Notes under the pieces: generated by a model | Told to the model about the DNA's origin: nothing | Seen by the model: the letters and a program-made list of their open reading frames with translations, nothing else | Database searches by the model: none | Translations under genes and position numbers: made by a program | In this document: positions 1 to 38,657 of the stretch, piece by piece | Numbering within the stretch: the first letter of the stretch is position 1 | How the letters are laid out: each line of letters starts with the position of its first letter | Assembly: GCA_026388695.1 (NCBI GenBank) | Contig: JAPLJH010000047.1 | Span: 1-38,657 of the forward strand | Length of the DNA: 38,657 nt | Origin: Deltaproteobacteria bacterium | Lineage (GTDB): Bacteria > Desulfobacterota > Desulfobulbia > Desulfobulbales > Desulfurivibrionaceae | Direction: 5' to 3'

Positions 1-48
1 GCGGTCATTGATTACATGCTGGCCAGCATTGCCAAATCAGCCCGGTAG
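1..48 (+). CDS. C-terminal end of an upstream gene (partial)
   Basis: An open frame runs from the first base to a TAG at 46-48 and encodes the last 15 residues of a protein, ending MLASIAKSAR. Too little is present to name a family. It lies 25 bases before the PilZ gene on the same strand, so the two may be co-transcribed. It is only a frame without a stop over a short stretch, so it could be chance. Confidence 0.35.
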   Translation, partial: AVIDYMLASIAKSAR

Positions 49-73
49 GTCGTACAGCCAACAGGAGGAGAGC

Positions 74-421
74 ATGAAGGATGAAACCCGGTCCCTGAAG
101 CGCAGACACCTTGTGTACTACCTTGAGGTCTACGATGATGACGCCAATGAACTTCTGGGGCATCTCGTCGATCTGACCACCACCGGCCTCAAGCTGGTGA
201 GCAAGAAGCGGATTCCCACCAACCGGAAGTACCGCCTACGGATGATGCTGCCGGAGGGCTATTTTTCACAAAAAGATCTCTATTTCGAAGCGCAGAGCAT
301 GTGGAGCTCCAACGATATCAACCCAGATTTTTACGACACGGGTTTTGCCGCGCCGGAATTGGACCCCGCTACCCAGAACATCATCCACGATCTGGTAAGC
401 CAGATCAGCTTTAACGACTAA
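74..421 (+). CDS. PilZ-domain protein, degenerate c-di-GMP motif
   Basis: A single-domain protein of 115 residues that fits the PilZ fold. The ATG at 74 is chosen because AGGAGG lies just upstream at 63-68; an earlier in-frame ATG at 8 has no comparable ribosome site. The N-terminus holds the PilZ switch region (KRRHLVYYLEV), and about 25 residues on comes DLTTTGLKL, matching the (D/N)xSxxG half of the motif. The first half lacks a full RxxxR, so c-di-GMP binding may be weak or lost; small PilZ proteins of this degenerate kind are common in Desulfobacterota. It lies 15 bases before yedF in the same direction and may share its transcript. The PilZ call is fairly sure; ligand binding and partner are not known. 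Confidence 0.75.
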   Translation: MKDETRSLKRRHLVYYLEVYDDDANELLGHLVDLTTTGLKLVSKKRIPTNRKYRLRMMLPEGYFSQKDLYFEAQSMWSSNDINPDFYDTGFAAPELDPATQNIIHDLVSQISFND

Positions 422-436
422 AGAGACGCAGGAACG

Positions 437-1048
437 ATGAATACCGTGCTCGACTGCCGGGGGCTGGCCTGCCCACAACCTGTGCTCCGGGCCAAGGAAT
501 TGCTCGACTCCCTGGCGCAAGGCGCAGTGGAAGTGCTGGTTGACAACGAGGCAGCGCAGAGCAACCTGGAGCGCTTCGGCAAAAGCCAGGGCTGCGCCGT
601 AGAAATCCGAGCCTCTGAAAACACCCGCCACATCACGCTCAGCAAGGGTCCGCTCGGAGATGCCGCCAAGGCTGTGGCCCCGGAGGATTACCGTTGCGAC
701 CTGCCCGGAAATGGCCTGGTTATCGTAGTTCCCGCCGATACCATGGGAAGGGGCTCCGAGGCGCTGGGCGGAGTGCTCATGCGGGCCTATATCAAGACCA
801 TCAAGCATCTCAGCCCCTTGCCCGCCAAGATTTTTTTCTACAATGCCGGGGTAAAAATCACCGCCACCGAGTCCGACCTGATCGCCCCCCTCCGCGAGCT
901 GGCCGACCTGGGGGTGGAGATTTACTCCTGCGGCACCTGTCTGGATTTCTTCAACCTCAAGGACACCCTGTTGGTGGGAAAATCCACCAACATGTTCGAG
1001 ATCATGGACGCCATGGCCCAGGCCCACAAAGTAGTCAGCCCTTACTGA
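437..1048 (+). CDS. yedF: YedF-type sulfurtransferase-like selenium metabolism protein
   Basis: Two-domain cytoplasmic protein of 203 residues. Residues 1-70 form a TusA/SirA domain with the signature CPQP (Cys12, after DCRGLA), the site that carries persulfide in TusA. Residues 90-203 form a DsrE-like domain with VVPADTMGRG near its start and a Cys pair in SCGTCLDFF. This two-domain layout is typical of YedF, a family that tracks selenium metabolism genes; its exact reaction is not settled. It is followed after 22 bases by a cysteine desulfurase-like gene, a pairing that fits delivery of sulfur or selenium from cysteine or selenocysteine. No selA, selB or selD lies in the window. Start ATG at 437 has a short AGGA site. 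Confidence 0.9.
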   Translation: MNTVLDCRGLACPQPVLRAKELLDSLAQGAVEVLVDNEAAQSNLERFGKSQGCAVEIRASENTRHITLSKGPLGDAAKAVAPEDYRCDLPGNGLVIVVPADTMGRGSEALGGVLMRAYIKTIKHLSPLPAKIFFYNAGVKITATESDLIAPLRELADLGVEIYSCGTCLDFFNLKDTLLVGKSTNMFEIMDAMAQAHKVVSPY

Positions 1049-1070
1049 AGGCGGCCGCGCCCCCAAAATT

Positions 1071-2228
1071 ATGCCCGACTTATCTCCCCCCATCTATCTC
1101 GACAACGCCGCCACCTCCTTTCCCAAGCCCCCGGAGGTAACGGATGCCATGCACCGGCTGATTCAGGAGATTTCCTTAAGCCCCGGCCGCTCGGCGCACC
1201 GTTTTTCCCTGGCTGCCAGCCGGGTAATCTTTGAGGCCCGCGAACTGGTCGCCGATTTCTTCGGTTGCCCGGATTCCAGCCGAGTGGTGTTCACCAGCAA
1301 TATCACCGAGGCGCTCAATGTGGGCATTTTCGGGCTGCTCCAACCCGGCGACCAGGTGCTGACCACGGGCATGGAACACAACTCGGTGATGCGCCCCCTG
1401 CGCCACTTGGAAAAGGCCCGGGGGATTGGCCTTACGATTCTGCCCACCGACCCCACCGGGGCCATCGACCCAGGCGATATCCCCAGGCGGCTGAACGCAA
1501 AGACCAAACTCATCATCATCAACCATGCCTCCAATGTGACCGGAGCCGTGGCCGATCTTGCCGCCATCGGCAACCGCAAAGGTGGAGCGCTGCTGATGGT
1601 GGACGCAGCCCAGTCCGCCGGGGTTTTCCCCCTGGACATGGAAGCCTTTGGCATCGATTTTCTCGCCTTTACCGGGCACAAGGGGTTGTTCGGCCCCACC
1701 GGCACCGGCGGTTTCCTGCTCCGGGAAGGACTCCTGCTCCCACCGCTGAAGATGGGCGGCACAGGCAGCAATTCTGAGCAGGAAGAACAACCGCAGCTCA
1801 TGCCGGACTGCTATGAATCGGGAACCCCCAATACCCTTGGCATCGGCGGCCTGGCCGCAGGGCTGGAATTTATCCGCAACACCGGCAGGGAAACGATCCG
1901 CCGCCATGAGGAGTTTCTCGCCCGCCTGCTGCTTGAGGGCTTGAGCCAGGTCAAAAGAATCACCGTGCACGGCCCACCGGCCAGCGCCCGCAGAGGCTCG
2001 GCGGTTTCCCTGACCATGGCTGATAGAAGTGTGGCCGATCTGGCCTTTCTCCTTGACCGCCAATACGGGATCATGACCAGGGCCGGACTCCATTGCGCAC
2101 CCGCAGCCCACCGCAGCATCGGCACCTTTCCCCAGGGCACCCTGCGTCTCTCCCCCGGCTTTTTCAACACCGAGGCCGAAATCCAGACGGCACTCGCCGC
2201 ACTTGACAAGATCAGCACAACGCCTTAA
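1071..2228 (+). CDS. Class V aminotransferase, cysteine desulfurase family
   Basis: PLP enzyme of 385 residues, of the NifS/IscS-like group often found beside yedF. It begins with the family's IYLDNAATSFPKP. The PLP lysine is Lys204 in AFTGHKGLFGPTG, and the persulfide-forming cysteine is Cys342 in MTRAGLHCAP, so both catalytic residues are kept. Predicted activity is sulfur (or selenium) removal from cysteine (or selenocysteine) to give a bound persulfide and alanine. It is unlikely to be the housekeeping IscS, because no iscU, iscA or iscR is adjacent; the YedF neighbour suggests selenium or thiouridine-type sulfur trafficking. No strong ribosome site precedes the ATG at 1071, so it may rely on translation from yedF 22 bases upstream. 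Confidence 0.88.
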   Translation: MPDLSPPIYLDNAATSFPKPPEVTDAMHRLIQEISLSPGRSAHRFSLAASRVIFEARELVADFFGCPDSSRVVFTSNITEALNVGIFGLLQPGDQVLTTGMEHNSVMRPLRHLEKARGIGLTILPTDPTGAIDPGDIPRRLNAKTKLIIINHASNVTGAVADLAAIGNRKGGALLMVDAAQSAGVFPLDMEAFGIDFLAFTGHKGLFGPTGTGGFLLREGLLLPPLKMGGTGSNSEQEEQPQLMPDCYESGTPNTLGIGGLAAGLEFIRNTGRETIRRHEEFLARLLLEGLSQVKRITVHGPPASARRGSAVSLTMADRSVADLAFLLDRQYGIMTRAGLHCAPAAHRSIGTFPQGTLRLSPGFFNTEAEIQTALAALDKISTTP

Positions 2229-2304
2229 ATCCATGCCACACGTTCATCACCTGTCCCAACGCGGCCACCCCGCTGTTTCAAGTCAACAAACACCAGAGGC
2301 TTTT

Positions 2305-2739
2305 ATGAAAAGATATCTCCAGGCATGTTCCCTCATGATCCTCTTGCTTGCGGCAGTCGCCTGCGGCGACAAAACCACCCCGGAAAATAAACAGGCATCC
2401 GTGGGTTCCGGCCAGCCATCAATCTTCCGCTCCCTTTCGCCGCAGGAGGCGAAATCCCTCATAGAGACCCGTAAGGACTTGGTCCTGGTGGATGTCCGCT
2501 CGCCGCAAGAGCTGTACGAGGGCTCCATTCCCGACTCCCAGCTCATCCCCTTCACCGATCTCGCCCAGGGCAGAACAACCCTGCCCACGGGCAAGCCAAT
2601 CCTGCTGATCTGCGCCGTGGGCGGGCGCAGTTATGCGGTGGGACAGTATTTTTCCGGAAAGGGCTACGGGGAGATATACAATTTGAGCGGGGGAATCAGC
2701 GCCTGGAAGGCGGCGGGGCTGCCTCTGCAACAGAGGTAA
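2305..2739 (+). CDS. Rhodanese-domain lipoprotein
   Basis: A 144-residue exported rhodanese. The ATG at 2305 is chosen because it gives a signal peptide MKRYLQACSLMILLLAAVAC whose last cysteine fits a lipobox; upstream in-frame starts would bury this. A linker is followed by one rhodanese domain (about residues 40-144) with active-site loop CAVGGRS, Cys103, of the CxxGxR type found in PspE and GlpE. It would move sulfane sulfur outside the cytoplasm, tethered to a membrane. It lies 76 bases after the desulfurase gene and could be in the same sulfur/selenium handling unit, though the topology differs (periplasm versus cytoplasm). Substrate unknown. Confidence 0.88.
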   Translation: MKRYLQACSLMILLLAAVACGDKTTPENKQASVGSGQPSIFRSLSPQEAKSLIETRKDLVLVDVRSPQELYEGSIPDSQLIPFTDLAQGRTTLPTGKPILLICAVGGRSYAVGQYFSGKGYGEIYNLSGGISAWKAAGLPLQQR

Positions 2740-2767
2740 GAGGCAAATTCCAACGCGGTGGGCGATC

Positions 2768-2781
2768 TTGACTTAGGTCAT
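2768..2781. promoter_or_regulatory. FNR/HcpR-like operator before the NIT chemoreceptor
   Basis: TTGACTTAGGTCAT, a TTGAC-N4-GTCAA palindrome with one mismatch at its last base. Its centre is 83 bases before the chemoreceptor ATG. The spacing leaves room for a -10 box near 2801-2809, so a class II activator position (centre near -41) is possible. Two better copies occur in this window before nrfH and the siroheme protein gene. The binding regulator is a CRP/FNR-family protein by motif shape; which one is unknown. Confidence 0.55.
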
Positions 2782-2857
2782 GTATATTTTTTTCCTCCTG
2801 TGATACCCTGAAAAAAGTTGAGGGGAAACGCACACCAGGACAGGAGGAATCACGCCC

Positions 2858-4660
2858 ATGGATTTCATCAAACACCTCACCATCAAAAGCATGTTGCGGC
2901 TGCTTGTCTGTCTGCCGGTGCTGTTTCTCGTCGTAATTCTCCTCAACAACAGCGCACAGCGCTACACAACCCTGCGGCAAGCCGCCGCCATCAAAGAGCT
3001 TGCCGCCATCGCGGGCTTAAGCACGGAGATTGCCCACGAGGCCCAGAAGGAACGGGGGATGACCGCCGGTTTTCTTGGCAGTAAGGGGCAAAAATTTGCG
3101 GACCGGCTCCCAGGCCAGCGCGGGGAAACCGACAAGCGCCTTGCCGCGCTCAAGGATTTCCTTGCCCATTCCAAGGCCGACAAGGCCGACCCTGCCTTGC
3201 ACGAAAAATTACAAGCCGCCCTGGCCGGGATCGACAAAATCACCGCAATCCGCCAGCAGGCCGATGCCCAAACCATCGCCGGACCGGAGGCCATCGCCTT
3301 TTACACCGGGGTGATCCATGAATTCCTGACCACCATCCCCATGATCGCCCGGACCAGCCCAGACCAGGCAATCATGAAAGCGCTCACGGCCTACTACAAC
3401 TTTGTCGAGGCCAAGGAGCGGATGGGCATAGAACGGGCGGTGTTGAGCAACACCTTTGCCAACGACAGCTTCGCCCCCGGGATGTATCGCAAATATGTGG
3501 AAATTCTCTCGGCGCAGAAGGTTTTTCTCGATAATTTCCAGGCCTTTGCCGAGGCTCAGGCCAAGGATTTTTACAAGGAAAAGATGGACGCTCCGGCAAT
3601 CGGAGAGGTGGCCGCCATGGAAACCGCCGCCCTTGACAAGCACCTGGAAGGCGGCTTTGCTATCCAGCCGGAGCGTTGGTTTGACACCATCACCAAAAAA
3701 ATCGAGTTGATGAAAGAGGTGGAAACCCAGCTCGGGTCGGACCTCGTTGCCATGGCGGACAGCAGGATGCAGGCAGACAGGTCATCGCTGGTCCTCACCG
3801 CCACCATCGCCTTGATCGTCATTGCCCTGAGCATCCTGATGGCCGCCTATCTTTCCACCCTCATCGTGGGCTCGCTGGAGCAGATCAGCGATGATCTGAC
3901 CAACGGCGCAGCAGAGGTGCATGCCGCCGCAAGCCAGGTTTCATCGGTGAGCCAGTCCCTGGCGGATGGAGCCGGGAATCAGGCCGCCGCCATCGAGGAG
4001 ACCTCGGCCTCCCTGGAGGAAATTTCCGCAGTCACCAAACAGAACGCCGACAACGTTGGCCAGGCCGAGGCCTTGACCCGCGAGGCGCGCAAAATTATCG
4101 ACACGGCCAATGTCTCCATGGGCCAGCTCACCCTGTCCATGGGGGAAATCTCCAAGGCCAGCGAGGAGACCTCCAAGATCATCAAGACCATTGACGAAAT
4201 CGCCTTCCAGACCAACCTGCTGGCCCTGAACGCAGCGGTGGAAGCGGCGCGGGCCGGCGAAGCTGGCGCAGGTTTCGCCGTGGTCGCCGACGAGGTGCGC
4301 AATCTGGCCATGCGGGCCTCGGAAGCGGCGAAAAATACCGCCGGACTCATTGAGGGAACCGTATTGAAGGTGCAGACCGGCGAAAAGCTGGTGACCTCCA
4401 CCAACCAATCCTTCCAAGAGGTGGCCGACAGCACCGCCAAGATCGCCATGCTGATGAGCGAAATCGCCACGGCCTCGCGGGAACAGGCCTCGGGGGTCGG
4501 GCAGGTCAATCTGGCGGTTACCGAGCTGGATTCGGTGACCCAGCAAAACGCGGCCACCGCCGAAGAGGCTGCCAGCGCTTCCGAAGAGCTGGACGCCCAG
4601 GCGGAACAGATGAAGGAAACAGTGCACGCCCTGACCGCCCTGGTGCGGGGCAAGGATTGA
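2858..4660 (+). CDS. Methyl-accepting chemotaxis protein with nitrate/nitrite-sensing (NIT) domain
   Basis: Chemoreceptor of 600 residues. One membrane helix (about 12-30) is followed by a long helical periplasmic sensor (about 40-300) of the NIT type, with the [17 protein letters not shown] stretch typical of that domain, which senses nitrate and nitrite in known examples. A second helix lies at about 311-336. A recognisable HAMP domain is missing: the chain passes almost directly into the signalling coiled coil. The hairpin tip [19 protein letters not shown] (about 447-465) is the conserved CheA/CheW contact. There is no C-terminal methylation-enzyme tether peptide. The start at 2858 follows GGAGGAATCACGCCC. 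An operator-like palindrome upstream matches those of nrfHA, so taxis and nitrite reduction may be switched on together. Confidence 0.9.
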
Positions 4661-4880
4661 TTCCGGCTTGCAGGCACTGGGGAAGACCCAGTTGACAGGC
4701 CTGGGCGCAGGCGTGGCAGCGGGTGCAGTGACGGCCCTCCTCCTCGAAGAAAACCACCTTCATGGTCCACCGCACACGGAATAACCCCAGCGAGGGTGCC
4801 CTGCCAGGCCAAAAACCGCTTGGAGTCGAGCCGGGCTTGCACCTCCTTCTCCTTCAGCGTCCGCTGGAGCGCCCCCCGGA
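4661..4880 (-). pseudogene. Remnant of a 4Fe-4S ferredoxin-like gene
   Basis: Read on the minus strand, 4775 to about 4665 encodes MKVVFFEEEGRHC followed by a perfect CxxCxxCxxxC ferredoxin motif (CTRCHACAQAC). Upstream of it, but in another frame, 4880-4780 encodes a protein-like stretch (LKEKEVQARLDSKRF, then LAWQGTLAGVI). The two pieces read as one protein only if a frameshift is allowed near 4780. The Cys-rich frame then runs on into the antisense of the chemoreceptor without an early stop. The simplest reading is a broken, truncated iron-sulfur gene. I cannot name the parent family, and chance is possible, though the motif is exact. Confidence 0.4.
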
Positions 4881-5174
4881 GGGGCGGCGCAGACCGGCGA
4901 GCATTTGAGCCACAGGTAGCACGGGATCCCTGATCTCGGTCAAGTCAATTCTTGTTGGCAAAAAATCCTGTGCTAAATTGTCGCAGAGGTTTTCTCTCCA
5001 CTATTTTCCCGCATTTTTAAAAAAAATTGTGCGATGATATGAAATATCACCTTGTCTTCTTGCGCAGAAGCGACACAAGTGTTCCCCTTGTCTCCGACCA
5101 ATATTATCGGGGATTTTGCCGATTTTGACTTAAGTCAATTCAGTTTTAAAAATAAACAAGTACTCATTTAGAAA
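4881..5174. other. Intergenic region upstream of nrfHA
   Basis: About 300 bases with no convincing gene; it turns AT-rich after about 4950, unlike its neighbours. It carries the nrfH-proximal operator at 5125-5138 and a weaker FNR-like palindrome at 4931-4944 (CTGATCTCGGTCAA, one base off TTGAY-N4-RTCAA). The weaker site lies roughly 50-90 bases ahead of the decayed ferredoxin-like gene on the other strand and may be its old operator. A -10-like box fits at about 5161-5168, which would start nrf transcription near 5173. Confidence 0.5.
5125..5138. promoter_or_regulatory. FNR/HcpR-like operator of nrfHA
   Basis: TTGACTTAAGTCAA, a perfect 14-base palindrome of the form TTGAC-N4-GTCAA. This is the CRP/FNR-family architecture (TTGAT-N4-ATCAA in classical FNR) with C/G in the inner position, as in sites assigned to HcpR-type regulators of sulfate reducers. 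It lies 130 bases before the nrfH start, and about 41 bases before the likely transcription start just ahead of the leader RNA, which suits an activator. Confidence 0.7.
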
Positions 5175-5234
5175 AAGAAGGCCGGGAAGTAAGCAACCCC
5201 ACCGATGGCAACAGCGACTGCCGGTGGCTTTCTT
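5175..5234 (+). ncRNA. Predicted three-way-junction leader RNA of nrfHA
   Basis: The leader can fold into three stems. P1 pairs 5175-5183 with 5226-5234 (nine pairs including one G-U). P2 is a short GGG/CCC hairpin at 5184-5199. P3 pairs 5201-5203 with 5223-5225 and 5207-5210 with 5219-5222 around an ACAGCGAC loop. The stems are nearly contiguous, and P1 ends seven bases before the AGGAGGGAG ribosome site of nrfH. It matches no riboswitch class I recognise (the c-di-GMP-I core is absent). It may be a regulatory element, a stability hairpin, or chance. Confidence 0.4.
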
Positions 5235-5254
5235 ATTAAAAGGAGGGAGAAAGG

Positions 5255-5722
5255 ATGGGATCAATGTTCACGGCGCAACGCATGAAGATCCTTGGCGCAG
5301 GACTCATTGCCGCAGCCTTATTGACACTCTATCTGATGGTGGGACCGCCGCACTTGCTGGCCAAGTCGGAATCACCGGATTTCTGCGCTGGCTGTCATGT
5401 CATGGAGAAGGAGTATACCGCCTTCATGCACTCCGGCGCACACCGGCGCAACAAGTGTGTGGACTGTCATCTGCCCAACGACAACCTTGTCCTGCATTAC
5501 GTTTGGAAATCCATCGACGGCATGAAGGATGTGGTGTTTTTCCATTCCGGCCATGTTCCGGAGCGGATCACGCTGTCCGAGCATGGCGCCAAGGTGGTAA
5601 AAGCCAACTGTATCCGCTGCCACAGCCAATTGGTGTCGCAGATGGATACCTCGTCACGCAACTGCTGGAACTGTCATCGTCGCATTACCCACACCGGCAC
5701 CGGTAGGATTGAAACACTCTGA
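5255..5722 (+). CDS. nrfH: NrfH, tetraheme quinol-oxidising subunit of nitrite reductase
   Basis: Membrane-anchored tetraheme c-type cytochrome of the NapC/NirT family, 155 residues. One N-terminal helix (about 11-31) anchors it to the inner membrane with the heme domain outside. Four CxxCH heme motifs are present: CAGCH (Cys44), CVDCH, CIRCH and CWNCH, the number expected for NrfH. It takes electrons from menaquinol and passes them to NrfA, forming the NrfHA complex of Desulfovibrio and Wolinella. The start at 5255 follows AAAGGAGGGAGAAAGG. nrfA begins 30 bases downstream. Regulation probably works through the TTGAC-N4-GTCAA palindrome and possibly the structured leader. Confidence 0.95.
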   Translation: MGSMFTAQRMKILGAGLIAAALLTLYLMVGPPHLLAKSESPDFCAGCHVMEKEYTAFMHSGAHRRNKCVDCHLPNDNLVLHYVWKSIDGMKDVVFFHSGHVPERITLSEHGAKVVKANCIRCHSQLVSQMDTSSRNCWNCHRRITHTGTGRIETL

Positions 5723-5752
5723 GCCGTACCACATCACCCAGGAGGACTTGAG

Positions 5753-7201
5753 ATGAAAATGAAAGTGTTCGCCCCCTTCATGGCCGCCGCCCTGTGCGGC
5801 CTTATGGTAACCGCCTGCGCGCCGCCAAAACCCGAACAGGTTAAAGGCGTGCAGATCCCGGACGGCACCATTGACCCGGCTGTCTGGGGCAAGGCCTATC
5901 CGGAAGAATACGAAGGCTGGAAAAAGACCGCCGAACCAACCCCGGCTGGAAAAAGCAAGTACAAAAAAGGTAATGACGGCGGCGTAACCTTCGACAAACT
6001 GTCCGAATATCCTTTTAATGCCCTGCTCTTCAATGGTTGGGGCTTTGGCATCGAGTACAATGAACCCCGCGGCCACTTCCACATGCTCAAAGACCAACTG
6101 GAAGTTGATCCGGCCCGGGTCAAGGCCGGTGGCGCCTGTCTGACCTGCAAGACCCCCTACGCCCCGCAACTTGCGGAAAAACATGGCGTTGATTATTTTT
6201 CAAAACCGTACAAAGACGTGCTTAACTTAATCCCCAAAGAACATCAAGAGCTTGGTGTTTCCTGCATCGACTGCCACAACAACAAGGATATGACGCTCAA
6301 GCTTTCGCGCGGATTTACCCTTGGTAAAGCGCTTGGGAAGCTGGGAGTCGATGAGAGCAAACTGACCAATCAGGACAAGCGCTCCTTGGTCTGCGCCCAG
6401 TGCCATGTCAGCTACATCGTCCAAAAGAACGCCGAGATGAAATCCCAGGATGTTATTTTTCCTTGGGATGAAAGCAAGTGGGGCCATATCTCCATCGAGA
6501 ACGTCATCAAGAAGATGCGCAGCGACAAATCCTACGGCGAATGGACCCAAAGTGTAACCGGCTTCAAGCTGGCCTTTATCCGCCACCCGGAGTTTGAGAT
6601 GTTTTCAAACAACAGCGTCCACTGGATGGCTGGCGTTGCCTGTGCCGATTGCCATATGCCCTACACCAGAGTAGGCAGCAAAAAGGTTTCCGATCACCGG
6701 ATCATGAGCCCGATCAAGAACGACTTCAAGGCCTGCCAGCAATGCCATACCGAAACTCCGGAATGGCTGAAGGGACAAGTAATCGCTATTCAAGATCGCG
6801 CCGCTTCCCAGTTTGTCCGTTCCGGGTATGCCCTGGCCACGGTGGCCAAACTCTTTGAGCTGACCCACAAGGAGCAGGCGGCTGGCAAGGAGATTGACAA
6901 GGAACTCTACGACCTGGCCAAGGATCATTACGAAGAAGGCTTCTACCGCAACCTCTTCTTCGGCGCGGAAAACTCCCTTGGCTTCCACAACCCCACCGAG
7001 GCAATGCGTATCCTTGGCGATGCCACCATGCATGCTGGCAAGGCAGAAGGCTTGCTGCGCCAGGCTCTGACCAAGGCAGGGGTAAACGTTCCGGTCAAAG
7101 TTGACCTGGAACTAGCCAAGTACACAAACGACCGCGGCGCCAAGAAGTTGATGTTCAAGCCGGAGCAGGAGCTGAAAGACCCGTTCGGGCCACAACAGTA
7201 A
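5753..7201 (+). CDS. nrfA: NrfA, pentaheme cytochrome c nitrite reductase (ammonia-forming)
   Basis: Catalytic subunit for six-electron reduction of nitrite to ammonium, also active on NO and hydroxylamine in known members. It has 482 residues. The N-terminus has a lipobox (MVTAC at about residue 23), so it is probably a lipoprotein outside the inner membrane. Heme 1, the catalytic heme, has the rare CxxCK motif (CLTCK, Cys129-Lys133); the others are CIDCH (171), CAQCH (214), CADCH (297) and CQQCH (328). Five hemes and the lysine ligand make the assignment firm. It follows nrfH by 30 bases with an AGGAGG site and is closed by a hairpin at 7222-7259. In a sulfur-metabolising bacterium it may serve nitrite detoxification or growth on nitrite or nitrate; no nap or nar genes are in view. 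Confidence 0.97.
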   Translation: MKMKVFAPFMAAALCGLMVTACAPPKPEQVKGVQIPDGTIDPAVWGKAYPEEYEGWKKTAEPTPAGKSKYKKGNDGGVTFDKLSEYPFNALLFNGWGFGIEYNEPRGHFHMLKDQLEVDPARVKAGGACLTCKTPYAPQLAEKHGVDYFSKPYKDVLNLIPKEHQELGVSCIDCHNNKDMTLKLSRGFTLGKALGKLGVDESKLTNQDKRSLVCAQCHVSYIVQKNAEMKSQDVIFPWDESKWGHISIENVIKKMRSDKSYGEWTQSVTGFKLAFIRHPEFEMFSNNSVHWMAGVACADCHMPYTRVGSKKVSDHRIMSPIKNDFKACQQCHTETPEWLKGQVIAIQDRAASQFVRSGYALATVAKLFELTHKEQAAGKEIDKELYDLAKDHYEEGFYRNLFFGAENSLGFHNPTEAMRILGDATMHAGKAEGLLRQALTKAGVNVPVKVDLELAKYTNDRGAKKLMFKPEQELKDPFGPQQ

Positions 7202-7221
7202 CAGAAGTATGCCAGACAATG

Positions 7222-7259
7222 ACAAACGGGGTGATCACGCTTGTGGTCGCCCCGTTTGT
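7222..7259 (+). terminator. Hairpin downstream of nrfA
   Basis: A 17-pair stem (7222-7238 with 7243-7259, including two G-U pairs on the + strand) closes a GCTT loop. It starts 20 bases after the nrfA stop. No run of T follows, so it is either a weak terminator or a 3'-end protecting hairpin. Confidence 0.6.
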
Positions 7260-7358
7260 GTTAGGTGCCTCGCGGTAACTCTCTGCGAGAAATTTTGTTA
7301 CATACCATGCAACTCTCTGTTAACCTTTTAAGGTGATAAACGAAAAGGAGGAGAACCC

Positions 7359-7862
7359 ATGAAAAAATTACTTGTGTTATGTGCCCTGCTGCTGGCCTGC
7401 GCCACCGGAATCGCCATGGCCATGGACCAGGCGGATATCGCCAAGCACGCTTCCTGCCAGTACTGCGGCATGGACCGACAAAAATTTGCCCACAGCCGGA
7501 TGCTGATCGAATACGCGGGCAACAGTAGCGTCGGGCTGTGTAGCCTCCACTGCGCGGCTCTGGACTTGGCCAACCAGTTGGACAAGACGCCTGCAGCCAT
7601 CAAGGTTGCCGACTATAACAGCAAAGAGTTGATCAACGCCGAGGCGGCGACCTGGGTGCTGGGCGGCAAGGTCAAGGGGGTCATGACCGGTCGGGCCAAG
7701 TGGGCCTTTGCCAGCAAGGATGAGGCCATGAAATTTGTCGCCGAGAACGGCGGGGAGGTGGTCGATTTCGAGGCCGCCATCAGCGCAGCCTATCAGGATA
7801 TGTACCAGGACACCCGGATGATCCGGCAGAAAAGGCAGGAAATGAAGAAGATGAAGATGTAG
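7359..7862 (+). CDS. NosL-family copper-binding protein
   Basis: Exported protein of 167 residues with the NosL core: CQYCGM (Cys33, Cys36, Met38), the CxxCGM copper site of NosL, then a second Cys pair at 61 and 65 (CSLHC). The start may be a signal peptide cut after IAMA, or a lipoprotein signal with Cys14 in LLAC; both fit. NosL normally delivers Cu(I) for nitrous oxide reductase, but no nosZ, nosD, nosF or nosY is here. It follows nrfA by about 160 bases, with a hairpin between, so it is probably its own unit. A role in copper handling or in a related cupro- or heme-protein is more likely than N2O reduction, unless nosZ lies elsewhere. AAAGGAGGAG precedes the ATG. The tail is rich in Lys and Met. 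Confidence 0.85.
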   Translation: MKKLLVLCALLLACATGIAMAMDQADIAKHASCQYCGMDRQKFAHSRMLIEYAGNSSVGLCSLHCAALDLANQLDKTPAAIKVADYNSKELINAEAATWVLGGKVKGVMTGRAKWAFASKDEAMKFVAENGGEVVDFEAAISAAYQDMYQDTRMIRQKRQEMKKMKM

Positions 7863-7934
7863 CGGGGCTGGAAAGTCCCTGCTTGCTGGACAAAAAAAGG
7901 GAAACCACGACCAGCGTCTGATCATAACTGCCGT

Positions 7935-7976
7935 CTCATTTGCTCCCCGGAGTTCAATATCCATGGAGCAAATGAG
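7935..7976. terminator. Hairpin between nosL-like gene and BON gene
   Basis: A perfect 12-pair stem (CTCATTTGCTCC at 7935-7946 with its complement at 7965-7976) and an 18-base loop. It sits between two converging genes, where a shared terminator is expected, but the T-runs on either side are short. Confidence 0.5.
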
Positions 7977-8010
7977 ATTTGGCTGTGACCCGGACGATTG
8001 AGTGCTTTCC

Positions 8011-8322
8011 TTACTTAAGACGCATGGAATTGGTGACCGATTTCACCCCTTTGACATGGCGGGTAATTTCGATCGCCTTGTTGATGCTGGCCTGAGAAGT
8101 GACAAAGCCGCTCAACTGAACCACGCCCTTGAATGTTTCGACATTGATCTCGCTCGACTTCAACGAAGCCTCCTCAAAAATTGCCGCCTTTACCTTGGTG
8201 GTAATAACCGAGTCATCAATATACTCTCCGGTTCCCTCTTGCTTTGACGTTGAGGCGCAGCCAAGAAAAGAAGCCAGTAGAATGACGAGAAAAAAACTCC
8301 CAAACAGATTGACCAGTTTCAT
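8011..8322 (-). CDS. BON-domain lipoprotein (OsmY-like)
   Basis: A 103-residue lipoprotein. The signal peptide ends at a lipobox (SFLGC, Cys22). Residues 35-103 form one BON domain, with DDSVITTKVKAAI at its start and GVVQLSGFV in the middle, the usual pattern. BON proteins bind phospholipid surfaces or envelope partners and are often stress-induced; OsmY has two such domains, this protein one. GGAGGATATCC precedes the start at 8322. It is a single gene on the minus strand with no functional link to its neighbours. Confidence 0.9.
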   Translation of the reverse strand: MKLVNLFGSFFLVILLASFLGCASTSKQEGTGEYIDDSVITTKVKAAIFEEASLKSSEINVETFKGVVQLSGFVTSQASINKAIEITRHVKGVKSVTNSMRLK

Positions 8323-8678
8323 GGATATCCTCCTTCAGAGTAAATTTTTCCTGATTAATATCTTCCTGCGCCACTACTCATCAGGCCCTCTTGCTTTTTC
8401 ACCCTGGAGATAGCAGGGAAATTCCAAGTCGCAAGAGAATTTGGCTGCACAACTCAGGATTACATTGCCCGTGATTTTCATGCCCCAGGAAAAAAGCCTT
8501 CTGGCTCCGAACTCCATGCTCGAACAGATTCATACCCGTTTCCACATTGTTTTGGCCTCCTTTGCGAGTTAGTTTTCGCGAACCCTCCCTCCCAATAATG
8601 AAATAGTATATCACGGTTTGCTCGGATCAGACCCTCCGCAATTATTGCTGGGTTTAAAACCCCGGCAGACTGCGGAAA
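8323..8678. other. Gene-poor stretch between the BON gene and the ilvC terminator
   Basis: About 350 bases without a gene I can support. A minus-strand frame ending near 8399 can be read for up to 71 residues. A strong ribosome site there (GGAGG before 8552) precedes a five-codon frame that overlaps an ATG within the longer one. This could be a tiny leader arrangement or chance; no family resemblance is visible. Confidence 0.4.
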
Positions 8679-8710
8679 TAAAAATGGGAGATCCTCACGG
8701 ACCTCCCATT
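8679..8710 (-). terminator. Rho-independent terminator of ilvC
   Basis: On the minus strand a 12-base arm AATGGGAGGTCC pairs across a GTGA loop with GGATCTCCCATT and is followed by a T-rich run. It lies 28 bases after the ilvC stop. Confidence 0.85.
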
Positions 8711-8737
8711 GATACGACATTTTTTCGTGCTACAGGA

Positions 8738-10210
8738 TTACAGAATGGGCTTCATCGCCTCCATGTAGGAGCGCAGCTCCGCGCCGACCTCTTCGACCCC
8801 GGTGTAGCGGATCGCCTCATTAACCCGAACCAGCTCCACATTGCTCACCCCGTTGTCCTTAACAGCCAGACCCTTGCCGATCACGTCGGTGTCGATCTTC
8901 TTCATGAAGGCGGCCAGCATGGGCCCGGCCGCATGGGCAAAGAGGTAGCAGCCGTACTCGGCGGTGTCGGAGATGACCACGTTCATCTCATAGAGCTTCT
9001 TGCGGGCGATGGTGTTGGCGATGAGGGGCACCTCATGCAGCGACTCGTAGTAAGCCGATTCATCCTTGATCCCTGCGGAGACCATGGTGTCGAAGGCCAG
9101 CTCGACCCCGGCCTTGACCATGGCCACCATGAGGATGCCGTTGTCGAAATACTCCTGCTCGCTGATCTTCTTCTTGCCGGAGACGGACTTCTCAAAGGCG
9201 GTTTTACCGGTGGCAGCCCGCCATTTGAGGAGGTTTTTGTCGTTGTTGGCCCAATCCTCCATCATGGTCTTGGAGAAATGGCCGCTCATGATGTCGTCCA
9301 TGTGCTTGGCAAAGAGCGGGGCCAGAATCTCCTTGAGCTCTTCGGCAAGATAAAAGGCCTTGATCTTGGCCGGGTTGGACAACCGGTCCATCATATTGGT
9401 GATGCCGCCGTGCTTGAGCGCCTCGGTGATGGTCTCCCAGCCGAACTGGACGAGCTTGGAGGCGTAGCCGCTCTCGATACCCTTTTCGATCATCTTGTCG
9501 TAGCAGAGCAAGGAGCCTGCCTGGAGCATGCCGCAGAGGATGGTCTGCTCGCCCATCAGGTCGGACTTCACCTCGGCTACAAAGGAGGACTCCAGCACCC
9601 CGGCCCGATCGCCGCCGGTGCCGCAGGCATAGGCCTTGGCCTGTTCCCAGCCCTTACCCTGAGGGTCGTTCTGGCGATGCACCGCAATCAAGGTAGGCAC
9701 GCCGAAGCCGCGCTTGTACTCCTCCCGCACCTCGGTGCCGGGCGACTTGGGGGCAACCATGATAACCGTAAGATCCTTGCGGATCTGCATGCCCTCTTCC
9801 ACGATGTTGAAGCCGTGGGAGTAGGATAGCGTTGCCCCTTTCTTCATCAGCGGCATGATGGTGGAAACCACCTTGGTGTGCTGCTTGTCCGGGGTGAGGT
9901 TGATGACCAGGTCGGCCTTGGGGATCAGCTTTTCAAAGGTGCCCACGGTGAAACCGTTGCCGTGCGCGTTCTTGTAGGACTGACGCTTGGTCTTGATCGC
10001 TTCCTCACGCAGGGCGTAGGAAACGTCCAGGCCACTGTCGCGAAGATTGAGGCCCTGGTGCAGGCCTTGCGCGCCGCACCCGACGATGACGATTTTCTTG
10101 CCCTTGAGTGCCTCAACCCCGTCGAACTCCGAGGAATCCATGAAGCGGCACTGGCCAAGCTCCTCAAGCTGCAAGCGCAGCGGCAGACTGTTGAAGTAGT
10201 TCTGTCCCAT
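8738..10210 (-). CDS. ilvC: Ketol-acid reductoisomerase, class II (long form)
   Basis: NADPH-dependent enzyme of isoleucine and valine synthesis; it isomerises and reduces acetolactate or acetohydroxybutyrate. It has 490 residues, the length of the class II enzymes (E. coli type) rather than the 330-340 residues of class I. The nucleotide-binding loop is [17 protein letters not shown] (about 44-60), followed by SYALREEAI, as in class II. The C-terminal knotted domain is doubled, which explains the length. AAGGAGAAG precedes the ATG. It is transcribed away from ilvY, sharing a 134-base control region, the same layout as in enterobacteria. A proper terminator follows. Class II ilvC with IlvY control is typical of Gammaproteobacteria, so this pair may have been acquired together. 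Confidence 0.96.
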
Positions 10211-10306
10211 TGTCTTCTCCTTATCGTATTGGAAATATGTTTTTATTTCTTACTATCAGGCCATCATAGCGACATTTTCTGTTGCGTCAAGTGACTTGTT
10301 CGCGAT

Positions 10307-10331
10307 ATTGTATTGCTAAAATCGCAACAAT
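10307..10331. promoter_or_regulatory. Candidate IlvY operator
   Basis: The 134 bases between ilvC and ilvY hold an imperfect inverted repeat, ATTGT (10307-10311) and ACAAT (10327-10331), which sits just before the ilvY start. A second inverted pair, TGTTGCG near 10279 and CGCAACA near 10324, overlaps it. LysR-type regulators bind such dyads near their own promoter. The exact site is inferred, not proven. Confidence 0.4.
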
Positions 10332-10344
10332 TGGAGAGATGCCC

Positions 10345-11220
10345 ATGGATATGGAGGAACTCAAACTCTTTCGCCACCTGGCCGAATCCCTACACTTCGG
10401 CAAGACCAGCCGCGCCTGCCATGTGACGCCTTCGGCCCTAACCCGCACCATCCAGCGCATCGAGGCGGAGGTGGGGGAACGCCTCTTTGACCGGGACAAC
10501 CGCTCGGTGCGGTTGACCACCGCGGGAGAGGCTCTGAAACAGTACGCCGAGGAGACCATCGAGCGCTGGAAGGCGCTGAAAAATAGCCTTGCCAACTCCA
10601 CCGCCCTGCACGGCGACATCTCTCTCTATTGCTCGGTGACTGCGGCCTACGGCATCCTGCCCGCCATTCTGGGTAGATTCCGCAAGGCCTGCCCGGAGGT
10701 GCAGATCAAGCTCCAGACCGGCGACGCAGCCCAGGGCTTGACCCGGCTGCGCAACGGCGAGGTGGAAGTGATCATCGACGCCCTGCCGGAAAAACCACCC
10801 GCAGGCCTGGAGTTCATGCAGATCACCGAAACGCCGTTGGTCTTCATCGCGCCGCTGGATTTCCCGGAAACCGTGGTGTATGAAGGCAAAGAGATCGACT
10901 GGCGGAAAACCCCGGTGATCATGGCCGAGCAGGGCTTAAGCCGAGAACGGCTCGACCGCTGGTTTGCCGCCAGAAAGATCCTGCCCAGCATTTACGCCCA
11001 AGTGGCGGGCAACGAGGCGATCATCGCCATGGTCAGCCTGGGCTGCGGGGTGGGGGTGGTGCCTCGCCTGGTGCTGGAAAAAAGTCCGCTGCAAAAACAG
11101 ATCACGGTGCTCGCCATCTCCCCTAAGCTGGCCCCGTTCTCCTTAGGCGTCTGCACGGTGAAGAAAAACCTGCGCAACCCAAAGATTCAGGCCTTCTGGC
11201 AGATCGCCGCCTCACAGTAA
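10345..11220 (+). CDS. ilvY: LysR-family regulator, IlvY type
   Basis: Transcription factor of 291 residues. The N-terminal winged helix (about 1-62) reads MDMEELKLFRHLAESLHFG with recognition helix TPSALTRTIQRIE, as in IlvY; the effector domain covers about 90-290. The start at 10345 is chosen because GGAGA at 10333-10337 lies at a normal distance; the ATG at 10339 is too close. In E. coli IlvY binds acetolactate or acetohydroxybutyrate and activates ilvC. The divergent ilvC next door makes the same role here very likely. It also probably represses its own gene through the shared region. No compositional break from its neighbours is obvious. Confidence 0.9.
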   Translation: MDMEELKLFRHLAESLHFGKTSRACHVTPSALTRTIQRIEAEVGERLFDRDNRSVRLTTAGEALKQYAEETIERWKALKNSLANSTALHGDISLYCSVTAAYGILPAILGRFRKACPEVQIKLQTGDAAQGLTRLRNGEVEVIIDALPEKPPAGLEFMQITETPLVFIAPLDFPETVVYEGKEIDWRKTPVIMAEQGLSRERLDRWFAARKILPSIYAQVAGNEAIIAMVSLGCGVGVVPRLVLEKSPLQKQITVLAISPKLAPFSLGVCTVKKNLRNPKIQAFWQIAASQ

Positions 11221-11230
11221 GCGTGCGCCC

Positions 11231-11770
11231 CTACTGCTCCTTGTCCCGCACCGCGATTACATGCTGCTTGCCGCTCCGCACGCTCTTTTTACCGAAACTC
11301 TTGGTATCGCTCATGACCGCGCCGCTGCCGCAGATGTAAAAATCCCAGTAATTGGCCGGTCGGATATTGGGAAAGTAGGCGGCATCGACAAAGGGCTCCT
11401 CCTGATTCTGCCGCATGATCGACTTGATTTCCGTGTCATTGGGCATACGCCAATCGGTAAACCCCCCGAACTTGATGTTGTTCAGTTCGGCCGCAAAGAC
11501 TTCCTTGGCCTCCTTCCAGGTATATTGATTGCCCGCATCATGCACCGAGCCGTCGGTGGTCTTCATCTCCCAAATGAGGCCGGTCTTGGTGTCCTTGACC
11601 ATGGCCCAACCTGTCGCATCCGCGGCCAGTTCGTTGCCGTTGGCATCGAGCTTGACAAAGGTGTTGGCACCGCCCGCATCCGCAGCCCACGCCGAAGAAG
11701 CGGCACAAAGCACGCCCAGAAGAAGGAACAGCAGGCACCTTACTGTGTGGCGAGAAACAGACCGTAACAT
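11231..11770 (-). CDS. Exported DUF1566 (Lcl C-terminal-like) protein
   Basis: Secreted protein of 179 residues. The start at 11770 is chosen for its GGAGG site five bases upstream; a longer frame from 11803 has none. A signal peptide (about 1-30, ending SSAWA) is followed by a single DUF1566 domain: the repeat-like TKTGLIWEMKT, then GGFTDWRMPNDTEIKSI, and a closing IAVRDKE. This domain occurs in bacterial surface and periplasmic proteins, often in many copies per genome in Desulfobacterota; its function is not known, and it is structurally related to C-type lectin-like folds. It converges on ilvY with only 10 bases between. No neighbour gives a clue to its role. Confidence 0.82.
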   Translation of the reverse strand: MLRSVSRHTVRCLLFLLLGVLCAASSAWAADAGGANTFVKLDANGNELAADATGWAMVKDTKTGLIWEMKTTDGSVHDAGNQYTWKEAKEVFAAELNNIKFGGFTDWRMPNDTEIKSIMRQNQEEPFVDAAYFPNIRPANYWDFYICGSGAVMSDTKSFGKKSVRSGKQHVIAVRDKEQ

Positions 11771-12002
11771 ACACGCCTCCGCATTCTTGCTGTTAATGGG
11801 CAATCAGCCCCAAACGGTATTGGATAAAATTACTGTCCTTTTATTTACCCTACCGTTGCCCCATGCGCTTTGCCAGCTTTTTTTGCACCGACTGGCATGA
11901 TGCCAGAGCCAGGTCACCCCCACAAAAAAGGATCGCCATTTTCCCGTTTTCCACGCACAATGGGGGTGATACCGTCAAAATCTACCATCCGGAACATCCG
12001 CC

Positions 12003-12315
12003 ATGCTGACCAAAAACAACGTGATCCAGCTCTACAACGACGGCCTCGCCATCCGCTGGCGGCGGAAGAAACACCCCCAGCAACTCAAAGGGGAGTATGA
12101 CCCGGCCGCCTTCGAGGTCAGCATCTACACCCAGCATCTTCTCTCGGAACACGACCGGGACATGACCCTGCTGCACGAACTCATCCACGCCAAGGACGAC
12201 CGCAAGGGGCTACAACAACCGCACCTGTTCCCCCCGCGTGGAACAGGAGGCCGAGGCAACCTACCAGCGACGACCTGGGGTGCTGGCACTGATCAAGGAG
12301 CTGTACGGGATTTAA
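12003..12315 (+). pseudogene. HExxH metallopeptidase-like protein, frameshifted
   Basis: The frame from the ATG at 12003 gives a start like a small zinc-dependent peptidase: about 57 residues, then HELIHA (His58, Glu59, His62), followed by DDRKG. After about 12207 this frame turns to low-complexity sequence. The +1 frame continues sensibly, with RVEQEAEATYQRR and ALIKELYGI, and stops at 12315. The EQEAE segment would supply the third zinc ligand and a family-like end, giving a protein of about 103 residues if joined. One extra base (or two lost) near 12200-12210, beside a GGGG run, would explain it. It could be a real mutation or a sequencing error. The family is not certain; SprT- or ImmA-like peptidases have similar signatures. 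Confidence 0.55.
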
Positions 12316-12340
12316 ACCTCGCCATCAACACTGCACAAAA

Positions 12341-12380
12341 AAGGCGAGCCTCCCGCAAAGGGAAAGCTCGCCTTGATTTT
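12341..12380. terminator. Bidirectional rho-independent terminator
   Basis: AAGGCGAGCCTCCC pairs with GGGAAAGCTCGCCTT around a short loop (12341-12374), with one small mismatch. T-runs follow on both strands: GATTTTTT after the + arm and TTTTTT on the minus strand. It sits between the converging peptidase remnant and acnB. Confidence 0.88.
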
Positions 12381-12396
12381 TTCGACCAACTTGAAT

Positions 12397-14931
12397 CTAC
12401 CAACCTTTCGCGGCGTACCCCTCAATACGGTGAAAATTAAGGTAACGGTAGACCTCATCCGCCTTGGGGGTGACCCGTTCGGCAAGGATATTGTTGTATT
12501 CCGCCACGGTGGGAATGCGTCCCAACACGGCGCAGACTGCAGCCAGCTCGGCGGAGCCTAAGAAGACCTTGGTGCCGGTGCCGATGCGGTTGTCAAAATT
12601 GCGGGTGGAGGTGGAGAAGACCACGGCATTGTCGCGGGTTCTGGCCTGGTTGCCCATGCAGAGTGAACAGCCGGGAATCTCGGTGCGCGCTCCAGCCTTG
12701 CCCAGGATACTGTACACCCCTTCGGATTTGAGCTGCTCCTCGTCCATACGGGTAGGCGGGGCGACCCAGAGGCGGACTGACACCTGGGGTCCGTTGTCGA
12801 GAATCCTGGCCAGGGCCCGGAAATGGCCGATGTTGGTCATGCAGGAGCCGACAAACACCTCGTCGATGGCAGTACCCGCCACATCAGACAACAGCTTCAC
12901 GTCGTCCGGGTCGTTGGGGCAGGCCAGAACCGGCTCGATGATCGTATTCAAATCGATCTCCAGCACTGCCTTGTATTCGGCGTCCGCATCCGGGGCCAGC
13001 AATTCGGGCGCGGCCAGCCAGGCCTCCATGGCCGCGATCCGGTTGCGGATGGCGGCGGCGTCCTGATAGCCTCGGGTCAACAAGCTTTTCAACAACACGA
13101 CATTGGAGCGGAGGAACTCTGCCACCGGCTCCTTGTTGAGCCGCACGGTGCAGGCGGCGGCGGAGCGCTCGGCCGAGGCGTCGGCCAGCTCGAAGGCCTG
13201 CTCCACCGCCAGGTCCGGCAATCCCTCGATCTCCAGCACCGTTCCGGCAAAGAGGTTCTTCTTGCCCTTTTTCTCCACGGTGAGCAGCCCCTGCTGGATG
13301 GCCACCCAGGGAATAGCGTTCACCAGATCCCGCAGAGTGATGCCCGGCTGCATTGTCCCTGTAAAACGGATCAGCACCGACTCCGGCATGACCAGGGGCA
13401 TGGAGCCGGTCGCCGCAGCAAAGGCCACCAGGCCGGAGCCAGCCGGAAAAGAGATGCCGATGGGAAAGCGGGTGTGGGAGTCGCCGCCGGTGCCCACGGT
13501 GTCGGGGAGGACCATGCGGTTGAGCCAGGAATGGACCACGCCGTCACCTGGGCGCAGGCTGATGCCCCCCCGTTCGCTGATGAAACCGGGCAGGGTCTGG
13601 TGGGTCTTCACGTCCACCGGCTTGGGGTAGGCGGCGGTGTGGCAGAAGGACTGCATAACCAAGGGAGCAGAGAATTTCAGGCAGGCCAGCTCCTTGATCT
13701 CGTCGCGGGTCATGGGGCCGGTGGTATCCTGGGACCCTACCGAGGTCATCTTGGGCTCGCAGTACATGCCGGGCCGCACCCCAGGAAGCCCACAGGCCTT
13801 GCCCACCATCTTCTGGGCCAGGGTGTAACCCTTGCCACTGTCCTTGGGAACCTCCGGCTCCCGAAACAGGGTGGAGGGCGGCAGGCCCAGAGCCTCGCGG
13901 GCCTTGGCGGTAAGACCGCGACCGATGATGAGATTGACCCGGCCCCCGGCCTGAACCTCGTCGGGCAGGGTGGCGGGGGAGAGGCTGAAATTGGTAACCT
14001 GCTGGCCGTCCCGACTGATCGTACCGGTACGGGTGTTGATGGTAATGATATCACCGGTCTCCAGGCTGGTCACATCGCACTGGATGGGCAGCATGCCCGA
14101 ATCTTCGGCGGTGTTGAAGTAGATCGGCGCGATGGTGGAACCCATGACCACCCCGCCGGTGCGCTTGGCCGGCACATAAGGGATGTCGCGGCCCATATGC
14201 CAGAGCATGGAGTTGACCCCGGACTTGCGGGAAGAACCGGTGCCCACCACGTCGCCCACATAGGCGATGGGGTGGCCTTTTTGCTTCAGCTCCTCGATCT
14301 TCGGCAACGAGCCGGGCAAGCGGTTGCTCAGCATGGACTGGGCATGCAGCGGGATGTCAGGTCGGCTCCAAGCCTCGGAGGCCGGGGAAAGATCATCGGT
14401 GTTGGTCTCGCCCGCTACCTTGAACACGGTGACGGTGAGCTCTTCGGGCATGGGCGGCCTGGAAGTGAACCAGGTCGCCTCCGCCCAGTTGGCTACCACC
14501 TGCTGGGCGTGGGGATTGCTCTTTGCCTTGGCAGCCACTTCACCAAAAGAATCATAGACCAGGAGGGTAGAGGAGAGGGCCGCCACCGCAGCCGGAGCCA
14601 AGTCGACATCGTCCAACAGATCGATGAGCGGCTGCACGTTGTACCCGCCCAGCATGGTGCCCAAGAGCTGCACCGCCGCCTTCTTATCGATGAGCGGTGA
14701 GGCAATCTTCCCCTGCGCCACCCCGGCAAGAAACCCGGCCTTGACCTTGGAGGCCTCATCCACCCCCGGCGGCACCTGGTTGCTGATGAGATCCACCAGG
14801 GTTGTCTCCGCTCCGGCGACCGGTTTTTGCAACAACGCGATCAGGGCGGTGGTCTGCTCGGCAGAAAGGGGAAGGGGGGGCAGACCAAGAGCAGCCCGCT
14901 CGGCAACATGTTTTTGATACGCCTCAAGCAT
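12397..14931 (-). CDS. acnB: Aconitate hydratase B
   Basis: TCA-cycle enzyme that interconverts citrate and isocitrate; 844 residues, near E. coli AcnB (865). The start at 14931 ([17 protein letters not shown]) matches the known AcnB N-terminus, and GGAGG lies eight bases before it. The N-terminal helical and swivel domains come first, as in the B type. The [4Fe-4S] ligands are Cys697 (GSCMTNIG), Cys755 and Cys758 (GCSLCMGNQ), with the same spacing as E. coli 710/769/772. It is a single gene with a good terminator. It provides oxidative or biosynthetic TCA carbon flow. Confidence 0.97.
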
Positions 14932-15046
14932 GGGAAAGACCTCCTTGCATAATAAGAAACCGGGTCGCCCGGTGATTTTTTTCAAACCAGATTCCTACCC
15001 TTGCTGGACGCGACCTGTCAAGGAGAACCTGAAGACTCGCGTGGAA

Positions 15047-15081
15047 CGAAAAAAGCGGCAAGGCCGTGCAGCCCGCCGCTT
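15047..15081 (-). terminator. Rho-independent terminator after the PH-like membrane protein gene
   Basis: On the minus strand, AAGCGGC (complement of 15075-15081) pairs with GCCGCTT (complement of 15053-15059) and runs straight into a T-stretch. It lies 25 bases after the stop of the gene at 15106. Confidence 0.78.
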
Positions 15082-15105
15082 ACATTCTTTTGAGATATTT
15101 GCTCG

Positions 15106-15603
15106 TCAAGGGAAAAGCGTTCTGTCTCCCTGGGGAACATATTTTCTGAATATTTCTATGAGTTCTTTGTGGTCAGGAGTCAAACGAGCAACATCGAAGC
15201 GAAGGTTGTTGCAAAAGCGAGACGGGCTTTGTGTAAACCATACCCTTAAAAAGAGAAACCCATGAGACCCTCCCAATCGATAGCTGGTGATATTCGACCA
15301 GTCGCTTCGAAATCTTCGAACAAATCCGTGATACATGAAGCCATGCTCATCAAGAATAAAACGCGGCGATCTCCTCAACAATTGAGACAACGAATATGCT
15401 CCCATTCCCAAGGAGGCAAAAAAGAAAAACCCGAAAGAAAGCACATACCAGTAGCTTTTTCCCTCTTGAAAAAAAGCTCCCCCTGCACAGATTGGCACCA
15501 CAATCATGAGGTATGCGATACTCGTTATTGCATCATGGATGCGTCCATACAACGAGACACGAAACTCTACTGAGGCGGGCCTATCAACCAAGGGCACGGT
15601 CAT
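15106..15603 (-). CDS. Membrane protein with PH-like domain (STM3941-like)
   Basis: Hypothetical protein of 165 residues. Two membrane helices lie at about 25-45 and 52-75, separated by a short EGKSYW loop. After a basic stretch comes a soluble part (about 80-165) with IDEHG-like FILDEHGFMYHGFVRRF, the beginning of a bacterial PH-like domain. This layout (two helices then PH-like) is that of the STM3941-type family, of unknown function. Its ATG begins one base after the ftsH stop, so it is probably co-translated with ftsH. Base composition is lower in GC than its neighbours. A link to membrane protein quality control through FtsH is possible but only by position. Confidence 0.65.
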   Translation of the reverse strand: MTVPLVDRPASVEFRVSLYGRIHDAITSIAYLMIVVPICAGGAFFQEGKSYWYVLSFGFFFFASLGMGAYSLSQLLRRSPRFILDEHGFMYHGFVRRFRSDWSNITSYRLGGSHGFLFLRVWFTQSPSRFCNNLRFDVARLTPDHKELIEIFRKYVPQGDRTLFP

Positions 15604-15604
15604 A

Positions 15605-17383
15605 CTACATTCTTCCCGCCGCCATCAACCGCTCGATATCCTCACTGCCGATGGTTTCCTTCTCCAGCAAATCCTTGGCCATGGCCTCCAAGATCGCCCG
15701 ATTCTCGTTGAGCAACCGGGTCGCCGTTTCCCTGGCCTCGGTCACCAACCCGGTCACAGCCTGATCGATGCGCACCGCAGTCTCCCCGCTATAGGCCTGC
15801 CGACTCCGCCCAGACTCATCGGGTCCGGCAAAGTTCATGGGACCGATGGCCTCGCTCATTCCCCACTCGCAAACCATCTTGCGGGCAATGACCGTGGCCC
15901 GCTCGATGTCGTTGCCCGCCCCGGTGGTCACGTCGCCGAAGACGATCTCCTCGGCCACCCGGCCACCAAGGAGAATACAGAGGTTATTCAACAGCCAGGA
16001 ACGGGACTGCGAATGTTTTTCGTCGGTAGGCAACTGCATGGTCAGCCCCAGGGCTCTCCCCCGAGGGATGATGGTCACCTTGTGCACCGGGTCAGTGCCA
16101 GGCAGCAGCCGGGCGACCAGGGCATGACCCGCCTCATGAAAAGCGGTAAGCTCTTTGTCCTTGGCGGTGAGGATCATGCTGGTGCGCTCTGCCCCCATCA
16201 TCACCTTATCCTTGGCCTTTTCCATAAGGGCCATGGAGATTCTGCCCACCTCAAAGCGGGCCGCCATCAGGGCTGCCTCGTTGACCATATTGGCCAGCTC
16301 TGCCCCGGAGAACCCGGGGGTACCCTTGGCGATGATCTCCATATCCACATCGGTATCCAGCTGGACCTTAGAGGCATGGACCTTGAGGATTTTTTCCCGG
16401 CCCCGCACATCGGGCAGGGGCACGATGATCTGCCGGTCGAACCGGCCGGGCCGCTTGAGGGCCGGGTCCAGGATATCGGGGCGGTTGGTGGCGGCGATGA
16501 TGATAACCCCAGCATTGCCCTCAAACCCGTCCATCTCGACCAGCAACTGGTTCAAGGTCTGCTCGCGCTCGTCGTTGCCACCGCCGCTCCCGGCCCCGCG
16601 CTGGCGGCCCACCGCGTCGATCTCATCGATAAAGATGATGCAGGGCGCCTTTTTCTTGGCCTCCTTGAAGAGATCCCGCACCCGGCTGGCGCCGACGCCC
16701 ACATACATCTCAACAAAATCCGAACCGCTGATGGAGAAAAACGGCACCTGGGCCTCCCCGGCAATGGCGCGGGCCAACAGGGTCTTACCCGTGCCCGGCT
16801 CGCCGGAAAGCAGCACGCCCTTGGGAATTTTGGCCCCCACCCGGGTGAAGATGCCGGGGTCGCGGAGAAAATCAACGATCTCGCCCAACTCGTCGCTGGC
16901 CTCTTCGATGCCGGCCACATCGGCAAAAGTGATCTTGGATTCCTCGCCCTCAATGAGACGGGCCCGACTCTTGCCGAAGGTCATCAAGCCCTTGCCGCCT
17001 CCTCCCTGCTGCTGGCGCATGAAATACAAGCCTAACCCGACAAGAACGATCATGGGTAGCCAGGAACCAAGAATACTCACCAGCCAATGGGGCTCTTTCT
17101 TCTTTTCCATCTGGAGGGTGATCCCCTCCTTCATAAAGGGCTTTACCTGCTCCAAACTGTCCGGCAACACGGTCTGAAAGCGGTTGCCCACCAGATCCTG
17201 GGCCTCGGCCACGTTTTCCTTGATGGTGATCTTACTCACCTTGCCCGAGTTGACGCTTTCCAGAAAATCGTTGTAACTGATCTGATTGACCGGCTCAGCC
17301 GTTGGATTGAAAAGATGGATCAGCAACAGACCCACCAGAGCGATAACCAGCCAGATGGACAGGTTCTTGTAAAATTGGTTCAA
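15605..17383 (-). CDS. ftsH: ATP-dependent zinc metalloprotease FtsH
   Basis: Membrane AAA+ protease of 592 residues that degrades unneeded or misfolded membrane and soluble proteins. The N-terminus has two membrane helices (about 9-26 and 102-121) with a periplasmic domain between. The AAA domain has Walker A GEPGTGKT (about 193-200) and Walker B IIFIDEID. The zinc site is HEAGH (about 416-420). A shorter C-terminal tail than in E. coli (644 residues) makes this one of the compact FtsH forms. The start at 17383 follows a GGAGG site. A small PH-like membrane gene follows one base after the stop. The MerR regulator gene lies just upstream, 62 bases away in the same direction. Confidence 0.97.
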
Positions 17384-17445
17384 GGCGTACCTCCGGGTTG
17401 TTTTTCTACACTTTGTACACGATGCAGGGCAAAGGATGCAAGCAA

Positions 17446-17865
17446 TCAGGCGGAGATTGATTGGTCGCCGGGCAAGCCGCCCAATCGGTCGATCTTTTTC
17501 GGCACCAGGGCGCTGGACATGAAGGCCGTGCAGAGCTTGCGCTTCTCAAAAGAGCACCCGGCTATGTTCCAGCAAGGGGTGTATTGCAGCAATTTGTGGA
17601 TGGCGGCCAGGCTGATGCCATGCTCGTGGATCATGGTGCGCAGGCAGGAAACCCATTTCAGGTTATCCAGACTGTAATAGCGCCACTTGCCATGGCGGGC
17701 CGGAGCCAGCAGGCCGTCATGCTCGTACATTCGCAAGGTGCGCGGCGTTACCGCCAGCATCTCGGCGGCAGCGCTGATGGTGAAAACGGCCTGGTCATCG
17801 GTGAGCATGGGATGACTAAAGCTGGGCGAAGAGGTTTCAGATGTCATAGAGGCGTGTGCGTTCAT
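17446..17865 (-). CDS. MerR-family regulator with a Cys-rich C-terminus
   Basis: Transcription factor of 139 residues. The winged helix (about 25-75) begins FTISAAAEMLAVTPRTLRMYE and continues through WRYYSLDNLKWV, the MerR DNA-binding pattern. After a dimerisation helix the C-terminus carries Cys98, Cys104 and Cys112 (TPCWNIAGC, then KLC), a spacing that could bind a metal or a redox cofactor. There is no CxxC of the classical metal sensors, so the ligand is unknown. It lies 15 bases after a small membrane-protein gene and just before ftsH, and might regulate one or both. Confidence 0.85.
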   Translation of the reverse strand: MNAHASMTSETSSPSFSHPMLTDDQAVFTISAAAEMLAVTPRTLRMYEHDGLLAPARHGKWRYYSLDNLKWVSCLRTMIHEHGISLAAIHKLLQYTPCWNIAGCSFEKRKLCTAFMSSALVPKKIDRLGGLPGDQSISA

Positions 17866-17880
17866 GGTGTACTCTCATTA

Positions 17881-18078
17881 TTAAGATAGTTCCAGGGGCA
17901 TGGGCCCCTCGATTTTCAGGGAAAAAATCGCGATCATGGCGGGCAGGGCGGCAAAAGGACCCATGAGCAGTGAGAGGACAAAGGAGCTGACAAACCAGCA
18001 GGTTTCGGCTAGCTTGCCAGAGGCCGCGACAACAACCGGGGCTGTTCCTTTTTTTTCGCTGCAGAGTGTTTTTTTCAT
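17881..18078 (-). CDS. Small one- or two-helix membrane protein
   Basis: A 65-residue protein, not assignable to a family. An excellent ribosome site (GGAGGTCGGCC) precedes the ATG at 18078. The N-terminus is basic (MKKTLCSEKKG), and a hydrophobic stretch from about 25 to 58 includes SSFVLSLLMGPFAALPAMIA, long enough for one or two helices. It is 15 bases upstream of the MerR gene, so it is the first gene of that transcript. It may be the regulator's target or partner. It could also be a small stress- or metal-linked membrane peptide. Confidence 0.6.
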   Translation of the reverse strand: MKKTLCSEKKGTAPVVVAASGKLAETCWFVSSFVLSLLMGPFAALPAMIAIFSLKIEGPMPLELS

Positions 18079-18377
18079 GGCCGACCTCCTGTCCCGGATG
18101 TCATGGGCGGCGCAGAATCATTTCATGCCCCGCTTTACTTTGGTATATACGCAAGGGCCATGCCAGAAGAGGCGAAATGGAAGAACATGGGAAGAGCCAG
18201 GATAATTTTTTTCACATAAAAACAGGCATATGCAAATCATGAAAAAATTATTTACATGGAAACATATAGCTGTATAACGAAATTAATCAGCCGCAAACAG
18301 GCTAACAATGAGCCCAACACCTGCCCGGGATGGATCATGTTGCGCCCAAAATACCCCTCCCGTTTTACTCCTAGAAC
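18079..18377. other. Divergent intergenic region, AT-rich
   Basis: 299 bases between the MerR-operon start (minus strand) and the YkgJ gene (plus strand). The middle (about 18200-18290) is AT-rich, with tracts of A and T, and should hold promoters for both directions. No gene or recognised RNA was found. I could not define a MerR operator with confidence. Confidence 0.4.
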
Positions 18378-19070
18378 ATGACAGATACCAAACATTGCAA
18401 ACAATGCGGCACCTGTTGCCGAAAAGGCGGACCAGCCCTGAGCCGGGAGGATCTTGCCCTTATCCGCCAAGGCCATATCCGGCACGATCAGCTGGTCACC
18501 ATCCGGCAAGGGGAACTAGGGTACAACCCAGCCACCGCTAGGCTTGAGCCGGTGCCTATGGAATTGCTCAAGATCCGGGGACAGGGGAGTGGCTGGACCT
18601 GCCTGTTTTTTGCCGAAGCAGGCAACGCCTGCACCATCTATGCGCACCGCCCGGCAACCTGCAGGATTCTCCAGTGCTGGCAGCCCGAGGCGCTCCTGGC
18701 CACCATCTACCAGAATACCCTACGCCGCACCGACCTGATCAACCCCAACGACCCAATCCTTGCGGAGATCGAGCGCCATGAACAGGCCTGTCCTGGCAAG
18801 GAATTTACCGATCTGCTCGCCCAAGCCGACGGACCGGAGAATCTCGCCCGGCTCACCGAGCTGGTGCGCGCCGATCTGGCCATCAGGGCCGATGTTGCCC
18901 AAAAAACAGGGATTTCGCTGGAGATGGAGTTTTTTCTCTTTGGCAGACCGCTGTTCAAACAGCTGGCAGGGTCTGGGGTAGAATGTGTTGCGGAAAACGG
19001 GGGGATTCGTTTGCTGAGGAAACTCCCCTCGCCCACTCGTGGGAGAGGGGCCGGGGGAGAGGGTCAATGA
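18378..19070 (+). CDS. YkgJ-family Cys-cluster (putative Fe-S or zinc) protein
   Basis: A protein of 230 residues. It starts with KHCKQCGTCCRKGGPAL, the CxxCGxCC signature of the YkgJ/UPF0153 family, and has further cysteines in the YAHRPATCRILQC segment (about 95-106), giving a likely metal cluster. The family's function is unknown. The C-terminus is odd: the last residues (PSPTRGRGAGGEGQ) are encoded by a 42-base repeat that borders the next gene, so the natural end has probably been replaced by an insertion. Its TGA overlaps the ATG of the DUF559 gene (ATGA). No close operon partner precedes it. Confidence 0.82.
   Translation: MTDTKHCKQCGTCCRKGGPALSREDLALIRQGHIRHDQLVTIRQGELGYNPATARLEPVPMELLKIRGQGSGWTCLFFAEAGNACTIYAHRPATCRILQCWQPEALLATIYQNTLRRTDLINPNDPILAEIERHEQACPGKEFTDLLAQADGPENLARLTELVRADLAIRADVAQKTGISLEMEFFLFGRPLFKQLAGSGVECVAENGGIRLLRKLPSPTRGRGAGGEGQ
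19023..19064. repeat. Left 42-base inverted repeat of the DUF559 cassette
   Basis: Copy beginning CTCCCCTCGCCCACTCGTGG and ending GGGGGAGAGGGT. It is inverted relative to 19400-19441 with one mismatch in 42 bases (the base after GAGAGGGGC). It contains an internal dyad (CCCAC/GTGGG). It encodes the last residues of the YkgJ protein and lies two bases before the DUF559 ATG. Confidence 0.92.
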
Positions 19071-19444
19071 CCGCTGAAAAAGTGCTCCTCAATGCCAAGA
19101 AACTACGCGCCAACCAAACGGAAGCGGAACAGCGTCTGTGGTATCACCTGCGGGCACATCGTTTCATGGCTTTGAAATTCAAGCGGCAAAAACCCATGGG
19201 TCGCTATATCGTGGACTTTGTCTGCGTGGAACGGCAGTTGATTATTGAGATCGATGGCGGGCAACATGCCGAACAGGCGGGGTATGACCGGCATCGGGAC
19301 GCGTGGTTGCGTGACCAAGGCTATACGGTATTGCGTTTTTGGAACCACGAAGTCATGCAACAGTTGGAAGGGGTGCTGGAACAGATACGGAGTACTCTCA
19401 CCCTCTCCCCCAGCCCCTCTCCCACGAGTGGGCGAGGGGAGTAG
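19067..19444 (+). CDS. DUF559 protein, Vsr-like restriction-endonuclease fold
   Basis: A protein of 125 residues with the DUF559 pattern: LRANQTEAEQRLWYHLRAHR, then FKRQKPMGRYIVDFVC, then IIEIDGGQHAEQ, and near the end GYTVLRFWNHEV. The Asp in IVDF, the Glu in IEIDGGQ and the following Gln/His match the catalytic core of Vsr/type-II-like nucleases. The start at 19067 (MTAEK) fits the family; the upstream frame to 18983 is only the repeat. The repeat at the right end codes its last residues (LSPSPSPTSGRGE). The gene fills almost exactly the space between two inverted repeats, as in a mobile or amplified cassette. It overlaps the YkgJ stop. Its biological target is not known. Confidence 0.88.
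   Translation: MTAEKVLLNAKKLRANQTEAEQRLWYHLRAHRFMALKFKRQKPMGRYIVDFVCVERQLIIEIDGGQHAEQAGYDRHRDAWLRDQGYTVLRFWNHEVMQQLEGVLEQIRSTLTLSPSPSPTSGRGE
19400..19441. repeat. Right 42-base inverted repeat of the DUF559 cassette
   Basis: ACCCTCTCCCCCAGCCCCTC at its start, ending GGCGAGGGGAG. Its reverse complement equals 19023-19064 apart from one base. It overlaps the 3' end of the DUF559 gene, whose TAG lies at 19442-19444 just outside. Confidence 0.92.
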
Positions 19445-19469
19445 GACCACGGCCCGAGCAACCAGGCCC

Positions 19470-20165
19470 TTACTTCACCTCACGCACCATGATCTCTTCG
19501 GACCAGTCGTTGTGCTCAAACTGCTCATGGTCCGGCTTGGGCGGTTTTTCCTCGGTCAGCCTCTGCTTCACCCACTTGAGCACCTGCTCGAACTCGGCGG
19601 CCATCTCGGCCATGGCGCGGCCCCGGTGACTCACCTTGTTTTTCTCCTCCATGGTCAGTTCGGCAAAGGTCTTGCCCAACTCCGGATAGAAAAAAATCGG
19701 ATCGTAGCCAAATCCATCATCGCCTCGGGGTGCGGTGAGCAGCTCGCCTTCGCAGGTTCCTTCGTAGGTCAGGGCCGGACCGCTGGGCACGGCGATGGAG
19801 ATGACACAGTGGAAGGCTGCCTTGCGGTTGGCCACCCCTTCCATGTCCTTGAGTAGCTTGGCGGTGTTCTCCACATCGCGGGCCTTTTCCCCGGCATAGC
19901 GGGCGGAATAGACCCCGGGCGCGCCATCCAGGGCCTCGACCGCCAGCCCGGAATCATCGGCAATGCAGGGCAGCCCCAAAACCTTAGCGGTAAAGTGCGC
20001 CTTTTTGTAGGCATTGTCGTCAAAGGTTGCGCCGTCCTCAACCACCTCGGGGATGGGACCAAAATCGGCCAGGCTTCGGATCTCCACCGGGAAATCCTTG
20101 AGCAGCTCCTTAAACTCCTTGAGTTTGCCCTTATTTGTCGTGGCCAGCACCAATATATTGAACAT
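19470..20165 (-). CDS. rdgB: RdgB/HAM1-type XTP/dITP pyrophosphatase
   Basis: House-cleaning enzyme that hydrolyses non-canonical purine nucleoside triphosphates (XTP, dITP, ITP) to monophosphates. 231 residues. It opens with LATTNKGKLKEFKELL, the substrate phosphate loop, then has DDSGLAVEALDGAPGVYSAR and GFGYDPIFF, and SHRGRA near the end, all conserved in HAM1. It is about 30 residues longer than usual, with an acidic tail (KPDHEQFEHNDWSEE). AGGAGAAAAAATC precedes the start at 20165. It converges on the DUF559 cassette with 25 bases between. Confidence 0.95.
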   Translation of the reverse strand: MFNILVLATTNKGKLKEFKELLKDFPVEIRSLADFGPIPEVVEDGATFDDNAYKKAHFTAKVLGLPCIADDSGLAVEALDGAPGVYSARYAGEKARDVENTAKLLKDMEGVANRKAAFHCVISIAVPSGPALTYEGTCEGELLTAPRGDDGFGYDPIFFYPELGKTFAELTMEEKNKVSHRGRAMAEMAAEFEQVLKWVKQRLTEEKPPKPDHEQFEHNDWSEEIMVREVK

Positions 20166-20283
20166 GATTTTTTCTCCTCTGGATTCAGGCTGCGTTGCGG
20201 TGACACAATGCTCATTTACCCGTATCCCCGTCGGAAGTCAAGACCGGGCCAGCCCCTGATTTTCCGCAGAAAATTTACGGCCC

Positions 20284-20297
20284 TTGACCTGGGTCAA
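20284..20297. promoter_or_regulatory. FNR/HcpR-like operator of the siroheme protein gene
   Basis: TTGACCTGGGTCAA, extended to CCTTGACC-TG-GGTCAAGG (20282-20299). A -10-like TAGATT lies at 20320-20325, which puts the palindrome centre about 41 bases before the predicted start: a class II activator position. It is the same TTGAC-N4-GTCAA pattern as at nrfH and the NIT chemoreceptor. Confidence 0.7.
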
Positions 20298-20356
20298 GGT
20301 TTTCACGGACAATGTGGGATAGATTGCCAAAGAATCTCAACTCAGGAGGACGCCCC

Positions 20357-20989
20357 ATGTCAGACCAGCATCCCAAGACCTACAACATTCTCCCCGGCCC
20401 GAAAATGGGCCTTGTCACCCCAGACTATCTCGAAGCCGTTGTTGCGGCGGTGCGCACCCACAACATCCCTCTGCTCAAGCTCACCTCGGCCCAACGGATC
20501 GCCATCGGCGGTCACACCCCCGAGGCGGCTGCTGCCATCTGGCAGGATTTCGGCCAGGCCGAAGGCCCAAAAAAACCGGTGGGCATCCACTACATCCAGG
20601 CCTGCCCCGGCGTGCACTGGTGCAAGTTCGGCCGCCAGGACTCCCCGGCCCTGGGCAAGAAGCTGGAGGCCCTGATGACCATCCCGCTCCCCGCTAAGAC
20701 CAAGGTCGGGGTTTCCGGCTGCTCCATGAACTGCTGCGAGGGGTTTGTCCGCGATATCGGGGTATTCGGCAAGAAGAACGGCTGGACCCTGATCTTTGGC
20801 GGCAACGGCGGCGGGCTGCCGAGAATCGGCGACATCATCGCCCAGGATTTGGATGATGATGCGGTGGTGGCCCTGGCGGAAAAATGCCTCCGCCATTACG
20901 CGGCCAACGCCCGCAAGCTGGAACGCACCGCCCGCTTCATGGAACGCACCGACTTGGAAAAATTCAAGGAAGCGGTGCTGGGCAAATAG
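20357..20989 (+). CDS. Small siroheme/4Fe-4S sulfite-nitrite reductase-like protein
   Basis: A single-domain nitrite/sulfite-reductase-like hemoprotein of 210 residues. The start at 20357 follows an AGGAGGA site; an earlier in-frame ATG at 20312 lacks one. The siroheme-4Fe-4S signature is complete: CPGVHWC (Cys83, Cys89) and GCSMNCC (Cys122, Cys126). Its length matches the low-molecular-weight assimilatory-type sulfite reductase (P590) of Desulfovibrio vulgaris and its relatives, which reduces sulfite and may also act on nitrite. It is much smaller than CysI or NirB. Electron donor and true substrate are unknown. The FNR/HcpR-like palindrome upstream suggests nitrite- or NO-linked control, which favours nitrite detoxification. 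It is not part of a dsr operon. Confidence 0.9.
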   Translation: MSDQHPKTYNILPGPKMGLVTPDYLEAVVAAVRTHNIPLLKLTSAQRIAIGGHTPEAAAAIWQDFGQAEGPKKPVGIHYIQACPGVHWCKFGRQDSPALGKKLEALMTIPLPAKTKVGVSGCSMNCCEGFVRDIGVFGKKNGWTLIFGGNGGGLPRIGDIIAQDLDDDAVVALAEKCLRHYAANARKLERTARFMERTDLEKFKEAVLGK

Positions 20990-20997
20990 CCGTTACG

Positions 20998-22308
20998 CTA
21001 GAACCAGAGGTTGCAGACCGAAACCGCCGCAATAAGCCCGGCGGTTTCGCCGCAGAGCGCGGCGGGCAGGGCGTGGCGTGTGCGCCGGATACCGATGGCG
21101 CCAAAGTAGACGGCCAGCACGTAGAGGGTGGTTTCGCTGGAACCCTGGATCACAGAAACCATGGCGGAAAGCAGGCTGTCCGGCGATTGCTGGATGATCT
21201 CGCTCATGAAGGCAAAGGAACCGCTACCGGACAGGGGCCGCAACAGGCCCATGGCCAAGGCCTCGGCCGGCATGCCCACCGCCGAGGTCAGGGGCGAGAG
21301 CACGGCAACCAGAATATCCATGGCCCCGCTGGCCCGGAACATGCCGATGGCGACAAAGATCGCCACCATGAAGGGAATGATCCGCATGGCCGTAGTAAAA
21401 CCTTCCTTGGCCCCGTCGGTGATGGTTTCATAGATCCGCACCCCCCGCAGATAGCCAAAGATCAGCAGCCCGGAAATCAGGGCTGGAATCAGCCAACTGG
21501 ACAGGCTGTTGAGGCTGGCCGCAGAAAAGGCCAACGGCTCCGTCGCACTACTCAACTGATACGCCGCCCCCCCCGCAAAAACAGTAACCAGCAGCCAGAT
21601 AAACCATTTCCCGGTCGTGCTCGGCGGGAACAGCTCCGGTTCGGCGCACTCTACCTCGATCTCTGATTCGCTTGCCTCATGGGTTTGCGGCACCACGACC
21701 GGTTCCTCCTGTCCGCTGTTTCTCCGGGCCAGCATCTTGGCTGCCACGATGGCCACGATGGTGGAGCAGGTGGTGGCGATAAGCGAAGGAATAAAGATGG
21801 CGGCCGGGCTTGTTGCGCCCGCAGCGGCTCGGATGGTGATCACTCCAAGGGGCAGCAGGGTGACGCTGGAGGTGTTGATCGCCAGGAACAGGCACATGGC
21901 GTTGGTGGCCGTGCCTTTTTCCGGGGCGAGCTTGTCCAGCTCCTGCATGGCCTTAATCCCCATGGGCGTAGCCGCATTGCCCAAGCCCAGGGCGTTGGCT
22001 GCCATGTTCATGATCATGGCGCTCATGGCCGGATGGTCGTGGGGCACGTCGGGAAACAACCGGACCATCAGGGGCCGCACCCACCGGGCGACAATGCGCA
22101 TCAACCCTCCGGCCTCGGCCACTTTCATGATCCCCAGCCAGAGGGCCATGGGCCCGATCAGGCCGATGGCCAGGACCACCGCATCCTTGGCCGACTCGAA
22201 CGAAGCCTTGGTCAGGGCGTCCATCCGGTTGGTGTAGGCGGCTGTCACCGTGGCCAGCACGACCAGGCTCAGCCAGATGATATTGATAACCGAGGCTTTC
22301 TCTTTCAT
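20998..22308 (-). CDS. SpmA-SpmB fusion, nucleoside-recognition (Gate) membrane protein
   Basis: Integral membrane protein of 436 residues. Residues 1-200 correspond to SpmA, with the core NMAANALGLGNAATPMGIKAM; after a charged linker (about 200-230), residues 240-436 correspond to SpmB, with LRPLSGSGSFAFMSE and IQGSSETTLYVLAVYFG. In Bacillus spmA and spmB are separate genes for spore-core dehydration; in Gram-negatives they are often fused. Each half carries a Gate/nucleoside-recognition fold, so a transport role is likely but the substrate is unknown. The bacterium is not expected to sporulate, so the role must differ. An AGGGAGAAG site precedes the start. Confidence 0.9.
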   Translation of the reverse strand: MKEKASVINIIWLSLVVLATVTAAYTNRMDALTKASFESAKDAVVLAIGLIGPMALWLGIMKVAEAGGLMRIVARWVRPLMVRLFPDVPHDHPAMSAMIMNMAANALGLGNAATPMGIKAMQELDKLAPEKGTATNAMCLFLAINTSSVTLLPLGVITIRAAAGATSPAAIFIPSLIATTCSTIVAIVAAKMLARRNSGQEEPVVVPQTHEASESEIEVECAEPELFPPSTTGKWFIWLLVTVFAGGAAYQLSSATEPLAFSAASLNSLSSWLIPALISGLLIFGYLRGVRIYETITDGAKEGFTTAMRIIPFMVAIFVAIGMFRASGAMDILVAVLSPLTSAVGMPAEALAMGLLRPLSGSGSFAFMSEIIQQSPDSLLSAMVSVIQGSSETTLYVLAVYFGAIGIRRTRHALPAALCGETAGLIAAVSVCNLWF

Positions 22309-22480
22309 ATCTTCTCCCTTCTGCTTTACGCAAAAAACAAGGTACTCAAAACCCCAGCCAAAAAGCCAGGCTTTCTTTTTTCATTTTCACAAGGCTCCCG
22401 GCTCCATTGCGGAATCCTGCGCCACCGATGCACCCCTGCCTTTTCCTCGCTAAAAATCACCCACCCCTCGCCTCTTTCGC

Positions 22481-22510
22481 TTGCCAGAGTTGCTGAGGAA
22501 AATGTACAAG
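22481..22510 (+). promoter_or_regulatory. Predicted promoter of the first TonB-receptor gene
   Basis: TTGCCA (22481-22486), an 18-base gap and TACAAG (22505-22510). Ten bases spanning the -35 box (CGCTTGCCAG, 22479-22488) are identical to those before the second receptor gene (25150-25159), and both lie 80-90 bases ahead of the start codon. Confidence 0.4.
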
Positions 22511-22570
22511 AAAAGTATCACTATCGATTCATGTTGCCCCCACTTCCAACCTCAGCGAGGCAAATGCGAG

Positions 22571-24541
22571 ATGGCTACTCATTCCAGCATCCCCTTAACC
22601 GTCGGATTAATCCTTGCCCTCGCTTTGCCTGCCCAGGCAGATACCGAACTGGCCGCGTTAAACCTGGAGCAGTTACTCGAAACCACGGTGACCAGCGCCT
22701 CAAAGTACGAACAGAAACAATCCGAGGTGGCCGCCTCGGTCAGCATCATCACCCGCGACGAGATCAAGGCCTTCGGCTGGCGCACCCTGGATCAGGCCCT
22801 GGCCAGCCTGCCCGGCATTCACACCACCTACGACCGGCAATACTCCTACCTGGGCGCCCGGGGTTTCGGCCTGCCCGGAGATTTTAACACCCGGGTGCTG
22901 CTGGCCATCAACGGCAATCGCGTGAATGATTTGGTATACGACAGCGCCGCTTTCGGCCGCGATTTTCCGCTGGATATGGACCTGATCGAGCGCATCGAGT
23001 TCGTTGCCGGGCCGGGCGGCGCGGTCTACGGTCAGAACGCCATGTTCGGGGTGGTCAACGTGATCACCCGCACCGGGGCACAGGTTGACGGGGGCGAGCT
23101 GTCCGCTGGCTGGCAAAGCCCCCAATCGCTGGGGGAAGGACGCATCAGTTGGGGCAAGCTGCTGAACAACGGCGTCGATGTGCTGGTGTCCGCCTCGGGC
23201 ATGCACGCACGGGGCGAGGATCTGCTCATGGACTTTTCGGGCGCTGGCTCCGGGGAGAGCCTTGTGGTCGGCCAGGATGGCGAAAAGGACAAGGAATTTT
23301 TTACCCGTGTCGGCCGCGGCCCCTGGGCCATGGATTTCGCCTACGGCAATCGGCGCAAGGATGACCCCACGGCAGTCTTTTTCTCCGATGCCCCGCCATC
23401 CGGGCAGTATCAGCGCGATGCCTATACGCTGACGCAACTGCATTATCAGGAGAACTTCATCGGCAACTCGCTCAATGTGCTGGGTCGCCTGTTCCTGGGC
23501 CAGCAACGCTATGACGGCCTCTTCACCTACACAGGCGCGCCCAATTACGCCACCGGCGCCAGTAACTGGCGTGGCGGTGAGCTGCGCTCGCTGTACTCGG
23601 GGTTCACCGATCACAAGTTCATGCTGGGGCTGGAATACCAGGACAATGCCCGCATCGACCAGACCAACGATGACCGCACCACCCCTGGCCTGGACACCGA
23701 AATCAAGGATTCTGGATATCGCGCCGGGGTCTATGCCCAGGACGAATGGCGCCTCTGCGACGCCTGGTCGGCCACCCTGGGCCTGCGGATGGACCGCAAC
23801 GATATCACCGGCACCAAACTGAGCCCGCGCGCGGGACTGATCTGGCAAACCACCCCTGCAACCACGCTTAAAGCCCTGTACGGCCAAGCCCATCGCGCCC
23901 CAAATGCCTATGAACGGATCTACGACGATAATGGCGTATCGCAGGTTGCCAATCCCTCTCTCAAGGGCGAAACCATCGACACTCTGGAGCTGGTCATGGA
24001 TCACCGGCTGGCCCGCGATTTCAGCGTGCGCGCCTCGATCTACCAGTGGATCATGCAGGATATCATAACCCTGGGTCTCGACCCGATCAGCGGTCTATCG
24101 CAATACCAGTCCGGCAACAAGATCAAGGCCGACGGGGTGGAGCTGTCCGCCGACAAACGCTGGGACTGGGGCGGTCGCGCCCGCGGCAGTGTGTCGTATC
24201 AGGAGATCGCTTATACCGACGGCACCGATTTGCCCAATGCCCCGCAATGGCTGGGCAAGCTCCTTTTCTCCAGCCCCCTGCCGTGGGAGGGTCTGCGTTT
24301 GGGCTACGAACTCCAGTACGATGCAAGCCGCAAGGCCCTCGATAATTCTTCCCTCGACGGCTACTGGCTTTCCCACCTGACCTTGCTTGCCGACAAGTGG
24401 GTCACGGGGATGGAGGTATCCCTGGGGCTGCGCAATCTGTTCAACCAGCACTACCAGCACCCTGGCGCCGACACCAACTGGCAAACCCGTCTGGATCAAG
24501 ACGGGAGAAGCGCCTGGCTTAAAATGGATTACCGATTCTAA
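22571..24541 (+). CDS. TonB-dependent outer-membrane receptor (first of two)
   Basis: Outer-membrane beta-barrel transporter of 656 residues that imports a ligand using TonB energy. The start at 22571 gives a clear signal peptide (MATHSSIPLTVGLILALALP, cut near AQA). Mature residues open with LEQLLETTVTSASKYEQ, then a plug domain (about 30-150) with VSIITRDEIKAFG, PGIHTTYDRQYS and the typical RIEFVAGPGGAVYGQNAM. The barrel ends in WLKMDYRF, with the C-terminal aromatic residue needed for assembly. No clear TonB box is visible. The ligand is unknown; the type is a short TonB receptor (siderophore, corrinoid or oligomer). The ribosome site is weak. Its stop overlaps the next ATG (TAATG), so it is coupled to a yfiR-like gene. 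Confidence 0.9.
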   Translation: MATHSSIPLTVGLILALALPAQADTELAALNLEQLLETTVTSASKYEQKQSEVAASVSIITRDEIKAFGWRTLDQALASLPGIHTTYDRQYSYLGARGFGLPGDFNTRVLLAINGNRVNDLVYDSAAFGRDFPLDMDLIERIEFVAGPGGAVYGQNAMFGVVNVITRTGAQVDGGELSAGWQSPQSLGEGRISWGKLLNNGVDVLVSASGMHARGEDLLMDFSGAGSGESLVVGQDGEKDKEFFTRVGRGPWAMDFAYGNRRKDDPTAVFFSDAPPSGQYQRDAYTLTQLHYQENFIGNSLNVLGRLFLGQQRYDGLFTYTGAPNYATGASNWRGGELRSLYSGFTDHKFMLGLEYQDNARIDQTNDDRTTPGLDTEIKDSGYRAGVYAQDEWRLCDAWSATLGLRMDRNDITGTKLSPRAGLIWQTTPATTLKALYGQAHRAPNAYERIYDDNGVSQVANPSLKGETIDTLELVMDHRLARDFSVRASIYQWIMQDIITLGLDPISGLSQYQSGNKIKADGVELSADKRWDWGGRARGSVSYQEIAYTDGTDLPNAPQWLGKLLFSSPLPWEGLRLGYELQYDASRKALDNSSLDGYWLSHLTLLADKWVTGMEVSLGLRNLFNQHYQHPGADTNWQTRLDQDGRSAWLKMDYRF

Positions 24542-25107
24542 TGTCTTCCTGTCGCCATCATTTTTCCGGCTGGTTTAAGGCTGGGAGAAAAACAGGGTTT
24601 CGCCTCCTTTTCTGGGTGCTTGGCTTGCTGTGCGGCCCGTCGCTGGCGCACGCCGAGACTCTGGCCGAGTATCAGATCAAGGCGGCCTTCCTGTATAACT
24701 TCCTGGCGTTCACCGAGTGGCCTGCGGAAGTGGGGACCACCATCAATCTGTGCGTCTATGGCCCAGACCCCTTCGGCGAGAACCTGGACAAAATGCAGGG
24801 CAAGAGCCTCGGCGCCCGCAGCCTGGCGGTGAAGCGCATCAACAGCGTGGATGGCTTGCAAAGCTGCCAGGTCGTGTTCATCACCCACCCGGTGATTGGC
24901 AACCTCCGCCGCGTACTCGACAACCTGAGCGATAGGCCGGTGCTGACCGTGGCCGATTCGCAAGACGCCGCGCTCCAAGGCGTCGCCCTCAACATGAGCA
25001 TGGACCAGAACAAGGTGACCTTCGAGGCCAATCTGGCAGCCGCCCGCAGCAATAAAGTGAATCTCAGCTCCAAGCTGCTGCGCCTGGCTACCAAGGTGAT
25101 CCAATAA
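24541..25107 (+). CDS. YfiR-family periplasmic protein (first of two)
   Basis: Exported protein of 188 residues in the YfiR/DUF4154 family. A signal peptide (about 1-40, ending SLAHA) leads to the family core: EYQIKAAFLYNFLAFTEWP, then CVYGPDPFG, GKSLGARSLAVKRI, and C-terminal NLSSKLLRLATKV. In Pseudomonas YfiR binds the periplasmic part of YfiN and represses it; loss or removal activates the receptor. Here the gene overlaps the stop of a TonB receptor, which suggests the protein senses or follows that receptor's state. The disulfide-forming cysteines of Pseudomonas YfiR are not clearly conserved. A second copy follows the second receptor. Confidence 0.88.
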   Translation: MSSCRHHFSGWFKAGRKTGFRLLFWVLGLLCGPSLAHAETLAEYQIKAAFLYNFLAFTEWPAEVGTTINLCVYGPDPFGENLDKMQGKSLGARSLAVKRINSVDGLQSCQVVFITHPVIGNLRRVLDNLSDRPVLTVADSQDAALQGVALNMSMDQNKVTFEANLAAARSNKVNLSSKLLRLATKVIQ

Positions 25108-25151
25108 AACCATCAACGCACATCCCCTTGCGCCGAGCATCTTTCTCCCGC

Positions 25152-25180
25152 TTGCCAGGACTACGGGAAAAGAGTAGAAT
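25152..25180 (+). promoter_or_regulatory. Predicted sigma70 promoter of the second receptor gene
   Basis: TTGCCA (25152-25157), a 17-base gap and TAGAAT (25175-25180), each five of six against consensus. It lies in the 127-base gap after the first yfiR gene, so the second receptor, second yfiR and kinase can be expressed as a separate unit. The -35 region shares CGCTTGCCAG with the first receptor's promoter. Confidence 0.6.
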
Positions 25181-25234
25181 TTTATTATTGCTTCCACAAG
25201 ACATAGCCGCAGAGCCAAAAAGAGAGGTATAGCC

Positions 25235-27325
25235 ATGGCAGCCATCCGCTCACTCCGTAGAAGAAAACGAATTTTATCCCGCACAGCGGTAACCGGTCTT
25301 GCGGCAATCTCCATCCTCATGGTCAGCAGCCAGCCCTGCTGGGCAGCCCGCCCCAATATCACAGCGCTTTCCCTGGAAGAGCTGCTTTCCGTGGAAATCA
25401 CCTCGGTTTCCAAAAAAGCCGAAAAAGCCAGCGATGCGGCAGCCGCCGTTTTTGTGGTCAGCCATGAAGACATCAAACGCTCGGGCGCCACCACCATCCC
25501 TGAGGTGTTGCGCATGGTGCCCGGCCTGCAAGTGGCGCGGATAGACGCCAACAAATGGGCGGTGAGCAGCCGGGGGTTCAACGGCTTTTCCTCCAACAAG
25601 CTGCTGGTGCTCATGGATGGCCGCACCATGTACAACCCGCTTTTTTCCGGGGTCCTCTGGGACACCCAGGACACCATGCTTGATGATATCGAACGCATCG
25701 AGGTGATCCGGGGGCCGGGGGCCAGCCTCTGGGGCGCCAACGCGGTCAACGGGGTGATCAATGTCATTAGCAAACATTCGGCAGACACCCAGGGCGGGCT
25801 GCTCACTGCGGGAACCGGCACCGAGGAACAGGGCTTCGGCTCTGTCCGCTATGGCGCCAAGGTCAATGACCGCACCACCTACCGGGTGTACGGGAAAAAT
25901 TTCTCCCGCAGCGACCTGGAAGCAGCCGACGGCAGCAATGCCAATGACGACTGGCATCAGGCGCGCGGCGGCTTCCGGTTGGACAGCGTCGCCACTCCCG
26001 ATTCCCCCTATTCCTTCACCGTCCAAGGCGATGGATTCAACGGCTATTCAGACGCCACAACGAATATCCCCGACGCAGCAAGCCCGACCCTCTCGACCAA
26101 CATCATCAACCCCAGCAATGTCAGAGGCGGCAATCTCCTGACCCGGTTGACCAAAAAAGAAAGGGACAACTCGGAGATGTCGCTCCAGGCCTATTATGAT
26201 CGGGAGCGAAACAATGACCGGGTTTTGGGCGACGACCGGGGCACGGCGGACATCGAATTCCAGCACCGCTTTCATGCCACGGAGAAGCAGGAGCTTACCT
26301 GGGGCCTGGGTTACCGCTACAGCCACAACACCCTGGAAAACAGCCAGACCATCGCCTTTGCTCCGGCCAGCAGAAGCGATATGCTGTTCAGCGCCTTTGT
26401 CCAAGACGAAATCACCCTGGTCGAAGACCTTTTCCGCCTCACCCTGGGCAGCAAGTTCGAGCACAACGATTACACCGGCTACGAGGTCCAACCCAGCGGT
26501 CGTCTGCTTTATACGCCGCACAAACATCATACTTTCTGGGCCGCAGTGAGCCAGGCGGTGCGGACCCCCTCGCAAGCCGACCGCGATGTCCGGATAAGCA
26601 GTTCTCTTGTCCCCACTAACTTTCTCATCGCCGCTGGCCATCCTTATCCTTTTATGCCTAATGAATTTGCGGAGATTACCATCAGCGGAAACGAAGAATT
26701 TCAGTCCGAAAAACTCACGGCCTACGAAATCGGCTACCGGACCCAGGTTCATGAAAAACTCGCCTTTGACGCCACCGCCTTTTTCAACGACTACAGCCGA
26801 TTGCGGACAATCCCTCTGGCAGGAGGCTCTATCATAACCCCTACTACCAATCCGGCTTATCTCTATCAACTCGACTATAAGGACGGCAATGGCATGGAGG
26901 GCAGCACCTACGGCTTCGAGCTGGTGGCCGACGCCAAACCCCTGGACTGGTGGCGGCTGCAACTGGCCTACACCTTCCTGCGCATGGATTTGCAGGAGTC
27001 CGGTCAGGGGCTTTATGCAGGCGAGGATGCCGAAGGGGAAAGCCCCCGCAACCAGATCTCGCTGCGATCCATGATGAATCTCAGCAACAACGTCACCTTT
27101 GATACCTGGCTGCGGTATGTGGATAATCTGCCGACCTATGGCATCGACAGCTATGTCGCGTTCGACGCCCGGATCGGCTGGCAGGTCAACCCCGCGCTGG
27201 AACTCTCCCTGGTGGGCCGCAACCTGTTGGATAATGCCCAGCCCGAGTTCGGCTCTTTGTACATCAACATCATCCCCTCGGAAATTCCGCGCAGCGTCTA
27301 TGCGCAAGTACGCATGACTTTCTAG
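25235..27325 (+). CDS. TonB-dependent outer-membrane receptor (second of two)
   Basis: Outer-membrane receptor of 696 residues. The signal peptide (about 1-38, basic start MAAIRSLRRRKRI, ending PCWAA) leads to LSLEELLSVEITSVSKKAE, then a plug with VPGLQVARIDANKWAVSSRG, LVLMDGRTMYNPL and RIEVIRGPGASLWGANA. The barrel ends YAQVRMTF, with a final aromatic. It resembles the group of TonB receptors with SVSKK near the N-terminus, common in Desulfobacterota and Gammaproteobacteria, whose ligands are mostly unknown. It shares only short motifs with the first receptor, so the two are paralogues rather than a recent duplication. The stop is nine bases before a second yfiR-like gene. AGAGAGG precedes the ATG. 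Confidence 0.93.
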   Translation: MAAIRSLRRRKRILSRTAVTGLAAISILMVSSQPCWAARPNITALSLEELLSVEITSVSKKAEKASDAAAAVFVVSHEDIKRSGATTIPEVLRMVPGLQVARIDANKWAVSSRGFNGFSSNKLLVLMDGRTMYNPLFSGVLWDTQDTMLDDIERIEVIRGPGASLWGANAVNGVINVISKHSADTQGGLLTAGTGTEEQGFGSVRYGAKVNDRTTYRVYGKNFSRSDLEAADGSNANDDWHQARGGFRLDSVATPDSPYSFTVQGDGFNGYSDATTNIPDAASPTLSTNIINPSNVRGGNLLTRLTKKERDNSEMSLQAYYDRERNNDRVLGDDRGTADIEFQHRFHATEKQELTWGLGYRYSHNTLENSQTIAFAPASRSDMLFSAFVQDEITLVEDLFRLTLGSKFEHNDYTGYEVQPSGRLLYTPHKHHTFWAAVSQAVRTPSQADRDVRISSSLVPTNFLIAAGHPYPFMPNEFAEITISGNEEFQSEKLTAYEIGYRTQVHEKLAFDATAFFNDYSRLRTIPLAGGSIITPTTNPAYLYQLDYKDGNGMEGSTYGFELVADAKPLDWWRLQLAYTFLRMDLQESGQGLYAGEDAEGESPRNQISLRSMMNLSNNVTFDTWLRYVDNLPTYGIDSYVAFDARIGWQVNPALELSLVGRNLLDNAQPEFGSLYINIIPSEIPRSVYAQVRMTF

Positions 27326-27334
27326 GCAAGGTCC

Positions 27335-28009
27335 ATGACGACTGGTATTTCAGAGAGACAGACAAGCCCCGGCAGCACGCGCCTCTTCGCAGTGTTCGCC
27401 TTCCTGTGCCTCCTGTGCCTGCCTTTCGGCAAAGCATATGGGGCGGACTATGAAGAGTACGAACTCAAGGCTGGCTTTCTCTACAATTTTTTCAATTTCA
27501 TCAAGTGGCCGGACCGCTCTTTTGATGCCCCAAACAGCCCGTTTATCCTGGTTATTGTCGGCGGCGGTGGCAAAGAACGCGCCATCGAACATGCCTTACA
27601 GAACAGCGTTATCGGCGCCCGATCCTTGAAAGTTATCATGACCAACTCCGTCGAGGATCTTGGCAAGGCACACATGGTTTTTTTCCTGGAGTCCTATAAA
27701 AATGCCGACCTGCCGAGGGTGCTGGCCCAACTCAAAGGAAAACCGGTGATCACCGTGGGTGAGGAGAAAAACTTCATCACCCTGGGCGGCGATATCAACT
27801 TTGTGCAAAAGGGAGCGAAGATCAAGTTTCAGATCAATCCAGGCTCAACGGAAAAGGCCGATCTCAAGATCAGCTCGCGGCTGCTTATGCTGGCCGTTGC
27901 CCCGGAGCAGTCGGCAATGGAGTACGACAAGCCTATTCGCGCCAACGGCCCCAATGCCATAACCTCGCGCCTGCGCCAGGAAACACCAGGGGAACATGGA
28001 ATACTTTAA
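27335..28009 (+). CDS. YfiR-family periplasmic protein (second of two)
   Basis: Exported protein of 224 residues with a signal peptide (about 1-36, ending KAYGA) and the YfiR core: [18 protein letters not shown], then [27 protein letters not shown], and C-terminal [12 protein letters not shown]. It is longer than the first copy by a charged, proline-rich tail (about 195-224). It follows the second TonB receptor by nine bases, and its last 14 bases overlap the start of the CHASE8 kinase gene. That overlap ties YfiR to a receptor of the kind it is known to control (YfiN). It is likely the periplasmic regulator of the kinase. Confidence 0.9.
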
Positions 28010-30344
28010 CGCGCTTCCCATCAGGAAAAAACTCCTGCTGATAATCATGCTCGTGACCGGCGGCGTGCTGTTTTTTGTCAATAGCGTTATGTTTGCCTAC
28101 GATTTCTACACCTTCAGACGTATCCTGGCAAAAAATCTGGCCGTACTGACCAAGGCCGTGGCCGAAAACGCATCCTCCGCCGTGGTTTTTTCCGACCCGG
28201 ACGCCGCCACGGAAACCCTGCTGGCCCTTCACGCCGAACCCCGCATCCAGTACGCCGCGATCCTCACCCCAGACCAGCGAATCTTTGCCACCTATGGCGC
28301 GGGTGCAAACGGTTTTCGGCCGCTGCCCATCCCCCACAACACCCCGGTCTTTGGCGAAAACTCCGTCGATTTCCTCACCGAAATAAAACTCCAGGGCAAA
28401 ACCGTGGGCCTGGTCTTTGCCCGCTCCGATCTCCACGACGAACAGGTTCTGATCAAACGCTATCTCCTGGTGGCCCTTGTGGTTATGGGCACAACCTTTT
28501 TTCTCGTCTGGCTCATCACGGGAAAACTCCAGCGGATTTTTACCCGACCCATCGAACAGCTTGCCACAACCATTCGCGGGGTGACGCGGGATCAGGATTA
28601 TTCCTTGCGGGCCTCGGTGAAAAACAAGGACGAGATCGGCGCGCTGACCATGGGCTTTAATGAAATGCTCAATGAAATTGAACTCCGGGATCAGGCCCTT
28701 ACCCAGGCGCACAGCGGCCTTGAAAAAAAGGTCGCGGAGCGAACCCACGATCTTGTTCTAGCCAAGGAGGCGGCAGAAGCAGCCAGCCAAGCCAAGAGCG
28801 AATTTCTGGCCAACATGAGCCATGAAATCCGCACCCCCATGAACGGGGTCATCGGCATGACCCAACTGGCCCTGCAAACCGCACTGGACGAAGAACAACG
28901 GGATTATCTCGAAACCATCGACCTTTCCGCCAATCGCCTCATCCAGGTCATCAACGATATCCTCGATTTTTCCAAGATCGAGGCGCACAAGCTGGACATC
29001 ACCGCCAGCGACTTCAATCTGCGGGAAACCATCGAGGATACCACCCAAGAGCTGGCGGTTCGGGCGCAGGAAAAAAGGCTGGAGCTGTTGTGTCATATCG
29101 AGCCGGATGTCCCGGAGTTTCTCATTGGCGACGGCTTTCGCCTCCAGCAGATTTTGACCAACCTGCTGGGCAACAGCATTAAATTCACCGAAGCCGGCCA
29201 GATCTTCCTGAACGTCCAGCGCAAAGGGGAGTACGATGGGGCCGTTGAACTGCTGTTTTCCGTTGCCGACAAAGGCATCGGCATCCCCGAAGACAAGCAG
29301 CAAACGATCTTTGAGGCCTTCAGTCAGGTGGACAGCTCCATGGCCAGAAAATTCGGCGGCACCGGCCTGGGGCTCTCCATTTCCTCCCGCCTTGTCCATC
29401 TCATGGGAGGCCGCATCTGGCTGGAAAGCACTCCCAATGTCGGCTCCACCTTTTTCTTCACCATCCTCTGCCAAAAACAGTCCGGGGAACACGTCGTGCC
29501 GCAGGAATCTCCGGCCTTTCTCGCGGGAAAATCCGTTTTGGTTGTGGACGATAACCCCATCAACCAAAAAATCCTGCTGCAAAAACTTGCCCAGCTTGGC
29601 ATGCAGGCGCAGGCTGTTTCCGGCGGAGCAGACGCGCTGGAGGCCTTGCAGGACCGCCTTGATGTCGCAGCGCCCTTTGCCCTGGCCATTATCGATATCC
29701 AGATGCCGGAAATGGACGGCTTCACCCTGATTGAAAAAATTCGGCAACGCCCTGGCCTGACCCAAATGCCGGTGATTGTTCTCACCTCCGCAGGTCTGCC
29801 GGAAGACAAGGAAAGAAGCATGAGCCTCGGGGTGCACGCCTATTTGCTCAAACCCTGTCGCCATAAGGATCTGCTCCGGAGTATCTCCACGGTTTTTGTA
29901 CAACCGGAACCGACCGGGGCGCCAAGCGAAAAGCCACAGGCGGAAAAGAAAGAACGACTCCACATCCTGCTGGCGGAAGACAATCTCGTAAACCAGAAAG
30001 TGGCGCAAAAACTGCTGGAGCGAGAGGGGCACTCCGTGGTGATCGCCAATAACGGCCGGGAAGCCGTGGAAAAATACGGGGCCGAACATTTCGACCTGAT
30101 CCTGATGGATGTGCAGATGCCGGAAATGGACGGCTTTGAGGCAACCGCAGAAATCCGCGCCCAAGAAGAGGGAACAGCCAGACACATCCCGATCATCGCC
30201 TTAACCGCCCATGCCATGAAAGGCTATAGCGAGCAATGCCTGACCGCAGGCATGGACGGCTATGTCTCCAAGCCCTTCACCATCAAAACTCTTGTGGAGC
30301 GGTTAGATTCCCTTGCTTTTCCCGAGCTCGGGAACAACGCCTGA
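27996..30344 (+). CDS. CHASE8-HAMP hybrid sensor histidine kinase with two receiver domains
   Basis: Membrane kinase of 782 residues. Two helices (about 14-34 and 152-172) bracket a periplasmic CHASE8-like sensor (about 36-150) with [20 protein letters not shown], the type YfiR controls in YfiN. HAMP (about 173-226) and a coiled coil lead to the HisKA domain with His276 ([12 protein letters not shown]), then an ATPase domain with [11 protein letters not shown]. Receiver 1 has Asp567 ([11 protein letters not shown]) and receiver 2 Asp705 ([11 protein letters not shown]). There is no HPt or DNA-binding domain, so phosphate must leave to another protein. It overlaps the second yfiR by 14 bases. 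In YfiN the output is a diguanylate cyclase; here it is a phosphorelay. Confidence 0.9.
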
Positions 30345-30471
30345 GATTTTCCCCCTGTTTTTAACCTTGTACATTTTCGTTTCCCAGAGCATAATTCCGA
30401 GAATACAGTAAGCGGCGCGGCACCAGCCTTCGCGCAGATCCTCCTCAACCGATGCGAGGCTTTTCAAACAA

Positions 30472-32856
30472 ATGAGCAAAGCGCCTCCCCTTAAACCAGC
30501 CGCCAACAGCCTTCCTCTCTCCATCGATATCCTTGAAATCGTGACCAGTCACATCGGGGCCGGACTCGCCGTCATCTCCCGCGACTTTACAACCCTCTGG
30601 GCCAACAAGGTCATGGAAGATATCTACGGCGACACCATAGGCAAGGCCTGCTACCAAACCTATCAGCAGCAGGAAGGCGTCTGCCCCTGGTGCGGGGTCC
30701 GAGAGGTTTTTGAGCAGGGTCTGGAACGGGTAGCCAGGGAGGTAGCGAGCCGTAATAAAAACGGCGACCTTATCAATCTCGAGATCATCGCCACCCCGAT
30801 CCGCGACGCACAAGGGAACATCACCGCAGCCCTGGAGCTGGTCCTGCCGATAACCGAGCGGAAACAGCACGAAAAGATTCTGACCGAGTTGCTCGCCTTC
30901 TCGCAAAGCCTGGTCAGCACCGTTGAGCTGAACAGCCTGTACCGAAAGGTCACCAGCCTTTCAAAAGAATTGCTCCGTCTTGATTTCTCCACCCTGATGC
31001 TGATGAGCGATGACCAGAGCGGTCTGGTTATCCGCGACACCCTGGGGTTTCCGGAGCAGACCATCGGCCATTATACCCTGCTCAAGGGCCAGGGCCTCTC
31101 CAACCATGTGGTGCTTACAAAAGAACCTGCAGTGGTGGCCGATTTCCAGACGGAAACCCGGTTTGAGATTCCATCCCTGGTTGTGGAAAAAAATATCCGC
31201 TCCGCGCTTTGCGTGCCCATGATGCTGGGTGAAAATGTCTTTGGGGTGTTGATCGGCCATACGCTGAAGCCCCGGGTATTCAGCGAAGAGATGATCAGCA
31301 TCTATCAAAGCTTTGCCAACCAGGCGGCGATAGCGATCAAGAACGCCCAGCACATGCACTCCCTGCATGCCTCGGAAAAAAAATTCCGCACCCTGTTTGA
31401 CAACACCAACGATGCTATCCTTATCTATGCCTTAAACGGGCGGCTCCTTGAGGTGAACCACGCCACCTGCAAACGCCTGGGTTACTCGCGGGAAGAACTC
31501 CTCGCGATGCCTCTCTCCCAGCTCGTTGCCCCCCCCTATACCGCCCTGGTCAAAGACCGCATCGAGCTACTGAAAAAGGACGGCACGGCCATCTTTGAGT
31601 CCGCCCATCGCAAAAAAGATGGCTCCATTCTCCCCATTGAGCAGAGCTGTAGCCTCATCGATTATGACACGCAAACGGCAATCCTCTGCGTGGCTCGAGA
31701 TATCTCGGAGCGGAAAAAGTTTGACGAGGAACGCCTCCGAACCCAGAAGCTGGAATCCCTCGGGGTTTTGGCCGGGGGTATTGCCCACGACTTCAACAAT
31801 CTGCTCACCGGCATCCTTGGCAATCTCTCCCTGGCCCAGGCAGACCTGCCAGCCACCGGCACGGTGTCCCAGCGACTGATCGAGACGGAAAAGGCCGCCC
31901 TCCGCGCCAGGGAGCTGACCCAGCAACTGCTCACCTTTGCCAAGGGCGGAGCGCCCGTTAAGACAGAAACCTCCCTGGCCGGGCTCATCCAGGATGCCAC
32001 CGGTTTTGCCGTCCGCGGCACCAAAGCGGTGTGCGAATACGATTGCGCCGAAGATCTCTGGCTGGCCGAGGTGGACAAGGGCCAGTTGGGCCAGGTTTTA
32101 CAGAATCTGGTGATCAACGCGGTCCATGCCATGCCCGAGGGGGGCGCCATCCGCCTTACGGCCAGCAACCTCACCGTCGGCCCCGGCAAGCTGCCCCTGA
32201 CGCCGGGCAAATATGTGCTGATCACCGTTCGGGATCATGGCCTCGGCATTCCGCCGGAACATCTGGCCAGGATCTTTGATCCCTATTTCACCACCAAGCA
32301 GAGCGGCAGCGGCCTGGGATTGGCGGTGGTCTATTCCATCATCGCCAACCATGCGGGCCACATCACCGTGGAGTCGGAACTGGGCAAGGGCACGGCCTTT
32401 TCCATCTATCTCCCTTCCACCGGAAAATCGCCCCTGGCGGAAGAGCCCGCCGAAGTAACGGCCCCGTTGCACAAAGGCCAGGGCAAGGTTCTGGTAATGG
32501 ATGACGAAGAACTCATCCGCAATGTTTCCACCGCCATGCTCAGGCAGCTGGGCTATGAGGCCCACACCGCCAATGACGGCGAAGAAGCCATTACCCGCTA
32601 CCTCCAGGCCCAAAAGGACGGACAGCCCTTTGACCTGGTAATCATGGATCTCACCGTGCCCGGCGGCATGGGAGGCAAGGAGGCCATTGCCCACCTCCGC
32701 CAGCTTGACCCCCAGATAAAAGCCGTGGTCTCCAGCGGATACGCCAACGACCCGATCATGGCCAATTTCAGCAAATACGGCTTTTGCGGGGTTGCGCCCA
32801 AGCCTTTCGGCCTCCAAGAGCTCTCTGAGTTATTGCAAATGATTTTAGGTGGTTAG
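30472..32856 (+). CDS. Soluble PAS-GAF-PAS hybrid histidine kinase with one receiver domain
   Basis: Cytoplasmic kinase of 794 residues, no membrane helix. Order: PAS (about 15-130) with a Cys pair in GVCPWCGVREVF that could bind metal or sense redox; GAF (about 145-300); PAS (about 303-420); HisKA with GVLAGGIAHDFNNLLTG; ATPase with DPYFTTKQSGSGLGLAVVYS; receiver (about 672-790) with the phospho-Asp in IMDLTVPGGMGG. It starts 127 bases after the CHASE8 kinase and may be on its transcript. It could accept or feed phosphate with that kinase, though this is only suggested by position. The ribosome site is weak (GCGAGG). Confidence 0.88.
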   Translation: MSKAPPLKPAANSLPLSIDILEIVTSHIGAGLAVISRDFTTLWANKVMEDIYGDTIGKACYQTYQQQEGVCPWCGVREVFEQGLERVAREVASRNKNGDLINLEIIATPIRDAQGNITAALELVLPITERKQHEKILTELLAFSQSLVSTVELNSLYRKVTSLSKELLRLDFSTLMLMSDDQSGLVIRDTLGFPEQTIGHYTLLKGQGLSNHVVLTKEPAVVADFQTETRFEIPSLVVEKNIRSALCVPMMLGENVFGVLIGHTLKPRVFSEEMISIYQSFANQAAIAIKNAQHMHSLHASEKKFRTLFDNTNDAILIYALNGRLLEVNHATCKRLGYSREELLAMPLSQLVAPPYTALVKDRIELLKKDGTAIFESAHRKKDGSILPIEQSCSLIDYDTQTAILCVARDISERKKFDEERLRTQKLESLGVLAGGIAHDFNNLLTGILGNLSLAQADLPATGTVSQRLIETEKAALRARELTQQLLTFAKGGAPVKTETSLAGLIQDATGFAVRGTKAVCEYDCAEDLWLAEVDKGQLGQVLQNLVINAVHAMPEGGAIRLTASNLTVGPGKLPLTPGKYVLITVRDHGLGIPPEHLARIFDPYFTTKQSGSGLGLAVVYSIIANHAGHITVESELGKGTAFSIYLPSTGKSPLAEEPAEVTAPLHKGQGKVLVMDDEELIRNVSTAMLRQLGYEAHTANDGEEAITRYLQAQKDGQPFDLVIMDLTVPGGMGGKEAIAHLRQLDPQIKAVVSSGYANDPIMANFSKYGFCGVAPKPFGLQELSELLQMILGG

Positions 32857-32967
32857 ACGTCACCCTCCGGCCAGCCCCAAGTCGCCAGCACGATTCCCAC
32901 CCCAAATAACAGCAAAAATATACACAAAAACAACGAGTTAAAAAAAGTTCGCACTCTGCTTTTTTTC

Positions 32968-32996
32968 TTGACACTTTTCTCCGCAATGGGCATAAA
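32968..32996 (+). promoter_or_regulatory. Predicted sigma70 promoter of kamA
   Basis: TTGACA (32968-32973), a 17-base gap and CATAAA (32991-32996). The -35 is perfect and the -10 matches four of six. Transcription would start near 33003, just before the palindrome at 33016-33033. Confidence 0.6.
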
Positions 32997-33015
32997 CTGG
33001 TTCAGTCATGTATGC

Positions 33016-33033
33016 AGATCCGCGTGCGGATCT
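33016..33033. promoter_or_regulatory. Perfect inverted repeat before kamA (candidate operator)
   Basis: AGATCCGC and GCGGATCT flank a two-base centre (GT). The eight-base arms are exact complements. It lies about 15-30 bases downstream of the predicted start site, where a repressor would block transcription. As RNA the two-base loop is too tight, so a DNA operator is more likely. No regulator gene is adjacent. Confidence 0.55.
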
Positions 33034-33099
33034 CAGCGGTATCGTTTTGAAATTCTTTGACCTTTTTACGGGTTTCATCAGTCAGCAAGGAGAAGAGCG

Positions 33100-34317
33100 A
33101 TGCAACAAAAGGTTGTCCATCTTGAGGAGCAAGAGGAACCTCCAGGGTGTAGCCCCACCAGCCCAGCCTTTCCATTTTCCGGCCAAGTTCCCCCCCTCAC
33201 CTTCCGCCAAAAACATTTCCCCTCCGCCACAGATGATGATTGGCACGACTGGCAGTGGCAACTCCGCAACCGCATCACCAACCTCAAAAAACTCGGCAAG
33301 CTCGTAGACCTCTCGGACAGCGAGCGTCAGGCCATGGCCTTCAATGGCGCCACTCTGCCCCTGGCCATTACCCCCTATTACGCCAGCCTCATTTCCCCTG
33401 ACGACCCAAAGCAGCCGCTGAGGCGCACCATGGTCCCAGTGGTCAACGAACTCCTGGTTTCCCAGGGCGAGGAACACGATCCCTTAGGCGAGGACAACCA
33501 TAGCCCGGTGCCCGGCCTGGTGCACCGCTACCCAGACCGCGTCCTCTTTCTGGTCACCGACTACTGTTCGAGCTACTGCCGCTACTGCACCCGCTCCCGG
33601 ATGGTTGGCCGCCGCAAGAGCCACAGCCCGGCCCGCTGGCAAAAAGCCATCGCCTACATCGCAAACAACCCGGCCATCCGCGAAGTGGTCCTTTCCGTCG
33701 GCGATCCGCTGACCATGGCCGACGAACAGTTGGACTGGCTGCTTGGCCGTCTGCGCCAGATCCCGCACGTAGAGATGATCCGCATCGGCACCAAGGCCCC
33801 CATGGTCCTGCCCCAGCGCATCACCCCTGCGCTGGTGACCATGCTCAAAAAGCATCACCCGCTGTGGATGAGCATCCACTGCACCCACCCCGACGAACTG
33901 ACCCCGGAAGCGACCAAGGCCTGCGCCATGCTCGCCGACGCCGGCATCCCCTTGGGCAGCCAGACCGTGCTCCTCTCCGGGATCAACGACTCGGTGGAGA
34001 CCATGCGCAAGCTCATGCACGGCCTGGTCAAGATCCGGGTCAAGCCCTATTATCTGTACCAGTGCGACCCAATCATCGGCTCGGCCCATTTCCGCACCCC
34101 GGTTTCCAAGGGGCTCGAGATGTACCAAGGGCTGCGCGGCCACACCTCCGGCTATGCCGTGCCCAACTATGTGATCGATGCGCCTGGCGGCGGCGGCAAG
34201 ATTCCGCTCATCCCGGAAACCGTGGTCGGTCGTGAGGGCAATGATCTTTTGATTCGAAACTACGAAGGCAAGGTCTACCGCTACCCCGATGTGATCGGCG
34301 CGGCAAGGTTGAATTAG
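33100..34317 (+). CDS. kamA: KamA-family radical SAM lysine 2,3-aminomutase
   Basis: PLP- and radical-SAM-dependent aminomutase of 405 residues. The [4Fe-4S] motif is CSSYCRYC (Cys156, Cys160, Cys163). The PLP lysine is Lys367 in DAPGGGGKIP. Asp323 (YQCDPIIG) and Asp360 (VIDAPGG) match the two aspartates (293 and 330 in the Clostridium subterminale enzyme) that hold the lysine epsilon-amino group; spacing to each other and to the PLP lysine is the same. This favours lysine over glutamate, whose enzymes replace both. The expected reaction is L-alpha-lysine to L-beta-lysine. A good promoter, an inverted repeat and a strong terminator bracket it. It could serve a compatible solute, or feed the ATP-grasp/GNAT operon downstream. 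Confidence 0.9.
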   Translation: MQQKVVHLEEQEEPPGCSPTSPAFPFSGQVPPLTFRQKHFPSATDDDWHDWQWQLRNRITNLKKLGKLVDLSDSERQAMAFNGATLPLAITPYYASLISPDDPKQPLRRTMVPVVNELLVSQGEEHDPLGEDNHSPVPGLVHRYPDRVLFLVTDYCSSYCRYCTRSRMVGRRKSHSPARWQKAIAYIANNPAIREVVLSVGDPLTMADEQLDWLLGRLRQIPHVEMIRIGTKAPMVLPQRITPALVTMLKKHHPLWMSIHCTHPDELTPEATKACAMLADAGIPLGSQTVLLSGINDSVETMRKLMHGLVKIRVKPYYLYQCDPIIGSAHFRTPVSKGLEMYQGLRGHTSGYAVPNYVIDAPGGGGKIPLIPETVVGREGNDLLIRNYEGKVYRYPDVIGAARLN

Positions 34318-34334
34318 CGGCCGCTTTATATCAA

Positions 34335-34376
34335 AACAACAACACCCTGGATTTCGCCGAGGTGTTGTTGTTTTTT
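34335..34376 (+). terminator. Rho-independent terminator of kamA
   Basis: AACAACAACACC (34335-34346) pairs exactly with GGTGTTGTTGTT (34361-34372), followed by a T-run. It begins 18 bases after the kamA stop, so kamA can be transcribed alone. Confidence 0.92.
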
Positions 34377-34407
34377 GTAAAACCATCGGCTTGCAGTATG
34401 GGAGACT

Positions 34408-35232
34408 ATGCAGGAAAACACGAAAAATTGGAAGGACTGTAGCTGGGCCGCTGGTGTTAGAAAAATAAAAAACTACATCCCCCTTGTTCCGGGAAGCGAG
34501 ATTGAGACACCAACTACTCAGCAACGCGCTTTTCGCATCTCCTGCGCCATTGGCTGGACGGTAGCAGCCTTCCTCATAACCATCATCTTCAATATAATAT
34601 TTTTCATTTTCGTGGAGTTCAGGCTCACGTTCTGGATCTCGTCTTGGCTGCGGGTGCCGCTCTGGAGCGTCTCCGAGTATGGATGCTTGATGGTGGGTTT
34701 GCTCTACATCGCGGGAAAAGAATTCACGGGGCCGTTAGTTCTGCTCTTTGCTACAAGACGCGCTCGCTGGCTGCACCGCTCGATGATTTGGGTTCTGGCG
34801 GGCACAGCGACATGGGACATGATTTCTGCTCCGCTGGCGCTAGTTAGAAGCGACCTAATAGCAAAGAAGTACTTCTTCTACGATTTTGCGTCTGCGGGCG
34901 CTTGGAAGCTCTCCGCTTCGTTACTCCTTGGAGCAGTATGCCAGTTTGCTGCCATCGCATTGCATCTGTTTTTAGAACGGAGACGTGGCCTTAGAAAATC
35001 TGGTCGAATATCCATGGAGAAAATCATTATTCCAATAATAATTGGTTTTTCTGTTTATTACGGATATCAGAAATATTTTTCGAACCACCTCGAGGAGCTG
35101 TACGGCGAATGGCATGCCGATCTTGGTGCCAAAGCAACAGGCAAGCCCGTAGCCAAACCAATCGCAAAAACCACCACCCCCGATGGTTTGTCTCCTGTAT
35201 CGCCATTGCCGGGCTGGAAAATGCAGGAGTAG
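34408..35232 (+). CDS. Membrane protein of unknown function, atypical composition
   Basis: A 274-residue protein of no recognised family. It has several hydrophobic segments: about 47-70 (SCAIGWTVAAFLITIIFNII), 85-110, 125-145, 165-190 and 200-220, so four or five helices are likely. The C-terminus is a Lys/Pro/Ala-rich tail (KPVAKPIAKTTTPDG) that may be soluble. Base composition is lower in GC than its neighbours, with codons such as TTA and ATA that are rare around it, so it may be a recent arrival. It lies between the kamA terminator and the ATP-grasp genes, 83 bases before the latter. A link to the pathway cannot be shown. Confidence 0.6.
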   Translation: MQENTKNWKDCSWAAGVRKIKNYIPLVPGSEIETPTTQQRAFRISCAIGWTVAAFLITIIFNIIFFIFVEFRLTFWISSWLRVPLWSVSEYGCLMVGLLYIAGKEFTGPLVLLFATRRARWLHRSMIWVLAGTATWDMISAPLALVRSDLIAKKYFFYDFASAGAWKLSASLLLGAVCQFAAIALHLFLERRRGLRKSGRISMEKIIIPIIIGFSVYYGYQKYFSNHLEELYGEWHADLGAKATGKPVAKPIAKTTTPDGLSPVSPLPGWKMQE

Positions 35233-35315
35233 GTCACGCTTCTTGATGCCCACAAACTCGACTTAAGCCGTTAACGCTTGATTTAGAAAATGAAATTACA
35301 GACAAGGAAACCACC

Positions 35316-36299
35316 ATGTTGATCGGAATAACCTACGACCTACGGAGCGATTATCTGGCCGCGGGCTACGGGGAAGAAGAAACCGCCGAGTTCGACCGGG
35401 AATCGACCATCGCGGCCATTGACAATGCCCTGCGGGGCATGGGCCACGAAACCGTGCCCATCGGCAACTTCATGGGCCTCATGCCCCGGTTGCTTGCCGG
35501 CGAACGCTGGGATCTGGTCTTTAATATTTGTGAAGGATTATATGGCTTTGGCCGGGAAGCCCTGGTCCCAGCCCTGCTGGAAGCACACCGGATTCCCTAT
35601 GTCTTTTCCGATCCCCTGGTTCTGGGGCTGACCCTGCACAAGGGGATGAGCAAGCACGTGGTCCGGGATCTGGGCATCCCCACTCCCGCCTTTGTCGTGG
35701 TGAAAAGCGCGGCGGATGTGGCCGAGGTGGCGCTGCCGTATCCGGTTTTTGCCAAACCCGTGGCCGAGGGCACCGGCAAGGGTGTGACCCCGGCCTCAAA
35801 GATCAGCACTGCCGAAGAGTTACACGTGGTCTGCGCCGATCTTTTGCAAACCTTCCACCAGCCGGTGCTGGTGGAGGCCTATCTGCCGGGCCGGGAGTTC
35901 ACCGTGGGCATCGTGGGCAACGGCCCGGCAGCCCGCAGCATCGGTATCATGGAGGTGGTGCTTTTGCCCAACTCCGAACCGGAGGTCTATTCATACCACA
36001 ACAAGGAATTCTGCGAAGAGCTGGTGGAATACCGCAAGGTGGACGATGCCGAGGCCCGGCAGGCGGAAGCAACCGCCCTGGATGCCTGGCATGCCCTGGA
36101 CTGCCGCGACGGCGGTCGGGTGGACCTGCGTTCCGACGCCAACGGCATCCCAAATTTCATCGAGGTCAACCCCCTGGCCGGTCTGCATCCCGAGCATTCC
36201 GACCTCTGCATCATCGCCACCAAGTACGGCATCTCCTACCAGGAGCTGCTCAACGAGATCGTGGCCGCCGCCATTACCCGGCTCGGGCTTGAGGTATGA
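35316..36299 (+). CDS. D-Ala-D-Ala ligase-like ATP-grasp enzyme (first of two)
   Basis: ATP-grasp ligase of 327 residues. The N-terminal domain starts MLIGITYDLRSDYLAAGYG and has FNICEGLYGFGREALVPALL, which fills the place of the EGxxGEDG motif of Ddl. The ATP-binding part has PVFAKPVAEGTGKGV (P-loop-like lysines) and VEAYLPGREFTVGIVG, and the magnesium site FIEVNPLAGLHPEHSD. It would activate a carboxylate by ATP and join it to an amine. It differs from true Ddl in these loops, so cell-wall synthesis is unlikely. Its stop overlaps the second ATP-grasp gene (ATGA). AAGGAAA precedes the ATG. Confidence 0.85.
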   Translation: MLIGITYDLRSDYLAAGYGEEETAEFDRESTIAAIDNALRGMGHETVPIGNFMGLMPRLLAGERWDLVFNICEGLYGFGREALVPALLEAHRIPYVFSDPLVLGLTLHKGMSKHVVRDLGIPTPAFVVVKSAADVAEVALPYPVFAKPVAEGTGKGVTPASKISTAEELHVVCADLLQTFHQPVLVEAYLPGREFTVGIVGNGPAARSIGIMEVVLLPNSEPEVYSYHNKEFCEELVEYRKVDDAEARQAEATALDAWHALDCRDGGRVDLRSDANGIPNFIEVNPLAGLHPEHSDLCIIATKYGISYQELLNEIVAAAITRLGLEV

Positions 36300-37297
36300 G
36301 GCTGCTGAAGGTCGGCATCATCCACAACGAGCCGATACCAAAGGGCGAACCGAACTGGGAATCATCCGCCGATGTCCTAGCCCAGGTAGAGGCCATCGAG
36401 GCCGCGCTCACCGAGCTGGGCCAGCCCCATGTCCGCATCCCCTTCAGCCGCGATCTGGGCCGCTTTGTCAACCAGATACAGGCAGCAGGGGTCGGGATCG
36501 CCTTCAACCTCTGCGAGTCGGTGGACGAAGATCCGCTCCTCATCGGCCATCCGGCCGCAGTGCTTGAGCTGCTTGGCATTCCCTTCACCGGCTCCTCGGC
36601 CATGGCCCTGCTGCTCTCCACGGACAAGCTCACGGTGAAAAGGCTGCTCGCCGCCTCTGGTCTGCGCACCCCGGCATTTTTCCTCTACGAAGGCGGCGAG
36701 GTGCTGCGGCCTGCCGGACTCAACTTCCCGGTGATCCTCAAGCCCCGCTTCCAGGACGCCAGTATCGGCATTGAACAGGAATCGGTGGTGGAAGAGAGCA
36801 CCGATCTGCTGCCCCGGCTGGAAGAGCTCTACGCCCGATACGGCGCTATCCTGGTGGAGGAGTATGTTGTGGGCCGGGAGTTCAATGTCTCCGTTTTCGG
36901 CTATCCCCACCCCCGGGTCATGCCCCTGGCGGAGATCGATTTCTCCGAATTTCCCGCCGACCTGCACCGGATCGTGAGCTACAAGGCCAAATGGGACGAG
37001 GAATCGTTTGAGTACCAGCATACCCAGCGGATTTTTCCGGACAACCTGCCAGAATCCTTACAACTGACCATGCGCCGCATGGCCCAGGACTGCTTTCAGC
37101 TCTTTGCCCTGCGCGATTACGCCAGGGTTGATCTGCGCCTTGATCAGCAAGGCCGCCTTTCCATCCTTGAAATCAACGCCAACCCCTGCCTGAGCCCGGA
37201 CGCCGGTTTTCCCGCAGCCGTGGCCGAAAGCACGATGAGCTACACGGAGATGGTCGGGGAATTTATCCGCCTGGTGTCTCTGCGGGTCGCCGTATGA
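36296..37297 (+). CDS. D-Ala-D-Ala ligase-like ATP-grasp enzyme (second of two)
   Basis: ATP-grasp ligase of 333 residues, related to the first. It has FNLCESVDEDPLLIGHPAAV in the N-terminal lobe, PVILKPRFQDASIGIEQES in the ATP site, EEYVVGREFNVSVFGYP and the magnesium site ILEINANPCLSPDAG. The start overlaps the previous stop and its own stop overlaps the next gene, so the three are probably made together. Two ligases in tandem suggest that two amide or ester bonds are made in turn, or that they form one hetero-complex. The substrates are unknown; beta-lysine from KamA is one candidate. Confidence 0.85.
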   Translation: MRLLKVGIIHNEPIPKGEPNWESSADVLAQVEAIEAALTELGQPHVRIPFSRDLGRFVNQIQAAGVGIAFNLCESVDEDPLLIGHPAAVLELLGIPFTGSSAMALLLSTDKLTVKRLLAASGLRTPAFFLYEGGEVLRPAGLNFPVILKPRFQDASIGIEQESVVEESTDLLPRLEELYARYGAILVEEYVVGREFNVSVFGYPHPRVMPLAEIDFSEFPADLHRIVSYKAKWDEESFEYQHTQRIFPDNLPESLQLTMRRMAQDCFQLFALRDYARVDLRLDQQGRLSILEINANPCLSPDAGFPAAVAESTMSYTEMVGEFIRLVSLRVAV

Positions 37298-37767
37298 TCA
37301 CCATCCGACCCCTTGCCGCAGAAGACCGCAGCCAGCTGCTGGAATTGGTGCGTCTCCAGGATAATTTCAATGCCCAAGAGGTGGAAGTGGCCATTGAGGT
37401 CATCGACGACACCCTGGACCCGGCCAAGAACGATTATTCCGTCCTTATCGCAGTGCGCGAAGACCAGGGGGTGGTGGGTTTTATCTGCTACGGCGAGATC
37501 CCCATGACCGACCGCCGCTTCGACCTGTACTGGGTAGCGGTGGACCCAGCCTTGGGCAGGCAGGGGGTGGGTCGGCTGCTGCTGGCCCGGATGGAGGCGG
37601 AGCTACGCGCCCAAGGCCCGGCCAAGGTTTACGTAGACACCTCCTCCACGCCGGGCTATGATCGGGCTCGCAGCTTTTATGAGAAAAACGGCTACCAGGT
37701 GGCCTGCGTTCTCCATGATTTTTACCGAGACGGCGACGACAAGGTCATCTACCTCAAGGAGTTGTGA
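37294..37767 (+). CDS. GNAT-family N-acetyltransferase
   Basis: Acetyltransferase of 157 residues with one GNAT domain: MITIRPLAAEDRSQLLELV at the start, LYWVAVDPALGRQGVGRLLL forming the acetyl-CoA loop (RQGVGR, the Q/RxxGxG/A motif), and ARSFYEKNGYQVACVLHDFY near the end. The start overlaps the stop of the second ATP-grasp gene. It would acetylate an amine of a small molecule, or of a product of the two ligases. It is not a clear match to AblB (beta-lysine acetyltransferase), though the KamA neighbour makes that function worth testing. It is followed two bases later by another GNAT-like gene. Confidence 0.87.
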   Translation: MITIRPLAAEDRSQLLELVRLQDNFNAQEVEVAIEVIDDTLDPAKNDYSVLIAVREDQGVVGFICYGEIPMTDRRFDLYWVAVDPALGRQGVGRLLLARMEAELRAQGPAKVYVDTSSTPGYDRARSFYEKNGYQVACVLHDFYRDGDDKVIYLKEL

Positions 37768-37769
37768 CC

Positions 37770-38657
37770 ATGTTCAGAATCCGCCGGATCTACGACGACA
37801 CCTTGGCCATCGACCGGGAAACCATCGATCAGGTGCAACAGATCCTGCGCAGCCAGTTCTCGGCGATATCGGAAAACGAGATCAATAGCCTGGCCCAAAA
37901 GCTCTCCAACCCCTTAAAATATCGCTTCCGCACCATCCTCTTCGTTGCCGACGATATGAAGCCCCGGGTCAAGGGCTTTGCCCTGCTCAATCATGCCCCG
38001 GATCTTTCCTTCTGCTTTCTCGACTTCATCTCGGTGGACCCGAAGGCTGCGGCCAGCGGAGTCGGCGGTGCCTTGTACGCCCGGGTTCGGGAGGAGGCCC
38101 GCTCTCTGGGCAATGCCGGAATCTTCATGGAGTGCCTGCCCGATGAGGTGAAGATCTGCCGCGACCCAGCCACGGTCAAACAAAGCCGGGCCCGGCTGAG
38201 GTTCTACGAGCGCTACGGAGCCTTGCCCATCATCAACACCGCCTACGAAACACCGCTCAAGCCCGAGTACGATTGCCCGCCCTATCTGGTCTACGACGAT
38301 CTCGGCACCGGCAAGCCCCTTGCCAGGGAGAGGGTCCGCGAGGTGGTCCGCGCCATCCTCATCCGCAAGTACGGCAAGGATTGCCCCGCAGGCTATATTG
38401 ATATGGTGGTGGAATCCTTCCGCGACGATCCGGTCCTGCGCCGTCCGCCCCGCTATATCAAGACCGAGCCGATCAAGGTGCATCCGGTCAAATCCCTGGA
38501 AAAATTGATCGCCCTCATCGTCAACGAAAAGCACGATATCCATCATATCCGGGAACGGGGCTACGTGGAGGCGCCGGTGCGCATTGCCTCCATCCTCAAG
38601 GGGATCGAGCCCACCGGCCTGTTCGAGCGGCTGCCGACCCGTCATTTTTCCGAGCGG
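37770..38657 (+). CDS. GNAT acetyltransferase fused to a histone-deacetylase-like domain (partial)
   Basis: The frame from the ATG at 37770 is open to the window edge (296 codons seen). Residues about 50-200 look like a divergent GNAT domain (FCFLDFISVDPKAAASGVGG, LYARVREEA, RFYERYGALP). After a basic linker, the last 40 residues (HHIRERGYVEAPVRIASIL, then GIEPTGLFERL) resemble the N-terminal part of HDAC/acetylpolyamine amidohydrolase proteins, so a GNAT-HDAC fusion is likely. The catalytic deacetylase residues lie beyond the window. Start is two bases after the previous stop, so it belongs to the same operon. The pairing of acetyltransferase and deacetylase points to reversible acetylation or protection during synthesis. 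The HDAC part is inferred from little sequence. Confidence 0.7.
   Translation, partial: MFRIRRIYDDTLAIDRETIDQVQQILRSQFSAISENEINSLAQKLSNPLKYRFRTILFVADDMKPRVKGFALLNHAPDLSFCFLDFISVDPKAAASGVGGALYARVREEARSLGNAGIFMECLPDEVKICRDPATVKQSRARLRFYERYGALPIINTAYETPLKPEYDCPPYLVYDDLGTGKPLARERVREVVRAILIRKYGKDCPAGYIDMVVESFRDDPVLRRPPRYIKTEPIKVHPVKSLEKLIALIVNEKHDIHHIRERGYVEAPVRIASILKGIEPTGLFERLPTRHFSER

Follow-up and report, generated by a model that had tools for sequence, protein, structure and literature searches.

A recurrent gene module joins a TonB-family outer-membrane receptor, a YfiR protein and a CHASE8 hybrid kinase. In this module, we think it likely that the receptor controls whether YfiR binds the CHASE8 kinase, and that bound YfiR probably restrains the kinase. 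This reading has its observed basis in the gene set, in how it is ordered and recurs, and in the parallel divergence of YfiR and CHASE8; the remainder draws on analogy with YfiBNR.

The module was recognized in contig JAPLJH010000047.1 of a Deltaproteobacteria bacterium, analysed here as one stretch of 38,657 nucleotides (the window). The assembly (2.58 Mb, 114 contigs) is 87% complete, and close protein relatives are found in Desulfurivibrionaceae and Thiovibrio frasassiensis. The five genes of the cluster, and the next gene in line, are as follows.

22571..24541, + strand: TBDR1, TonB-family outer-membrane receptor, 656 aa, with segment LNLEQLLETTVTSASK ahead of the plug
24541..25107, + strand: YfiR1, DUF4154 protein, 188 aa, with a signal-peptide-like N-terminus
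25235..27325, + strand: TBDR2, outer-membrane receptor, 696 aa, above the NF053590 cut-off (TOL_0244 family), with segment LSLEELLSVEITSVSK at residues 45-60
27335..28009, + strand: YfiR2, DUF4154 protein, 224 aa, mature part without cysteine (by eye)
27996..30344, + strand: CHASE8-HAMP-HisKA-HATPase-REC-REC hybrid kinase, 782 aa, periplasmic sensor at about residues 36-150
30472..32856, + strand: PAS-GAF-PAS-HisKA-HATPase-REC kinase, next gene in line

The five genes and three junctions given in the preliminary description proved exact to the base. TBDR1 runs from an ATG at 22571 to a TAA at 24541, and the start of yfiR1 sits in that stop (TAATG, 24539-24543). The gap between TBDR2 and yfiR2 is nine bases, and yfiR2 overlaps the kinase gene by 14 bases. 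Pfam identified Plug and TonB barrel domains in TBDR1 (1.5e-18 and 1.1e-39) and TBDR2 (1.9e-21 and 7.4e-25), and DUF4154 in YfiR1 (4.0e-43) and YfiR2 (2.9e-35). The kinase matched CHASE8 (9.7e-15), HAMP (7.4e-08), HisKA, HATPase and two Response_reg stretches. Its Pfam scan gave neither a GGDEF nor an Hpt match; the output is HisKA-HATPase-REC-REC. The predicted fold of the sensor region is PAS-like and, with the CHASE8 match, bears out the earlier assignment of the periplasmic domain. Across the whole assembly, at 87% completeness, there are two Plug, two DUF4154 and one CHASE8 match; all five lie within this cluster. The PAS-GAF-PAS kinase is a possible accessory, outside the module as defined; a similar gene lies 3' of the module in the same-genus loci L045, L052, L053 and L056. 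Further along the window, positions 33100-37767 encode a radical-SAM protein like lysine aminomutase, two ATP-grasp proteins like D-Ala-D-Ala ligase and a GNAT protein, besides one gene that has no match in Pfam. Together they could form a cluster for beta-lysine or a small peptide.

To examine recurrence, we took up to 17.5 kb of sequence surrounding the matches and annotated it with profiles built on the window proteins. Note that YfiR, receptor, CHASE8 and kinase calls in the neighbourhood counts rest on these profiles, not Pfam, with reading frames called mechanically. A scan of genome contigs gave 80 named loci, which are the best 80 of 549 relatives and lean towards kin of the query. Taxa named for them include Acidobacteria, Gemmatimonadetes, Verrucomicrobia, Nitrospirae, Betaproteobacteria, Planctomycetota and KSB1, and the loci are mostly metagenome-assembled. 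Our two genome samples (58 relatives, and 297 genomes across phyla) and a plasmid search are free of this lean. DUF4154 was found in 28 of the 58 relatives, G000 counted, and in 46 of the 297 genomes. CHASE8 scored above cut-off in 30 relatives, including all 28 with DUF4154. Furthermore, 35 of 38 over-cut-off CHASE8 places adjoin a DUF4154 place (two lists compared by eye, with three weaker matches uncounted). At the exceptions, L249, L250 and L251, a CHASE8 hybrid kinase is present and the surrounding 14 kb gave no YfiR match. At L249, a 228-aa gene, with no Pfam match, lies upstream in the usual place of yfiR.

Outside the window, 177 distinct genes matched the YfiR profile, and 31 were dropped for short flanks. 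For the remaining 146, neighbours were counted by domain coordinates. A receptor is near YfiR in 135 cases, and directly upstream on the same strand in 120. CHASE8 is nearby in 136 and directly downstream in 132. Both are present in 125 cases, neither in none, and the strict order receptor-yfiR-CHASE8 is kept in 109. All 11 YfiR genes without a nearby receptor have CHASE8. Among the 10 without nearby CHASE8, four (the L122 fusion, described below, and L123, L124 and L126) have a kinase in which CHASE8 was unrecognised. The output of the nearest CHASE8 protein was a kinase in 127 cases, GGDEF in three, something else in five and cut by a contig end in one; CHASE8 was absent in 10. These numbers supersede a frame-based count (137 genes: receptor 124, CHASE8 121, both 108, neither 0), which missed kinases where over-long frames overlapped yfiR. 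As background, a kinase lies within two genes at 5 of 32 non-module receptor loci, hand-picked among the matches listed. The kinase start overlaps yfiR, or is at most 30 nt away, in 87 of 92 modules preselected for closeness. Gene-order linkage, one of the points on which the preliminary description had let its proposal stand or fall, recurs across genomes of many phyla.

The arrangement of inputs varies. In G007, a pair resembling TBDR1-YfiR1 lies about 95 kb from the receptor-YfiR-kinase set, and the genome has one CHASE8 match. We infer that two receptor-YfiR inputs converge on one kinase, in G007 and in the window. At L042, a receptor-YfiR pair is located away from the kinase, with no CHASE8 gene nearby.

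The plasmid search covered 72,556 records, with YfiR and TBDR2 queries run separately. The YfiR query returned eight records and the TBDR2 query six, every one within those eight. All eight contain a receptor-YfiR-CHASE8 locus. The output is a kinase at three alphaproteobacterial loci (Sphingobium twice, and Indioceanicola) and GGDEF-EAL at five (Paraburkholderia, Caballeronia and three from Pseudoalteromonas); five of the eight were scanned with Pfam and three were read with our own profiles and patterns. Sphingobium indicum B90A carries the triplet at SIDU_RS18035-18045. Hence, the receptor and YfiR are constant and the output is variable. In two Pseudoalteromonas plasmids (L260 and L261) the module receptor gene is fragmented and, at L260, an IS30 transposase gene separates receptor and yfiR.

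Next to gene order, we considered joint divergence. Pairwise divergence was compared for YfiR, CHASE8, catalytic core, plug and barrel in 92 complete modules, the window included. The rank correlation between YfiR and CHASE8 was 0.54; none of 1000 permutations reached this value, the highest being 0.21. CHASE8 and the catalytic core of the same polypeptide gave 0.05 (reached by 136 of 1000 permutations), and YfiR and the core gave 0.01 (409 of 1000). Operon history held in common should raise all three correlations. Hence, we take YfiR and CHASE8, as judged from their sequences, to be one evolutionary unit with a swappable catalytic core. With the set thinned to 32 sequences, the YfiR-CHASE8 correlation is still 0.39, and it persists inside both main core clades (0.57 for 63 modules and 0.52 for 28). 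Correlation between receptor and YfiR is weak (barrel 0.19, reached by 2 of 1000 permutations; plug 0.15, reached by 16). It is matched by that between receptor and CHASE8 (0.19 and 0.16), and the partial correlation of receptor with YfiR is nearly nil (0.00-0.06). Within the clade of 28 modules, receptor and YfiR correlate better (0.35 and 0.48). A Gaussian coupling analysis of 151 YfiR-CHASE8 pairs gave an inter-domain signal not above that of 20 shuffled pairings. Co-variation of YfiR and CHASE8, which the preliminary description proposed to compare, is apparent as joint divergence and not as residue coupling.

Both window receptors have the plug and beta-barrel of a canonical TonB-dependent transporter. 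For TBDR2, the predicted structure is a plugged barrel with mean pLDDT 87.4. Between signal peptide and plug, module receptors have a common segment with consensus DLTxLSLEELMxxEVTSVSK; Leu50 of TBDR2 is invariant across 41 aligned receptors. AlphaFold gives the TBDR2 segment one short helix and a strand (pLDDT 55-74 by block). Of 128 module receptors, 109 carry the pattern LxLEEL...VTSVSK; outside the module it occurs in 1 of 33 receptors (L220), which is likewise beside a kinase. Conversely, a TonB-box pattern matches none of the 128 module receptors, both window receptors included, and 20 of the 33 others. Note that both patterns are our own and were devised after the sequences had been inspected. 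Instead of docking YfiR, the segment could act as a variant TonB box.

The window assembly, at 87% completeness, has no match to TonB_C or TIGR01352. Its sole ExbD belongs to a TolQR-like pair located where a contig stops (TolQ named by eye). Among the relatives, TonB_C above cut-off is missing from 11 of 28 genomes with YfiR, versus 6 of 30 without; G029 and G050 have receptors and lack both YfiR and TonB_C. As a possible hallmark of the module, lack of TonB is suggestive at most. Since TonB_C is also missing from those six YfiR-less genomes, TonB independence of the module receptors stays a conjecture. TIGR01352 scored above cut-off in G027, G037, G056, G029, G050, G025 and G057, and below it in G018 and G021. 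In those of these genomes that were searched for ExbD (all but G025 and G057), the match follows the sole ExbD by about 0.7-0.85 kb; from position alone, we read such matches as TolA. The loci covering TIGR01352 matches (L209-L215) were annotated with window-protein profiles alone.

YfiR itself also occurs fused to an output. L122 encodes a single protein in which YfiR precedes HisKA, HATPase and REC, with a coiled-coil-like stretch and a likely membrane helix in between (both assigned by eye). A search with the YfiR part of L122 gave 17 protein clusters, and 16 combine DUF4154 with HisKA and HATPase. In the other cluster (P0059, 564 aa), DUF4154 is linked to a SpoIIE phosphatase domain, which adds to the outputs of YfiR. 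A candidate receptor-YfiR fusion at L151 was rejected as a frameshift, the barrel piece being found in another frame. The two conserved cysteines were scored in 151 CHASE8-paired YfiR sequences: 51 have both, 73 the second only, two the first only and 25 neither. By eye, YfiR1 has both cysteines of the redox pair. Given the mixed pattern, redox control through that pair cannot be general. YfiR reportedly resembles one lobe of ABC-type binding proteins. A parallel layout, comprising a TonB-family receptor, a substrate-binding-like protein of about 330 aa and a kinase, occurs at L219/L254, L222, L244, L246 and L253. The N-terminal region of these kinases is weakly CHASE8-like or other, and the substrate-binding-like protein is PF04392 in L254 and L222, the two scanned with Pfam.

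How might the module work? By analogy with YfiBNR, free YfiR would dock on the PAS-like CHASE8 domain and keep the kinase in one state. Upon ligand binding, the periplasmic face of the receptor would shift, so that YfiR is captured or released, the role of YfiB in Pseudomonas. The LxLEEL...VTSVSK segment, ahead of the plug, is the predicted dock for the hydrophobic pocket of YfiR. The window genome would have one CHASE8 kinase fed by two receptor-YfiR pairs. As no Hpt was found in the kinase, the phosphoryl group would exit via an unlinked Hpt protein. The output half is swappable, being a kinase of either main catalytic clade or GGDEF-EAL. In short, the logic of YfiBNR would be reused, with a receptor for YfiB and a phosphorelay for c-di-GMP. 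The same analogy suggests the direction of the kinase response, the role of a ligand and the receptor-YfiR contact. A more far-reaching version is possible, and we put it forward tentatively, as somewhat less probable than its opposite. In this version, receptors of this class would be dedicated surface sensors and not importers, having lost the TonB box and gained a YfiR-docking segment in its place. They would be the general outer-membrane input of YfiR-CHASE8 switches across bacteria; YfiB would have replaced them later in Pseudomonas, and phosphorelay and c-di-GMP outputs would be freely exchanged.

Other explanations must be weighed. YfiR might control the CHASE8 kinase and itself sense the periplasm (its redox state, the state of the cell wall, or some ligand), the receptor being a co-regulated uptake gene switched on by the kinase. 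Joint divergence that is strong for YfiR and CHASE8, and weak for the receptor, fits this, as do the 11 of 146 YfiR genes with CHASE8 and no receptor nearby. Redox sensing by YfiR, independent of YfiB, is also reported in a passage of PMC3375315. However, a receptor is near YfiR in 135 of 146 cases, receptor-YfiR pairs exist without a nearby CHASE8 gene (for example L042), and module receptors share their unusual N-terminal segment. Moreover, the mature part of YfiR2 has no cysteine (by eye) and 25 of 151 YfiR sequences lack both. On balance, we consider this explanation unlikely, at perhaps one chance in a handful.

Less probable still, the receptor might import a ligand that YfiR, with half of a substrate-binding-protein fold, carries to CHASE8, as LuxP serves LuxQ. 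The absence of TonB_C from the assembly, and the location of its sole ExbD in a TolQR-like pair, make active import in this genome doubtful, bearing in mind that the assembly is 87% complete and the contig ends there. Finally, the genes could be neighbours by operon convenience, with no signalling link; a kinase does lie near 5 of 32 non-module receptor loci (hand-picked among the matches listed). Linkage across phyla, strict order in 109 of 146 cases, the plasmid replicate (8 of 8), the fusions and the joint divergence of YfiR and CHASE8 all speak against this, and we regard it as very improbable indeed. We favour control of YfiR binding by the receptor.

Parts of this arrangement have precedents. 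In P. aeruginosa, passages of PMC4655355 describe repression of the CHASE8-type YfiN by YfiR, and capture of YfiR by outer-membrane YfiB, which YfiR contacts through its strand β7 and hydrophobic pocket. The window resembles YfiBNR and HmsCDE in having a periplasmic DUF4154 protein beside a membrane protein with CHASE8/PAS-like and HAMP domains, and an outer-membrane partner. It differs in that the output is a hybrid kinase, not c-di-GMP, and the outer-membrane gene encodes a TonB-family receptor, not the lipoprotein YfiB; Pfam found no match to the OmpA family, that of the OmpA-like lipoprotein YfiB, in the six window genes scanned. YfiR-YfiN cores with kinases replacing GGDEF have already been described by Malone 2012 (passages of PMC3375315); in one of these, from Thauera, two YfiR accompany a single hybrid kinase. 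The same passages state that almost all divergent Yfi operons lack yfiB. The YfiR-YfiN[PAS] core of Malone 2012 resembles the window in combining YfiR with sensor kinases, and the window receptor would supply the missing outer-membrane part. A word search of the main text of PMC3375315 found no word beginning TonB. If correct, our relay would answer what stands in for YfiB in those divergent systems (PMC3375315, in part).

NCBIfam 20.0 has models for the same three kinds of protein: NF053590 (TOL_0244 receptor), NF053591 (TOL_0243 YfiR-like) and NF053592 (YfiR-like protein-associated kinase). Their names give no mechanism. TBDR2 scored 693.1 against a cut-off of 645 for NF053590, which it passes, and TBDR1 fell short at 152.9. 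NF053591 was the best family for YfiR1 (119.8) and YfiR2 (117.3), both below its cut-off of 125, and the kinase scored 171 against 194 for NF053592, also below. According to portions of PMC6304351, TOL_0244 shows 40.3% similarity to OmpS and is sevenfold up on n-C28 alkane versus Tween 80. OmpS of Alcanivorax dieselolei, encoded by B5T_01485, is named as an essential alkane sensor and chemotaxis trigger in PMC9788540 and, similarly, PMC5174103 (excerpts of both). It is thus like the window receptors in being a TonB-family receptor, with a sensing role; the difference is that transport is proposed as well, and both TOL_0244 and OmpS are also viewed as transporters (excerpts of PMC6304351 and PMC7284936). 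The relay would give a handle on alkane-linked receptors of this kind. No receptor-YfiR-kinase relay appeared in the titles and abstracts of our literature search, for which full texts were available in part. The preliminary description had suggested a possible new relay. Its YfiR-CHASE8-kinase half was already known (passages of PMC3375315; NCBIfam 20.0 models), and what stands is the receptor as input, which is under-described.

Two further systems invite comparison. In LuxP-LuxQ, a hybrid kinase has a PAS-like sensor on which a periplasmic protein acts; the predicted fold of our kinase sensor matches. LuxP is a full two-lobed binding protein, and LuxP-LuxQ is not known to include an outer-membrane receptor gene. 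In the FecA-FecR-sigma system, receptor state is reported across the envelope. The window differs in that Pfam scans of six genes gave no N-terminal signalling domain on the receptors and no FecR or ECF sigma match, in line with the earlier suggestion of a route distinct from FecR/sigma signalling. Two well-known routes by which outer-membrane receptor state is reported are FecR/sigma and the SusC-linked hybrid kinases of Bacteroides. If our reading is true, the module would be a third such route inward, present in many phyla, with an interchangeable input half and several output halves.
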